A stretch of DNA of 64,000 bases. Origin: Candidatus Zixiibacteriota bacterium (GTDB lineage: Bacteria > Zixibacteria > MSB-5A5 > UBA10806 > 4484-95). The stretch spans positions 1 to 64,000 of the forward strand of contig JAAEQD010000345.1 of assembly GCA_024231855.1 (NCBI GenBank), in the 5' to 3' direction. Below the pieces are notes generated by a model. It did no database searches. It saw nothing but the letters and a program-made list of their open reading frames with translations, and was not told the DNA's origin. Within the stretch, counting starts at the first letter, position 1, and each line of letters opens with the position of its first letter. Shown piece after piece: positions 1 to 64,000 of the stretch. Both the position numbers and the translations under genes were made by a program.

Positions 1-2028
1 ATAATTGATATAACTGACCCATCAAACTGCATAACTCTTGGAACCACTGCCCTATCGGGAGATCCGCATAAGGGAGTCAGGGTCAGAGATGGATATGCCT
101 ATGTCGCGGTCTATCATGCAGGCCTGGAAGTTATCGATGTGGGTGATCCTAATAGTCCCTTTTCTATAGGTTTGGCGGATACCCCGGGAAATGCCTGGGA
201 TGTCGATATTGATGGCGATTTCGCTTTTGTGACTGAACGCGAATCCGGTTTATCGGTTGTGGATATTTCGAATCCGAGTGATCCTTCACTTAATTCCACT
301 TATCCTATTAATGGAGTTATTCACGGCGTCTTTGCCAGTAGTAATTTTGTATATGTTGCCGATGGGAATTCCTTGGAAATCTTCTTACGTGAGGGAACTA
401 CCTCCAGTCTAGCTCTGGATATCGGTGATGTTTATAGCGAACCGGGACAGCCGGTGGAAGTTCCTATTACCGGTTTGGGATTCAACGATATGGAAATCGC
501 CGGCGTAGAATTACATCTCGCCTATAACACCGACTGCCTAGAATATACAAATATCGTTTCCGATTACCTGGATGATGCCACAATTAATGTCGTCGATGGA
601 CAGATACATATACTCTGGGAGAATTATCTCACTCCATTTATGCTTCCCGATGAGAGCGCCTTACTAACACTTCAATTTACGATTTTAGGTGAACTTGGTC
701 AGATTTGTGAAATTGACTGGGCGGACCAGAATGAGTTAGTTGATCCGATAGGTGATCCATTGGCGGGTATCGAATACTCACCCGGTTCCGTTGAAGTAAC
801 AACATTTAGTGATTTAGCTGGAAACATAACCTATTATGACCTGACTACCTTTGTGGCTGATGTCACGGTTAATCTGGAGGGCGAAGCCCAACAGGAAACC
901 ATTTCCGATGAAAGCGGCAATTACCTGTTTGAAGACAATCCTCCCGGTGAATACACCATCTGCCCATCCCTGGCGGATGATGATGAGGCAGTCACGGTCG
1001 GTGATATAATTCTCATTCGTCGTCATATAGTACAGCTTGAATTATTCGATTCGCCATTTAACTACATCGCCGCGGATGCCAACGGCAATGGTTATGTCAG
1101 CGTTTCCGATATTATCAAATTACGCCGATATCTGGCGGAGTTGGAGGATATCCCGGCCGGCAACTGGAAATTTGTGGACGCGGCATATGAAATAACCGAG
1201 GATAATTGGGCTGACGCGCCCGGTTGCATCGATGTAACCCTTGAGTTTACCAATATATCTGATCTGGATTTCATCGGCGTTAGGATCGGCGATGTAGATC
1301 GCTCATGGGGGTCCGGCGGGTTGATCCTTGAAGCGCAAACTGATTCAGTAACGATTGATATAGTTGATGGCTCCGGACAGATTGGTGAGATAATCGCGAT
1401 TCCCATAACGGCGGATGGATTCACGGCTGTAGCCGGCTTGGAACTCCATCTTGATTATCCTGAAAACGGCCTCGAAATAATAAGTATAGGCCACGATAAT
1501 TTTGATGAGCCCACAATCAATATGGGCAATGGCGAAATTCATTTAATATGGGATGATATTAACGATCCCGTAACGGTTGAAGATGGCGAGGAAATAATTA
1601 CTCTGGAGTTTGAAATCCTCGAAACAGCTCTTGATACGATGCCAATATCTTTCGGGATTAACTACGTAGTCGATGAGTACGGTACCGATTATTTTGTTGA
1701 ATCGAGAGACGGATTCGCGTTTGCCGGTCCGGTTTTCATAGGTGATGAAAACGATAATTTACCGAATTCATACGGATTGGCGCAAAACTATCCGAATCCA
1801 TTTAACGCGCAAACTACGATAAAATATAATCTACCTAAATCATCCCAGGTCTCAGTGGCAATATACGATATCCTGGGCAATCAAATCGAAACACTGGTGT
1901 CGGATAATCAGCCGGCCGGATACCATCAGATTATCTGGTACGCGAAGGATGTATCATCCGGCATTTATTTTTATAAAATCCAGGCGGGTGATTTCAATCG
2001 CGCTAAAAAGATGATATTACTGAAGTAA
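1..2028 (+). CDS. Secreted protein, 5'-truncated by window edge: LVIVD-type repeats, two cohesin-like domains flanking a dockerin-like segment, T9SS type A C-terminal sorting domain
   Basis: Frame 1 is open from base 1 (IIDITDPSNCITLG...). LVIVD-like repeats at N-terminus; DANGNGYVSVSDIIKLRRYL dockerin-like loop; C-terminal NYPNPFNAQTTIKYNLP...GIYFYKIQAGDFNRAKKMILLK. Confidence 0.8.
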   Translation: MIDITDPSNCITLGTTALSGDPHKGVRVRDGYAYVAVYHAGLEVIDVGDPNSPFSIGLADTPGNAWDVDIDGDFAFVTERESGLSVVDISNPSDPSLNSTYPINGVIHGVFASSNFVYVADGNSLEIFLREGTTSSLALDIGDVYSEPGQPVEVPITGLGFNDMEIAGVELHLAYNTDCLEYTNIVSDYLDDATINVVDGQIHILWENYLTPFMLPDESALLTLQFTILGELGQICEIDWADQNELVDPIGDPLAGIEYSPGSVEVTTFSDLAGNITYYDLTTFVADVTVNLEGEAQQETISDESGNYLFEDNPPGEYTICPSLADDDEAVTVGDIILIRRHIVQLELFDSPFNYIAADANGNGYVSVSDIIKLRRYLAELEDIPAGNWKFVDAAYEITEDNWADAPGCIDVTLEFTNISDLDFIGVRIGDVDRSWGSGGLILEAQTDSVTIDIVDGSGQIGEIIAIPITADGFTAVAGLELHLDYPENGLEIISIGHDNFDEPTINMGNGEIHLIWDDINDPVTVEDGEEIITLEFEILETALDTMPISFGINYVVDEYGTDYFVESRDGFAFAGPVFIGDENDNLPNSYGLAQNYPNPFNAQTTIKYNLPKSSQVSVAIYDILGNQIETLVSDNQPAGYHQIIWYAKDVSSGIYFYKIQAGDFNRAKKMILLK

Positions 2029-2052
2029 TCGTAAAAGTATTGTCGATTTAAA

Positions 2053-2115
2053 AGTCAAAGAGGAATCAGGATTTGTCTGTTATTACTAGACTCGCGGCCT
2101 GATTCCTTTTTGACT
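2053..2115 (+). terminator. Rho-independent-type hairpin after the T9SS protein
   Basis: 18-nt arms agtcaaagaggaatcagg / cctgattcctttttgact (one G-T pair), followed by T-rich sequence. Confidence 0.7.
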
Positions 2116-2283
2116 ATAATGACATATATTGATCTCGAATTCGTAATACCCTTACCGGGCTTTATACTTGACTATGGCAGGCTAATTAGTTAGCTTAATG
2201 GCCGATTAGTTAGATTAGGACCGTATTTTTGGATTTCAAGAAAACATTGATTAGCGAACTAAGGCGAAGGGCTAGCGAGCATT

Positions 2284-3009
2284 ATGGCACATTCGGAAAA
2301 TAAATCAAAAGATGCCTATATAGGCAAAGAGTATTACGATGATAGTTCCTATTTTGACAAACAAACATCCGTTTTTATGGATTTAAATAATCCATTTCAA
2401 CAATACCGTATTTCTAATGTTTTAAAAATCTATACGCCTCAGAAAAACGAACGAGTTTTGGATTTGGGCTGCGGCTGGGGCACTTTTGTTTTTTTGCTTG
2501 CCCCTTCATGCAAAGAAGTAATTGGTCTGGATTTTAGTAGTAAGAGTATCGATCTATGCAATGAATTCCTCGAGAAAGACCCTCAAGAAAATATCAAGTT
2601 TATCTGCGCTGATGCCGCCGATACGGATTTGGAAGCTGAATCATTCGATTTGATAATCAGCGCCGATCTGTTTGAGCATATTTATCCGGAAGATTTCGAG
2701 CGGATTATTGACGAGTGTCAGCGGCTTTTAAAGCCCGGAGGTAAGCTTTCAATCTGGACTCCTCATCGCGGCCATATCCTCGAAATATTGAAAAACAACA
2801 ATATTATTCTTAAAAGAGATATTGCTCATGTTGACTACAAGACGATGGACGGTATGATTGCTTCTCTAAAGAAAAAAGGCTTTGCCATAAAAAAGAGCTA
2901 TTATGCCGAATCGCATGTGCCGATTCTTCGTACAATTGAAAAACTTCTGCTAAAATTTATTCCGATATTCCAGCGGCGAATCGTAATCTTGGCCGAAAAA
3001 CAGGCATAG
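2284..3009 (+). CDS. Class I SAM-dependent methyltransferase
   Basis: VLDLGCGWGTFVF motif I, ADAADTDLEAESFDLIISADLFEHI, LLKPGGKLSIWTP. Confidence 0.88.
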   Translation: MAHSENKSKDAYIGKEYYDDSSYFDKQTSVFMDLNNPFQQYRISNVLKIYTPQKNERVLDLGCGWGTFVFLLAPSCKEVIGLDFSSKSIDLCNEFLEKDPQENIKFICADAADTDLEAESFDLIISADLFEHIYPEDFERIIDECQRLLKPGGKLSIWTPHRGHILEILKNNNIILKRDIAHVDYKTMDGMIASLKKKGFAIKKSYYAESHVPILRTIEKLLLKFIPIFQRRIVILAEKQA

Positions 3010-3152
3010 GTAGAAGAAATAAAGCCGAAACGAGCGATTATCCTGAAATGACTTGATAAAACAATTGTATAAAACTATATTAGTGGCCGAAAATGAATAC
3101 GGGTTTAATAATTTAACTTAATCGCTAACCCTCAGAACAAGAGGAGATTTGA

Positions 3153-3854
3153 TTGCCTTCCGCAAAAGACATCAAAGACTGGTATAACGATATGTACGCG
3201 AAAAGCGGCGCGGAGAGCATGAGACCTTTTGAGGCTTACTCGGTATTTCTGGAGTTTATGGGCGCCGAAAGTGGCAAAAAGCATCTGGATGTCAGTTGTG
3301 GGACAGGTTATCTGTTGTTGGCATCGACTAAAGCCGGCCTGGAGACTTATGGCGTCGACATCTCAGAGGAAGCGGTTAAAGTTGCCAAGTCTGTCACCCC
3401 GGAATCGAAAATAGAGGTCTGTCCCGGCGAAGACCTGAAATTCGACGATGGTACTTTCGATTTTGTCAGTTGCCTGGGATCGTTGGAGCATTTTCTCGAC
3501 ATGTCTAAAGGTCTTCAGGAGATGAAACGGGTAGCCAAAGATAGCGCCAGATTCTGCATTGTTGTTCCCAATTCAAGATTTATCTATTGGAAATTTACGT
3601 CGGACACTGGTACCGAACAACAGGATATCAATGAAACACTGATGACAGATAAGCAATGGCGCGAGCTATTCGTTAAGAACGATTTCGAGATTATCGGTGT
3701 TCATCAAGATAAATGGTTTATGAAAAGAATCCGGATTTTCGTATCGGCCAATCCATTCAAGATTATCAAAAACGCGATGATTAAGCTGATATGGTCTTTT
3801 CTCCCTCTCGATTGGACATATCAATTTATTTATATAATGAGAAAAGCAAAATAG
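3153..3854 (+). CDS. Class I SAM-dependent methyltransferase
   Basis: HLDVSCGTGYLLLAS motif I, DFVSCLGSLEHFLDM; TTG start after AGAGGAG. Confidence 0.87.
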   Translation: MPSAKDIKDWYNDMYAKSGAESMRPFEAYSVFLEFMGAESGKKHLDVSCGTGYLLLASTKAGLETYGVDISEEAVKVAKSVTPESKIEVCPGEDLKFDDGTFDFVSCLGSLEHFLDMSKGLQEMKRVAKDSARFCIVVPNSRFIYWKFTSDTGTEQQDINETLMTDKQWRELFVKNDFEIIGVHQDKWFMKRIRIFVSANPFKIIKNAMIKLIWSFLPLDWTYQFIYIMRKAK

Positions 3855-3911
3855 ATGTGATTTTTCGTATTATTATCGATTGATCATTAATTTCGGTAGT
3901 ATAATAAAGAT

Positions 3912-4811
3912 ATGAATATTAAAACCATATTTAAATCCCTCTTTATAGTCGCGGCCCTATCCATAATGGGTTATTACTTTCAAGACAACTGGGCTTCACT
4001 TCAGGAATATGAGTGGGATATTGATATAAAGCTGATGTTGCTTTCGTCTATACTGCTCTGGTTTGCTATCTCGGGCTACATTTTCGTCGTAAACTACATT
4101 CTCAAAAAGTTAACCGGTGTTAAAATCAGGTTTATCCAGATGTACCGAATAATCAATATCACCAATATTGGCCGTTACCTGCCGGGCAAACTCTGGAATA
4201 TGGTGGGTTTCTTTATGTATGTGGAGGAATATGGTCTCACTAAAAAGCAAATAACGTTATCGATTATGGCCAGCGAGGTAGCCGGCAAGGGCGGCGCGTT
4301 ATTTCTGGGACTGTTCTATTTCCTGTTTTCAACCAAATTTCAAAACCTTCTACCCCTGATGATCGCCCTTTTAGCGGCTTGCTTGATAGTTATGCATCCG
4401 AGGGTACTTGAAAAAATCGTGAATATCGGATTGAAGATTCTTAAAAAACAGCCTGTTAAAATAAGTTTTTCCTATGGCAATATGCTGGTGTTTTTCCTGA
4501 TTTATATAGGCGTCTGGCTGATTTACAGCCTGGCTTTCTACACACTTGTTAAATCTATAACGCCAGTGGAAATCAATTTCATCCATTTCATGCCGATCTT
4601 GCCGATGTGCTGGGTGGTTGGCTATATAATGCTGTTTGCCCCCGGCGGTATTGGTATCAGAGAGGGAATGCTGACTCTGACTTTGAGTGAATTTATGTCG
4701 CCTGAGATCGCGCTGACGATAGCTCTCGCTCAACGCATATGGACCCTCGGCGTTGAAGGCTTGAATTTTCTCCATTCAATGATGATAAAATCAGATACGA
4801 TGAAAAAATGA
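3912..4811 (+). CDS. Flippase-like / LPG-synthase transmembrane-domain (UPF0104-like) integral membrane protein
   Basis: Multi-TM protein with NITNIGRYLPGKLWNMVG and FAPGGIGIREGML motifs typical of the UPF0104/AglD2-like family. Confidence 0.75.
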   Translation: MNIKTIFKSLFIVAALSIMGYYFQDNWASLQEYEWDIDIKLMLLSSILLWFAISGYIFVVNYILKKLTGVKIRFIQMYRIINITNIGRYLPGKLWNMVGFFMYVEEYGLTKKQITLSIMASEVAGKGGALFLGLFYFLFSTKFQNLLPLMIALLAACLIVMHPRVLEKIVNIGLKILKKQPVKISFSYGNMLVFFLIYIGVWLIYSLAFYTLVKSITPVEINFIHFMPILPMCWVVGYIMLFAPGGIGIREGMLTLTLSEFMSPEIALTIALAQRIWTLGVEGLNFLHSMMIKSDTMKK

Positions 4812-4922
4812 GTTTGGCTTACCGCGAATTAAATACAATTCACGTATTCGTGAAAATATCATGACAGAACCGAGAAAAACATTTATATTAGGAACTGGCA
4901 AAGGATTGGAATGTAGTTATTT

Positions 4923-7355
4923 TTGGAGCCTATTATGAATCCAAGCAAAAAAACGAAGATCACAGCTGATCTATTCGAGAGTCTACCCGGCAAACCTGTC
5001 TGGTATTATTTTTCACTTTACCTTATCATGGTTATTCTATTGTTTCGAGAGACGTTGTTCTCGCCCTCGAATTTTCTATACGGCTCCGACCTAATCGAGG
5101 CGGGCGGCGTGTTTTTCCGGACCATGCTTATCGACTATTTTCGCGTTCATTTCACCTGGCCGCTCTGGGATCCTTTCATTCATGGTGGTATGCCTTTCGT
5201 CGATGGCATGCACGGCGAAATATTCTACATGCCCAGTTTCATAATTTATATGATATTCAAGCTTAGCTTCGCCTGGGGTTTCATCCTGGCCTTGCATGTT
5301 TTCCTGGCCGGTATCTTTATGTATATGTTTTTAAAAGAAATCAAAATCCGAGGTATGGTGGCTTTTCTGGGCGGCTTGATGTATATGATGGCTCCGTTTT
5401 TAATCTCACTGGTTTACGCCGGGCATAATGGCAAAATATTTATTATCGCCCTGACTCCTCTCATTTTATTTATCTACCACCGGGCTTTCACCCGTACGAG
5501 CCTTTTCTATTATATTCTGCTGGCTATCATTATATTCTTAGGGATCACCACATCCCATATGCAGATGGCTTATTTTATGTTTTTCATGCTTGGCATATAT
5601 TTCATAACAACAACAATCCAGCGTTGGCGTCTCGATAAGATAAACCCGCTCAAACCGACATTGCTATTCAGCGCGGCGGTGGGCCTGGGCTTGATTATGG
5701 CGTCGATGCAATTCGTTACGCCTTATCAATATCTGCAAAAATACTCGATGCGTACTATTCGCACGCAAAGCGAGAACAAATATGAATACGCCACATCGTG
5801 GTCGATGAATTACGAGGAGGTCGGAGCTAATTTCTTTCCCGAATTTTGCGGCGACAATATTAAAGGCCAGCCGACTACATACTGGGGGCCGAACTATTTT
5901 AAACTCAATTCCGAGCATTTCAGTATCATTGCCCTGTTTCTGGCGATTCTTGGTATCGGTTTGTGGCAGCGTCGAGGTAAGTGGTTTTTCTTCTGGACCA
6001 TAGTAATAGCAACGCTCTACGCTCTGGGGGCCAATACGCCGGCATTTCGAATATTCTATTTAATACCGGGAGTAAAAAGTTTCCGGGCGCCTGGGATGAT
6101 AAATTTTCTTGTGGGTTTCTCGGCGATCACCCTTGCCTGCATGGGACTCGAGAGCTTCCTACAGGCTAAAAAATCTGATCAGACATTCAAGAAAACGTGG
6201 CGGATTTATACCTACATCAGCATCGGTTACTCCTTTATCGCTTTTCTTGTGATTATTTTGCAGATGGGATTTTTCAAGATCTGGTTCGCAATATTCGGTA
6301 CACCGGACGCGCAGAAAACGCAAGTATTGCAGATGGGACTGGATACGATCACGATTGGAGCGGTTATTAGTCTGATCGCCGTTTTGGGCCTTTATTTCCT
6401 CTTGAAGTTCTATCGCGACAAGAAAATCAAGGCCGGCTTGATTATTACCGCCCTGGCCTTATTCACGATCATATATATGTGGTATTTTAATTCAAGGTAT
6501 TTCATATCTTTTGATCCGCGGTCCAACTATGCTAAAACCCCGGTCGTTGATTTCCTGCAATCCAAACAGGCCGAGGAGCAATTTCGGGTATTTGTGATGC
6601 CCCAAACTTTAAGAGATTATTATCTGGCATATCATGGTATCGAGGAGCTCTCGTTTACCATTCTCCATGGCAATCATTTGGCCACGTTCGAGAAGTTGGC
6701 CGGTCAAAGGGCGCCTATGGCTGGTCTGATTTATCAGCCGATTCAGGATTTGTTAAACGCCAAATATATTGTCAGCGCTCAACAACTTCCACCGCAGTAT
6801 TTCAAGCCGGACAGATTCAGGATGATTAAAAGAGCCGGTAATCTTTTAGTTTATGAAAACCTGACCGCTCTGCCCCGCGCTTTTCCCATGTATCGCTATA
6901 CCGTTATCGAAGATGAAGACAGGATTATCGCGATGCTCAGCGATACGACATTCGATTACAGATCGACGGTAATTTTCGAGGAGATTCCGGATAATCCGCC
7001 GCCAGACTATGATGATTCGCTCCAATTCGCGGTAGTACCGGCAAGGATTTTCGACAGCGAGCTCAACCAATTCAGAGTCGATGTAGAAATGATCGAGGAT
7101 GGTTTCTTATTCCTAAGCGAAAACTACTACCCTGCCTGGCGCGCTTATGAAAACGGGAATCCTCTGACAACACTCAAAGCGAATTATAATTTCAGAGCGA
7201 TTCCATTGAAGAAGGGCAGTCATACTATCGAGTGCAAATTCGAAAATAGCACATACACAGCGACGTTCGCTATCAGTAAAATCACTTTCATTCTAATGCT
7301 TCTAGGCTTGATCGGACTTGCAATTAAGGACAGAATCGGGCGGCCGAAGGATTAA
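4923..7355 (+). CDS. YfhO-family membrane protein
   Basis: ~12 TM segments, P..D.. loops, C-terminal ...LFLSENYYPAWRAYENG... / KKGSHTIECKF typical of YfhO-type proteins. Confidence 0.8.
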   Translation: MEPIMNPSKKTKITADLFESLPGKPVWYYFSLYLIMVILLFRETLFSPSNFLYGSDLIEAGGVFFRTMLIDYFRVHFTWPLWDPFIHGGMPFVDGMHGEIFYMPSFIIYMIFKLSFAWGFILALHVFLAGIFMYMFLKEIKIRGMVAFLGGLMYMMAPFLISLVYAGHNGKIFIIALTPLILFIYHRAFTRTSLFYYILLAIIIFLGITTSHMQMAYFMFFMLGIYFITTTIQRWRLDKINPLKPTLLFSAAVGLGLIMASMQFVTPYQYLQKYSMRTIRTQSENKYEYATSWSMNYEEVGANFFPEFCGDNIKGQPTTYWGPNYFKLNSEHFSIIALFLAILGIGLWQRRGKWFFFWTIVIATLYALGANTPAFRIFYLIPGVKSFRAPGMINFLVGFSAITLACMGLESFLQAKKSDQTFKKTWRIYTYISIGYSFIAFLVIILQMGFFKIWFAIFGTPDAQKTQVLQMGLDTITIGAVISLIAVLGLYFLLKFYRDKKIKAGLIITALALFTIIYMWYFNSRYFISFDPRSNYAKTPVVDFLQSKQAEEQFRVFVMPQTLRDYYLAYHGIEELSFTILHGNHLATFEKLAGQRAPMAGLIYQPIQDLLNAKYIVSAQQLPPQYFKPDRFRMIKRAGNLLVYENLTALPRAFPMYRYTVIEDEDRIIAMLSDTTFDYRSTVIFEEIPDNPPPDYDDSLQFAVVPARIFDSELNQFRVDVEMIEDGFLFLSENYYPAWRAYENGNPLTTLKANYNFRAIPLKKGSHTIECKFENSTYTATFAISKITFILMLLGLIGLAIKDRIGRPKD

Positions 7356-7377
7356 GAATTAATTAAAATCCCTGAAA

Positions 7378-7405
7378 AAAGCCGATCCTGATCGGGATCG
7401 GCTAA
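7378..7405. terminator. Bidirectional terminator between convergent genes
   Basis: gccgatcc-tgatcg-ggatcggc hairpin with A-run 5' and downstream T-rich tract, between convergent CDS. Confidence 0.75.
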
Positions 7406-7430
7406 AATTCATTAATATACCAATCGCGTA

Positions 7431-8348
7431 TTATATGAGTTGTTCACCTTTTTTGTGCTCTGGCGAAAGTTCGACACCAACTCGAGTAATACGTTGGCCT
7501 ATAATTTTTATGGCGGTGAATTTAAGGCATTGGTAGTCGACCGTTACTCCCTGGTCGGGCAGACCGCCGACGATATCATAAATTACGCCGCCAACCGTTT
7601 CGAATTTATCCTCGGGAAGAGCCAGATCAAGTTCCTCGTTAAGTTCCGAAATCGGCAGACTACCCTTAACCGTGAAATGTGTTTCATCGATTTTCTTAAT
7701 AATCGGATCATCAAGATCGTACTCATCCTCTATTTCGCCGACGATTTCTTCGAGTATGTCCTCCAAAGTAACCAGGCCCGCCGTGCCGCCATATTCATCG
7801 ACTACGATTGCCAGATGCACTTTCTGCTTTCTCATCTCTTTGAGCAGCTCGGAAACATTCTTGGTTTCAGGTACGAAAAATGGGGGTCTGGCCTTGGTAT
7901 CAACAAGCTCATTCGGATCGGTAACGCTGTCGATGAATATATCCTTGATATAGAGCACGCCCTTTATCTCGTCCAGCGATTCGCCGAAAAAGGGAAACCT
8001 GGAATGGCCGTGTTTTTTTACTAATTCAATTACATCACGGATCGGGGTCCCTTCCTCAATACCAACCATATCAACCCTGGGAACCATAATTTCTTTAACC
8101 GTTGTCTGGGCCAGATCCACGATGCCGTGGATCATATCTTTGGCCGATTCCTCGAGTAAATCATCTTCGGTTGATAGTTGACTTGAGAATTCCTCAATCG
8201 ATTTTTCGATAAAAGCGTCCCGTTGGCTTGGAGAAAGCCGAGAGTCGGATTCCGGGGAAAATTGTTTTAGAAAATTTTTCAGCGAATGTATTAAACCGGA
8301 TCGCTGATCATCTCTACTGGGGGGCTCAGCGCCGTCTTTTGGTTCCAT
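7431..8348 (-). CDS. CBS-domain protein, CorC/TlyC-type hemolysin family
   Basis: VKEIMVPRVDMVGIEEG, VDEYGGTAGLVTLEDILEEIVGEIEDEYD, CorC_HlyC C-terminal domain. Confidence 0.88.
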   Translation of the reverse strand: MEPKDGAEPPSRDDQRSGLIHSLKNFLKQFSPESDSRLSPSQRDAFIEKSIEEFSSQLSTEDDLLEESAKDMIHGIVDLAQTTVKEIMVPRVDMVGIEEGTPIRDVIELVKKHGHSRFPFFGESLDEIKGVLYIKDIFIDSVTDPNELVDTKARPPFFVPETKNVSELLKEMRKQKVHLAIVVDEYGGTAGLVTLEDILEEIVGEIEDEYDLDDPIIKKIDETHFTVKGSLPISELNEELDLALPEDKFETVGGVIYDIVGGLPDQGVTVDYQCLKFTAIKIIGQRITRVGVELSPEHKKGEQLI

Positions 8349-8778
8349 CAGGTATCCTTTTTAAAAATTTATTTATATAACTCTCTTGTAATTTCCACAT
8401 TTTATTTTTATCGGTAGTTTTTAAATCATCATAGCCTATTAAATGCAGCAAACCATGAAGGCAAAGCCTGACAACTTCTTCAAGGTAATCCACCTTATAA
8501 TCCCTGGCTTGTCGAGCTGCTATTTGTAAATCAATATAAACCTCGCCTTCAATATAATTTTTCATCTTAATATCCGCAAGGTTGAAAGCCAAGACATCGG
8601 TGGGACGGTTTTTTCGCTTGAATCTAGAGTTCAAATTTGACATTTGCCTGTCGTTATTGAATATAATCAATAACGAGCCATCAATATTATTGTCAGCCGC
8701 CACCTTAATGAGCATAGTCTTAATTTCGCGAAGAGGCAATTTAAATCTTTTGTCTGAAAATTTAAGCGCGAGTTTTAT
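8326..8778 (-). CDS. ybeY: Endoribonuclease / rRNA maturation factor YbeY (start codon uncertain; homology suggests ATA at 8778)
   Basis: RPTDVLAFN and VVRLCLHGLLHLIGYDD motifs; position between PgpH-like and CorC-like genes. ORF track starts at TTG 8739. Confidence 0.88.
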   Translation of the reverse strand: MKLALKFSDKRFKLPLREIKTMLIKVAADNNIDGSLLIIFNNDRQMSNLNSRFKRKNRPTDVLAFNLADIKMKNYIEGEVYIDLQIAARQARDYKVDYLEEVVRLCLHGLLHLIGYDDLKTTDKNKMWKLQESYINKFLKRIPDGTKRRR

Positions 8779-10994
8779 ACCGGCACCTCCCTTTTATCCG
8801 GATATTTAATACGCCGGTGATGGAAAGCAGTTAGTACCCTAACGAAACTATCCTCGATTTTTTTAATATCTCTGAGAGTGAGGTTGGAGTTTTCCAGCAA
8901 GCCGGAGTCGAATTTATCCATAAATATTCGGTGCACCTGATTTCTAATGCGCGCCGGCTTGGGATCTTCAAGGGTTCTGGAAGCCGCTTCGACCGAATCA
9001 GCCAACATAACTATAGCGACTTCCTTTGATCTCGGATTCGGTCCGGGATATTGGAAATCCCTTACGTCCGCGGCATTATCATGCTCTTTCATGGCTTTAT
9101 CATAGAAATAAGACATCACACCGGTACCATGATGACCGGTGATAAAATCGATAATATTTCTGGGCAGATTATGTCTGAGAGCCAGATCGACTCCCTCTTT
9201 TACATGGGCTTCCAATATCATCGCCGACATTGTTGGGGCCAGTTTTTCATGTTTATTTGTCGCCCCGGTCTGATTTTCCACAAAATACTCCGGCTTGAGC
9301 ATCTTCCCGATATCATGATAGTATGAACCTACTCTCGCCAGTAGCGAATTGGCGCCAATCGCCTCGGCGGCATCCTCCGCCAAGGTGCCAATCATTATCG
9401 AATGATGATAAGTTCCCGGAGCTTCAATCGCCAGCCGCTTCAAAAGGGGGCGATTTAAATCCGATAACTCCAGTAGAGTGACATCGGTAGTTATGCTGAA
9501 ACCGCTTTCGAATAACGGTAACAGCCCGATAGTTAAAATCGGCGATAAGAAGCCGTTTATGACCGCCAGCGAGACATGTTTAATAGATTCGGCGGCCGGT
9601 GTGAGTTTCAGGGACTCAATGATGTAAACCGTGCCAGCGTAAGTCAGACACAGGTATAATGTGGGACGGAAGAATTCATGGCGGTGACGAACTCCCCGTA
9701 CTGAAAAACCGGCAACAGTACCGGAAATTATCGTCACAAACGCTATATCGAGCTTAAAACCTGATAGCACTCCCACAAGAAGTCCCAGTGAAACAGTCAG
9801 CGCCAGCCCCACTTCCTCATCGAAAAGAATAGTGGCAAGCATAGAGGCAATCGTCAGCGGAACCAAATAGCGCGACAAAAAGCCTTGCGAAACAACGATG
9901 TTCAATAGCAACACTTCCAGGCCGATTAGTAACGCGAAAAGAAGCAAATAGGTATTGGATCTAATTATTTCGCGCCTGAAGAAGAAAAGAAAGAATACGA
10001 AAAACAGGATGGGAAAGGCAACGAAAAACAATCTGCCCAAAGGCGGCAACAAGAAATTCAATATGCTTGTTCCCTGCCGCCGCGAGCGTTTGTATTTTGC
10101 CAGGGAAGCAAGCTTGTCGCGATGGACTTCTGTTACTCTTTCCTTGGCTTTGATTATCAACTCATCCTGCAATACGATCCCTTTAGTAAGTTGAATCGCC
10201 TCGAGTTCCGCTTTCCGACTTTGTTCGGTTTTTTCTTTATCGAATATCAAATTCGGCTCAAGAAACATCATGGCTATCGAGGCTATCGCCCGGGCCACGT
10301 CAGTATCCTCCAACGAAAGCCTTTCGGCTTGATTGACGATGAAAATCCGGGCACGCGCCAAATCGAAAACCCTATCGCGGGCTACGGTTCTTGTTCTCGA
10401 TGGGCCATCGATTGCCGCCAAACCTGAATTTTGAAGCGGTAGATTACTGATATCCATAACCACACCACGGGCTAAAAGACTGTCTATTATCTGGACCGCG
10501 GCCTCGCGGATAATTTCAGAGCCGCCAAGAAGGGTAATAATCACGGAATCGGGGATTACCGGGTAATGGCTTTTCAGATCGGCTACCGCTTTATATCGGC
10601 TCGAAGAATCAACCTGGATCGAATCCAGCAAATCGAGAAAGCCCTTAACTCGATCGGAAACCATCTGGGTAAGGAGCGTATCGTAATTCAATACCGGCAT
10701 TAAACTGGACACGACCACTTGCCTGTCTCGTTCAAGCTCCTCTTCGCTTTTAAATATATTGAATTCAAACGGGGCGCGAATATCCTCGGCCGCGATTTCG
10801 TTCAATCTGGGAATATCAAGCGGCAGGTACACCTTTTCAATAGGGTAAAGGAAAGCAATTCCCAGAATAAGAACAGCACCAATCGCGATACTATAGGTCA
10901 GATTTTTATTGAAGAGCATAGGCTTCTTCTTATCATCCAGCAAAATATCGCCGGGCTTGGCCGGTTTATTATTTCCTTTTCGCGGCTTTTTCAT
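8775..10994 (-). CDS. pgpH: 7TM-HD family HDIG-domain phosphohydrolase (PgpH-like)
   Basis: N-terminal extracytoplasmic 7TMR-HDED-like region, 7 TM segments, HD domain APGTYHHSIMIGTLAEDAAEAIGANSLLARVGSYYHDIGKM. Confidence 0.88.
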   Translation of the reverse strand: MKKPRKGNNKPAKPGDILLDDKKKPMLFNKNLTYSIAIGAVLILGIAFLYPIEKVYLPLDIPRLNEIAAEDIRAPFEFNIFKSEEELERDRQVVVSSLMPVLNYDTLLTQMVSDRVKGFLDLLDSIQVDSSSRYKAVADLKSHYPVIPDSVIITLLGGSEIIREAAVQIIDSLLARGVVMDISNLPLQNSGLAAIDGPSRTRTVARDRVFDLARARIFIVNQAERLSLEDTDVARAIASIAMMFLEPNLIFDKEKTEQSRKAELEAIQLTKGIVLQDELIIKAKERVTEVHRDKLASLAKYKRSRRQGTSILNFLLPPLGRLFFVAFPILFFVFFLFFFRREIIRSNTYLLLFALLIGLEVLLLNIVVSQGFLSRYLVPLTIASMLATILFDEEVGLALTVSLGLLVGVLSGFKLDIAFVTIISGTVAGFSVRGVRHRHEFFRPTLYLCLTYAGTVYIIESLKLTPAAESIKHVSLAVINGFLSPILTIGLLPLFESGFSITTDVTLLELSDLNRPLLKRLAIEAPGTYHHSIMIGTLAEDAAEAIGANSLLARVGSYYHDIGKMLKPEYFVENQTGATNKHEKLAPTMSAMILEAHVKEGVDLALRHNLPRNIIDFITGHHGTGVMSYFYDKAMKEHDNAADVRDFQYPGPNPRSKEVAIVMLADSVEAASRTLEDPKPARIRNQVHRIFMDKFDSGLLENSNLTLRDIKKIEDSFVRVLTAFHHRRIKYPDKREVPV

Positions 10995-11953
10995 TTCTTA
11001 TGTTTTTCGTATTTTTCATAAGCGTGTATAATCTGTTGCACCAACCTATGCCTGACAACATCTTTACGTGTCAACTTAACAAATGATACGCCTTTTATAT
11101 TAGAGACTATTCTCCCTACCTTGGGTAAACTTGATTTGCTTTTATCCTCAAGATCTATCTGCGTTATATCGCCGGTCACAACTGCTTTCGAACCCATGCC
11201 CAGACGCGTTAAGAACATCTTCATTTGATTGTATGAAGTATTCTGGGCCTCATCAAGAATCACGAATGAACTATTTAACGTTCGACCGCGCATGAAAGCC
11301 AATGGGGCAATTTCAATTTGGCCCAGTTCGATCAATCTCTTGATTTTCTCGGCTTCGATCATATCGTGCAGGGCGTCATATAATGGCCTGAGATAAGGAT
11401 CGACCTTGGCCCTGATATCGCCCGGTAAGAAACCTAAAGACTCGCCCGCCTCAACCGCCGGACGGGTCAGGATTATCCGGTTTACACTCTTCTGCTTGAA
11501 CGCCATAACGGCCATAGCTACGGCCAGATATGTCTTGCCTGTTCCGGCTGGTCCGATTGAAAAAACCAGGTCGTTTTTTTCGATAGCCTGAACATATTCG
11601 TTCTGACCGATTGTTCTGGGTTTAATAGTTTGATGAGTAGTTAAAGATATAACCAGCGGTTCGACATCGAGAATCTGTTCATTGGGACCGGTACCATTTT
11701 CCTTAACCATAGTAATAGCATAATGAATATAGCGATCGGTCAATTCTCCGGTAGCCTTCAGGTGGTCTGAAATATCGTTAAGAACCTTGTCCACGGCCTC
11801 AACCTCGTCATCGCTTCCCTTAAGATAGACCCAATCGCCGCGCGCGGTTATTTCTATCGGGAATTCGGATTCGATCATCCGCAGATGCGTATTTTGGTAT
11901 CCGAACAGAAGTCGCTGATCGATGTCTTCCAGAAATATCTTCTTTTCAGCCAA
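10991..11953 (-). CDS. PhoH family ATPase (PhoH-like)
   Basis: FSIGPAGTGKTYLAVAMAV P-loop; RTLNSSFVILDEAQNTSYNQMKMFLTRLG; TGDITQIDL. Confidence 0.93.
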   Translation of the reverse strand: MAEKKIFLEDIDQRLLFGYQNTHLRMIESEFPIEITARGDWVYLKGSDDEVEAVDKVLNDISDHLKATGELTDRYIHYAITMVKENGTGPNEQILDVEPLVISLTTHQTIKPRTIGQNEYVQAIEKNDLVFSIGPAGTGKTYLAVAMAVMAFKQKSVNRIILTRPAVEAGESLGFLPGDIRAKVDPYLRPLYDALHDMIEAEKIKRLIELGQIEIAPLAFMRGRTLNSSFVILDEAQNTSYNQMKMFLTRLGMGSKAVVTGDITQIDLEDKSKSSLPKVGRIVSNIKGVSFVKLTRKDVVRHRLVQQIIHAYEKYEKHKK

Positions 11954-11959
11954 AATCTT

Positions 11960-13786
11960 TTATCGCCTTATGTTCTTTATAGTCAAACCTAATTCATCCA
12001 ATTGATCCTGATTAACAGGCGATGGCGAACCATCCATAAGCGAGCGGGCGCCGGTGGTCTTGGGAAACGCGATAACGTCCCGGATCGAATCGCTGCCTGT
12101 CATTAATGCCATAATCCTATCCAGACCGGGCGCTATCCCGGCATGGGGCGGGGCGCCGTATTTGAGAGCCTTAAGCAGGAAACCAAACATTTTTTCCGCG
12201 CGTTCCTCGGAAAGTCCCAGGATTTTTAAAACCTTCTGCTGCATTTCTGAGCGATGTATTCTAATTCCGCCCGATGCAAGCTCGGAACCATTGCAGACTA
12301 GATCGTACTGATTGGCGTAAATTCTTGCCCAGGGATGGGTTTCATTATCAAGTGGCAGATCTGAAGCGAAACCCTCATCCAATAAGGGAATATCTTCTTC
12401 GCAGGGTGATGTAACGATGTTATGCATAGCATCAAATCGCTTCAGCTCGGCGTTGTATTCGAATAACGGAAATTTATAAACCCAGGCGAATCGCCATAAG
12501 TTTTTATCAATCAAATCATATTTTTTACCAATTGAGAGCCGCAAATTACCCAGGCAGGATAAGGCCCGATATTTTCTATCGGCAACGATAAGTATTAAAT
12601 CGCCCGATTCGGCGTTCATTTGATCTATTATTGCGTCAAGGCTTTCCTGTTTCAGGAATTTCAATATTGGGGATTTCGGGCCTTCATCTTTTAAGGCGAT
12701 ATGGGCCAGGCCCTTGCCGCCTGTACCCTTTACGATATCCTGAAGCTGATCGAGATTTTTTCTTGATAAACCAGCACCGCCTTTGAACAACAGGGCACCC
12801 ACATAACCGCCGGCTGAAACCGCGTTTTCGAAAACTCCGAAACCGCAATCCTTTACCTGATCACTCAATTCGATGATTTCCATATCGAATCTCATATCGG
12901 GCTTATCAATACCAAACCTGGCCATTACCTCATCATACGTCAACCTGGCAAATGGAATCTGAAGCTTAATTCCCAATATACTGTCAAACAAGTGAACCAT
13001 CATGCTTTCAACAATTCCGAAAACCTCATCGATTCCAACAAAAGCCATTTCCATGTCGATTTGGGTATGCTCGGGTTGACGGTCGGCCCTCAAGTCTTCA
13101 TCCCTCAGGCACCGGGCAATCTGGAAATAGCGGTCGAAACCGGAAATCATGAGTATTTGCTTAAACAATTGGGGCGATTGCGGCAAGGCGTAAAACGAGC
13201 CTTTATTGACACGCGACGGCACAATATAATCGCGCGCGCCTTCCGGAGTCGATTTGATTAGAAGCGGTGTTTCGATCTCGGTAAAGCCCTGGCCATCGAG
13301 GAATTTCCGGATTTCCAGGACGGCTCTATGGCGAAGGAGAATTTTATCTTTCAGTACAGGGCGCCGCAGATCGAGATAGCGGTATTCCAGACGAAGCTCC
13401 TCCGACGCATCGACATCATCCTCAACTAAAAATGGCGGTGTCTCGGATTGATTTAAGACAGTCAGGCCATCGGCGGATACTTCGATCTCGCCTGTGATCA
13501 TATTGCGATTGCGGGCATTATCAGGACGCGGTTGAACCCGCCCCATAGCCTGAATAACGAATTCATATCGCAGTTTCCTGGCAAATTCCATAATATCGGA
13601 AGGACAATTTTGCGGATTAAAAGTTATCTGGGTGATTCCCCAGCGATCTCTCAAATCGATGAAGATTACTCCTCCCAGATCCCGCCATCCGGCAACCCAG
13701 CCACAAAGAACGACCTTTTCCCCCACGGTCTCCAAATTGAGTTCACCGCAGTTATGAGTTCGGTAGCCTGTTTTGAAATTAGTCAT
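11960..13786 (-). CDS. aspS: Aspartyl-tRNA synthetase
   Basis: N-terminal OB fold VVLCGWVAGWRDLGGVIFIDLRDRWG; FTEIETPLLIKSTPEGARDYIVPSR; HAGIAPGLDRIMALMTGSDSIRDVIAFPK. Start chosen at MTNFKTGYRTH. Confidence 0.96.
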   Translation of the reverse strand: MTNFKTGYRTHNCGELNLETVGEKVVLCGWVAGWRDLGGVIFIDLRDRWGITQITFNPQNCPSDIMEFARKLRYEFVIQAMGRVQPRPDNARNRNMITGEIEVSADGLTVLNQSETPPFLVEDDVDASEELRLEYRYLDLRRPVLKDKILLRHRAVLEIRKFLDGQGFTEIETPLLIKSTPEGARDYIVPSRVNKGSFYALPQSPQLFKQILMISGFDRYFQIARCLRDEDLRADRQPEHTQIDMEMAFVGIDEVFGIVESMMVHLFDSILGIKLQIPFARLTYDEVMARFGIDKPDMRFDMEIIELSDQVKDCGFGVFENAVSAGGYVGALLFKGGAGLSRKNLDQLQDIVKGTGGKGLAHIALKDEGPKSPILKFLKQESLDAIIDQMNAESGDLILIVADRKYRALSCLGNLRLSIGKKYDLIDKNLWRFAWVYKFPLFEYNAELKRFDAMHNIVTSPCEEDIPLLDEGFASDLPLDNETHPWARIYANQYDLVCNGSELASGGIRIHRSEMQQKVLKILGLSEERAEKMFGFLLKALKYGAPPHAGIAPGLDRIMALMTGSDSIRDVIAFPKTTGARSLMDGSPSPVNQDQLDELGLTIKNIRR

Positions 13787-13957
13787 TAATACCTTTCCCA
13801 AGTCCAACATGCAAAAAACCAACGAGATAACAAAACATATCCGCCGGCTTAACCATTTTTAACAACATTTACTCTTTAATCGTATTATTGTTCATATTCT
13901 CGCTTCTAATAATTATCGACTAATTTAGACCAATTTTGAGCATTATTCCCGATCAAC

Positions 13958-14392
13958 TTATTTCCCGGCAAAGGATTTGTTTAAATCCCGTCTTGCCTTA
14001 AAAATATAAGCTGAACCAACGCCAACCGCAAGCCCAATAGCATCGGCAATCCAATCCATGATATTGCCGTCGCGGCCAGGGACATAGAATTGGTGGACCT
14101 CATCGCTGGCCGCATATATAATGCCCACTGAAAGCGCCAGAATTAGCATTTTAGATCCCCGTAGAGGCAGTCTCCATTGGGCCACGGACCGCCAGAGTAA
14201 GATACCAAAAAAGGCGAATTCGACAAAATGGACCAATTTGTCTCGCAGGTTAAAATCCGGAATCTCCGTAGGCAAAACGGAGATTGAGGAGACAAAAAAA
14301 ATCAACCCGGCACAAACAATCACCGGGAGGTGATACTTCAATAGCTGCATATTAGTCAAAATATACGAATTTAGAATAAATAATGTCAACAA
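13958..14392 (-). CDS. VanZ-like family membrane protein
   Basis: DKLVHFVEFAFFGILLW ... AASDEVHQFYVPGRDGNIMDWIADAIG motif. Confidence 0.85.
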   Translation of the reverse strand: MLTLFILNSYILTNMQLLKYHLPVIVCAGLIFFVSSISVLPTEIPDFNLRDKLVHFVEFAFFGILLWRSVAQWRLPLRGSKMLILALSVGIIYAASDEVHQFYVPGRDGNIMDWIADAIGLAVGVGSAYIFKARRDLNKSFAGK

Positions 14393-14421
14393 AATAAGGC
14401 CCGCCTTGGCGGACCTTATTA
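14392..14421 (-). terminator. Terminator downstream of the lysine-rich protein gene
   Basis: aataaggtccgccaaggcgggccttatt hairpin followed on the minus strand by ttgttgac/T-rich sequence. Confidence 0.65.
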
Positions 14422-14483
14422 TATCCCGGTCAAATTAAGAACGACTGTAATCGATTTTTCAATTGCAGTCAGCTACTTAAGCG

Positions 14484-14826
14484 TTATCTTCTTTTTTTCG
14501 CTTTCCTTTTAGTAGCTTTTTTCTTAGTTGTTTTTTTCTTAGTAGCTTTTTTCTTAGTTGCTTTTTTCTTGGTTGCTTTTTTCTTGGTAGCCTTTTTCTT
14601 AGTTGCTTTTTTCTTGGTTGCTTTTTTCTTGGTAGCTTTTTTCTTAGTTGCTTTTTTCTTGGTTGCTTTTTTCTTGGTGGCTTTTTTCTTTGTCACCTTT
14701 TTCTTGGCTACTTTTCTCTTGGCAACTTTCTTCTTGGCTACTTTTTTCCTGGCAACTTTTTTCTTAGTAGTTTTTTTCTTAGTTGCTTTCTTCTTAGTTG
14801 CTTTCTTTTTAGTTGCTTTCTTTCTG
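14484..14826. repeat. Degenerate 15-bp tandem repeat (AAAAAAGCAACCAAG-type) encoding ATKKK units
   Basis: Direct reading: ttttttcttggttgc/ttttttcttagttgc units repeated with silent variation. Confidence 0.85.
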
Positions 14827-14834
14827 GCCGGCAT
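14484..14834 (-). CDS. Lysine/alanine/threonine-rich histone H1-like (AlgP/HctB-like) protein
   Basis: Tandem ATKKK pentapeptides over almost the whole ORF; GGAGGT SD before ATG CCG GCC. Confidence 0.8.
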   Translation of the reverse strand: MPARKKATKKKATKKKATKKKTTKKKVARKKVAKKKVAKRKVAKKKVTKKKATKKKATKKKATKKKATKKKATKKKATKKKATKKKATKKKATKKKATKKKTTKKKATKRKAKKRR

Positions 14835-14872
14835 AGTCACCTCCTTTCACTGCTAAAGGTTTATGATTTTAA

Positions 14873-15268
14873 TTATCGGTATACAGCTTTTATTTCCACT
14901 TTTTCATTGGCGAAATTAATAACCATACCAATTTTCAAATTTAGAGCTTTCAGGAAATTTCTTTGCTTAGACTGGTCTGAACTAGCAATCTCTTCAGCAG
15001 AGAGCACCGTTATAATCATCTGCTTATTAACCAGGAAATCCAGCTGATATCGCCCGGCGATTTCCCCCTTATACGAGAGTTCGACTTTTTTATCGGTTTC
15101 GTATGGAATTTTACGCAGCTTCAATTCATAGGCAAAAGCCCGGCAATAATCGGTTGTCGAAAAACCCAGGCCGATATTTTTCTGGATCTCCAGAGCGGCT
15201 TCGGTCACCTGATTTTGCAGGTCTTTGACATCCTGATCGGTCATTTCAGCTAACTCGTTTTCAGTCAT
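14873..15268 (-). CDS. GxxExxY-family protein, degenerate
   Basis: Resembles the family over its length (LQNQVTEAALEIQKNIGLGF...AYELKLRKIPYETDKKVELSYKGEIAGRYQLDFLVNKQMIITVLSAEE...QRNFLKALNLKIGMVINF), but signature E and E-x-K are replaced. AGAGGT SD before MTENEL. Confidence 0.75.
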   Translation of the reverse strand: MTENELAEMTDQDVKDLQNQVTEAALEIQKNIGLGFSTTDYCRAFAYELKLRKIPYETDKKVELSYKGEIAGRYQLDFLVNKQMIITVLSAEEIASSDQSKQRNFLKALNLKIGMVINFANEKVEIKAVYR

Positions 15269-15290
15269 AAACATACCTCTAACTCGTTGA

Positions 15291-15308
15291 ATGCAAAAAA
15301 CATGCCAA
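15291..15308 (-). promoter_or_regulatory. Predicted sigma-54 (-24/-12) promoter
   Basis: Minus strand TTGGCATG-TTTT-TTGCAT; GG-N10-GC spacing matches YTGGCACG-N4-TTGCW. Confidence 0.7.
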
Positions 15309-15403
15309 TAATTACCATCTACCCCAATAAACACATAACCGTATAATACATAAAGAGTTACATATGGAACACTAAACTCATTGATACATAACGAGATAAT
15401 AAT

Positions 15404-15425
15404 AATGCGACAACTCTGTCGCATT
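15404..15425. promoter_or_regulatory. Inverted repeat, candidate activator (enhancer) site 1
   Basis: AATGCGACA-ACTC-TGTCGCATT: perfect 9-bp arms, roughly 120-145 bp upstream of the predicted sigma-54 start site. Confidence 0.6.
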
Positions 15426-15471
15426 GTATTTCAACAAGTTATGGTTTACCTTGGTAAAACTACACGAATCT

Positions 15472-15491
15472 ATGCGACACTAATGTCTCAA
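15472..15491. promoter_or_regulatory. Inverted repeat, candidate activator (enhancer) site 2
   Basis: ATGCGACA-CTAA-TGTCTCAA, same sequence and 4-nt spacer as site 1 with one core mismatch. Confidence 0.5.
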
Positions 15492-15519
15492 TGATAAAGA
15501 TTATGGGTAATATTACTTA

Positions 15520-17325
15520 TTAGGAATGCATATCTTGCGGATTTAATTCGCAACGTTCCATCATTCGTTGGAATTGTTTGCGATGCATTTGAGTCAAACG
15601 AGCCGCCTCAGAGACATTGCCGCCGGCCTTTCGCAAAGCTCTTATAAGAAAGTTTTTCTCCATTACGCCAACGGAGTCATCCATCATTCTTTTCTTTACC
15701 AGTTTGAGTTGATGGGAGTTTTGAGGCAGGTATTCGGCTTCGGGACCGGCAGGCGATTTTATATTATCCGGAAGATCATCAATCGACAGCGTCCTGGATT
15801 TACATAGCACAATCGCTCGTTCGAGGGCATTTTCAAGTTCTCTGACATTGCCGGGGAATTTATACTGTTCGATTAAATTTAAGGCCTCCTTAACAATGCC
15901 ATCAATTTCTTTATTGTTTTTTTCGGCATAATATTGAATGAAATGATTGACCAGCCCGGTTATATCGGTCACTCTTTCTCTTAGCGGTGGTATCTTAATA
16001 TTGATTACATTAATCCGGTAGTACAAATCATCCCGGAATTCACCGGCTTCAACCATTTTTGACAGGTCTCGTTTGGTGGCGGTGATTATTCGAACATCCG
16101 ATTTAACAACTTTATTGGAACCTAAAGATTCGAATTCATGAGATTGCAAAAACCGTAATAACTTCACCTGAAGCGTTAACGACAGTTCGCCGATTTCATC
16201 AAGCAAAATCGTACCGCCGTTGGCTTGTTCGAATTTGCCGGGTTTACGGCCCACCGCGCCGGTGAAAGCGCCTTTTTCATAACCGAACAATTCCGACTCC
16301 AGGAGTGTTTCGGGAATCGCCGAGCAATTTATCGGGATAAAGGATTCCTCTTTCCTGGAGCTATTGCTATGTATTGCCCTGGCTATCACCTCTTTACCGG
16401 TACCCGATTCGCCCTCGATCAAAACCGCCGTGTCAGAGTCGGAGATATCAGCCACGATAGACAGTACCGTTGCCATCTGGGGCGAATTGCCTATCACATC
16501 GGAAAAGTCATATTGCTTTCTGAGTTTGGCCAGCATCTTCTGACGTGATTCAACCAGCCGACTATATTTGATGTTATTGGCTATCGCCTGAGCAATACGT
16601 TCTTCCAAAGCCTCCAGCAATTCGGTCTCATCGACTGAAAAACTTTTTCGATAGGCGCCGAAATAAAGCGTGCCGATAATAGTCTCATCCGATTTTAAGG
16701 GTAAACACATAACCGAACCGATTTTTCGCTTGCCGTTGCTGCTTTTATTTTTAAGTATAAGATTGTTCATTATTATCGAACTGCCGCTATCGATAGCCGC
16801 ATCCAGTACTTTATCTTTAAATTCGAGCAGCAAAGAATTGTTACTTGTCGAATTCGATTTTTTGGCCAATCGCACTTTGCCTTCGTCATCGATCAATTCA
16901 ACTATGCCATATTCAGCATCCAGGATATCCGTTGTCGAATCGATAACAGTTTGAAGCAGGTTATCGAGTTTGGATTCATTTTCGAGAATGGATGTGAGTT
17001 CGTATAAAAGTTTAAAATTCCGTCTTTCGTCTTCCAGAATGCCAAGCTTGTTTTTCAACCACGAGTAATCTTTAGTTAATTTATCAACTCCGCGGGTAGA
17101 TTCCTTTCTCAGTTTTTCAACCGAATCCTCCAGGCAAGCGATAAGTTTTAATATATCCTCGATTTGATTTTTATCTTTGCATTGAAGCTTGAGGATATCC
17201 TGAAGACTTACTACCAACTCCGAGATATATGTGTTGATCGGGGAAATCCTGGCGATGCTTAATGCTTTAAAAGCATCGAGGCTTTCCGCGAAACGTTCAC
17301 TTCTTTTTTTAATCTTAACAGTCAT
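15520..17325 (-). CDS. Sigma-54-dependent transcriptional activator with GAF domain, AAA+ and Fis-type HTH
   Basis: GESGTGKEVIARAIH Walker A, ELFGYEKGAFTGAVGRKPGKFEQANGGTILLDEIGEL, GNVRELENALERAIVL, C-terminal GNVSEAARLTQMHRKQFQRMM. Confidence 0.95.
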   Translation of the reverse strand: MTVKIKKRSERFAESLDAFKALSIARISPINTYISELVVSLQDILKLQCKDKNQIEDILKLIACLEDSVEKLRKESTRGVDKLTKDYSWLKNKLGILEDERRNFKLLYELTSILENESKLDNLLQTVIDSTTDILDAEYGIVELIDDEGKVRLAKKSNSTSNNSLLLEFKDKVLDAAIDSGSSIIMNNLILKNKSSNGKRKIGSVMCLPLKSDETIIGTLYFGAYRKSFSVDETELLEALEERIAQAIANNIKYSRLVESRQKMLAKLRKQYDFSDVIGNSPQMATVLSIVADISDSDTAVLIEGESGTGKEVIARAIHSNSSRKEESFIPINCSAIPETLLESELFGYEKGAFTGAVGRKPGKFEQANGGTILLDEIGELSLTLQVKLLRFLQSHEFESLGSNKVVKSDVRIITATKRDLSKMVEAGEFRDDLYYRINVINIKIPPLRERVTDITGLVNHFIQYYAEKNNKEIDGIVKEALNLIEQYKFPGNVRELENALERAIVLCKSRTLSIDDLPDNIKSPAGPEAEYLPQNSHQLKLVKKRMMDDSVGVMEKNFLIRALRKAGGNVSEAARLTQMHRKQFQRMMERCELNPQDMHS

Positions 17326-17499
17326 ACCTTTAACTGATTTTAGATTCGAAACAAATTTTTGTCAAACTTTTTTTATCGAATAAAATTAGTTTCTCATTTA
17401 AACCTTTATTTATATCGTCAAAGTTTCTAAAGTTATGATAGAGTTAAGAAATATTTTGCGGATAAAAAAAAGTACATGATTATGTCGAGATATAATAAA

Positions 17500-18363
17500 T
17501 TATCGTTTTACTCCTACGACAACACGTTGGATACCGGCTAAATCATCAATGATATTTATTTCGGAATTCGGTAAGCATGAATGAATAATGCTTACTACCT
17601 TATCAGCCTGACCGAATCCGACCTCAAAACAAATAATGCCTTTCGGATTGAGCGCGGTTGTCGCTCTTCGTGAAATCGATTTAAAAAAAGTAAATTGATC
17701 ACCCCTCGCTACCAACGCAACCTTCGGTTCATAATACCTGACCTCGGGTTGAAGATCGTTATAATCGCTATTGTCGACATAGGGCGGATTCGAAACTATC
17801 GCGTCGAATTTACCGCAGTCGCGCCAGAACCGCGATTGCAAACAGTCGGCACAAACGAACTCTATTTTACCGTTAACGTAGTTAAGCGAGGCATTGGCTC
17901 TGGCCAAGTCTAATGAATCGGCGGAAACATCTACGGTTGTTACGGATACATCTTCGACATTGGCGGCTATGGCGATCGCGATATTGCCCGAACCCGTGCC
18001 GATATCAAGCAACCGAGGAGACTTCATCGGTTTAATCAGTTCGACCAGGTTTTCCACCAATACTTCTGTTTCCGGGCGCGGGATCAACGCCCTCTCATCG
18101 ACCTTTAACTTGACATTATAAAATTCAACTTCGCCGATTAAATACTGTACCGGCACGTGAAGGCATCGTTTTTCCAATAACCGATCATATTGCTTGATTT
18201 TTTCATCGGCTATGATTTCATCGGATGATAATTGCAGATCGGAGGAGGTTTTGTTCAGAATGTATTGAAGGATTAACCGGGAGGAAATTTCGGCGTCATC
18301 AATACCGGCGGTCTTCAATCTGACCAGACCCCGGCTGATAAGTTCAGCGACAGAAACGGGCAT
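17500..18363 (-). CDS. prmC: Peptide chain release factor N5-glutamine methyltransferase
   Basis: ALIPRPETEVLVE, LLDIGTGSGNIAIAIA, FDAIVSNPPYV. Confidence 0.94.
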   Translation of the reverse strand: MPVSVAELISRGLVRLKTAGIDDAEISSRLILQYILNKTSSDLQLSSDEIIADEKIKQYDRLLEKRCLHVPVQYLIGEVEFYNVKLKVDERALIPRPETEVLVENLVELIKPMKSPRLLDIGTGSGNIAIAIAANVEDVSVTTVDVSADSLDLARANASLNYVNGKIEFVCADCLQSRFWRDCGKFDAIVSNPPYVDNSDYNDLQPEVRYYEPKVALVARGDQFTFFKSISRRATTALNPKGIICFEVGFGQADKVVSIIHSCLPNSEINIIDDLAGIQRVVVGVKR

Positions 18364-18365
18364 GG

Positions 18366-18590
18366 CTAGCGGTCAAGACCGAACGGATCTTTACCGCGAG
18401 GACCTCTATCGAACAAAGCCAGGCTCGATTCCGTACAACCTCCCCGAGGGTAAACGAAACCTGGATTGACGCCCCCGCGAGAAACGTTTATCGATTTCGA
18501 GGCTATTTGCCCGGCTTCGGCGCCAGACAAGCCGACCGCCAGGCCAACGCCAATCAGTCCGGTCGCTTTTATAAAGTCACGTCTTTTCAA
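18366..18590 (-). CDS. Short protein with twin-arginine (Tat)-type signal, unknown function
   Basis: MKRRDFIKATGLIGVGLAVGLSGAEA signal; TTG start overlaps the upstream stop (TTGA); stop 2 nt before the prmC ATG. Confidence 0.65.
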   Translation of the reverse strand: MKRRDFIKATGLIGVGLAVGLSGAEAGQIASKSINVSRGGVNPGFVYPRGGCTESSLALFDRGPRGKDPFGLDR

Positions 18591-19174
18591 ATTTTAATCC
18601 TATAACTGAGACCCGCCTGAAGGGCTGACCCATCAAAACGATAGTCTCTTTCCTCTATTATGAAACGAGCCGTTTGGAATCTATATAGTAACTCTAACCC
18701 GATTGATTCCTGAAGCGCTATATCCAGCCCGACAACGCCATACAGACCAAAACCACCGTCGCTTTCCCCTTCGGCCTCGGATAAACTGCCGCCGCCGGTA
18801 CCCACGCCAAATACCAGGTAATTGCCGCCCGAATCAGTTAAGCCATGGTTAATTCGGAAATCGAGATAGAAGCTATACATTCGAATATCTTCTTCGAAAA
18901 AGGCGTATGGCTCAATCTGTCGACTAAGATATTCAAAACTCGGACCGATCGAAAAAAGATCAGATACAAAATACTCCATTGATACTCTGAAAGCCATGCT
19001 GTCATAAATATCATAAGTAGCATCGCGATTGGTGAATTTAATATTGCCGGCCGGAATATATGATAAACCAAGCCTGGTCGTAATCTGTCCTTTGGAATTA
19101 TCCTGACCGGTATTGTTGGCCGAAACCTTAACAGGAATCATCAATAAAACGACCAATAAAATTCTTACAATCAT
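18587..19174 (-). CDS. Outer-membrane beta-barrel protein
   Basis: Signal peptide plus amphipathic beta-strands (FRVSMEYFVSDLFSIGPSFEYLSR...LGLSY...); ATGA overlap with upstream gene. Confidence 0.7.
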   Translation of the reverse strand: MIVRILLVVLLMIPVKVSANNTGQDNSKGQITTRLGLSYIPAGNIKFTNRDATYDIYDSMAFRVSMEYFVSDLFSIGPSFEYLSRQIEPYAFFEEDIRMYSFYLDFRINHGLTDSGGNYLVFGVGTGGGSLSEAEGESDGGFGLYGVVGLDIALQESIGLELLYRFQTARFIIEERDYRFDGSALQAGLSYRIKI

Positions 19175-20496
19175 TCTGCCGATACAAAGTTGAAGTTATT
19201 TATTTTCATCGCCGGAACATACATCATTACGCCATACTTGTAAACAAGCCTTCTCTCTTCAGAAAGGACTTCGGCGCTATTGAATGCTTCCAGCATCGAT
19301 TGATTGATTCGCATATCAGCCACCGGTGAGACTTTATTGCCATTTTCAATCAAGAATGTACCGTCACGAGTGGTGCCGGTAACCAGGGTGCGGATCGGGT
19401 TGATGAAGTTGACATACCAGAAATGGGCAATATAGATAGCTCGTTCGGTAGAAGAGATTATTTCGTCCAGCGGTATCGTCCCCGGATTCATAACCATCGC
19501 TTTTGGGTAAGGTCCAAAACTATTATCGGGGGCCAGGGCATTGCCGGTCGATTCGGTATCATTCAAGGCGGCGAAATAACTGTTATAAACCAGGCCTTTG
19601 GCGATGCCATTTTCGATAATTCGCACTTTTCGACGCGGTACGCCTTCATAATCAAACGGTATATATCTCATTTGTGAATGAAAGGGGTCCTCGGTGATTG
19701 TGATATTATCGCCCATTATCTTTTCACCCATTTTACCGGCCATAAAATTCGGCCGTGAAACTTTACCTTTGCCGCCAAACCCCAAAAAGCCCAAAAACAA
19801 AAGGAAATCGGCAACCGCTTCAGGATCGAGAATTACCGTGTAAGGACCGGGCTCTAAAGATAATGGTTCTACCGATCTGGCCGCTTTAGTTACGGCCCGG
19901 TCCGCTATCGCTTTAAAATCGATCTCATCGACATCACGTGTATGGGTTTGAGCGAATCCCGCCCGCCCGGCGCTATCGCTTAAAGTAATCGACAACCTGG
20001 CCTCGGCAACCTTACCTTGTTGACGGGTTCCCAGACTGTTGGCCACGGCCAGTTCCGTTTGCGAGGTCTGGAACATTCCGGCCGTTTCGAGGCTGTCTTT
20101 TCCGGCGATATCAACAATAGTCTTAATGGCGTTAGCCCTGTCAAAAGCCGAATAGTCGGCGGTTGATTTTATGAAACCGGTCGATTCAGGAGCACCCGAC
20201 GATTTAACCAGAGACGAGAATTGTGGATCATCATGCTGCTGAGAACATATTTCAACTGCTTTTTTCACAAGATTATCAACGGCTTCCTGTGAAAGATTGT
20301 TCGTTTTAGCGATACCAATTTTCTGGCCGATAATGGCCCTGCACCAGACCGTATGGTCGGTGCGGCCAATGTTACCGTTGATTTTATTTTCGGCGAATCG
20401 CGTTAGATAGAATTCCTCGCTTTCGCAAACGAGTTCGGTTTGATCGGCGGAGGATTTATTCAGGCTTTTGTCCAATATTTCGAGCGCTTTAGACAT
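19171..20496 (-). CDS. TldE/PmbA-family protein (catalytically inactive partner type)
   Basis: MSKALEILDKSL...; PYTVILDPEAVADFLLFLGFLGFGGK; GTTRDGTFLIENGNKVSPVADMRINQSML; no HExxxH. ATG overlaps the tldD stop (TGATG). Confidence 0.88.
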   Translation of the reverse strand: MSKALEILDKSLNKSSADQTELVCESEEFYLTRFAENKINGNIGRTDHTVWCRAIIGQKIGIAKTNNLSQEAVDNLVKKAVEICSQQHDDPQFSSLVKSSGAPESTGFIKSTADYSAFDRANAIKTIVDIAGKDSLETAGMFQTSQTELAVANSLGTRQQGKVAEARLSITLSDSAGRAGFAQTHTRDVDEIDFKAIADRAVTKAARSVEPLSLEPGPYTVILDPEAVADFLLFLGFLGFGGKGKVSRPNFMAGKMGEKIMGDNITITEDPFHSQMRYIPFDYEGVPRRKVRIIENGIAKGLVYNSYFAALNDTESTGNALAPDNSFGPYPKAMVMNPGTIPLDEIISSTERAIYIAHFWYVNFINPIRTLVTGTTRDGTFLIENGNKVSPVADMRINQSMLEAFNSAEVLSEERRLVYKYGVMMYVPAMKINNFNFVSAE

Positions 20497-21941
20497 CAAA
20501 CACCTACCTTCACCTGTCTGAATCTCGCCGGCGCGGCGCCTTGACCCACACGGCCATTCTGAGCCGGTTGGCCTTTGCCGCAATTGGGAGTCCCCCAGAG
20601 ACGCCAAAGCGACTCATTGCCGATACCATCGCAGGAATTCCAGAATTCGATCGTGTTACTCGCGTAAGTGGGATTTTTAATCAGTTTACCCAATTTACCG
20701 CCTTTTATCTCACGGCCTAACTCGCAACCAAAATGGAAGCTCTCGCGGGTGTCATCGATTGACCAGGATGATGTAGTCTCCATCAGAATGCCATCATCGA
20801 TACCGGAAATCAAATCTTCCAGAGTCTTGTCGCCGGGTTGAAGAATTGTATTGGTCATGCGACAGATCGGCATATTACCCCAGCCATCGGCCCTGTTCGC
20901 GCCGGTAGATGCTTTGCCGATACGGGCCGCGGTCTCCCTGGATGAAAGGTAATTGACCAGGACGCCGTCCTTGATCAAATATTCTCGATTGGCGGCTACG
21001 CCATCATCATCAAAACCGAAAGTGCCCAGGCCATGAGGCGCGGTGGAATCGGCGGTGACATTTATTATATCCGAGCCATATTTAAGATTATCAAGCATAT
21101 CCGGTATCGCGAAACTCGTACCAGAGAAATTGCGCTCGACACCGAATACGCGATCCAATTCCAGGGGATGACCAATTGATTCGTGTATCACCAGCGACAT
21201 ATGCGAGCCATCCAGAATAATATCGGTAGTTTTCTCCGGGCATGGTTCGGCATCCAGTAGAGCCGCCGCCTCTTCGCATATAATCGGGATGTTATTTTCG
21301 AAATCGATATGATCCAGAAACTCATAGCCCCGAGTCTCGAATTGGCCTTCGTTGGCCGGATAGCTTCTGGAGGCTCTGTCACGATGTGACCGCATGGCGG
21401 CAACGCTAATACCGGCGCCACTATGATAGATAGTCTGCTCGATCTCGGAACCTTCAGAGTTAACGAATCCTTTATAAATCTTCCTAAAATCGAGATATCC
21501 GCTTCGAGACCTGATACCCTCATGTTTGCCCATCAGCTCATCCAGGTGAGCCAGAAACGCGAGTTTTTCGGTAAGAGAAATCTGGAATGGATCGGTTTTG
21601 ATTTTCGTCTTAAACGAATCCTTAACTTGAGGATTGGCCGCAAGCTCTATCGGTATTTTCTGCAATAATGCCGAAGCTTTTCCGATGTTAATTGCTTTCC
21701 GAACGATGCGATCTATTTCTGTTACATCCGTATTCGCGGAACTGCAGAAACCCCAGGCGCCATCGACAATAACTCGGATACCAAATCCCCTGTCGATACT
21801 GTGACTGACGTCCTCCGGGGCGCCATCCGAATACGATAACTCCTCGGATTCGGTATGAACGTAACGGAAGTCGGCATAAGTCGCGCCGGCGCTAATCGCT
21901 TTTTCCATGGCGAGTACACCCGCAATTTTAAAATCTTTCAT
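20496..21941 (-). CDS. tldD: TldD-family metalloprotease
   Basis: LVIHESIGHPLELDR (HExxxH), GIRVIVDGAWGF, YLSSRETAARIG, RMTNTILQPGDKTLEDLISGID. Confidence 0.92.
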   Translation of the reverse strand: MKDFKIAGVLAMEKAISAGATYADFRYVHTESEELSYSDGAPEDVSHSIDRGFGIRVIVDGAWGFCSSANTDVTEIDRIVRKAINIGKASALLQKIPIELAANPQVKDSFKTKIKTDPFQISLTEKLAFLAHLDELMGKHEGIRSRSGYLDFRKIYKGFVNSEGSEIEQTIYHSGAGISVAAMRSHRDRASRSYPANEGQFETRGYEFLDHIDFENNIPIICEEAAALLDAEPCPEKTTDIILDGSHMSLVIHESIGHPLELDRVFGVERNFSGTSFAIPDMLDNLKYGSDIINVTADSTAPHGLGTFGFDDDGVAANREYLIKDGVLVNYLSSRETAARIGKASTGANRADGWGNMPICRMTNTILQPGDKTLEDLISGIDDGILMETTSSWSIDDTRESFHFGCELGREIKGGKLGKLIKNPTYASNTIEFWNSCDGIGNESLWRLWGTPNCGKGQPAQNGRVGQGAAPARFRQVKVGV

Positions 21942-22024
21942 AATAAACAGAATATTATAATTTAAATTTAAAACAGTCAACAATAATTATCAAAAACTAT
22001 TGTTGATAGTAATTCGATATTCAA

Positions 22025-23128
22025 TCAGGCTTTGGTTTTACTCTCTTCGGCCAGGGCGACTTTTTTCTCAAAAGCGAAATTCTTGGCGGCGTTGATTAAT
22101 TCATCAAGTTGACCGTTTAAAACACCATCGAGATTATAAAGAGTCAGACCAATACGATGATCGGTCACCCTGTTTTGGGGGAAATTATAGGTTTTTATCT
22201 TTTCAGACCGGTCCCCGGAACCAACTATTGATTTCCGGGACTTGGAGATTTTCGAGTTATGTTCATCGGTAATTCTATCGAGAAGTCGAGCACGCAAAAC
22301 TTTGAAAGCCTTGGCTTTATTTTTATGTTGAGATTTTTCATCCTGGCAAGTAACCACCGTATTGGTTGGCAGATGAGTTATTCGCACCGCCGAATCGGTA
22401 GTATTTACCGATTGACCTCCCGGCCCGGATGAACGGAAGACATCTATTTTCAAATCGTTGGGATCGACTTTCAGATCGATATCCCCGGCTTCAGGCAAAA
22501 CAGCCACCGATGCCGCCGATGTATGGAGACGTCCCGATGTCTCGGTTACCGGCACTCGCTGTACCCGATGGATGCCGGATTCATACTTCAAATCGCCATA
22601 AATATCGACACCTTCAACCGAGAATGTTATCTCTTTGAACCCGCCTATCCCAGTATCACTGGAGTTCATGACATCGAGTTTCCAGCCCTGTGTTTCGACA
22701 TATTTCGAGTACATACGGTAAAGGTCGGCCACGAATAAGGCGGCTTCCTCGCCGCCGGTACCGGCCCGTATCTCGATTATGACGTTTTTGACGTCTTCGG
22801 GATCCTTGGGTACCAGCCTGGATTTCAACCTGGTTTCGAGTAACAGCAGCTTCTCCTGAAGTTCGGGCAATTCCTCATTAGCCAACTCGGCCAGTTCGCC
22901 TTCCGGGTCTTCTTTAATTAAAAGCTCATTATCGCTAATACTTTTCAGGATTTTAAAATATTCTCTGCCTGTTTTCAGAGTTTCTTCTATTTCGGCTCGC
23001 TGTTTGGCAGTCGTTCGGTAGAGCTTTTGATCGGAGAGCACCTTTGGATCGGACAGCATTTCATCGAGTTGCTCCAGCTTGGACTTTAATGGCGCTAACA
23101 ACTTTTCAAATGGAAATTCCATGGTCAA
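22025..23128 (-). CDS. prfA: Peptide chain release factor 1
   Basis: RAGTGGEEAALFVADLYRMY; RVPVTETSGRLHTSAASVAVLPE; RSSGPGGQSVNTTDSAVRITH (GGQ). Confidence 0.95.
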   Translation of the reverse strand: MTMEFPFEKLLAPLKSKLEQLDEMLSDPKVLSDQKLYRTTAKQRAEIEETLKTGREYFKILKSISDNELLIKEDPEGELAELANEELPELQEKLLLLETRLKSRLVPKDPEDVKNVIIEIRAGTGGEEAALFVADLYRMYSKYVETQGWKLDVMNSSDTGIGGFKEITFSVEGVDIYGDLKYESGIHRVQRVPVTETSGRLHTSAASVAVLPEAGDIDLKVDPNDLKIDVFRSSGPGGQSVNTTDSAVRITHLPTNTVVTCQDEKSQHKNKAKAFKVLRARLLDRITDEHNSKISKSRKSIVGSGDRSEKIKTYNFPQNRVTDHRIGLTLYNLDGVLNGQLDELINAAKNFAFEKKVALAEESKTKA

Positions 23129-24141
23129 ACTCTAACTTTCTCATTATACAGCTGCGTTCCTTCGATCGAGGCAATCAAAGATGTGATTCCCACTTCAAGT
23201 TGATCATCCTCCGGTTCGCGGGTAGTAATTTTCTGAAGCCATAATCCGGGCGCGATAAAGAATTTCGTGAGCTTATTATTTCTTGTTTTACCGGAAAGCT
23301 TCAGAAGCTCGTAAGAAACCCCCGCAACTAAAGGCAGAAGTGAAAAATGTAGAGCGAACCTCTGCAGCAGAAACGGTTGATGGCCAAAGGTACTGGCGAA
23401 TATCGAATCGGAAACCGCGTAAGTAAGGATCGCCATTAACGCGACAATTAAAATAAAACTGGTGCCGCAACGAGGGTGAAGCGTGGTAAATTTCCGGGTA
23501 TTCTCGACTGTCAGAGGTAGATCCGCCTCGAAAGCGAATATCGTTTTATGTTCCGCGCCATGATAAGCGAAGATTCGCTTAATATCTTTTAGATATGAAA
23601 TCGCCTTTATATACATAACAAACATCACCATTCTGATAATTCCGGCTATCAAATTGAATCCCAGCGCTTCCTTATGCACATTTAGAAGCTGGGCGAATAA
23701 TAGCGGCAGGAAGAAAAATATTCCGATAGCCAGAGCCATTGACACGACAATCGTCCCCGCCAGAGCCAGGTTCATTTTCCGAGACACCGGGCTTGAGATA
23801 TCCGATGCATCGCTCTCTTCATCAGCGGCGGTTACCTCGGCGGAATAGTTCAACGTTTTGATGCCGATCACCAACATCTCAAAAAAGGAGACGATGCCCC
23901 TGAGTATCGGCTGACCCAGAAACTTGTGCCGCTTGGCCAGAGAGATATATGGCTCTGTACGGGTTGTAATTTCGCCGGAGGCCCGTCTGATTGAGGTTGA
24001 TATCCGATCAGGGGACCGCATCATAACACCCTCGATGACCGCCTGGCCGCCAACATTTTTATCTACCCAAAAGAATGGCAGACTTATGATTGCCAATAAT
24101 GATTTCAAACTAGGCCCAAATTGATACAAAAATAGCGGCAC
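23125..24141 (-). CDS. DUF1385 family membrane protein (5' end uncertain; listed start falls in a hairpin)
   Basis: VGGQAVIEGVMMRSPDRIS; AYHGAEHKTIFAFE; TLHPRCGTSFIL. Confidence 0.9.
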   Translation of the reverse strand: MPLFLYQFGPSLKSLLAIISLPFFWVDKNVGGQAVIEGVMMRSPDRISTSIRRASGEITTRTEPYISLAKRHKFLGQPILRGIVSFFEMLVIGIKTLNYSAEVTAADEESDASDISSPVSRKMNLALAGTIVVSMALAIGIFFFLPLLFAQLLNVHKEALGFNLIAGIIRMVMFVMYIKAISYLKDIKRIFAYHGAEHKTIFAFEADLPLTVENTRKFTTLHPRCGTSFILIVALMAILTYAVSDSIFASTFGHQPFLLQRFALHFSLLPLVAGVSYELLKLSGKTRNNKLTKFFIAPGLWLQKITTREPEDDQLEVGITSLIASIEGTQLYNEKVRV

Positions 24142-24165
24142 CCCTTCAAGGGTTATAGTGCCGCT
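24134..24165 (-). terminator. Hairpin/terminator downstream of rpmE
   Basis: agcggcac...gtgccgct stem followed on the minus strand by ATTTTTG. Confidence 0.6.
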
Positions 24166-24174
24166 GTAATTTTG

Positions 24175-24378
24175 CTACTTTGTTCCGTATTTCCGTTTAT
24201 AACGGTCTACCCGGCCGCCTGTATCCACCAGCTTCTGTTTGCCGGTGAAAAACGGGTGGCAGTTAGAACAAATCTCAACTGTCAAATCCTTTACCGTTGA
24301 GCGGGTTTCGATCACGTTGCCGCAGGCACAGGAAATTTTCGTCTCGTAGTATTTAGGATGTATTCCTTTTTTCATCAT
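24175..24378 (-). CDS. rpmE: Ribosomal protein L31 (Cys-containing form)
   Basis: [64 protein letters not shown]. Confidence 0.96.
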
Positions 24379-24429
24379 TCCTCCCGGACGCCCTAATATA
24401 ATTGTTTTGTTGTCCGGCGCAAGACCATT

Positions 24430-25713
24430 TTAACGTAAAAGAACCATTTTTTCTGTTTCATTTGTTCCTGCCAAACGAGCAAAATAGATACCTGTTACCA
24501 CCTCCTGGCATCTCATATCCAGCCCGTTCCAGATTACACTGTTATATATCGAATGATCTGACCTTGAGCTTAACCGTTTTACCAATCGGCCGCCGATATC
24601 GAATATCTCGATTGTAATGGTATTCCCCGTTTTGCTCTCATAAGGTATCACCACAGATGAGTTAAAGGGGTTGGGATATGGCGTATTTAAGCTGCATTTA
24701 TAGGGGATTTCCGCTATTTCATCAATTGATGTACGGGTATCCAAAATGGCGATAGAGACCGGCCCGGAGCCGACATTATAGGTATCGATTATCTCGCCTT
24801 CAGAATTAAATTTCGAAACCGAATTAGCAATCTGTCCCACCGAATAGATATAATCAAGCGAATCGATGGCTATTCCATAAGAGCCCGTACCGACCAGGAT
24901 TGGATTATCATCGCCTCTTAACAGTACTCGATCCAGGGTATCGTAGCTGTACACATGCCCGTCATTGACCCAACCTCCGGCCGAAATAAAACCGATTCCG
25001 GCCGAGTTGATGGCGAATTTGACCGGAAAACCGCCGGTCGCCAGCGAATCGACCGCCATCATCTCCCAGGGATCGATAAAATATATCATGCCAAATACCG
25101 AGCTATAATTGCCGGTACAGATTACATTGATCAAGCCATCCGGGCCAACCTCGACAGCCTGAGGATTCTTGCTTACATTTACCCTGGCCAGTTCGGTACC
25201 GCTACTGGTTTCCAGAATGGAAACCGAACCCTGGCCATAGCTGAAATCGATCGGATTAAAGCCGGTATTGGTGACATAGAGGCGATCCCCCTGAGAGACA
25301 ATACCCTCGGGCGAAAGCCCTACCTCATAGGTGTCGATAACCGATCCCGCCGTTAAATCCACAGCGTAAACCGATGATGTAGCCAGGCCGGTGACATAGG
25401 CGAAACCGCCGGAAACCGCGACATTCCAGGGATTGCTGTTTAGCGGAAGTAGAATCTCCATATCTATTGAGTAGTCTGACGGGTCAATTACCATCAAACT
25501 GGCGGAAGTCGAATTGACCACATATAGCATTTCGCTATGGCAAATGACTTGATTAGGAACAGCTCCCAGAGTAACGATATGATTTTGAACCTGACCTGTC
25601 TCAAGATTTATTCTCGAAAGGGTTTCGGCGGAGCCGTTGATGACAAAAGCGCTATTCTGAGCCAAAGCCAAACTGGCGCCGATCAGTATGAATAGTAATA
25701 CAATTTTTTTCAT
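24430..25713 (-). CDS. YncE/YVTN-like beta-propeller protein with T9SS sorting domain
   Basis: Signal peptide; NSAFVINGSAETLSRINLETGQV...MLYVVNSTSASLMVIDPSD repeats; C-terminal NTPYPNPFNSSVVIPYESK...TGIYFARLAGTNETEKMVLLR. Confidence 0.85.
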   Translation of the reverse strand: MKKIVLLFILIGASLALAQNSAFVINGSAETLSRINLETGQVQNHIVTLGAVPNQVICHSEMLYVVNSTSASLMVIDPSDYSIDMEILLPLNSNPWNVAVSGGFAYVTGLATSSVYAVDLTAGSVIDTYEVGLSPEGIVSQGDRLYVTNTGFNPIDFSYGQGSVSILETSSGTELARVNVSKNPQAVEVGPDGLINVICTGNYSSVFGMIYFIDPWEMMAVDSLATGGFPVKFAINSAGIGFISAGGWVNDGHVYSYDTLDRVLLRGDDNPILVGTGSYGIAIDSLDYIYSVGQIANSVSKFNSEGEIIDTYNVGSGPVSIAILDTRTSIDEIAEIPYKCSLNTPYPNPFNSSVVIPYESKTGNTITIEIFDIGGRLVKRLSSRSDHSIYNSVIWNGLDMRCQEVVTGIYFARLAGTNETEKMVLLR

Positions 25714-25728
25714 TTCCTGTCCTTTATT

Positions 25729-27915
25729 TTACAGTTTTATTGTCATACCTAAGTGGAAGCTTCTCGGAGGCATCGGTTGATACTCCAGAAGCTCATAGTC
25801 TATATCAGTAAAATTATCAATTTTAAAATCCCAAATCGACGATACGTTTCTAATTTTAAACTCGACACCGGCCGATAAATTTACTCTCGTGTACGGCTTA
25901 AGCCACTTGGTATTCGCTTCCAAAAAATAGCATTTGCCCGAATCATACATCGATACGGTTAAATATACTCCGCCATAATTTAGGTTTATCCATAGCGTAT
26001 TGACATATAGAGGCTGATGGATAATGAATTTACCATAATTATCATTGCCCTCTTCCCGGTTCAATGCCCAAGAACGGACTCTTGAGAAATCCGCTTTTAA
26101 AATGCCATTGGGAGATTTATAACCGGCGATGAAAGTCGTACTGAAAAGATCGGAATTCGAAACGTTTACCGGCTTGAATTTCACACCCTGTGAGCGGCGC
26201 CAATATATCAGATCTTTATAACGAATATCACGATACTCGATCGAAAATCGCCAATCGCCAAACCGGGTAAAAGCGGCAAACAGTTCAGATGTAAAAGATC
26301 GTGATTGTTCCGGCTTCAAATCGGGATTGGCCATGACGAAAACATCCTCCCGCCAATGAAGTTCAGCTAAACCGGGCAATCGAAAGGAATTGGCATAGGA
26401 CGAACGTAAGCCGATTGAAACAACCTTCTCATAGATAATTGATGAAGTCAAAGAGGTTGAGGTATAATCCTTGTTATCGGCATTACAGAAAGAACTGGAT
26501 AAACCCGCGGAGAGCGATATTCTATCAACCTTCCGCATCAATCCCAAATTGCCTGATACTTTGTGAATATTACGAATAATCTTGCGAAGTGCCGATGTCG
26601 GTCGGATGAAATCCTGGCCTACAAGCATACTATGTTCATGAGATAATTTTGAATTGACTTTGAGCCATTCCGATTTAATGTATTCAAAGCCCGAGGTCAA
26701 GTTCAATTCACGTTCATGGTATTTAGTATCGAAGGGAATCCAACTTTCGTAATCATTATATAAGGTTTTCCTTTCCAGGTATGATAACATAGTCATGATA
26801 CGACTGGATTTTCCCGGATCACTGGATAATTCTCCTCCCACCGAGATTGCGCTTTTATTCGATATGGCATTCGGCGAGGGTGCGTCAATTCGCCCGGGAA
26901 CACCGTTGACTCCATCATAAATAAAACCCGATAAACTCAGATAGTTTTCATATAGCGAATTAGAGTATGAAAAAAAGTACTTATTTCGGTCAGAAAAAGC
27001 ATTTAGCCTGGTTTTATCGTCACCAGATCTATCAATATAGTTATAATCATTTCTGATGAAGCAATTTTCCCATATTCCATTTAATACTCCATAGCCGGCT
27101 TTCGAGTAATTGATCCCGGTTACATAGTTTTCATCACCAAAACTACCTCTTGATATCGAGACTTCAACTGGACTTAAATTACCGCCCCTTTTTGTGACAA
27201 GATTAACTGTCCCGCCTAATCCGCCATCAGTGACGGCATCTGTGGCTCCCGGTGAATAATATTCGATTTTGGAAATCGCGTTTAAGGGTATTTGCTCCAG
27301 ATCGGCCCTGCCGGTTAAAAGGGAATTTAACTCACGGCCATCGATTAAGATGTTTACGCCCTCGGATCTGATACCATTGGCTGAAATATACGTTTCACCG
27401 GTCGCGGGCGAACTAATCAGATTTAATCCGGGAATACTACCGATTAATTCCTTTACGGATTGATTTGATTTTTTATCGAGTTGATAACTTTTTGCGATTA
27501 GACCGAAATTGCCATTACCGGCAGGCGCGGATGCTTTAACATGAATCGGAGCGGAATTAATTAAATCCTGCCCAAGAAAAATATCGCGCCTTACAGTTAC
27601 ACCCCGGCCAATAGCGATTCTATCATTAGTGCAGACAATAACCGAGCCGAAACCGCAACTCAGGCGATATTCTCCCGGAGGGATGTCGTAAAAATAGTAA
27701 AATCCTTCATGATTTGTAGCAGATTTGTATGAGGTGTTCTTTATAGCTATTATGGCGTCGGCAACCGGTCCATGTTTGTCAATCACCTGTCCATAAAGCT
27801 TAAGTATACTTTGAGAATAAACCGAATTAGCCGCCGCTACAACTATAATCACCGTCAGGATGAGTAATAAAAAACTCCAGGAGGTCCGGAGCCCAAATAA
27901 TGAATTCACAGCCAA
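25729..27915 (-). CDS. TonB-dependent outer-membrane receptor, probable cobalamin (BtuB-like) transporter
   Basis: Carboxypeptidase-regulatory-like N-terminal domain, plug (VKELIGSIPGLNLISS...NILIDGRELNSLLTGRADLEQIPLNAISKIEYYSPG), beta-barrel; cobalamin riboswitch directly upstream. Confidence 0.85.
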   Translation of the reverse strand: MAVNSLFGLRTSWSFLLLILTVIIVVAAANSVYSQSILKLYGQVIDKHGPVADAIIAIKNTSYKSATNHEGFYYFYDIPPGEYRLSCGFGSVIVCTNDRIAIGRGVTVRRDIFLGQDLINSAPIHVKASAPAGNGNFGLIAKSYQLDKKSNQSVKELIGSIPGLNLISSPATGETYISANGIRSEGVNILIDGRELNSLLTGRADLEQIPLNAISKIEYYSPGATDAVTDGGLGGTVNLVTKRGGNLSPVEVSISRGSFGDENYVTGINYSKAGYGVLNGIWENCFIRNDYNYIDRSGDDKTRLNAFSDRNKYFFSYSNSLYENYLSLSGFIYDGVNGVPGRIDAPSPNAISNKSAISVGGELSSDPGKSSRIMTMLSYLERKTLYNDYESWIPFDTKYHERELNLTSGFEYIKSEWLKVNSKLSHEHSMLVGQDFIRPTSALRKIIRNIHKVSGNLGLMRKVDRISLSAGLSSSFCNADNKDYTSTSLTSSIIYEKVVSIGLRSSYANSFRLPGLAELHWREDVFVMANPDLKPEQSRSFTSELFAAFTRFGDWRFSIEYRDIRYKDLIYWRRSQGVKFKPVNVSNSDLFSTTFIAGYKSPNGILKADFSRVRSWALNREEGNDNYGKFIIHQPLYVNTLWINLNYGGVYLTVSMYDSGKCYFLEANTKWLKPYTRVNLSAGVEFKIRNVSSIWDFKIDNFTDIDYELLEYQPMPPRSFHLGMTIKL

Positions 27916-27939
27916 CCTCTCACTCGCAGGTTAATTTTT

Positions 27940-28102
27940 GGCCAGCGGCAGGCAGGTTTCCTGACTTACGACAAACGGATCGACCTATGCCTTCCCATCA
28001 TTGGACAGTGGCATAAGTGGGAATTAGTCGTTTACAGTAGCGGGACTGTGACGGATTTCCACCGTCTTCCCTTTTATCCCAAAAGGGCACCAAACCGCTT
28101 AA
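27940..28102 (-). ncRNA. Cobalamin (B12) riboswitch
   Basis: Minus strand: GCGGTTTGGTGCCC..GGGAAGACGGTGGAAATCCGTCACAGTCCCGCTACTGTAA...GCCACTGTCC..GGGAAGGC...AGTCAGGAAACCTGCC. Confidence 0.95.
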
Positions 28103-28114
28103 TTTATTATAGGC

Positions 28115-28144
28115 TTTATACGAGATTTCACATCAGAATGTCAA
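28115..28144 (-). promoter_or_regulatory. Predicted sigma-70-type promoter for the riboswitch transcript
   Basis: Minus strand TTGACA-N18-TATAAA just upstream of the riboswitch. Confidence 0.5.
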
Positions 28145-28250
28145 GGAAATTCTGATGGCCAAATATTTTACCCTTTACTTAAGGGTGGATTTCTCGATTA
28201 TGGATCTTACCGGCCGTTAGAATTCGGTTACCATTTTTACGTACGCCGGA

Positions 28251-28916
28251 CTAATCCTGTTTCCGTCTTTTAGTCTTAGATAATCCTAAAACTTCGTTAC
28301 GATGGATAGCGACTGACGCCTTGGTTCTATTCAAGGCGGCGGCAATCTGACTATCGGTCATATCTTTATAATTTCTTTCGATAAAACTGTTCTCCTCGTC
28401 GGAATAGCCCTTGATCACTCGCTTGGGCCTGTTTAAAATGCGATTACGGTGATGCGTAACCGAGATCAATGATCGATTCAGAGCTTTGGCAATCGATGTA
28501 TCAGTCATTCTTTCGAAATTATCGAGAATAAATTGGTTTTCCTCCTCGGTGAAATTTCGACGATTTACTTTCTTTTTGCCCAGAACGACTAAACGGCGGT
28601 AGATGATAGATTTCAGCGGTTTGCCAAGCTGAATAGCCATTTCCGAATCGGTCATCTTATAATAGTTGCCGAGAATAAAACTATCATCGTTTTCAGTAAA
28701 ATTATACTTGCTTTTACGTCGTCGAGGCCGGTTTTTCAGCGCCATCATACGAGAGCGCCTTTTTATACCTAGTTCTTTGAATACCAATTGAACATACTGA
28801 CGGCTGCAACCGTAGTGTTCACCGATATCGGTTAGGGATAGCTTTTCCTGATGATACATCTGGAACAGTTTTTCTTTTTCGCTAACCATGCGTTGTTTTA
28901 AAGCGCGTTCTGCCAT
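28251..28916 (-). CDS. Putative DNA-binding protein: N-terminal HTH plus three tandem SANT/Myb-like repeats
   Basis: LSLTDIGEHYGCSRQYVQLVFKELGI; then NFTENDDSFILGNYYKMTDSEMAIQLG.. / NFTEEENQFILDNFERMTDTSIAKALN.. / GYSDEENSFIERNYKDMTDSQIAAALN... Confidence 0.7.
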   Translation of the reverse strand: MAERALKQRMVSEKEKLFQMYHQEKLSLTDIGEHYGCSRQYVQLVFKELGIKRRSRMMALKNRPRRRKSKYNFTENDDSFILGNYYKMTDSEMAIQLGKPLKSIIYRRLVVLGKKKVNRRNFTEEENQFILDNFERMTDTSIAKALNRSLISVTHHRNRILNRPKRVIKGYSDEENSFIERNYKDMTDSQIAAALNRTKASVAIHRNEVLGLSKTKRRKQD

Positions 28917-28945
28917 AATTTGCCCCTTATGGTTTTTAATTAAGG

Positions 28946-30772
28946 TTATTCAACTGTTACACTCTTGGCTAAATTTCTTGGTTGATCTACATCACATCCT
29001 CTCATAACTGATATATGGTACGCTAATAGCTGCAAAGGTATTATCGAAATAAGCGGAAGAACGAAATCCCGGGCTTTGGGGATATAGATGACATCATTAA
29101 CCATCGACGCGATTTCGGTATCGCCTTCCGTGGCGATGGCAATGACATTCCCCCGGCGGGCTTTAATCTCCTGAATATTCGACATAACCTTCTCGTAAAC
29201 AGCATCCTTCGGTGCCAGTACGACAACCGGCATATTTTCATCAATTAAAGCAATCGGACCATGCTTCATTTCCGCGGCCGGATAACCTTCGGCATGAATA
29301 TAAGATAGCTCCTTGAGTTTGAGAGCTCCCTCTAAAGCAACCGGAAAATTCAAACCCCGACCAAGGTAAAGAAAATTATCTTTTTGATAATATTTTTCCG
29401 CAATTTGCTTTATTTCCTCGTTTTTCTCTAACATCACACTTACCTGATCAGGTACCCGTTGAATCGCTTCTATCAGCCTTTCCCCCTGCTCGAGGGACAT
29501 ATGTCTCATCCTGGCCAACAAAATCGTAATCAATGATTGCACCATTATCTGCGAAGTAAACGCTTTGGTAGAAGCCACGCCGATCTCCGGGCCGGCGTGG
29601 ATATAAACACCGCCATCGGTTTCCCGAGCAATCGAAGAACCGACAGCGTTACAAATACCCAAACAAGTCGCGCCTTTGCGTTTGGCCTCGCGCAAAGCGG
29701 CCAGAGTATCGGCGGTTTCGCCGGATTGCGAGATCACGAGTACAAGCGAATCCGGGTCAATAATCGGGTTTCTATAACGAAATTCCGAAGCATATTCGAC
29801 CTCAACCGGTATCCGGGCATGTTCTTCGATCAAATATTCGCCGATTAAGCTGGCATGCCAGGACGTGCCGCAAGCAGTTATTAAAATCCTTTTTATCTGG
29901 CATAGTTCTTTATACTGAAGATTTAAGCCATTAAGTCTGACCGAACCATCCTCGAATTTAAGTCTACCGCGAATGGCATTGCGCAAGGTAGTAGGCTGCT
30001 CCATGATTTCTTTCAGCATAAAATGCGGATATCCGCCCTTCTCGATCATATCAAGGGACCAGTTTATATCCTCGATTTTAGGGCTGATCGTAGTTCTATC
30101 AATGCGCGAAACCGTGAAACCTTCCTGGGTTATTTCGGCAAGTTCACGGTCTTCAAGGTAAACTACCTGGTTGGTATATCTCAGGATCGCCGCGACATCG
30201 GAAGCCACAAAATTCTCGCCCTCGCCGTTTCCAATCACCAGGGGCGATCCCAGCCTGGCCGCTACGATTCTATCGGGCGAATCCAGACAGACTACCGCGA
30301 TGCCATATGTTCCATCAACCTGATTCAAGGCGATTCGTACCGCCTCGAGAAGATCACCGTTATAATGCTCGCTAATCAGGTGGGCCAGGATTTCGGTGTC
30401 CGTATCGGTGATAAATATATGGCCTTTTTTCTGAAGCAATGTTTTAAGGCTTTTATAGTTTTCGATAATTCCGTTATGAACTACCGCTATTCTGCCACTA
30501 TCATCAATATGGGGATGCGCGTTAATATCAGTGGGCTCACCATGGGTTGCCCATCGAGTGTGACCGATACCAAGCCTGGCGGAAATATCTTTGTCTTTTA
30601 TTTGTGCTTCCAAAGCGCTGATTTTTCCGGCGGCTTTTTGAATGATGATATCCGAGTTTTCGATACAGGCTATACCGGCTGAGTCATAACCTCTATATTC
30701 CAGTTTTTTCAATCCTTCAATTAATATAGGGACGGAGTTTTTCTCTCCGATATATCCAACTATGCCACACAT
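28946..30772 (-). CDS. glmS: Glutamine--fructose-6-phosphate aminotransferase (isomerizing)
   Basis: MCGIVGYIGEKNSVPILIEGLKKLEYRGYDSAGIA; ITACGTSWHASLIGEY; C-terminal PRNLAKSVTVE. Confidence 0.97.
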   Translation of the reverse strand: MCGIVGYIGEKNSVPILIEGLKKLEYRGYDSAGIACIENSDIIIQKAAGKISALEAQIKDKDISARLGIGHTRWATHGEPTDINAHPHIDDSGRIAVVHNGIIENYKSLKTLLQKKGHIFITDTDTEILAHLISEHYNGDLLEAVRIALNQVDGTYGIAVVCLDSPDRIVAARLGSPLVIGNGEGENFVASDVAAILRYTNQVVYLEDRELAEITQEGFTVSRIDRTTISPKIEDINWSLDMIEKGGYPHFMLKEIMEQPTTLRNAIRGRLKFEDGSVRLNGLNLQYKELCQIKRILITACGTSWHASLIGEYLIEEHARIPVEVEYASEFRYRNPIIDPDSLVLVISQSGETADTLAALREAKRKGATCLGICNAVGSSIARETDGGVYIHAGPEIGVASTKAFTSQIMVQSLITILLARMRHMSLEQGERLIEAIQRVPDQVSVMLEKNEEIKQIAEKYYQKDNFLYLGRGLNFPVALEGALKLKELSYIHAEGYPAAEMKHGPIALIDENMPVVVLAPKDAVYEKVMSNIQEIKARRGNVIAIATEGDTEIASMVNDVIYIPKARDFVLPLISIIPLQLLAYHISVMRGCDVDQPRNLAKSVTVE

Positions 30773-30785
30773 ATCCTCTCCATTA

Positions 30786-32126
30786 CTAACCTATTAAATC
30801 TTCTACTTCATCGGCCAAGATTTTGGCCTTTCGGGCATTATATGCCTCGGTCATGAGTCGGGCTATTGGCTCGGTGTTAGATAGTCTCAGCTGAAGCCAG
30901 CTGTCATTGAAGCCAATTTTAATCCCATCTCGTTTATCGGCTTTTCCCAGCTTAAAAGCCTTAATTATTTTATTAAAATTCAGCTTTTTTCCTGAAAGCT
31001 TTATTTTTCTCTTGATCATCGTGGTTCGAGGCAGTTCCGCGGTTAATTCGGAAATAGTTTTGCGGCTGGAGGTCAGGTATTGAAGCATTATCGCGGCGGC
31101 AATCATTCCATCACGGCCATAGTGAATTCCCGGATATATCAATCCACCATTACCTTCGCCGCCAACAACCCCGTTAACACGCTTCATTTTTTCGCTTACA
31201 TTGACCTCGCCTACCTTTGTTCGGTAGATCTTAACGCCAGCCTCACCGGCTACGAAATCATTAATCATCGATGAGGACAAATTGACGGCGATTGGGCCTT
31301 GCTTCCGCGTAAGAACGTACCTCATGCCCAGGGCCAGGGTAAATTCCTCGCCCAGCGGTTTACCTTTTTCATTCACCATTGCCATCCGGTCACTATCGGG
31401 ATCGAAAGCAAAGCCGATATCGGCCTTGAATGACTTAACAGCCCGACATAGCTGTTTCAAGTTTTCAGGGACAGGTTCTGGAGGGTGAGGAAATGTACCG
31501 TCGGGAACAGCATTGATCAATTTCAAAGAACAACCAAGTGAATTAAACAAGTCGGCGGCAACTCCGGAAGCGGTTCCGTTTACACAATCCGCAACGACCC
31601 TGAATTTTCGACGCTTAATAATAGCGGGCCTCAAAATATCAAGCGCCAGAATAGCTTTAATATATTTTTGGTCCCAATCATCCTCAATGCTATAAAATCC
31701 GAATTTCATTATATTGGGTTTTCTACTATTTTCACCCCGATTATAAATTTTCAAAAATCTTTTGCCTTGAGTTTCTGTCAGGAAAGAACCGCCCGGTCCA
31801 ATGAGTTTCAGGGCATTATATTCAATCGGATTATGACTCGCCGTAACTGCGACTCCCCCGGCAGCTCCAGATTCTTTGACAGCGAATTCCACGGCTGGCG
31901 TCGTAGCAACCCCAATATCTATAACATCACATCCAGCAGCCATCAGGCCAGTGGCAACCGCCGAAAATATCATTGGGCCGTGCGGTCTGGTATCTCGCCC
32001 AAGAATCGCTTTGCCGCCCTTTAAATATCTTCCAAAAGCTTTGCCATAACTTAAGGCGACTTCCGCAGTTAATGCATCGCCGACGATTCCTCGTATTCCG
32101 GATACTGATACTAATAGCTTATTCAC
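30786..32126 (-). CDS. glmM: Phosphoglucosamine mutase family (GlmM-like); GTG start proposed at 32126
   Basis: VSVSGIRGIVGDALTAEVALSYGKAFG; VAVTASHNPIEYNALKLIG; FAFDPDSDRMAMV; adjacent to glmS. Confidence 0.88.
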   Translation of the reverse strand: MNKLLVSVSGIRGIVGDALTAEVALSYGKAFGRYLKGGKAILGRDTRPHGPMIFSAVATGLMAAGCDVIDIGVATTPAVEFAVKESGAAGGVAVTASHNPIEYNALKLIGPGGSFLTETQGKRFLKIYNRGENSRKPNIMKFGFYSIEDDWDQKYIKAILALDILRPAIIKRRKFRVVADCVNGTASGVAADLFNSLGCSLKLINAVPDGTFPHPPEPVPENLKQLCRAVKSFKADIGFAFDPDSDRMAMVNEKGKPLGEEFTLALGMRYVLTRKQGPIAVNLSSSMINDFVAGEAGVKIYRTKVGEVNVSEKMKRVNGVVGGEGNGGLIYPGIHYGRDGMIAAAIMLQYLTSSRKTISELTAELPRTTMIKRKIKLSGKKLNFNKIIKAFKLGKADKRDGIKIGFNDSWLQLRLSNTEPIARLMTEAYNARKAKILADEVEDLIG

Positions 32127-32205
32127 CAATAAAACTCCAAATATAGCCTGTATAATCCCTCGATTACAAAATAGCATATAATGAATATAGATGTCAACGA
32201 GAAAA

Positions 32206-33036
32206 TTATTTTCTCATTCTTTTGTTCATTCGATAAAGACTGAACATGTAAAAGAGTAAACCACAAGTTAGCAACCACAATAAATCACCTGGAATCGTAT
32301 TTAAGTTCGTACCGCTACATAATGCTCTCGTAATATTAACGATGTGATAAAGAGGCATCATATAAGCGATCTTCTGGGCCCAAACGGGAAGCTGGCTTAC
32401 CGGGAAAAACGTACCGGCAAATAAAAACATCGGCGTCATTATGACGGTGAAGAAATAATCGACATAGCTTATCGACGGTATGTATGTCATATAAGACAAT
32501 GCTATCGCGCCATTAATAAATCCGGCGAAGACACATAAAAATGGAATTAAGAGAGCTAATGGCGATTTAATCAGGCCAAAAGCAGCAATAACAATAAGTA
32601 TCGATACGCCCTGGATTAAAGCCTTAAAAGCGCCATATAAAATTTCACCGGTCGCCACATCCTCAATCGAAACAGGCGTGGAAATCATAGCATCGAATGT
32701 CTTTTGGTAATACAATCGAACATATGAGCCGACCGCGTTTTCAAAAAAAGGCGCGGTCATCATCACCGAGGCAATTAAAGCCGGCGCGATGAATTCAATA
32801 TAAGGCGTTTCCTGTACCCGAACAATTAAAGCGCCCAGGCCATATCCCATCCCCACCAGGTAGAATAAGGGATCAAGGAACGGCGGGATTATTGATGTTT
32901 TCCAGGTTTTAAAGAACACATCATAGTTTCGCGCCAGAACATGAAAAGACCGATATGAAATTCCACTGATCAGCTCTGTCATAAGATTTCCCCTTTTCGT
33001 AGGCCGGATAATAACAACCTCTCGTTCTATTGTCAA
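32206..33036 (-). CDS. ABC-2 type transporter permease
   Basis: TWKTSIIPPFLDPLFYLVGMGYGLG, six TM segments, YMMPLYHIVNITRAL. Confidence 0.87.
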   Translation of the reverse strand: MTIEREVVIIRPTKRGNLMTELISGISYRSFHVLARNYDVFFKTWKTSIIPPFLDPLFYLVGMGYGLGALIVRVQETPYIEFIAPALIASVMMTAPFFENAVGSYVRLYYQKTFDAMISTPVSIEDVATGEILYGAFKALIQGVSILIVIAAFGLIKSPLALLIPFLCVFAGFINGAIALSYMTYIPSISYVDYFFTVIMTPMFLFAGTFFPVSQLPVWAQKIAYMMPLYHIVNITRALCSGTNLNTIPGDLLWLLTCGLLFYMFSLYRMNKRMRK

Positions 33037-33110
33037 TAGAAAGTATCCGAGATGAGGAAGTAAAGCGTGACATTTCTTGACTGTCGCGGAATATGGTATA
33101 TCTTTAGTGA

Positions 33111-34460
33111 ATGGAATTCTCCCTGGAACCCTCCAACCGTCAGCTGAGAAGAGCTATTTATTCACTGGCGCTGCCAATTGTCTGGTCTAATCTTTTACAG
33201 CGCGGCGTTGGAATTATTGATGCCATGATGGTCGGTCATCTGGGCGCTGAAGAGCTTGCCGGTGTCGGTATGGCCCAACTGGTTATATTTCTGGCTATGG
33301 CGATGATGATGGGCATTGGCATTGGGACAATGATATTGGTAGCTCGCGCCACCGGCGCCAGGAAACCCGATGAAGTCATTCAAGCTGCCGGAACCGGGAT
33401 AACTATAGGTCTGATTGCCTCGATCTTCCTGGGAGCTATTGGTTATCTAATAAGCTATCGGGCCGTTATCTTTATCGGAGCTTCACATGAGGTTGCCCTT
33501 ATGGCGGAAGAATATCTTCATATCATCTTCATATTTTTATTCGCGAGAGGTCTGATTTTTGTAATCAGCTCGATATTTCAGGGTTCCGGCGACAGTAAAA
33601 CGCCTCTATATGTTATTATATGGGTTAACATTATTCACATCGCTCTGGCCTATCCTCTTATCTACGGTTTTTTGTATGAACCTCTGAGTATTCGCATTAT
33701 TCCGCTTGGAGTCAAAGGAGCTGCCTGGGCTAATGGTTTGACCGAATTTGGCGGCGTAATTATTCTTTATCTCCTGGCTGTCAAAAAGGGCTTAGTCAAG
33801 CTATCGGTTTCTAAAGTCGATTTATCGTACTTTAAAAAGTTAAGCCGTCTCGGTATTCCCGTTTATCTAGAACGTGTTCTAATTACCACTTCCCAGATGG
33901 TTTATGCCAAAATGGTGGTCAGTTTTTCTGTAGCCGCCTACGCGGCTCATCAGATCGGTTTTAATATCGAAGCCCTGGCATTTTTACCGGGATTAGGCTT
34001 CGCCCAGGCCGCTACTGCCATGGTTGGTCAAAATTTGGGGGCGAAAAAGCCTGATCGTGCCAGGCGCGTCGGCTATCAATCCAATTATATTGCTTTGGGG
34101 GTAATGATATTATTTGGTGTCTCTTATCTTATCATTCCGCGTTTTTGGGTAGGCCTGTTCACCACCGAGGCCGAGGTTATCGCCTACGGTATTATATTCT
34201 GCTATATAGCCGCATTTATCCAAGCCCCCCTGGCGTCGGCCATGGTTTTTGCCGGAGCGCTTCGAGGGGCGGGTCAAACCCGTTTCGTTATGTTCACCAC
34301 GATTATCGGAGCCTGGGGAGTGCGTTTGCCATTCGCTTATATATTTGGGATTTTAGCTGGCGGAGGCATTATTTGGGTATGGATAGCCATGCTGGTTGAT
34401 TGGATCGCACGCAGCGCGATACTTTTCGGACGGTATAAATGGGGTAAACAATTCGAATAG
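33111..34460 (+). CDS. MATE family efflux transporter
   Basis: ALPIVWSNLLQRGVGIIDAMMVGHLGAEELAGVGMA; FNIEALAFLPGLGFAQAATAMVGQNLGAKKPDRA. Confidence 0.93.
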   Translation: MEFSLEPSNRQLRRAIYSLALPIVWSNLLQRGVGIIDAMMVGHLGAEELAGVGMAQLVIFLAMAMMMGIGIGTMILVARATGARKPDEVIQAAGTGITIGLIASIFLGAIGYLISYRAVIFIGASHEVALMAEEYLHIIFIFLFARGLIFVISSIFQGSGDSKTPLYVIIWVNIIHIALAYPLIYGFLYEPLSIRIIPLGVKGAAWANGLTEFGGVIILYLLAVKKGLVKLSVSKVDLSYFKKLSRLGIPVYLERVLITTSQMVYAKMVVSFSVAAYAAHQIGFNIEALAFLPGLGFAQAATAMVGQNLGAKKPDRARRVGYQSNYIALGVMILFGVSYLIIPRFWVGLFTTEAEVIAYGIIFCYIAAFIQAPLASAMVFAGALRGAGQTRFVMFTTIIGAWGVRLPFAYIFGILAGGGIIWVWIAMLVDWIARSAILFGRYKWGKQFE

Positions 34461-34737
34461 AAGCACACTCTATAAAGTACCTGGAATTATCTACAAGGTA
34501 AAGTATTCCTGGTTATTCCATCGGATTTCTTCACGAATGAACGCCGTTATTGAAGCATTACCGGCCCATACCCAAATCAATGTTTCATAGTGAAATATAC
34601 AAAGGATAATGGATGAATTGATTCGATCGTTCAAAACGTTCACAAAACGTTCATTACGCTCGTCCATTATATCGAAAATCAAAATTTAACTAAATCTAAT
34701 TATTATCTTGCCGAAATCATAAGCAGAGGAAAAGATT

Positions 34738-35118
34738 ATGTCTAGAAATTCATCGAAGAAAATATTGATCGTTGACGACAATCCGAACATGTCGGTTCTT
34801 CTTTCCGATATTCTCGAGATATTCGAATATGAAGGGGCCCAGGCCGAAGACGGCGAAGTGGCTTTAGACAAACTCAAAGAAGAAAACTACGCGATGGTTT
34901 TTACCGATCTGAGAATGCCCAAGATGGATGGTATCGATCTTCTTAAAGCGATAAAAAATCAACATCCTGGCCTGCCGGTAGTTGTTATCACCGGTTATTC
35001 ATTAGGTGAAACACAGAATATTTTATTAACAGAACGGGCCGATGGCTTCCTGAATAAACCGTTTAAGGTGAACGAAATAAAAGACTTACTGGAAAAACTC
35101 CTGGACTTCTCCGGCTAA
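34738..35118 (+). CDS. Single-domain response regulator (CheY-like receiver)
   Basis: KILIVDDNPNMSVLL; MVFTDLRMPKMDGIDLL; VVVITGYS; FLNKPF. Confidence 0.92.
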   Translation: MSRNSSKKILIVDDNPNMSVLLSDILEIFEYEGAQAEDGEVALDKLKEENYAMVFTDLRMPKMDGIDLLKAIKNQHPGLPVVVITGYSLGETQNILLTERADGFLNKPFKVNEIKDLLEKLLDFSG

Positions 35119-35242
35119 TAAATTCAATTTCGCCCAAATCTCAAATCATCAATCATCTGAACATAATCAGCCTAATTGTATTAATCATGTTTATAAGGCT
35201 CAATAATTACTCAATCGCACCATTTTGCAAAAACACTATAAA

Positions 35243-35272
35243 TTTGATTGAAATATTTGATAAGGTATAATA
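35243..35272 (+). promoter_or_regulatory. Possible sigma-70-type promoter for the ECF operon
   Basis: TTGATT-N16-TATAAT. Confidence 0.35.
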
Positions 35273-35350
35273 TTTTATGTAATTAGTTATCAAAGTAGCC
35301 GAGGTTGAAACTTTTAACCTGGGATAGCGTAGTTTTAGAAGGAAGGCGTT

Positions 35351-35920
35351 CTGAACACTGAATCGGAAGAAATTTTAATTAGGCAAGCCTTAAAAGGCGA
35401 TCAGAAGGCTTATCAAACTCTTTTTGAGGCGCACCGGCAGGCAATCTATCATATCATCATCAAGATAGTGCGCAATTCCGAAGAGGCCCAGGACCTGGTT
35501 CAGGAGACGTTTATAAAAGCTTTCGGCTCTTTGAAAACATACAATCCCACTTATCGGTTCACCACCTGGCTTTATAAAATAGCCGCCAATTCTTCTATTG
35601 ACTTTATACGTAAGCGCAGAATTCAGACATTTTCACTGGATCAACCGCTAGAGACAAAAGATGGTCGAGTTACTGTTGAGGTGGCGGATATGTCCTATCA
35701 TCCCGAGCGTGACCTGACAGCGAAGCGGCAAAAGTTGTCGATTTCCGAGGCGATAGATTCGCTGCCCAAAAAATACAAGCAGGTTATAGTCAAGCGACAT
35801 CAGGAGGATAAATCTTACGAAGAGATTGCCTCTGACCTGGACGTACCGGTTGGAACGGTTAAAGCCCGCATTTTCAGGGCCAGGGAATTGTTGAAGAAGA
35901 AGCTGAAGTCATTAAGGTAA
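35351..35920 (+). CDS. ECF-type RNA polymerase sigma factor (CTG start proposed; ORF track start 35468 is internal to region 2)
   Basis: LNTESEEILIRQALKGDQKAYQTLFEAHRQAIYHIIIKIVRNSEEAQDLVQETFIKAF...; region 4 SLPKKYKQVIVKRHQEDKSYEEIASDLDVPVGTVKARIFRARELLKK. Confidence 0.88.
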   Translation: MNTESEEILIRQALKGDQKAYQTLFEAHRQAIYHIIIKIVRNSEEAQDLVQETFIKAFGSLKTYNPTYRFTTWLYKIAANSSIDFIRKRRIQTFSLDQPLETKDGRVTVEVADMSYHPERDLTAKRQKLSISEAIDSLPKKYKQVIVKRHQEDKSYEEIASDLDVPVGTVKARIFRARELLKKKLKSLR

Positions 35921-35935
35921 TGATAGGAGGCTGCT

Positions 35936-36985
35936 ATGAAGAAGATTTTGATCACATTTCTGCTTTTGACAACGACCGTATTTGCCCAGCAGGAATTCAA
36001 GGATGAATTCAGTCAATCCGCGGAAAATATCGAAACGGTTTTAGTCGATTGTTCGCACGGCAGAATATTCTGCGAACCATCCGCCGATAATAAGATCACA
36101 GTCCATATAAAAAAGGTGGTTTACTTAAAGCAGGAGGATGACGCCAAGGAATTGGCCGAGGCCTGCAAAGTCGACTACAATACCAGCGGTAGAAATTTTG
36201 AGATCGAAGTGGATTTCCCGCGTTCCGGCCGTCACAAAAGAAATCTTATGAATAAGCTTTTCTCATTGGATTTCGATGATGATATTGAGATTTTAATCAA
36301 TGTGGCAATACCTCCCGCTATCAAATTCGCGGTTAAAACTTCATCCGCGGATATTTCCGTTTCGGGTATCAACAATGATATCGATATTCGCGGCTCATCG
36401 GCCGATGTTAGCCTCGAGGATATCGATGGAAACTGCATTATCGATTTATCATCAGGCGACCTGGAAGCGTTTAACATCAATGGCGAGCTTTCTCTATATG
36501 GATCGTCTTCCGATTTTGAACTGGATGGCATAGCCGGAGCAATTGACATATCAACATCTTCTGGAGATGGCATAATCGATGACATTAATGGAAATATCAA
36601 ATTAAAAACATCATCCGGTGATATCAAAATATATAACCTTGAAGGTGATCTTGATTTTAGTTCTACATCCGGAGATCTCACGGCCGGTAATATTTCCGGC
36701 TATATAGATGCCGGGTCCTCTTCAGGAACAATTAATTTGAGACGATTAACCAATAAGGAAGGTAGATATTTCGTGGAAACAACTTCCGGCGATGTTCATC
36801 TGGAAGTCGATCCCCGTTTTGACGGTCATCTGGAGATTGAAACGATCTCCGGGGCCATCGACACCTATCTGGATATTTCATTGGATAGACAGTACGATGA
36901 GTTCATAACCGGCAGCACCGGGGAAGGAAATGGAAAAATCGAAATAGAAACTTCATCAGGTGATGTTGTACTGGAGAATTATTAA
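35936..36985 (+). CDS. DUF4097-type beta-strand-repeat secreted protein
   Basis: Signal peptide; repeated SSGD motifs (IDLSSGDLEAFN, ISTSSGDGIIDDING, KTSSGDIKIYN, STSGDLTAGN, ETSSGDVVLENY). Confidence 0.8.
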   Translation: MKKILITFLLLTTTVFAQQEFKDEFSQSAENIETVLVDCSHGRIFCEPSADNKITVHIKKVVYLKQEDDAKELAEACKVDYNTSGRNFEIEVDFPRSGRHKRNLMNKLFSLDFDDDIEILINVAIPPAIKFAVKTSSADISVSGINNDIDIRGSSADVSLEDIDGNCIIDLSSGDLEAFNINGELSLYGSSSDFELDGIAGAIDISTSSGDGIIDDINGNIKLKTSSGDIKIYNLEGDLDFSSTSGDLTAGNISGYIDAGSSSGTINLRRLTNKEGRYFVETTSGDVHLEVDPRFDGHLEIETISGAIDTYLDISLDRQYDEFITGSTGEGNGKIEIETSSGDVVLENY

Positions 36986-38202
36986 TGCGTTTGAAAGTGA
37001 ATAAATATCTTCTCATTCTGTTTGTGTTGCTTTTATATCCTATCGCGGCTATCTGTGGTCCGCCTGATCAGGAAATTAAGTTTGATGATAAGGACTTAAT
37101 AATAATTCAGGATTCGCTGGAGAAGGAAGCCCTGAAAATGGCTTTATCAATGGACAGTTTGACCGATGAAATTGATTCACTTATCATGGTTTCGCTGGAT
37201 TTGTATGACACCCTGGATTTACCGAGTTTCCCGGAGATAATCATAGATGAAAAAGGTGTTATCAAAGTAATGACGGATACCGGCCTTATAATTTACTCCA
37301 TCGATAGCAGCCTGACTCCCACCCATAAGGGCTATTATGAAGATACTGACATAAAACGTCGGGATATTACAAAGTGGGGCATTAACATTGTCATCGACGA
37401 AGGCGAAAGGGTCATCTCCGATATTACCCTATTTAGTGGTGATGTCACAGTGAATGGTTCGGTTGAAGGGGATGTTACCGTTATTGGCGGGGATATTTTT
37501 ATCAATTCTACCGGCTATGTTCGGGGAGACGCTATCTCGATTGGCGGAAAGGTTAAAAAGGAGGAAGGCGCCAAAGTAACGGGATCATCCATGTCGATTA
37601 ACGCTCCTTTCCTCGTTCTGCCCACGGGTTCGGTGTTTCAGATTATTCAGGCGATTATGCTGTTTGTAATGGTAATCAGCTGGTTTTTCGCGGCGGTTTC
37701 TATTTCATTATTTTCCAGACCGATTGTTCGCATTTCGGGTAAATTATCAGCGCATCCAATTAAATCATTTTTTCTTGGTTATTTGATGTATATAGCGTCA
37801 TTTTTAGCCTGGTTATTGCTTTTGGTTTCGGTGATAGGAATACCTCTGGCGCTAATCGGCCAACCGATTGCATCTATGATAATTGTAATTTTTGCTTATG
37901 CCGCTGGAAACCTTGTTCTTGGGGAGAAGCTATTTAAGCAAGCGTCACCTGTTAAAGCATTCTTTATTGGAAGTATCGTTAGCACGGGATTGCCATTTAT
38001 TCTTCTTTTATTCGGCTATCTCAGCGATTCGCTCGCGCTTTTCGTAATAAATATGGTGCTTCTGTCAGCTCTACTGTTTATAATCCTGCCTTTAGGACTT
38101 GGAGCGGCAACGCTTGGCCGGTTTGGCTTACCACCCAAAGTAAAGAAAACCGAAAAGGAACAACCTCAGGCCGCCGGGCCTCTAGCCAGCCAAACAGAAT
38201 AA
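36985..38202 (+). CDS. Membrane protein with bactofilin-like beta-helical segment and C-terminal TM domain
   Basis: LFSGDVTVNGSVEGDVTVIGGDIFINSTGYVRGDAISIGGKVKKEEGAKVTGS followed by multiple TM helices; TAATG overlap with upstream CDS. Confidence 0.75.
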   Translation: MRLKVNKYLLILFVLLLYPIAAICGPPDQEIKFDDKDLIIIQDSLEKEALKMALSMDSLTDEIDSLIMVSLDLYDTLDLPSFPEIIIDEKGVIKVMTDTGLIIYSIDSSLTPTHKGYYEDTDIKRRDITKWGINIVIDEGERVISDITLFSGDVTVNGSVEGDVTVIGGDIFINSTGYVRGDAISIGGKVKKEEGAKVTGSSMSINAPFLVLPTGSVFQIIQAIMLFVMVISWFFAAVSISLFSRPIVRISGKLSAHPIKSFFLGYLMYIASFLAWLLLLVSVIGIPLALIGQPIASMIIVIFAYAAGNLVLGEKLFKQASPVKAFFIGSIVSTGLPFILLLFGYLSDSLALFVINMVLLSALLFIILPLGLGAATLGRFGLPPKVKKTEKEQPQAAGPLASQTE

Positions 38203-38355
38203 TTCCCGGCAAATAAAATCCTTTCATAGGTCACCTGATATATATATTGGTTTTGGGATATTTTGCATTCCGGCAATTTGTTGCTTGCGTTTATAGCATT
38301 TGGAATTATAAAATCTAATTAGTACGCTATAAATTTATAAGCTGGAGGAGTTAAA

Positions 38356-41175
38356 ATGCGCATCTTAATGATTTACCCGAAATTATTAACGGTAATTTCG
38401 ATTCTTCTTTTACTTGGCGGCAATGTTTCCGCCGAAACAGACAAAGCCGGTTCGCCATCGGGACTATATTTTACTGGTGATCGATATAACCTCAATATTC
38501 CGGGACCTTCAGGTTATCTGGGCTTCCCTCTTGGCTCAAAACCTGTAAGTCATTCACAATTATCGGAATATATTAAAATCCTGGCAAATTCATCCGACAG
38601 GGTTCAATTGTTCAGATACGGTCAAAGTTACGAAGGTCATGATTTGTATTACCTGGTTATAACATCGAAAGAAAATATGACTAAAATAGATGGGATTAAG
38701 GCATCCCATTATAAGCTGGCCGATCCCAGAGTACTCAAACCTGGTCAGGAGATCGACAAATTAATCGATCAGCTTCCGGCAATTGTTTGGGCCGGTTATA
38801 GCATTCATGGCGATGAGCTATCCTCAACGGACGCGGCAGTGGCGGTAGCCTATCAATTAGCCGCCGGGATTGATACGGAAACTCAATATATCCTGGATAA
38901 TTTGGTTTTGATACTTGATCCTTTACAGAATCCCGATGGCCGGGAACGTATGCTGACCCAGATCAGACAATTCGCGGGCAAAGTAAATAATCCAGATATC
39001 CAAAATATCCAACACACCGGCGTCTGGCCCTGGGGACGAGGCAATCATTACCTGATAGACTTAAACCGCGATATGTTCACGCAAATCCATCCCGAAACAA
39101 GGGGCAAAATCGGTGTCTGCCTTGACTGGCATCCACAGGTAATGATTGATGCCCATGAGATGGGATCATTAAGTACCTATCTTTTTTCCCCGGCAAGGGA
39201 ACCGTTCAACCCTCATTGGTCAAAAAACATATTAAAATGGTGGGACGCGTTCGCCTCCGACCAGGCGGATGCCTTTAATAACTACGGATGGAGTTATTAT
39301 ACCCGCGCCTGGCATGAGGAATGGTTTCCCGGCTACACTTCGGCCTGGGGTATATATCTGGGCATGGTCGGCATACTGTATGAGCAAGCGGGTGTCAACG
39401 GCCATTTGGTGAAGAGGCGGGATGGCAGCACCCTTATATTTTCCGAAACAGTTCATCATCACCTGGTAAGCACTCTGGCCAACCTTAACACAGCCGCGGA
39501 AAACCGGCGGAAGATATTAGATGACTATTACAATGAGAAAGTTAGAGCGCTGGCTAATGATGACAATTCAATCGGCCAGGCTTTTCTGGTTGAACCATCG
39601 CAAAACCCACACCGGGTCATTCGATTTATCCGGATGTTGATTGAGCAGGGTATCGAGGTTAAAAAAGCCGATAAGGAATTTACCGCCCATGATTTAAAAG
39701 ATTGTCGTGAAGATAATATCTCCGGCAAGAAATTCCCGGCGGGAACATTCGTGGTGGAGTTCGCCCAACCATCCCGGCTTTTAGCCCAGGTACTTCTTGA
39801 TTTCGATATCCGCATGGACAGCAATTTCCTTCATGATGAACGCCGATCTATCGAGAAGGGCTGGGGTTCGAAGATGTATGAGATATCCGCCTGGTCAATG
39901 CCATTAGCATTTGGTTTGGAGAGTTATATAGCCAAAAGCAAATTTGGCGCGGACCTTTCCTTTGTTTCAGAAGTCGAGGCAAAAACTGGAATGTTATCAG
40001 ATCCAAACCAGGCTTTCGGTTTCATGATAGATTATGTTAACGATGCCACCACATATCTGTTGGCTGAGTCATTTGAGAATGCCCTGAAACCAAAAGTCGC
40101 CATGAAGCCGGTCACGATTGACGGCAAATCATTCGGTCGGGGAAGCATATTATTTATAAAAAGAGAAAATCCCGACAACCTGATTGATATATTAAGTGAA
40201 CTGGCTGAAAAACATCGGGTAAATATTCATGGTATCAATACAGCCCTGGCTACCGCGGGATCTGATCTCGGCGGCGGCGATTTCAGGATGCTGGAACAAC
40301 CGAGAATTGCCATGCTTACCGGTAATCCAATAGATTTTCAGGCTTACGGCAACCTGTGGCATATGCTCGATTATGATTACAGCCTAAGGGTAACATCAAT
40401 TGATATCTCGAGATTGGGGAGAACCGATCTGTCAAAATACAACGTTTTAATAATACCCCCGACTTGGGGAGGCGCCAACTCATATAAGGCATCAATTGGG
40501 AAAAACGGTTTGAATAAGCTTAAAACCTGGATGACACAGGGCGGCAGCCTAATCGCCATCGGTCCCGCCTCGGCCTATTGCGCCGATACCGCCAACGGAC
40601 TATCTCAGGTCAGGTTGAAACACCAAGCGCTGAAACAACTCGATGAGTACGAGTATGCTCTTAAACGGGAAAAGGCGGCTGATGAAATCGTAATCGATAG
40701 TTTGCTGATCTGGGATGGCCCGAAACCAAAACCTAAAGCCGATAAAAAGAAAAAAGCCAAACTTGATTTAAAACAACTCAAGCGTGATGATGAATTCGCC
40801 AGGAAATTCAATCCACGAGGTGTAATTTTCGACTGTGGCATCGATACCACTACCTGGCTCTCTTTCGGACTCGATAACGAATTGCCTGTTTTGATGGCGA
40901 CTAATTCCGCTTTTTTAGCCAAACCGCCGGTGACGACCGTGGCGAGATTAAAAAGCGAAGCCGATCTTAGATTGGCCGGATTAGTCTGGCCTGAAACCCG
41001 AACCAGATGGGCTAATACCGCTTATTGTACCCGTGAATCGAATGGCCGAGGACAACTAATTTTATTTGCTTCGAATCCGAATCTGAGGTCCTATTTCCAC
41101 GGGTCAAAACGCCTGCTTGTTAATGCTATTTTGTTAGGGCCCGGACTGGGGAGCAGATTGTCGGTACCTTATTAG
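38356..41175 (+). CDS. M14-family zinc carboxypeptidase-like secreted protein
   Basis: YSIHGDELSSTDAAVAVAYQLA (HxxE), DPLQNPDGRERM, LDWHPQVMIDAHEMGS; signal peptide. Confidence 0.87.
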   Translation: MRILMIYPKLLTVISILLLLGGNVSAETDKAGSPSGLYFTGDRYNLNIPGPSGYLGFPLGSKPVSHSQLSEYIKILANSSDRVQLFRYGQSYEGHDLYYLVITSKENMTKIDGIKASHYKLADPRVLKPGQEIDKLIDQLPAIVWAGYSIHGDELSSTDAAVAVAYQLAAGIDTETQYILDNLVLILDPLQNPDGRERMLTQIRQFAGKVNNPDIQNIQHTGVWPWGRGNHYLIDLNRDMFTQIHPETRGKIGVCLDWHPQVMIDAHEMGSLSTYLFSPAREPFNPHWSKNILKWWDAFASDQADAFNNYGWSYYTRAWHEEWFPGYTSAWGIYLGMVGILYEQAGVNGHLVKRRDGSTLIFSETVHHHLVSTLANLNTAAENRRKILDDYYNEKVRALANDDNSIGQAFLVEPSQNPHRVIRFIRMLIEQGIEVKKADKEFTAHDLKDCREDNISGKKFPAGTFVVEFAQPSRLLAQVLLDFDIRMDSNFLHDERRSIEKGWGSKMYEISAWSMPLAFGLESYIAKSKFGADLSFVSEVEAKTGMLSDPNQAFGFMIDYVNDATTYLLAESFENALKPKVAMKPVTIDGKSFGRGSILFIKRENPDNLIDILSELAEKHRVNIHGINTALATAGSDLGGGDFRMLEQPRIAMLTGNPIDFQAYGNLWHMLDYDYSLRVTSIDISRLGRTDLSKYNVLIIPPTWGGANSYKASIGKNGLNKLKTWMTQGGSLIAIGPASAYCADTANGLSQVRLKHQALKQLDEYEYALKREKAADEIVIDSLLIWDGPKPKPKADKKKKAKLDLKQLKRDDEFARKFNPRGVIFDCGIDTTTWLSFGLDNELPVLMATNSAFLAKPPVTTVARLKSEADLRLAGLVWPETRTRWANTAYCTRESNGRGQLILFASNPNLRSYFHGSKRLLVNAILLGPGLGSRLSVPY

Positions 41176-41212
41176 ATCTATCAAGTAAATAGCCTTAATT
41201 AAAGTTAACAAA

Positions 41213-41239
41213 AAACGGGCTTCCATCGGAAGCCCGTTT
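41213..41239. terminator. Bidirectional terminator between convergent genes
   Basis: aaacgggcttcc-atc-ggaagcccgttt. Confidence 0.8.
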
Positions 41240-41262
41240 CGCGTTAGATAATCGTTCACGAT

Positions 41263-42117
41263 TTAGTTCAAATACGCCCTCAATGATTTGGACCGGGAAG
41301 CGTGCCTGAGCCTTTTGATAGCTTTCTCTTTAATCTGGCGGACTCTTTCGCGCGTTAATGAGAACCGCGCCCCAATCTCTTCGAGAGTAAGCGGTTTCTC
41401 ATGAGTCAGGCCAAAATAGAGATTAATTACTTCGGCTTCCCTGGGGGTTAACGTATCGAGCGCCTTTTCGATCTCGACCCGCAAGGATTCATCCAACAGG
41501 CTCTCATCGGGAGAAGGTTGAAACTCGTCCTCCAGGATATCAATCAGGGAATTATCCTCGGATGCTGAAAATGGAGCATCAAGGGATAGATGAGAATTCG
41601 AGATTTTCAGAGTATCCGCGACTTCTTTTTCAGTCAATTCCAGTTCTTGAGCAATTTCATCGGCTGATGGTTCTCGGCCAAATTCCTGCTCCAGGTTGGC
41701 GGATATTTTGCCGATTTTATGAAGCGTGCCCACTCGATTCAACGGCAATCTGACAATACGCGACTGTTCGGCCAAAGCTTGAAGAATAGCTTGTCTTATC
41801 CACCAGACGGCATAAGAGATAAATTTAAAACCACGGGTCTCATCGAACCTCTTGGCCGCTTTAATCAGGCCAATATTTCCCTCGTTAATTAAATCAGAAA
41901 GGGACAATCCCTGGTTTTGATACTGTTTTGCTACAGATACGACGAAGCGAAGGTTGGCTTTGGTTAATTTTTCGAGGGAACTCTGGTCTCCTCGTTTAAT
42001 TCTTTTAGCCAACTCGATTTCTTCCTCGGCTGTTATTAAGGGTGTTTCGCCAATTTCACGAAGATAGAGGTCTAAAGACTGCTCTTCATCGCGGAATCTT
42101 TTTGACTGCTTTGACAA
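41263..42117 (-). CDS. Primary (RpoD/SigA-type) RNA polymerase sigma factor, short form lacking region 1.1
   Basis: [115 protein letters not shown]. Confidence 0.93.
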
Positions 42118-42235
42118 CGCTAAGCGCTCCTTTTGACAAAATCCGGACTCTAACTAACGTAACTAATTTACCATCGGCAACAATACCGACGGAAAGAGTA
42201 TTTTGTTTCAAAAACTTCAAATTCGTACTGCTTTT

Positions 42236-43750
42236 TTAAGGTTTTATGGCCTTATGCAGTGTCCTACTGCCCCTCATAACTAAAAACAGAATCGATTTTT
42301 CGCGATCTTTTAAATCGTAGGCTATATTAAAGAATTCATCACTGGTCTCGACCGGCCGGTGATCTATTTCAATAATCAAATCTCCGCTAAACAGTCCACC
42401 GTCATCGGCCGGGCTGGCCGGTTCGACGCTTTCGATTATCACCCCGGGTTCGAAATCGATGTTCATCCTGGTGGCCCTATCTCGGGTGAATGTGGCTGGT
42501 TTAATCCCCAACCAACTGTCTCGAGTTTCGGTTTCACCCGGAGTAGAGGCAACATTAAGAAAATCACTTCTATTGCCCAGTGTAAACTCCAGATCCTTAT
42601 AATCGCCTTCTCTATTTACTTTCATCGAGATATCTTTGCCCGGCCCGGCATCGGCAATAATGAATCGGAATTCCTGCGCGGAGGCCACTTTCCGGCCATC
42701 TACTTCGACAATAACATCGCCCATTTCCAGGCCGCCATCTTCGGCCGGCGAATCCTCTTCCACAGATTCAACCAGAACACCCTCTGCGTCACTGAGATCA
42801 AGCGCTTCGGCCAGATTGTTATCAATATCGCCAGGTAATATTCCCAGCCAGCCGCGGGAAATAGAACCGGAGTCTTTAAGTTCTTCAGCGATTTTTTTGG
42901 CCAAATTTATCGGAATCGCAAAGCCTATGCCTACATTTCCGCCGGATGGCGAAACGATTGCTGAATTAATACCGACAACTTCACCGCTTAAGCCTACCAG
43001 AGGCCCACCCGAATTCCCCGGATTAATCGAAGCATCTGTCTGAATGTAATTTTGATAGATCGGATTATCCGGCCCAAAAACCAGGCCGCTGCGCCCTAAA
43101 GCCGATATAACACCTATAGTTACAGTTCTATCCAGGCCTAATTGCGGGAATGGGTTACCAACCGCGATCGCCCAATCACCGACTAAAATCGAATCGGAAT
43201 CACCCAATTCCAGATACGGCAGCTCCTCATCGGTATCGATCTTGATTAAGGCTACATCGGTTTCCGCATCCGAGCCAATTACTTCAGCTTTAAATTCCTG
43301 AGTATCAGATAATCGAACGATAATATCGTCGGCATCCCGTACAACATGGTTATTGGTCAGAATATAACCATCTGCACTTATAAAAAATCCCGATCCAAGT
43401 GGTTCGCTTCGGCGCATCTTGGGTTCATCGGGGGTTTGTGGCGGAACTCCGAAGAATCGACGCCAGATATCGTCATCGAAAAACGTATGAAATTTGTCTT
43501 CCACCATACTTTTCGCGGAAATATTTACGACCGCCGGCTTAACCTTTTGGGCTACATAGACAAATGGCGAATGGTGTGTATTGGGGTCCATATAATAAGA
43601 TGAAACCGGAGGGGCTGTATTGTCAGATTTATCCTGAGCCACCAGATCATTGGAGCTATAATTAGAGCCAATAACCATCCCCATTAGCATAGCAATACCG
43701 GCTATCAACATCACCGTAAACAATCCTTTTATCTGACCCATTCTTTTCAT
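42236..43750 (-). CDS. DegP/HtrA-type periplasmic serine protease with two PDZ domains
   Basis: YILTNNHVVRDADDI, DVALIKI, TDASINPGNSGGPLVGLSGEVVGINSA; two PDZ domains. Confidence 0.94.
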   Translation of the reverse strand: MKRMGQIKGLFTVMLIAGIAMLMGMVIGSNYSSNDLVAQDKSDNTAPPVSSYYMDPNTHHSPFVYVAQKVKPAVVNISAKSMVEDKFHTFFDDDIWRRFFGVPPQTPDEPKMRRSEPLGSGFFISADGYILTNNHVVRDADDIIVRLSDTQEFKAEVIGSDAETDVALIKIDTDEELPYLELGDSDSILVGDWAIAVGNPFPQLGLDRTVTIGVISALGRSGLVFGPDNPIYQNYIQTDASINPGNSGGPLVGLSGEVVGINSAIVSPSGGNVGIGFAIPINLAKKIAEELKDSGSISRGWLGILPGDIDNNLAEALDLSDAEGVLVESVEEDSPAEDGGLEMGDVIVEVDGRKVASAQEFRFIIADAGPGKDISMKVNREGDYKDLEFTLGNRSDFLNVASTPGETETRDSWLGIKPATFTRDRATRMNIDFEPGVIIESVEPASPADDGGLFSGDLIIEIDHRPVETSDEFFNIAYDLKDREKSILFLVMRGSRTLHKAIKP

Positions 43751-44161
43751 AAACTATCCCTCACGCAATTTTACACAGACTAACATAATAATTCATCTTA
43801 ACAAGATGTCAAGTATTTTTTGTTCCCATCTTTGTACGAATATCGGCAAATTCTGTTCCGATTCTAAGGTCAAAACACCGTCTAATTATACATTTTTTTC
43901 TGACTTGATTTTTTTGGGGCAATGAAGTAATAAGTTATCATGCTTGGAATAGTCTCGGAAATACTCAATCCTTTTACAATATTTCAAAAATTAGTTCTAC
44001 ACCCAGCGGTTATTAGCCGGTTTTCGGGTTCCAGGTACTATTGCACTTATAACAATCATAAAATTAGAGTAATTGTGTTTATTAATACCCTTTTCAGAAA
44101 CATCGTCGATGAAAATGATGTATACTTTTTAGTAGGATAAAGTCTTAAACCAGGAGAATAA

Positions 44162-45496
44162 ATGAGGATTGTACTTACCATTATTTTCGGATTAGCTATC
44201 TCGATTTCACCGGCTTTCGGCCAAGGCCTTCAGATTTTCGATGACTTGCAGGAATTGATAATATCGGTTTCGGAGGCCGTAAAGCCAACTGTAGTCCATA
44301 TTGAGGTGGTCAAGAAGCATAATAGTCAGCGCTATGAATCACTTGGTTCGGGTTTGATTGTCAGTGACGACGGCTACATCATTACAAACGAACATGTTGT
44401 AGATAAATATGTCTCGGTTAGAGTAACACTCGAATCTAAACTTGAATATCCGGCGGAAGTTATAGGCACCGATAAATTGACAGATATAGCTCTGCTAAAA
44501 ATCGATGTTCCTCCCAGCGAGAGCTTCAAGGTTGCCAGGCTGGGTAATTCCGATTCCGTCCAGGTTGGCGAATGGGTATTGGCAGTCGGTAATCCTTATG
44601 GTTTCGATCGAACTGTGTCATTCGGGATCGTATCCGGAAAGGGCCGGACATTAAACCTTCCCAATAACGCGCCCTTATTGAACGATTTTATACAGACCGA
44701 CGCGGCTATCGATCCGGGTTCTTCGGGAGGCCCTCTGGTTAATCTGCGAGGTGAGATTATTGGAATCAATTCGATTGGTGTCGGCCGGATGCAAGGATTC
44801 ACGATTCCGATTAATATCGCGATCGATGTCATGGACAAACTGCTGGCCACCGGGAAAATCGATCGTGGGTATATCGGGATCGTCGTGCAACCGCTCAATA
44901 GAAGCTATGCCAAATATTACAATCAACCCGATTTACAGGGCATCGTTATCGGCGATGTATTCAAAGACCATCCCGCGGATAAAGCCGGTATCAAACCGGG
45001 TGATATAGTCACATCCTTCGATGGTCAAGAACTTTCCGCCGAGAATGAAGATGATTTGACCAAATTCACCCTTGATATTTCACAGTCCAAGATTGGCGAA
45101 AAGAAAGAAGTTGAAATATTCAGAGATGGTAAAACCCGCAAAGTTTCGGTTAAGATCGGTCAGAAGCCAAAAGTTAAACCGGATGAATATGAGACCGAAT
45201 TGGATTTCACGGTTGAAGAAATCACCGAGCATATGTTTCGAAGTTATCTTCTGCAATCTCGGGATGGCGTTTATGTCAGGTATGTTGAAGTCGGTTCGCC
45301 GGCCGATAAAGGCAACTTGTATGCCGGCGATGTGATTATCAAAGTTGGCGATAATGAGATCAAGAACCTGGAAGATTTCAAGAAAACCATGCAGGAAATA
45401 GGTGAACCGGAATTTTTAATGCTTCGGGTACTACGAGGCAAAGACTTCGCTTTTGCTTTATTGGATTTCACGGAAACCGAATGGGAGTCTGAATAG
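44162..45496 (+). CDS. HtrA-like serine protease with PDZ domains
   Basis: YIITNEHVVDKYV, DIALLKIDV, DAAIDPGSSGGPLVNLRGEIIGINSIG; two PDZ-like domains. Confidence 0.92.
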   Translation: MRIVLTIIFGLAISISPAFGQGLQIFDDLQELIISVSEAVKPTVVHIEVVKKHNSQRYESLGSGLIVSDDGYIITNEHVVDKYVSVRVTLESKLEYPAEVIGTDKLTDIALLKIDVPPSESFKVARLGNSDSVQVGEWVLAVGNPYGFDRTVSFGIVSGKGRTLNLPNNAPLLNDFIQTDAAIDPGSSGGPLVNLRGEIIGINSIGVGRMQGFTIPINIAIDVMDKLLATGKIDRGYIGIVVQPLNRSYAKYYNQPDLQGIVIGDVFKDHPADKAGIKPGDIVTSFDGQELSAENEDDLTKFTLDISQSKIGEKKEVEIFRDGKTRKVSVKIGQKPKVKPDEYETELDFTVEEITEHMFRSYLLQSRDGVYVRYVEVGSPADKGNLYAGDVIIKVGDNEIKNLEDFKKTMQEIGEPEFLMLRVLRGKDFAFALLDFTETEWESE

Positions 45497-45541
45497 CAAC
45501 AAAACAAATAATTTCTACGGTAATTAGTTTAGATGAATACA

Positions 45542-45571
45542 AAAACCCCGGGCGATCAGACCCGGGGTTTT
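45542..45571. terminator. Bidirectional terminator
   Basis: aaaaccccggg-cgatcaga-cccggggtttt between convergent genes. Confidence 0.8.
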
Positions 45572-45606
45572 ATAATTTAACCGCTTAACCTATTAGTCGA
45601 AACGTA

Positions 45607-46071
45607 TTAATAGTCGGCGGCCAATTCGATGCTATCCAGTTTGATAATCATAGCTTCGACCGAACTCAGGTTTGCGTATGCCCTGAGCTGCTCGCGGGTT
45701 AAAACCGCCCGCGCTTTTGTAATAGCCTCAAGTTCAAGCGATTTCAATTCGGCCAGGAATTTATAGTATTCCTTGATAATGTGATCCGAGGCCGTACTAT
45801 GCATGTTGGTCCAATTAGAGGTAAACTCATCAATTTCCATCTTTCTGATTTCGGCCTGGGCTCTGGTTTGAATCATCTTTTCAATAATTACATTGTTGAT
45901 GATGCTTAATTTTTTAAACTGTGAATCGGTCAATTCAAGTCCCGTTTTGTGATCCAGGATGCTATTAATAGCTGTCTGAGGAATCTTGCTTCCGGCATAC
46001 AACAATCCCGGTGAGGCGATTATCATAACCAGCGCGAATACCAGCGCTACTATCGTTATTTTTTTAGACAT
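45607..46071 (-). CDS. Spy/CpxP-like (LTxxQ-type) small periplasmic protein, paralogue 1
   Basis: Signal peptide; TGLELTDSQFKKLSIINNVIIEKMIQTRAQAEIRKMEIDEF...AVLTREQLRAYANL; AAGGAG SD before MSKKIT. Confidence 0.6.
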   Translation of the reverse strand: MSKKITIVALVFALVMIIASPGLLYAGSKIPQTAINSILDHKTGLELTDSQFKKLSIINNVIIEKMIQTRAQAEIRKMEIDEFTSNWTNMHSTASDHIIKEYYKFLAELKSLELEAITKARAVLTREQLRAYANLSSVEAMIIKLDSIELAADY

Positions 46072-46450
46072 GTTTACTCCTTCGTTAAGGATATTAATAC
46101 CCTGTTTTAATTCCTTAGGTTTTTTGAAGAGCCAGTTCAACCGAAAATAATTTTCAGGTTGTTGAAGTTTAAGGTCGGCCGACTAACCTTCAAACTTCTT
46201 CTTATGCTCTCCCTTGTTGCCTTTTGCCTAAATACGGAATCCAGGTATTAAGGTTTCATTATTTATGACAATTATATTAATCATAATTACAAAATTTAAA
46301 CATCGAAGGAATTCGCCAGGGTCTAGTCGCTTGAATCCCAGGCGACTCAATCAAGTGTCTTTTTTCCAGGTAGAATTTCACAATTAATAAATCTGATAAC
46401 ATATGGTAATAGATTTCAGATTTATTGAATTAGTCGATAGTATTACAAAA

Positions 46451-46478
46451 AATCCCCGGAGGGGAGACGCCGGGGATT
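46451..46478 (-). terminator. Terminator after Spy/CpxP-like paralogue 2
   Basis: aatccccgg-aggggagacg-ccggggatt with T-run on the minus strand. Confidence 0.65.
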
Positions 46479-46510
46479 CCAGGAGAAAAAAGACGTGAAT
46501 TATTGTATAT

Positions 46511-46969
46511 CTAAAACGCGCCTATTTTTTCGGTATTCATATCCTTCATAGCCAACTCTACAGAGAGTAGTTCGCTGAATTTATCAACCTGTTCTTTCGA
46601 TAGAATTTTACCCGCTTGCACCAGGGCTTCGAATTCAAGGTTTTTCAAATCAGCCAGGCAATTATAATAATCTTTGACCGTGCTTTTGAATTTGGGATTA
46701 CTCATATCGTCCCATTTCGCCGAATATTTGTCGATTTCGCCCTTAAACATCTGGGCTTTGCCTTTGATTTGAAGCATCTTGTTGATAATGCCATTATTAA
46801 CCCGATTCAGATTCTTTATCTGTGAATCGGAAAGCATCAAACTGCTTTTATTTTCAAGAATTTGATTTATCGGCGTTTGGGGAAGGTTGCCGGCGATGGC
46901 TATACCGGTTACGCCAATTATAGCGACCATCGAAATCGCGATGATATAAATTGTCTTTTTCGTTTTCAT
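46511..46969 (-). CDS. Spy/CpxP-like (LTxxQ-type) small periplasmic protein, paralogue 2
   Basis: Signal peptide; SSLMLSDSQIKNLNRVNNGIINKMLQIKGKAQMFKGEIDKYSAKW...KILSKEQVDKFSELLS, collinear with paralogue 1. Confidence 0.6.
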   Translation of the reverse strand: MKTKKTIYIIAISMVAIIGVTGIAIAGNLPQTPINQILENKSSLMLSDSQIKNLNRVNNGIINKMLQIKGKAQMFKGEIDKYSAKWDDMSNPKFKSTVKDYYNCLADLKNLEFEALVQAGKILSKEQVDKFSELLSVELAMKDMNTEKIGAF

Positions 46970-47205
46970 TGTTACTCCTTACTTCCTACTTCTTACTACT
47001 TAAAACGGCTGCTGCAAAATTCAATTGTTCGAACCAATGCCTTCTAATATACCTACGGGAAATGACGGGAAGTGTTTCGCTATTTATCTCTATCGGGAAA
47101 AAAAGGATCAAGAAAAATCAGTAAAATAAACGCGAACCGGTCTGGATATTATATTATAGATCGTATTTATTTAGCGGTACTTCCGAGTACAAAAAATCCT
47201 TGCTT

Positions 47206-47736
47206 TCACTTGCCGGATTGAATTGATTTTTCGAGAAGCGAATCTTCTTTACATTCTATATGCTCTCGCAACGCGAACCAAAGGGGACGGATCGCCTTTA
47301 TCGCTTCCTCTGAATACACGCCACTGTTTATATAGCTTGGAGATGTTACAACAATGTACTCAGCGGTTTCGCCAAAATAGAGCGGCGGGTAAGAGGAACT
47401 GTATGCGTACTTTTTGATTGCTTCCATGATGTCAGGCTTTGAGGCGATCAGGTAGAAATACAATTTGACCGAAGGATTATAATTGATACCCCTCTTTGTG
47501 TCAGCATTAAACAAGACAACGGGATTGGTAAAGTCTACGCGGAAAACAGGTTCATCAAGGCCTTGTGGATATCCTTTATTCCCGACATCCGTCACAACGG
47601 TATATTTCCAACCATGAGGAAGATCGACTTGAAGGCCGGAGATGAGAGTTACAGTTTTGGGACCCGGCTGCGGAGAACTGCAGAAGAAAATCAAAAGCAA
47701 GGAAAGAGAAACAAGATGTACACTTCTCAACATCAT
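47206..47736 (-). CDS. Hypothetical lipoprotein
   Basis: N-terminal LLLIFFCSSPQPG lipobox-like signal; otherwise unrecognised. Confidence 0.5.
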   Translation of the reverse strand: MMLRSVHLVSLSLLLIFFCSSPQPGPKTVTLISGLQVDLPHGWKYTVVTDVGNKGYPQGLDEPVFRVDFTNPVVLFNADTKRGINYNPSVKLYFYLIASKPDIMEAIKKYAYSSSYPPLYFGETAEYIVVTSPSYINSGVYSEEAIKAIRPLWFALREHIECKEDSLLEKSIQSGK

Positions 47737-47755
47737 TTTTCCCGTCGAATGAATA

Positions 47756-50122
47756 TTATCTTAAAACCTCACGACCGCTGCCTGAAAAGAGATCGAGCAC
47801 CGCTCCGCGAACTTCATCCGGGCCGGCAGCGCCTATATTAACCTGATAGCATTTGCACTTTTCGAACATGCGCCGATAGAATCGTTTCTGTTGCTCATGC
47901 CTATCAGTAGTTCTGGTCAGAATATAAGGATTGAAAAAGGGGTGGCTGGTCGCCGATACGGCTTGAGCCGGCGGTCTTCCCTCTTCTAAAACGCGGAGAG
48001 CCTGATCGGGCGACAGCTCTTCGGAGACAGGCCCGAAATGATCGTTTTTAAATAATACAATGGTTTCAACCTGGGCGCGTTTGACATGCTTTTCGGGACC
48101 GCCCAGCCAGTACGGATCGAGCATAGCCCGCGATTTTTCCGAGGCGGTAAAACAGTATGGTTCGCCCCTGTCGAGATCGCATTCTCCACTGTAATGACAG
48201 TCCTGGTTTTCACACATATCTTTAGAGGTCACCACGTTTTCACATCTACATCTCTCCAGAAGCGGTTTGGCGGCCGGGTATTTTTCGATAAAATCCGTGC
48301 GCATGAAGAATTTTCGCTCGATGCTTTCGGCTAAAACGCCCGCGCCGCTTAAGCGCACCAAAGACAGATCGGGGCTGATTATTTTCGACGGGCCATGGCT
48401 TATAAGCCCGGCCAGATGTGTCGACTTACCGGAAGCCGGCGGGAAAAAGAACAAAGCCCCACTACCGGCGATATCGAATCCGGCGGCATGAACGGCCAGC
48501 GAGTTGTAGAGTTTTTCAGAGATATCAGAAACGATTCCCATGGCCAGACTTCTCAACTGAGGATAGAAAGCCGAGTTAAAAAAGAATGCCGTATGAGATT
48601 CGGAACTGTAATAGGCACGCGGCTCACGACCGGTTATTCCTTTGACAGCATAAATAATACCATGGGGTTCAATCTCAGCTTCGAGTTCGGCCGGATAGAA
48701 ATTATCCACCCAGAAATCGTAGAGATGGGGACTATTAGTACGAAGCTGCAAAACCGCTCCGGCGATATTCACATTCCATTCGTAGTAGTTATCATGCGTG
48801 AAACTGTTTTCCGATTCCGCTACCAGGGCCTCCCGCATATCGAGGTTTATACCCGTTTCGATTTCGACGAAGTTTTGTTGTTTGGTGACAGTATTATTCA
48901 GCGCTTTACCTATGGCTTTACGGGATGGCGTTAGCCTGGCCAAAGCATCGGATACCCTGCTTAAGCCCTCATCGATTCTGTCCATGGCCGCGGCGTAGGA
49001 AAATCTGAGATAGCCCTCCATGCCAAAAGCATCACCGGGTATAATCGCCACGTGGGCTTCTTTCATCAGGTAGTAGGCCAGGCCATAAGAGTTGCGTATA
49101 GACTGACCGTTGAACTCTTTATCGAAATACGCTTCGAAATTGGGGAAAAGATAAAACGCTCCTTGCGGCTGGGGACACGATACACCTGGTATCGACCTTA
49201 ACCGAGACAGAGCCAGATTTCGTCTTCGCTGGAATTCATAAACCATTTTTTCGATATCGAGCTGCGGCCCGTTAAGCGCCTCTATTGCCGCTTTCTGGGA
49301 AATCGAGCAGGCATTGGAGGTGTTATGGCCCTGAACCATATTCATACCGGCAATGATCTCTTTAGGGCCGGCGGCATAGCCGAGCCGCCAACCGGTCATC
49401 GAATAAGCCTTGGACACGCCATTGATAATAACGGTTATATCCCTGGCTTTGGGCAAAACCGAGGCGGCGCTATAGAATTTGAATCCGTCATATACCAGCT
49501 TTTCATAAATCTCATCTGCGATAATAACAATGTTTTCCGAGATGGCGATTTCGACAATTTCCTCGAGTTGATCGCGGGTATAAGCCGCTCCGGTGGGATT
49601 ACTTGGATTATTCATAAACAGGCATTTAGTCCTGGGAGTAATTGACTGGGCGAAATCCCTGGGAGTCATCAAAAAACCGTTCTCCTCGAGACAGCGAACA
49701 TAAACCGGCGTGCCCTTGGCAAGATTGACAAAAGCCGGATAGGACACCCAATAAGGCGAGGGAATAATCGCCTCATCGCCTTTATTAAGTATAGCCGTAC
49801 ACAGGTTGAACAGACTGTTTTTAGCGCCGGTAGAAACGATTATTTCCTTGGGGCTATATTCCAGGCCGTTATCATCATGAAGTTTCTTGATTATTGCCTG
49901 TTTCAACATCGGGATGCCATCATTAGCGGTATAGTGAGTAAAATTCTCTTCAATCGCCTGCTGGCCCGATTTTTTTATATTTTCCGGCGTGGGGAAATCC
50001 GGTTCGCCGATTGAGAGATCGATAACATCGACGCCCTCAGCCTTGAGCTGTTTGGCTTTGGCCGAAATTCGGAGAGTGGCGGATTCGCCTATTCGCTGTA
50101 ATCTATCTGCTAAAAAACCCAT
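47756..50122 (-). CDS. Fusion: class I aminotransferase (aspartate aminotransferase-like) + HPr kinase/PEPCK-like P-loop domain with Cys cluster
   Basis: Residues 1-~393 AAT fold (IDLSIGEPDFPTPENIKK, NNPSNPTGAAYTRDQLEEI, VIINGVSKAYSMTGWRLGY); then GSGALFFFPPASGKSTHLAGLI and RCRCENVVTSKDMCENQDCHYSGECDLDRGEPYC. Confidence 0.85.
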   Translation of the reverse strand: MGFLADRLQRIGESATLRISAKAKQLKAEGVDVIDLSIGEPDFPTPENIKKSGQQAIEENFTHYTANDGIPMLKQAIIKKLHDDNGLEYSPKEIIVSTGAKNSLFNLCTAILNKGDEAIIPSPYWVSYPAFVNLAKGTPVYVRCLEENGFLMTPRDFAQSITPRTKCLFMNNPSNPTGAAYTRDQLEEIVEIAISENIVIIADEIYEKLVYDGFKFYSAASVLPKARDITVIINGVSKAYSMTGWRLGYAAGPKEIIAGMNMVQGHNTSNACSISQKAAIEALNGPQLDIEKMVYEFQRRRNLALSRLRSIPGVSCPQPQGAFYLFPNFEAYFDKEFNGQSIRNSYGLAYYLMKEAHVAIIPGDAFGMEGYLRFSYAAAMDRIDEGLSRVSDALARLTPSRKAIGKALNNTVTKQQNFVEIETGINLDMREALVAESENSFTHDNYYEWNVNIAGAVLQLRTNSPHLYDFWVDNFYPAELEAEIEPHGIIYAVKGITGREPRAYYSSESHTAFFFNSAFYPQLRSLAMGIVSDISEKLYNSLAVHAAGFDIAGSGALFFFPPASGKSTHLAGLISHGPSKIISPDLSLVRLSGAGVLAESIERKFFMRTDFIEKYPAAKPLLERCRCENVVTSKDMCENQDCHYSGECDLDRGEPYCFTASEKSRAMLDPYWLGGPEKHVKRAQVETIVLFKNDHFGPVSEELSPDQALRVLEEGRPPAQAVSATSHPFFNPYILTRTTDRHEQQKRFYRRMFEKCKCYQVNIGAAGPDEVRGAVLDLFSGSGREVLR

Positions 50123-50127
50123 GAGAC

Positions 50128-51552
50128 TTATTCGCTTTTACCGTCGGTTTCAACATCATTATCTGATTTACCATCGGTCAGCCTGTGTAAGATTTTAGTA
50201 AGATCGACACCTGAAAGACTCTTGACGACTTCGGGAAGTTGGGCCATCACACCGGCAACCTGGCCGGTAATCTTCGAGGCGCCATCCGCGCCATTACCAA
50301 CCATGATAATTTTATCGACCTTAGACAGCGGCTCGGACACCGATTTGGCCAGTTCCGGTAAGACATCGATAAACATCTGATAGATAGCGGCCTCATTATA
50401 CTTGGTCCAGGAGGCCGCTTTTTCGGCCATCGCCTGAGCCTCTGCTTCGCCCTGGGCTTTGATAACTTCGGCCCTGGCCAACCCTTCATGTTTGATAGCC
50501 AAGGCCTTACCCTTGGCGGCGGCCCCCAGCCTGACGCTTTCACCTTCAGCTTCTACTTCCTTTTGATACTTCATGGCATCAGCGGCTTTTTTAATCGTCG
50601 ATTCGAGTTCTTTTTCTTTGCGGACAATTTCTTTATCTTCGAGTTTAATTGACTGGTCTTTTTCGATAAGTCTAACTTCGTATTCTTCTTTCTTAAGCAG
50701 TTGGTTCATTTTCAGACGTTCGAGATCATACGCTGAATCAGCTTTAGCCCGTTTCTGGTTAATACCGGCTTGATGGTCGGCGCGTTCCAGTTCGTAATCG
50801 CGGCTGGCCTGAGCGATTTCGGCTTCGGCCTTAAACTTGGCGATATCGCCCTCTTTACGAGCTTCGGCCGACTTGATGGTCGCCTCTTTATCGGCCTGAG
50901 CCTGGGCGATCTCAGCCTCGCCTTTGATTCGGGCGATGTGAGGTTTACCCAGGGCTTCAAGGTATCCCTGTGAATCGGATATCTCCTTTAAAGAGAAAGA
51001 AAGAATAGTCAGTCCCATCGCGTCGAATGATTTTTTAGCCATTTTCATAACATTGGCGGCAAACTCATCCCGGTTCTGGTAAATATCTTCAACCGTCAAT
51101 GATCCCAGTATACCCCGCATGTTACCCTCAAGAATTTGCTGGGCGATTTCGTTCATGCCCGACAAGCCCTTGCTTAGAAACTGCTCGGCGGCCATTCTTA
51201 TTGAATAGTCATCGCCTTTTACTTTAACTTGCGCCTGACCGACAGCTCGAAGTTCAATACCTTTGGCGGTCAAGGCATCCTGGATTTCTATATTAAGAGT
51301 AAATACTTCCAGGGGCAGAATATCGGCTCGTTCGAGAAATGGCTTCACCAGGGCTCCCCCGCCAACACTCATCCGATAGCCGATTTTCCTTTTGGTGCCA
51401 TCGGGATCTTCGATAGTTCGGCGTCTTCCGCCAGAAATAATTAAAACCTGATTAGGGCCGACCTTGCGGTACTGTCTCGACAAGGCTATAAAAAACAGAA
51501 CCAGCAGTACAATTGCCGCACCGATTATTATAATCCATCCAACCACTGTCAT
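50128..51552 (-). CDS. Flotillin family protein
   Basis: N-terminal TM, SPFH domain, long Ala/Glu-rich coiled coil (AEIAQAQADKEATIKSAEARKEGDIAKFKAEAEIAQA). Confidence 0.9.
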   Translation of the reverse strand: MTVVGWIIIIGAAIVLLVLFFIALSRQYRKVGPNQVLIISGGRRRTIEDPDGTKRKIGYRMSVGGGALVKPFLERADILPLEVFTLNIEIQDALTAKGIELRAVGQAQVKVKGDDYSIRMAAEQFLSKGLSGMNEIAQQILEGNMRGILGSLTVEDIYQNRDEFAANVMKMAKKSFDAMGLTILSFSLKEISDSQGYLEALGKPHIARIKGEAEIAQAQADKEATIKSAEARKEGDIAKFKAEAEIAQASRDYELERADHQAGINQKRAKADSAYDLERLKMNQLLKKEEYEVRLIEKDQSIKLEDKEIVRKEKELESTIKKAADAMKYQKEVEAEGESVRLGAAAKGKALAIKHEGLARAEVIKAQGEAEAQAMAEKAASWTKYNEAAIYQMFIDVLPELAKSVSEPLSKVDKIIMVGNGADGASKITGQVAGVMAQLPEVVKSLSGVDLTKILHRLTDGKSDNDVETDGKSE

Positions 51553-51902
51553 ATCCGGACTCCTTCTACGATTTATTCTTTTATCAAGCCAGCCGGCAAG
51601 ATTAATGTATTTTACATTAACCGGCCGACAAACCCGCTTTTAATCAACATGGAAACATATGCAAATAGCACCTTTAGCGCAACCATTTTCCATATATCTT
51701 TTAAAAATATTAATTTCCAGTCACTTAACCTATTAAGCATAGTCGATTATTTTAACCATAAGATTGTCAAAATGTTAGAAAAGAATAAGTAATTTCTTAT
51801 TGATTTTGCAAAATATAATAATTACCTTAAGTTGTGATAAAAAGCGCAATCTCGATTGATTGCTTAAAAGTTTAATGTAAGAATTTTCGCGGGATTGGAA
51901 CG

Positions 51903-53762
51903 ATGAGCGATATTTATAATGTAGAAGAGTATCAGCGGTTCGCCGACAACCTGAAGGCTGCCTTGAGCGGGCCTAATATCAAGCATTACAAACATAAACA
52001 ACTCCGCAAATACGCCCTCGAATCCGGGCGGCAAACCAGTAACGGCGCCTGGGCCTGGCGATCGATGGTATCATCCAGAATTGGCCCCAAGACGGTTTAT
52101 CTTGGCAGTGAGAAAGTCAGGCTGCCTAAGCCATCCGATTTACATCAAACGATTATCGAAAAAGCTCCGGATGAGCTTCATAAAGTCTTGCATCTTCTAA
52201 GGACAATGCCTTTCATCCACTTACGCCGTCAGATGGGCAATAATTCCGAGTTTAATCCGATTTGCAATCTTTACGTTAGCGTTGCCGATCGTAAAAACTA
52301 CCGCCTGGCCTACATGTGGGGCAATACGATGTTCGATCCGGGCAAGCGACCCGGGCCGGAATTCACCATGATTCATATTCCGGAGGAACATCAGCTTCGC
52401 CAACAGGTTCTGGCCATGCCTGAACATAACATTAATATCGCCCTGGGCACTGATTATATGGGTGAGGATAAAAAAGGAAATCTTCGCCAGGCGATGTGGA
52501 TCGCCGATCAACAAGGCATGCTGGGGCTTCATGCCGGCACCAAGATTGTCACCGCCTGGGATCAAAAAGACAATCGCCTGAAGCGGTACGGGGTGTTTCT
52601 GTTTGGATTGTCGGCTACCGGCAAATCCACCTGGTCTTGTCATCAGTTAGGTCTTGATCATAAGAAAAGGGAAGGCACGGAAGTCGCGCAGGATGATATC
52701 GTATTTTTGCGCAAAGACGGTTCGGCTTATGGTTCTGAAGCGAATTTCTTCGTTAAAACCGATGTCCAGCGTGAATTACAGGAGGCGATGTATTGGTCTC
52801 TGACCGATAAAACCGCGTTCTATGAGAATGTCATGATCGATTCCAACGGCAATCCCGAGTTTCTCGATGAATCGCTCTGCGGCAACGGCCGAGCGGTTAT
52901 TCGTAAAGATAAACTTCGCGTAAAAAGAGGCCGCCGGTTAGTCAGGATCGATTCACCGGGAGTGAATTTACCGCCTCTGACGGAACTTGACGGTATAATC
53001 TTCGCCTTTATCACCCGGCGAAATACGATAATGCCGTTTAGCCAGATACTTACCCCCGAGCAGGGAGTGCTGGCTTACCTATGGGGTGAATCATCGCACA
53101 GTATGGCTACCCAGCCGGCTAAAGCGGGCGAATCGGTTAGAACGGTCGGAACCGATCCTTTCATCATTGGCTCGCAAGCGGCCAAGGTTAACAGATTTCA
53201 TGAAATCGTCATGAATCTGGTCGAAAATAATCCCGGCAAAGTTCATTTCTGTCTGTACAACACCGGAGGTATCGGTGAGATCATCGAGACCAGCGAAATT
53301 GGCGGCAAGAAGGTCAAAAAGATGGTACGCAAAGTTACCCGGGTGCCTATTGAGGTTATGTCGGCAATCCAGCGAGGCGATTTCCGGGGAACGAATCAAT
53401 ATGCTCCCGGACGGCTTGGGACACTGGAGATCAAATCGTGCGTCGATACGGCGTTGGATCAGTATAGCCCGGACAAATGGTATTCAAAGGATCAGATCGA
53501 TTATTATATTAATGATCTGGTCGACGGCCGGCGCCAATATACCGAGTTTATCGCCGGACAGGGATTGAACAATGAGATAATCAATGAAGCCGAAAAGTCA
53601 TTTGCTATCGCCGGTGATAAAAAATCTAAAGTGGCGGTTCCGGATATACCCGAAGAAAAGCCCAAAGACGATGATTCCAAATCCTCACGTTCCGAGCTAC
53701 CCGACCTGAAATGGGAAACCAAATCCCGACCTCGGCGGTCGCGCCTGGGACGGTACAAATAA
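51903..53762 (+). CDS. pckA: Phosphoenolpyruvate carboxykinase (ATP)
   Basis: VFLFGLSATGKSTWS kinase-1 motif, AQDDIVFLRKDGSAYGSEANFFVKTD, FAFITRRNTIMPFSQILTPEQG. Confidence 0.9.
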   Translation: MSDIYNVEEYQRFADNLKAALSGPNIKHYKHKQLRKYALESGRQTSNGAWAWRSMVSSRIGPKTVYLGSEKVRLPKPSDLHQTIIEKAPDELHKVLHLLRTMPFIHLRRQMGNNSEFNPICNLYVSVADRKNYRLAYMWGNTMFDPGKRPGPEFTMIHIPEEHQLRQQVLAMPEHNINIALGTDYMGEDKKGNLRQAMWIADQQGMLGLHAGTKIVTAWDQKDNRLKRYGVFLFGLSATGKSTWSCHQLGLDHKKREGTEVAQDDIVFLRKDGSAYGSEANFFVKTDVQRELQEAMYWSLTDKTAFYENVMIDSNGNPEFLDESLCGNGRAVIRKDKLRVKRGRRLVRIDSPGVNLPPLTELDGIIFAFITRRNTIMPFSQILTPEQGVLAYLWGESSHSMATQPAKAGESVRTVGTDPFIIGSQAAKVNRFHEIVMNLVENNPGKVHFCLYNTGGIGEIIETSEIGGKKVKKMVRKVTRVPIEVMSAIQRGDFRGTNQYAPGRLGTLEIKSCVDTALDQYSPDKWYSKDQIDYYINDLVDGRRQYTEFIAGQGLNNEIINEAEKSFAIAGDKKSKVAVPDIPEEKPKDDDSKSSRSELPDLKWETKSRPRRSRLGRYK

Positions 53763-53780
53763 ACAGAAAATAATCTTTCG

Positions 53781-53807
53781 ACCGCGGCAGTCTTTCGGCA
53801 CCGCGGT
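53781..53807 (+). terminator. Terminator after pckA
   Basis: accgcgg...ccgcggt followed by TTTTACTTTT. Confidence 0.7.
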
Positions 53808-53921
53808 TTTACTTTTATAGTTAATTATTGCAGCCGGTTCAAGTGTATGGTATTCTAAGATGAATGAATTAGGCTAGAGCATGTGCCATTTAACATTAAC
53901 AGTATTATTACGAGGACAATA

Positions 53922-54236
53922 ATGGATAGACGAACTTTTTTACACATTAAAGAAATGACGCGAAGAAATACGCCCGACTTAATGCGGACTTTTCTGGCGA
54001 ATGAAAGAACATTTTTATCCTTTATCAGAACATCTTTAACATTATTTATCGTGGCATTTACTCTTATTAAATTCGTGGATCATGTCCTGTTAGAATTTAG
54101 CGGTTGGGCATTTGTTGCTTTTGGAGTAGCGACTTTTTTCGTAGGGCTGACCCGATACTTTAGGATGAAAATAATTATAAGGGCATTTACCAAGAGTTAT
54201 CCGGAAAACGAGCGCAGGAAACAACCTGAAAATTAA
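53922..54236 (+). CDS. DUF202-type membrane protein
   Basis: LANERTFLSFIRTSLTLFIVAFTLIKF motif; start taken at MDRRTF. Confidence 0.8.
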   Translation: MDRRTFLHIKEMTRRNTPDLMRTFLANERTFLSFIRTSLTLFIVAFTLIKFVDHVLLEFSGWAFVAFGVATFFVGLTRYFRMKIIIRAFTKSYPENERRKQPEN

Positions 54237-54246
54237 ATGAGAGTAA

Positions 54247-54609
54247 TTATTTGGCTCCAACTAAAAGGACTCCGCCCAGTATCAAGCCCAGGCCAAACCA
54301 TTTGATCAACGAAAACGGTTCTTTGAATATGAAAAAGGAAACCAGAACAATCGCGCCATAGGCGAGGCTGGTAACCACGGGGTAGGCAACCGAGATATCG
54401 ATTTTGGATAACAGTACCATATAGCCGCCTACCGATGAGACATAACAGAATAATCCAAATAACACCGAAAGATTAGTGAAAATCCTGGCGAAATTCGTTA
54501 ACAGGGCACCGGGGGCAATCGCGCCTATCTGATTCATACCGGCTTTCAAAAAGACGTGGCCGCAGACATTAAAGGCGACTACGAAAAGCATTACCAGGTA
54601 ACGAGTCAT
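54247..54609 (-). CDS. Small EamA/SMR-type (ArnE-like) four-TM transporter
   Basis: 120 aa, 4 TM, ISVAYPVVTSLAYGAIVLVSFFIFKEPFSLIKWFGLGLILGGVLLV. Confidence 0.75.
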   Translation of the reverse strand: MTRYLVMLFVVAFNVCGHVFLKAGMNQIGAIAPGALLTNFARIFTNLSVLFGLFCYVSSVGGYMVLLSKIDISVAYPVVTSLAYGAIVLVSFFIFKEPFSLIKWFGLGLILGGVLLVGAK

Positions 54610-54716
54610 CGATTTATCTCCTTATTTAAAAGCCACTGTCCGAATTGGTTAATCGGGCAAGCCAAGACTAAATATCGTTTCTTCTTAACTAATATAAATC
54701 GATAGATGTGATTATG

Positions 54717-55802
54717 CTAATACTTTTGAAAGAGTTCGCCCCAGTGAGTATTCTCAAGCCATGAATTGAGAATCTTCTTGCCCTTGACAGGATACCAGAG
54801 GTAATCGTGGTAAAAAGCCGAGCCGAATATGAATATATTCACCAGCGGCGTATGGAATAAAAGTTTCTGCAAAAACTTCAACGGTGAAAACCAGAATATA
54901 TCTCCCACCGATGAGGCCAGGTTATCGCCGACGGAGAAATTAAAATTCACCTCGCCAATATCCTCGCCGACAATCTCGATTTCGCGAGGATTACCGCAAC
55001 CCAAACCGGCTTCATTCGCGAGGTTGATATATTTTATTGTCAGCGGGTCGAATCCCATCATTTTGGCGGCTACGGCATCTATGGCCACCTGGTCGGCGGA
55101 GGCCAGGATTATATTTTTAACATAGGGAGTCATGGTTCGCGGGCCGGGCCCCGACCCGGCCGTGGTACCATCCATGAAACAGAACAGGCCGGTATGAATC
55201 TCTTTCTGGATATGCAGCAAATCAACCAGCGTTTCGTGGATTACCGAATGAGTGTAATGCCGCCTCGTGTTTAGGAGTCCGCCAAACGCGTTTTTCATCG
55301 CACCGGTAGTAGTGGTATAAATATGAGTTTTAACGGTCGGCAGATGGACTATATTTCTGCCATGCATAAACTCCGGTATCGAAATGCCCTCAGGGAACAT
55401 CTTGTCCAGTACCAACATCCGGGCTTTCGGCTTGTAGACCGACCATTTCAGGTCTTTAGGATCGTTGTTATATCGTTCGGGAATATCATATCTTTCATAA
55501 ATCGGCTTCAACTTGAGAAGCTTCCCCCCTACATATGGATTGGTTACCACCGTGTCGTTATGAACGGCAACCAGTTTGTTCAAGCCGGTATTTTGAAGCG
55601 ACTTGATCGCCCCTTCAAGCTGCCACGGCACGGTATTAGCGCCGGGGAACGGCAGATGCCAGGAGATATTATCCTTTAAAATAGTTTCGGAATCGGCGTT
55701 CAGGAAATCTTTCAGTCCGGCTAATTCACCGGCGCGGACATAATCATCCAGGATACTGGCGGGCGAAGTTTTTAAAACGACTACTTTTGATTTATTATTC
55801 AC
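54717..55802 (-). CDS. DUF362 domain-containing protein
   Basis: LPTVKTHIYTTTTGAMKNAFGGLL; DGTTAGSGPGPRTMTPYVKNIILASADQVAIDAVAAKMMGFDP. Confidence 0.85.
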   Translation of the reverse strand: MNNKSKVVVLKTSPASILDDYVRAGELAGLKDFLNADSETILKDNISWHLPFPGANTVPWQLEGAIKSLQNTGLNKLVAVHNDTVVTNPYVGGKLLKLKPIYERYDIPERYNNDPKDLKWSVYKPKARMLVLDKMFPEGISIPEFMHGRNIVHLPTVKTHIYTTTTGAMKNAFGGLLNTRRHYTHSVIHETLVDLLHIQKEIHTGLFCFMDGTTAGSGPGPRTMTPYVKNIILASADQVAIDAVAAKMMGFDPLTIKYINLANEAGLGCGNPREIEIVGEDIGEVNFNFSVGDNLASSVGDIFWFSPLKFLQKLLFHTPLVNIFIFGSAFYHDYLWYPVKGKKILNSWLENTHWGELFQKY

Positions 55803-55808
55803 AATATT

Positions 55809-56681
55809 CTATTTCGCCTGAAGGATAATCAACACAGCGACAATCCACAACCCTACGCAGATCAATAACGGTATATCAGTTATCAGAAGTTTCGTCGGAT
55901 TCCCGCCTTTCTCCTTTTGATGAACGAGATACAGATATCGGAAAATTCCATAAAGCACGAACGGTACGGTAAGTACCATATTATCGGTACCGAGCTTACT
56001 TTTGATTTCCGGAGAAAGAGTGTAGAATGTATAGGCGACGACGGTCGAGGCCGTGACCACGCTCATCATCTGGTCCAGGAAATAGGGCGAATAATGAGCC
56101 AGTGATTGGCGATGAGATATGGCATTATCACCCAGGACAACCAGTTCATGACGACGTTTAGCGAAGCCCAGGAATAAAGCCAATAAAATCGTGCAAACCA
56201 GGAGCCAGGATGATATTGGCACAGATATAGCTATAGCCCCGGCTGCCGCCCGGATAACAAACCCAACGGCCAAAACCATGACATCAATTATTACGATTTT
56301 TTTCAGGCCGATATTATAGCCGAAATTCAATAACACATACATGGTAAAAAATCCCAGAAAATACGCTCCCAGCGATAGACTCAGGAGGAATCCAAGCGCC
56401 AGAAGTATAAGCGCGATTATCCAGGCGGAGGAAAAAGACAGTTGACCGGACGCAATAGGCCTGTTTTTCTTGGATGGGTGAAGTTGATCCTGACGGCAGT
56501 CGGTAATATCATTTATGAAGTAAATGGCAGAGGCTGCCAGACAAAAGGCGACAAAACCTTTGGCCGCCAGAAGGACAGAATCGGGATCGGTATATTTTTG
56601 GGCAAAAATCAAAGCGGCAAATAAAACCAGATTTTTTACCCAATGATAAACACGGGCAGTCTTAAGAATATCGATAAACAT
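55809..56681 (-). CDS. UbiA-family prenyltransferase, decaprenyl-phosphate phosphoribosyltransferase-like
   Basis: RVYHWVKNLVLFAALIFAQKY; YFINDITDCRQDQLHPSKKNRPIASGQLS. Confidence 0.85.
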   Translation of the reverse strand: MFIDILKTARVYHWVKNLVLFAALIFAQKYTDPDSVLLAAKGFVAFCLAASAIYFINDITDCRQDQLHPSKKNRPIASGQLSFSSAWIIALILLALGFLLSLSLGAYFLGFFTMYVLLNFGYNIGLKKIVIIDVMVLAVGFVIRAAAGAIAISVPISSWLLVCTILLALFLGFAKRRHELVVLGDNAISHRQSLAHYSPYFLDQMMSVVTASTVVAYTFYTLSPEIKSKLGTDNMVLTVPFVLYGIFRYLYLVHQKEKGGNPTKLLITDIPLLICVGLWIVAVLIILQAK

Positions 56682-56728
56682 AAATATCTATTAAGCAATA
56701 CTGGATTAGCAAGTCAAGCAAATAAAAA

Positions 56729-56752
56729 AAAGGGGCCCGCAATGACCCCTTT
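56729..56752 (-). terminator. Terminator after the PorV-SPOR gene
   Basis: Minus strand ataaaggggtcattgcgggccccttttttttatt. Confidence 0.75.
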
Positions 56753-56775
56753 ATCACATAAACCTGGAAGAGTTA

Positions 56776-58035
56776 TTATTCTGTATCAACAGTGCTGTTG
56801 AATCCTTCAGAGATTATCTTTTTCTGAAGCTTCTCAGCTTTATCAAAATTATCCGTTTTGGTTACCGTCACCCTGTATTTGCCTTCAGCCTGGGCTTCGG
56901 TTTTGCTTTTAATCCCGAATCTTTTTAGCACTTCAACCTGCTTTTCGGCAGATTCACGATCACTGAAATTTCCAGCGCAAACCACATAAGTCGATTTGGC
57001 CAATTTATCATCCTTAATCGAATTTTCATCAATCACGGCTGCGGCCGGCGAAGATTCGACATCTGATTCGCTTATAACAGCAGGCGCGGGAGTTATTTCA
57101 ACAGGTTGCGAATTATCGAAGTTAATCTGACGGCTACTGCCGAAGCTAAGCGTAAACGAGAAGAAATGAGTTTGGCCCATATCGCCGCCGGGATTGAACG
57201 CGTAATCAATATTAATACCGGCCAGATTCAGCCCGGCTCCCAAATTGAGGGAATTGGAGGCGTTATCGCCGCCCATGCCACCGTATCCCGATCGTAATGA
57301 CATGAAACCGGCCATCTGGTATTCAAGACCGGCCGCAAATGAGGTTTTGCCATCAAAAGGTACATTAGCACCGGCCAATATGGTCACCGGCAATTGAAAT
57401 GAACTATAAGCCGTACCAAACGAAACCGAGGTTGGCAGGCTGAAGCTATCGGTTTCATATTTTACTTTGGGCCCGATATTATTGGCCACGGCGCCGATAC
57501 TGAAATCACTAAAATGAAATTGAGCGCCTAAATCGAAAGCGTAGCCAGTCGCGGAAACATCATCGAGTTTTTCAGTAATATATTTACCGCTTAAGCCTAT
57601 CGATAAACTATGGCTTATACTCCTGCTGAAAGAGACTATGCCAACCAAGCTATGAGGGCTGATCGCGCCGGTACTCTGATTTAAGGCATTATAACCTTCT
57701 ATCTGACCCATATGCAAATAGGCCGCCGAAGCGGCTATAGTTGTTTTCCCACCAACAGGGAAAGCGCCGCCTAAAAATTCATATGATATATCCTGATACC
57801 AAAGATTATGCATAAAATTGACGCCGGGCTTCTCTAAATTAGACAGGCCGGCCGGATTAAAATAGCTGGCCGCTATATCGTCGCTTAAGGCGCTCCCCGC
57901 GCCACCTAATGAAGCCTGATAAGCCGATACATTAATATTAAGAAAATCGGCAGCCGTTGTGCCGGAAGCCGAAGCGATTAAAGGCATGGCCACGACGAGT
58001 ACTATTATTATCGTGTTTCTCATTTTGTGGTGCAT
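56776..58035 (-). CDS. PorV/PorQ-like outer-membrane beta-barrel with C-terminal SPOR domain
   Basis: AADFLNINVSAYQASLGGAGSALSDDIAASYFNPAGLSNLEKPGVNFMHNLWYQDISYEFLGG; C-terminal STYVVCAGNFSDRESAEKQVEVLKRFGIKSKTEAQAEGKYRVTVTKTDNFDKAEKLQKKI. Confidence 0.87.
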   Translation of the reverse strand: MHHKMRNTIIIVLVVAMPLIASASGTTAADFLNINVSAYQASLGGAGSALSDDIAASYFNPAGLSNLEKPGVNFMHNLWYQDISYEFLGGAFPVGGKTTIAASAAYLHMGQIEGYNALNQSTGAISPHSLVGIVSFSRSISHSLSIGLSGKYITEKLDDVSATGYAFDLGAQFHFSDFSIGAVANNIGPKVKYETDSFSLPTSVSFGTAYSSFQLPVTILAGANVPFDGKTSFAAGLEYQMAGFMSLRSGYGGMGGDNASNSLNLGAGLNLAGINIDYAFNPGGDMGQTHFFSFTLSFGSSRQINFDNSQPVEITPAPAVISESDVESSPAAAVIDENSIKDDKLAKSTYVVCAGNFSDRESAEKQVEVLKRFGIKSKTEAQAEGKYRVTVTKTDNFDKAEKLQKKIISEGFNSTVDTE

Positions 58036-58062
58036 AATTTCCCTCCTTCAGGCACAATTACT

Positions 58063-58078
58063 TGCAAACTGCGTGCCT
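58063..58078 (-). promoter_or_regulatory. Predicted sigma-54 (-24/-12) promoter for the PorV-SPOR gene
   Basis: Minus strand AGGCACG-CAGT-TTGCA, GG-N10-GC; predicted +1 ~58052, then GAAGGAGGG SD and ATG at 58035. Confidence 0.7.
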
Positions 58079-58440
58079 GCCCGCCAAAGCCATGTTGCGC
58101 ATAGCGTAATATGCTTTACACCAACAGGTTAAGTGTTGCACCGCTCTAGCGACGATTAAAGGAGGATTTTTCATATTCAGTATAATTTGTTACCAATCTT
58201 CGAGAAGAACAGCCAAAATAATCAAGCTCTTCTTTTTCAGCACTCCATAAGTGGTTGATTCCTAATGCGATTGGGTTTACTTACCTCTACAACCCCAAGT
58301 GTTTAATCGTTGAACATCTCCCACTATTGAACATCTAGGATTTTTACTACACCTATCGGATTTTGTCAATAATAAAATAGTGTAAAATTTTACAAACTGA
58401 CTGTTAAATCATTGAGAAGGGTAAAAATTGTCATATATAT

Positions 58441-59664
58441 TTATAGTTTTGATGCCAGAAGGTTTAGAAAAAGACCGACATCGGTAACCACGCCAATTGC
58501 CTGCTTCGAGCCGCGATCGGCCAATTTCGTCACTACTGATGGATTTATATCCACGCAAATAGTTTTAATATTGCCCGGAAGCATATTGCCAGTGGCAATG
58601 GAGTGAAGCATCGAGGATAACATAATCACCAAATCGGTATTTTTAATGGCCCTGGAATAGGCTTCCTGGGCTTTTATCATATCGCTGATCGTCTCCGGCA
58701 ATGGACCATCATCGCGAAGCGAGGCCGCCAGAACATATGGCACACCATACTTCGTACAAGTGTACATTATACCGGACTGCAGAGCCCGGGCTTTGACCAT
58801 TTTCTTGATCGAGCCATATTTATAAACCTGGTTAATCGCCCTTATATGGTGTCTATGGCCCCCTTCGACGGCCTTACCGGTTTTTGTATCAATACCAAGC
58901 GAAGTTCCGTACAACGCCTCTTCTATATCATGCACCGGCAGCGCGTTACCTGACAATAGCACATCAATATAGCCCTTTCGGATAAGTTTACATAGCGCCT
59001 CCCCGGCGCCGGTATGAATAACTACCGGGCCGGCGACCACTGCAACTTTCTTACGCTTATTGGCCAGCATCGAGGCCACTTCGGCAACCGCCAGTTGGAC
59101 TTTTTTCTCGGATGAAACCTCGGCCGACATGAATCCGAAATCTTTACGATCGCGATGTCTGAATTCGGGCGTTATTCTTATACCATCAAGGCCGCACACT
59201 ATCTTATCGCCACGGCTGATATCGCGCAGTTTGACGCATTCGATTCTATTGCCCCGGATGGCGATCACCGCATCCATTCGTTGGTTGGTGACTTTATACC
59301 ATCGCCGGTCAAGACGGATATGGGTTTGATGGTTTGTGGTTGAATAAAAGCCTTCGGGAGCAACACGGTTTTTCGCCGCCTTTTTCAGGGTGACCGGTTT
59401 ATCATCGACCGTTGAACACCCCAAATCATGCAATTGTTCGACTATATGAAGAAGTTGTTTCCTTGATTGGCATTTAACAACGATGTTGACGTTAGTCTGG
59501 TCGACATTGGTTTTACCCATTTCAAACGAGGTAATCTCGAACTTACCTCCCAGCCCGATAATCTTGTCCAGGACATCCGACATTATGCCCGAATCTACCA
59601 GATGACCCGTAGCGGTTACCTCGCGAGAGTACCAGCGTTGTACCGGTTTGGCTTTCATAGCCAT
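58441..59664 (-). CDS. TIGR00300 / LOR-SDH conserved-domain family protein (ornithine cyclodeaminase-type, Rossmann C-terminal domain)
   Basis: REVTATGHLVDSGIMSDVLDKIIGLGGKFEI; VVAGPVVIHTGAGEALCKLIRKGYIDVLLSGNALPVHDIEEALYGTSLG. Confidence 0.85.
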   Translation of the reverse strand: MAMKAKPVQRWYSREVTATGHLVDSGIMSDVLDKIIGLGGKFEITSFEMGKTNVDQTNVNIVVKCQSRKQLLHIVEQLHDLGCSTVDDKPVTLKKAAKNRVAPEGFYSTTNHQTHIRLDRRWYKVTNQRMDAVIAIRGNRIECVKLRDISRGDKIVCGLDGIRITPEFRHRDRKDFGFMSAEVSSEKKVQLAVAEVASMLANKRKKVAVVAGPVVIHTGAGEALCKLIRKGYIDVLLSGNALPVHDIEEALYGTSLGIDTKTGKAVEGGHRHHIRAINQVYKYGSIKKMVKARALQSGIMYTCTKYGVPYVLAASLRDDGPLPETISDMIKAQEAYSRAIKNTDLVIMLSSMLHSIATGNMLPGNIKTICVDINPSVVTKLADRGSKQAIGVVTDVGLFLNLLASKL

Positions 59665-59746
59665 TTTATCGGCCTGTTTGTCAATCTATAAAGCCGGTAA
59701 AAATGCAAAAAACGAAATATAAAAATATTCTGAGAACTTTTTAGTA

Positions 59747-60265
59747 CTATCTTAAATTATTTTTTAAACCTTCTCTGGTTTTCGTCAGGAAATCGAAAAT
59801 ATTTTTATCCAGGTAATCCGGGTAGGTCCAGGGAAGTTTCTGGAATTTGCCATCGGCGAAAATCAAAGTTATCTCGGCATAAATCCCCTCATTTAGATAG
59901 ACGCGATGTGAGAAATTTTTCGTTGAGGCCAGTACCAGCTTGGATGTTTCCAGATAGCCGGGATCCAGATTAATCCCGCGTTTGCCGTCTTTGGCGAAGA
60001 CGGATTCGATATCGATTGCCGTGCGCTTGGCAATCCAGAGGTCTTCGGGTTTGAAAGCGTAATCAAAGCTTAATATTGTTTTTTTTAAATCGGGGCCCAT
60101 TTCGGCCTGATAATAATCGGTGTGATCGAAAGCGATAACAGGTGATTTGCTATCGACCATGCCAAAAGCCCTCTCGAGGCTGAACATGATATCATCGAGT
60201 TTAATCCGCGGCGCGAATGTAACGGCACAAATTAGTTTTACCCGGGGCGGGTTTTGAATGCTCAT
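59747..60265 (-). CDS. DUF4416 family protein
   Basis: FDHTDYYQAEMGPDLKKTILSFD; GYLETSKLVLASTKNFSHRVYLNEGIYAEITLIFADGKFQKLPWTYPDY. Confidence 0.85.
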   Translation of the reverse strand: MSIQNPPRVKLICAVTFAPRIKLDDIMFSLERAFGMVDSKSPVIAFDHTDYYQAEMGPDLKKTILSFDYAFKPEDLWIAKRTAIDIESVFAKDGKRGINLDPGYLETSKLVLASTKNFSHRVYLNEGIYAEITLIFADGKFQKLPWTYPDYLDKNIFDFLTKTREGLKNNLR

Positions 60266-60945
60266 CTCTTCGGTTCCCGGTTAGGACCCTTGCAGGCTTT
60301 AATGCAAAGTCCGCAGATCATAACACCCATTCCTCGTCTTTGAGCGTGCTCCTGCAAACGCTTGTAGCAGGCCTGGCCGTCAAACTCCGCCGGACCTAAG
60401 CTGGAGATAGCATTAACGGGACAAGCCTTTACGCAGGCCCGGCAATTGCCGCAATCGATATCAAGAGAGGAATCGACGCGAAGCGGCATATCGGTTAAAA
60501 TGCTGGCCAACCGTACCGACGCGCCGTGGTCGGGATGAACCAGCAGGCCGTTTAATCCCTGATAACCAAGACCGGCATTTATGGCGGCATGACGTTGTGA
60601 CAGATGCGCTTGCTGCTTATCCCAATTCGTATAGACACTGGCCGGGATCGGTAACGCGTCATAGCTTTCCGCCTGAAGATATTGCCCTAACCTGAATGTT
60701 GTATCATCAAGCCTGAAATTGGCGGTTTTGTAATGATGCTTGTAGAGGATATTAGGTCCGTCGGTTAAAGTATCAAACACCTTCCGGCTAAGCCGAACGG
60801 CAATCGTGACAGTATAGGGCAAACCGGCGGCCGCCTGTTTTATCTCATTATCGAAATACCGCTCCAACCTGGATGTTTCCGATACGCCGAAAAGATCCAC
60901 GCCCAGTTCGGTTGCTTCGGCTTTGAGTTTGTCGTAATTATCCAT
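60262..60945 (-). CDS. 4Fe-4S binding protein, short epoxyqueuosine-reductase (QueG)-like
   Basis: DCGNCRACVKACPVNAIS and CGLCIKACKGP; ATGA overlap with the DUF4416 gene. Confidence 0.75.
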   Translation of the reverse strand: MDNYDKLKAEATELGVDLFGVSETSRLERYFDNEIKQAAAGLPYTVTIAVRLSRKVFDTLTDGPNILYKHHYKTANFRLDDTTFRLGQYLQAESYDALPIPASVYTNWDKQQAHLSQRHAAINAGLGYQGLNGLLVHPDHGASVRLASILTDMPLRVDSSLDIDCGNCRACVKACPVNAISSLGPAEFDGQACYKRLQEHAQRRGMGVMICGLCIKACKGPNREPKR

Positions 60946-61194
60946 TCGGGGAAAATAATGTTTATATGCTTAGTTGTCAAATGAGTTAATTGATATACGT
61001 ATTCAATAATCGATTTTCATCAGTTATATTGATCAGAAAATTAATGCGTATTTATAAGGTATAATTAGATTTAATTAGCCATCAGTAATATCAATATGGA
61101 CTATTACTATCCATGATATTAAATCTTTCCTATTGCTTTATTTGACCAAATATGTTAAACATAACTATATAGACCAATGTAGAGAGGGGGCTCT

Positions 61195-61491
61195 GTGGCC
61201 CAAAAACCTGAAAAATTCATGACCATGAATCCGGATAAGAGTAAAACCGGAGTCAACATCAGTCAGGTCAAATACGAGATCATGAAGGAAAACATTCTCG
61301 ACGCCTTCAAGGCGCGGCAGGAGCTTTCCTATTCAGGACTCGTCAATATGATCAACAACTGGCTGGCCGATAGTTTCGAGGGATCGATTCGCTGGTATGT
61401 TGAGGTCGTGAAGTTAGACCTGGAGGCCAGGAAAATCATCGAGAAGATTCCCAACACCAAGCCTCAAATGTATCGCTTATCGGGAAAATAG
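61195..61491 (+). CDS. Small conserved protein, possibly DUF6958-like
   Basis: KTGVNISQVKYEIMKENILDAFKARQELSYSGLVNMINNWLADSFEGSIRWYVEVVKLDLEARKIIEKIPNTKPQMYRL; winged-helix-like. Confidence 0.6.
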   Translation: MAQKPEKFMTMNPDKSKTGVNISQVKYEIMKENILDAFKARQELSYSGLVNMINNWLADSFEGSIRWYVEVVKLDLEARKIIEKIPNTKPQMYRLSGK

Positions 61492-61515
61492 AACTGTTTT
61501 CCTGATTGGGAAAAA

Positions 61516-61923
61516 ATGATAATATATACTGATTCGCCCGAGGGTTTAACGGCGAATAACCTTCAAGGTTTTTTTGTCGGTTGGCTTAATCCGCCATCGC
61601 CTGAAACGCTTCTGAGAATATTGCATCAGAGCGATCATATCGAATTGGCCGTTGATGATCAAACCAGCATGGTTGTCGGTTTCATATCGGCGATTAGTGA
61701 TAATGTGCTATGCGCCTATATCCCGCTTCTGGAAGTATTGCCGGATTATCAGGGTAATGGAATCGGTAAGGAGTTGGTGAGGCGGGTGATAACACATTAT
61801 AAAGATTTATATATGATCGATCTTATCTGTGATGAAAACCTTCAAGCCTATTATGAAAAGCTTGGGATGGTTAAAGCATCCGGGATGATGATCAGGCGAT
61901 ACGATAAGCAATCCGGCCGTTGA
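61516..61923 (+). CDS. GNAT family N-acetyltransferase
   Basis: AYIPLLEVLPDYQGNGIGKELVRRVI motif A; YYEKLGM. Confidence 0.9.
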   Translation: MIIYTDSPEGLTANNLQGFFVGWLNPPSPETLLRILHQSDHIELAVDDQTSMVVGFISAISDNVLCAYIPLLEVLPDYQGNGIGKELVRRVITHYKDLYMIDLICDENLQAYYEKLGMVKASGMMIRRYDKQSGR

Positions 61924-61971
61924 ATTTGCTTATCCGCTAATAATTAATAATTTGGAATAATAACAACATAT

Positions 61972-63624
61972 TTATAGTTTAAATCCTTCAACAAGCTCTT
62001 TAAGTTGGTCGGCTTGTTGGGTAAGCTGTTCGGCGGCTTTAAATGACTGCTTAACGCCGGCGGCAGTTTCTTTGGATATCTGGTTCACGTTTTCGATGTT
62101 CTTTGATATTTGTTCGGTGGTATCCGATTGTTCGGCGGCGCTCTTCGACAACTGATTCATCATATCCCCAATCGATTCCACCGAAGTCGATATTTCATCA
62201 AGCGATGAATTGGTTTCTAATACCGATTTCTTTCCGTTATCTATTACTCGCCTGGAATCCTCAATCTGGCTGTTGGCTGTGGTGATGTCTGAATTAATCG
62301 CTGAAATAGTTTCGGCGATTTCTTTAGTGGCTATAGTTGTGCGTTCGGCCAGTTTGCGCACCTCATCGGCCACCACCGCGAAACCGCGTCCCTGTTCGCC
62401 GGCCCGGGCGGCTTCGATAGCGGCATTCAGCGCCAGAAGATTGGTCTGGTCCGCGATATCATCAATGATCTGGATAATCTCGCCGATAGCGCCGGCTCTT
62501 TCAGCCAAGCTTCCTATATTTTGAGCCGTTACTTTCGACGAATCGATTATATTATCCATCCCGTTTGAGGCGTCAATCGCAAATCGGCTCCCTTCCCGTG
62601 ATAAAGACGCGGTTTTATCTGTCTTTATTGACGATTCATTGGCGTTTTTGGATGATTCTATAATGGTCGCGGTCATCTGTTCAATAGCTACCGCTACCTG
62701 CGTTGTCTGATTAGTCTGATCCATCACACCGGATGAAAGCAATTCGGATGACTGCGAAATTTCGGAAGCGGTTTTGGCAAGTTGATTCGTATTTTGAGCT
62801 ACCTGGGAAATAATACCATACAGTTTGTCGGCGAATGTATTAAACCAGTAACTTAACCGGCCGATTTCATCATTGGATTTTATATCGATCCTCCGAGTCA
62901 GATCGCCCTCGCCCTGAGCAATATCCATCAGAGTGTCTTTTACAAGCTTGGCGGGTTTAATAACGGTATATTTCAGAGTAAAATAAATCCCCACCATGAT
63001 TACGGTCAAAACGGCCAACGCGATAATAATAAAGACGGATCGGTTCTGGGCATGCTGACCGATAATATCATCCGTGGAAGATGTCATCTCAAAAACGCCC
63101 AATAAATCGCCGGCCTTGCCATCATGACAATCAAGGCATCGTTCATCAGAAATAATCGGTGAATAATATTTCAACTGTTTATCTTGAGCCAGGTAATTAG
63201 CCGTTTTGGATTTCAGAGTACTGGTCAGAACCGGATTATTAATTTTGTCTCCAACTTCATCGCTGTTATTTGAAATTAAAATCTCATTAGTCGGATTAAT
63301 CAGCCTTACGCCGGCCAATAATTTTTTCTCGGCGGTCAAATTGACTATTGATCCTACGACATCCATCTCGCCCTGAAGCATGGGATATTCTATCCCCTCT
63401 AGTAGCATAGACGAGATTGACAATAATTCCTGTTCTTTCTTTTCAATATCGATATTTTGCTGTCTATTGAGAAGGAATGAAAAGGATAATCCCAGCAGAA
63501 TAACTATTAATAGCGATGTTACGCCTATTGTTTTAATGCTAATGCTTAAGCTTTTGATTTTATTTTGAATTAGCCCCACCGTTTGGTTCCTCCGATATAT
63601 TCTTGTTAGCCCCTTCCTTTTCAT
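61972..63624 (-). CDS. Methyl-accepting chemotaxis protein with CxxCH motif in the periplasmic domain
   Basis: [43 protein letters not shown] hairpin tip; HAMP; periplasmic [21 protein letters not shown]. Confidence 0.94.
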
Positions 63625-63843
63625 CGTTTTACTCTAATAATCGGATGTAAGCAATATTATGATGACGTAGAGGTAATAATTGTGTAACTTCGTGTTTCAA
63701 TTTATAGACAATAATCCGAATTTATTCCAATTAATGTCATCCGGTTAATACTTTATTGATATAAAAAGCAGTTGATAAATCCAACATATAAGCTTTAATT
63801 GGTATTTAGAATACATATAAATTTAAGATTAATTGGAGGAGAC

Positions 63844-64000
63844 ATGGATCTGACCAAACTAAAAGCCCCTCATGGCAATAAACTTCACTGTAAAAGCTGG
63901 CAAACCGAAGCGCCCCTGCGGATGCTTCTGAACAACCTCGATGCCGAAGTGGCGGAGAACCCGTCTGAGTTGGTTGTCTACGGCGGCCGCGGCAAGGCGG
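63844..64000 (+). CDS. hutU: Urocanate hydratase, 5' end (truncated by window)
   Basis: [60 protein letters not shown]. Confidence 0.85.

Follow-up and report, generated by a model that had tools for sequence, protein, structure and literature searches.

Riboswitch, receptor and propeller genes at the locus

The genes described here lie on the minus strand of the window, i.e., the whole 64-kb stretch of DNA that was analysed, which belongs to a Candidatus Zixiibacteriota genome of 5.37 Mb in 415 contigs. They are read in the order cobalamin riboswitch, TonB-dependent receptor and, after 15 nt, beta-propeller gene. The riboswitch (27934..28110, minus strand) matches RF00174 over its full length (model positions 1-189) with 98.7 bits against a gathering threshold of 31.5; it is the sole Rfam match in the window, and no second RF00174 was found in the 5.37-Mb genome. 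A sequence-only reading of this DNA had noted a clear cobalamin riboswitch before a TonB-dependent receptor and a propeller 15 nt past the receptor stop, and both observations hold, the gap being exactly 15 nt. The 3' end of the riboswitch lies about 10 nt ahead of a likely Shine-Dalgarno sequence, GAGAGG, and no terminator was found between the riboswitch and this likely ribosome-binding site, an arrangement that fits translational control and suggests that the riboswitch acts at the translation level. A promoter scan returned nothing scoring above shuffled sequences. The B12 operon apparently comprises two genes, receptor and propeller, since those that follow 3' of the propeller are taken to encode ribosomal protein L31, a DUF1385 protein and release factor 1.

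The receptor gene, of the BtuB type as judged from its Plug domain, family profile and Foldseek matches, extends on the minus strand over 25729..27909 when read from a GTG codon, or up to 27915 from the listed TTG; the GTG at 27909, 6 nt past GAGAGG, is the likelier start. Near its N-terminus there is a CarboxypepD_reg-like domain (residues 40-87; 27655..27798, minus strand), indicated by matches to PF13620 (E=1.5e-5) and PF13715 (4.2e-5) that both remain under the curated cut-off, and the Plug domain proper spans residues 144-235 (27211..27486, minus strand; PF07715, 48.1 bits, cut-off 23.9). Residues W572-N584 (26164..26202, minus strand) align with extracellular loop 8 of the Bacteroides BtuB proteins.

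The propeller gene (24430..25713, minus strand) encodes a BtuG-like protein of 427 aa. A probable Sec signal peptide, read from the sequence, covers residues 1-18 (25660..25713, minus strand; boundary ALA/QN) and is followed by the core, residues 19-324 (24742..25659, minus strand). In the AF2 model (pLDDT 82 overall, mostly >85 in the core), the beta-propeller anticipated after the receptor takes the form of seven blades with a velcro strand at residues 318-324, so that the first and last strands share one blade. The C-terminus carries a T9SS type A sorting domain (residues 346-424, PNPFN...KMVLL; 24442..24678, minus strand) scoring above the cut-off in both Pfam (Por_Secre_tail, PF18962, 34.1 vs 27) and NCBIfam (TIGR04183, 34.7 vs 23), which bears out the PNPFN tail recognised earlier. 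No Cys was found near the N-terminus, hence there is no lipobox, in line with the earlier reading, which saw no obvious one.

Kinship with BtuB and BtuG

When a profile of 31 receptors was compared with the PDB, the best scores were those of the Bacteroides thetaiotaomicron proteins BtuB1 (7e-69), BtuB2 (1e-63) and BtuB3 (1e-56), followed by E. coli BtuB (6e-55) and, far lower, YncD (5e-32); XusA also occurs among the PDB and fold matches. The modelled receptor (pLDDT 73) gave BtuB3, BtuB1 and BtuB3 as the first three Foldseek ranks. The TIGR01779 equivalog is the best NCBIfam match, at 73.1 bits against a cut-off of 599.7, and the receptor is therefore not assigned to it. In a single-sequence search of the genome with BtuB1, another receptor outscored the one in the window, so the argument stands on the family profile and the fold search, which together place the receptor, by sequence and model, as BtuB-type in the wide sense, with B12 transporters as its nearest relatives.

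Comparable evidence links the propeller to BtuG. With a profile of 36 propellers, 12 of the first 13 PDB matches were BtuG chains (9e-19 to 2e-12), the best single match being a repeat-rich, very regular archaeal S-layer propeller (3e-32), and E. coli YncE reached only 1e-4. In Foldseek with the propeller model, ranks 2-17 were filled by 16 BtuG chains and YncE came at rank 28; the TM values, by target length, were 0.73-0.79 for stand-alone BtuG chains and 0.44 for the two-domain chain 8blw_B. An identification as YncE or a PQQ-related protein was rejected on these scores. The alignment of the propeller family with BtuG by hhalign had a probability of 98.4 over 158 columns. Sequence identity to BtuG is only about 25%, with about half of the propeller well covered. 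B. thetaiotaomicron BtuG1 was also searched against six-frame translations of 12 whole Zixibacterial genomes: the sole match was the riboswitch-linked propeller in all nine genomes with the paired operon (7e-8 for the propeller in the window), and no match was found in the three genomes whose operons lack it. These searches argue for a sequence homology specific to BtuG, beyond the likeness of any propeller to any other. The BtuG analogue proposed from the sequence is thus supported as a homologue, both proteins being closest, by profile and by fold, to the respective members of the Bacteroides BtuB-BtuG pair.

The residues known to handle the ligand point the same way. BtuG2 grips its ligand between the loop Asn54-Thr64 and loop beta5A, Asp236-Pro249, in which Tyr239 touches it (PMC10404256); chain 8bmx_D is numbered as in the paper (Trp194 in VNCW, Tyr316, Tyr335). 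The first arm of this clamp aligns with propeller residues N26-T31 (25621..25638, minus strand), where HMMER sets BtuG2 TLSYYD against TLSRIN, and T31 is kept in 36/36 and N26 in 35/36 aligned family members. The second aligns without gaps with N149-G162 (25228..25269, minus strand; NTGFNPIDFSYGQG), placed by HMMER opposite BtuG2 DGGYEGSPYGYEAP; F152 takes the position of Tyr239, which is F or Y in all 36 members. BtuG2 Trp194 is not conserved in the family and is Leu in the protein studied here. As judged from these alignments, both B12-clamp loops appear to be present in the propeller.

On the receptor side, B12 has been proposed to be displaced from BtuG by an aromatic residue of loop 8, which is Tyr538 in BtuB3, a Phe in BtuB2 and a Trp in BtuB1 (PMC10404256); F580 of the receptor aligns with this residue. 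The position was assigned from the Tyr/Phe/Trp triple and from a shift of 20 residues between chains 8p97_A and 8p98_A, the published boundaries of the loop-8 tip, Ser524-Leu531, not matching the chain letters. It is aromatic in 48/49 receptors of the paired type and also in 18/25 receptors without a propeller, so that it was rejected as a clean discriminator of paired receptors; the aligned aromatic is consistent with a BtuB-like role, not decisive for it.

Linkage and anchors across the phylum

Zixiibacteriota are so far known only from environmental metagenome-assembled genomes. The riboswitch survey took in the genome that contains the window and 118 relatives (119 in total, with the published genome RBG-1 among them), and a 9-member propeller alignment served for the scan of the genome collection. 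A cobalamin riboswitch is present in 108 of the 119, nearly always as a single copy. The propeller core is well matched in 67 genomes, and in 52 of these, including the one containing the window, it shares contig and strand with the riboswitch and is situated 2.2-3.2 kb past it. The remaining 15 either have propeller and riboswitch on separate contigs or yielded no riboswitch; several are clear contig breaks, in which the contig ends within the receptor or at most 305 bases from the propeller, a reading for which not all 15 were inspected singly. With 52 genomes sharing this arrangement, the linkage of riboswitch and propeller is not due to chance. Phylum-wide, the propeller occurs in 73/134 genomes, nearly always as one match.

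Around the riboswitches whose loci were read, two receptor kinds occur. Next to receptors like the one described here, the propeller follows directly in 47 of 49 complete cases, spanning 16 families; the two exceptions have a small lipoprotein in the propeller's place (G037) and an unrelated gene on the opposite strand (G098). The second kind, mostly 640-715 aa long and, in the few N-termini inspected, without the CarboxypepD-like domain, has a propeller next to it in none of 25 complete cases. The neighbouring genes vary between families, so the pairing of receptor and propeller is not mere synteny. Looking for the same gene pair behind B12 riboswitches in related genomes had been suggested as a check, and it turned out strongly positive.

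The means of attachment is far less constant than the core. The described BtuG proteins are surface lipoproteins with an N-terminal lipobox, which the propeller does not have, and it is therefore classed not as a BtuG lipoprotein but as a homologue of BtuG with a different type of anchor. A lipobox pattern scan of the family gave 1/47 members, a doubtful case. Among 45 members placed on a tree, the C-terminus consists of dockerin-like repeats in 32, of a T9SS domain in 11 and of a hydrophobic stretch with a basic end in 2. This distribution needs at least four changes, with the T9SS tails in one or two clades. SprA and PorU score above the cut-off in this genome and occur in almost every one of these genomes regardless of the propeller tail, which means that the kind of tail is not simply dictated by having T9SS. 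The earlier proposal of a T9SS-exported propeller keeps its footing for this protein, which has the sorting domain in a genome with SprA and PorU; T9SS is one of several anchors in the family, and as a general rule of export it was rejected, dockerin-like tails being commoner.

The genome encodes a MetH B12 domain (4e-109), so B12 is used by the cell, as well as a CobB/CbiA gene. No BtuC-type permease was found in it, and the single FecCD match that it gave is the membrane component of an ABC system that reads as a zinc type; among 16 genomes tested, seven gave no FecCD match, three of them single-contig. Taken together with the tails, these data allow the tentative proposal, put forward here at somewhat less than even confidence, of a lipid-free, phylum-wide BtuG branch that retains the B12-catching lid, in which the anchor has been exchanged for a T9SS, dockerin-like or hydrophobic tail and the receptors feed an inner-membrane route other than BtuCDF.

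A probable surface lid for corrinoid uptake and its alternatives

The system that most resembles the Zixibacterial pair is that of B. thetaiotaomicron, BtuB1G1, BtuB2G2 and BtuB3G3: there too a cobalamin-riboswitch operon encodes a TonB-dependent receptor and a seven-bladed propeller, these proteins are the closest PDB relatives of both parts, apart from the S-layer match, and the clamp loops and loop-8 aromatic are conserved. The differences are the lack of a lipobox, the C-terminal T9SS domain in place of the N-terminal lipid, the phylum, and a minimal operon of two genes with no adjoining BtuH, BtuJ or BtuCDF. E. coli BtuB shares the receptor superfamily and B12-riboswitch control but has no propeller partner and scores under the Bacteroides BtuB proteins. 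A receptor co-encoded with a surface partner is also found in SusCD, RagAB and XusAB of Bacteroidota, which serve other ligands; their partners are lipoproteins, and those of Sus and Rag are not propellers. Finally, E. coli YncE with YncD/PqqU likewise combines a secreted YVTN propeller with a neighbouring TonB-dependent receptor, but its similarity to the pair is much weaker and its ligand another one.

We consider it highly probable that the locus is a two-gene B12 uptake operon in which a BtuB-type receptor is served by a BtuG-homologous propeller acting as a surface lid. At low cobalamin the riboswitch would permit synthesis of both proteins; the propeller would cross the inner membrane via Sec and the outer membrane via type IX secretion, and its C-terminal domain would tether it at or close to the cell surface. 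A corrinoid would then be bound in the propeller mouth between the two clamp loops and handed to the receptor, whose loop 8 would eject the ligand, as in Bacteroides. By homology with BtuB-BtuG, the most likely sequence for the Zixibacterial pair is the pedal-bin one, i.e., capture by the lid, closing, loop-8 ejection and TonB-driven transport. Corrinoid binding, the lid mechanism and the surface tethering are all putative properties of the propeller. Since both propeller ends leave the same blade in the model, exchanging an N-terminal for a C-terminal anchor need not alter the geometry, and the two may be functionally equivalent.

The tails also lend themselves to another explanation, in which the propeller binds corrinoids but serves as a scavenger or reservoir, either released into the medium or retained on the matrix, and never as a receptor lid. 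T9SS cargo can be released, the propeller has no N-terminal lipid linker, which is the hinge in BtuG2, and the dockerin-like tails of most homologues could attach elsewhere. We regard this as improbable, given the near-strict pairing with one receptor type and the absence beside the other, the loop-8 aromatic retained in 48 of the 49 receptors of the paired type, and the fact that both halves are homologous to those of a known 1:1 complex. Still further from the data is the view that the protein is a generic YVTN/YncE propeller that does something unrelated at the surface (as an adhesin, assembly factor or quinoprotein-like protein) and became the receptor's neighbour by history. It draws on the wide mutual matching of YVTN propellers, on the S-layer protein as top PDB match and on E. 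coli YncD and YncE, another receptor-propeller neighbour pair; but YncE and YncD score far lower, the BtuG1 search picks one protein per genome only, and the linkage persists over 16 families despite changing neighbours, which leaves this reading very little room.

The ligand is a separate matter. The pair may import a non-cobalamin corrinoid or a precursor such as cobinamide for salvage, which is a sub-case of the uptake operon and not exclusive of it. BtuG2 binds cobinamide too (PMC10404256), and the CobB/CbiA gene would suit such a role; but no feature here discriminates between corrinoids and BtuG2 is itself promiscuous, and we hold this specialisation to be possible, if rather unlikely.

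BtuG homologues were reported only in Bacteroidetes by Wexler et al., whose search concerned human gut genomes (PMC6143338), and as late as 2025 other BtuB-using organisms were reported to lack BtuG (PMC12751083). Our literature search found nothing tying BtuG to T9SS cargo or to Zixibacteria and nothing on Zixibacteria with T9SS; for Zixibacteria and cobalamin, it found none on uptake, as judged by title and abstract. The Zixibacterial propeller is a BtuG homologue that probably works in the same way, yet lacks the lipoprotein character that defines the described BtuG. Zixiibacteriota would be a second phylum with a receptor-lid pair, and lid-assisted B12 capture would not be confined to gut Bacteroides, a system described as Bacteroidetes-only proving wider and more varied than thought. 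With one core joined to three kinds of C-terminus, the lid function appears separable from the lipid anchor and from the export signal of surface lipoproteins, and whether the lid hinge needs a lipid becomes directly testable. BtuG2 is already in use as a reagent that strips corrinoids from soil extracts (PMC11287211), and the family described here is a source, in environmental bacteria, of candidates for tight corrinoid binding.

Surroundings of the riboswitch

Just within the 5' coding part of the BtuB-type receptor gene is a hairpin that resembles a terminator and runs into a T-rich stretch (window 27872-27894). It could be a piece of the riboswitch expression platform or could have arisen by chance, the region holding eight such terminator-like sites against 4.2 expected. 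Upstream of the cobalamin riboswitch lies an ORF of 221 aa (28251-28916), in which an apparent N-terminal helix-turn-helix is followed by repeated SANT/HTH-like units (ENxFIxxNYxxMTDSxIAxALNRTxxSV). The product appears to be an unusual regulator-like repeat protein.

A second receptor and the inner-membrane step

The window's own genome, G000, also holds a second receptor frame of 644 aa (G000:C39:4233-4601), which in a single-sequence search outscores the window receptor against BtuB1 of Bacteroides thetaiotaomicron. Its contig carries no cobalamin riboswitch, the only one in this genome being on another contig. Despite the B12 riboswitch receptors, a credible match to a BtuC-type (FecCD) permease was not found in the Zixiibacteriota genomes tested (G000 and relatives; locus L150), and the single weak FecCD match in G000 lies within a zinc-type ABC operon. 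Because this assembly is large (5.37 Mb, most relatives having 2-4 Mb) and has 8.5% contamination, claims of presence for the whole genome are less safe than those for the window contig.

Propeller C-termini and an extended operon

Most homologues of the BtuG-like propeller (loci L069-L139) end in two dockerin-like repeats (GDxNGD...DLxDLIYLVNYLFxGGP), even though nearly all of these genomes encode the T9SS proteins SprA and PorU as well. Two propellers, from the relatives G054 and G064, end in a hydrophobic stretch with RKGV or KRRG, tails that resemble an exosortase-type signal. In another relative, G014, a homocysteine S-methyltransferase gene (L074 4157-5098) lies directly 3' of the propeller gene in the riboswitch operon, which ties methionine synthesis to B12 uptake.
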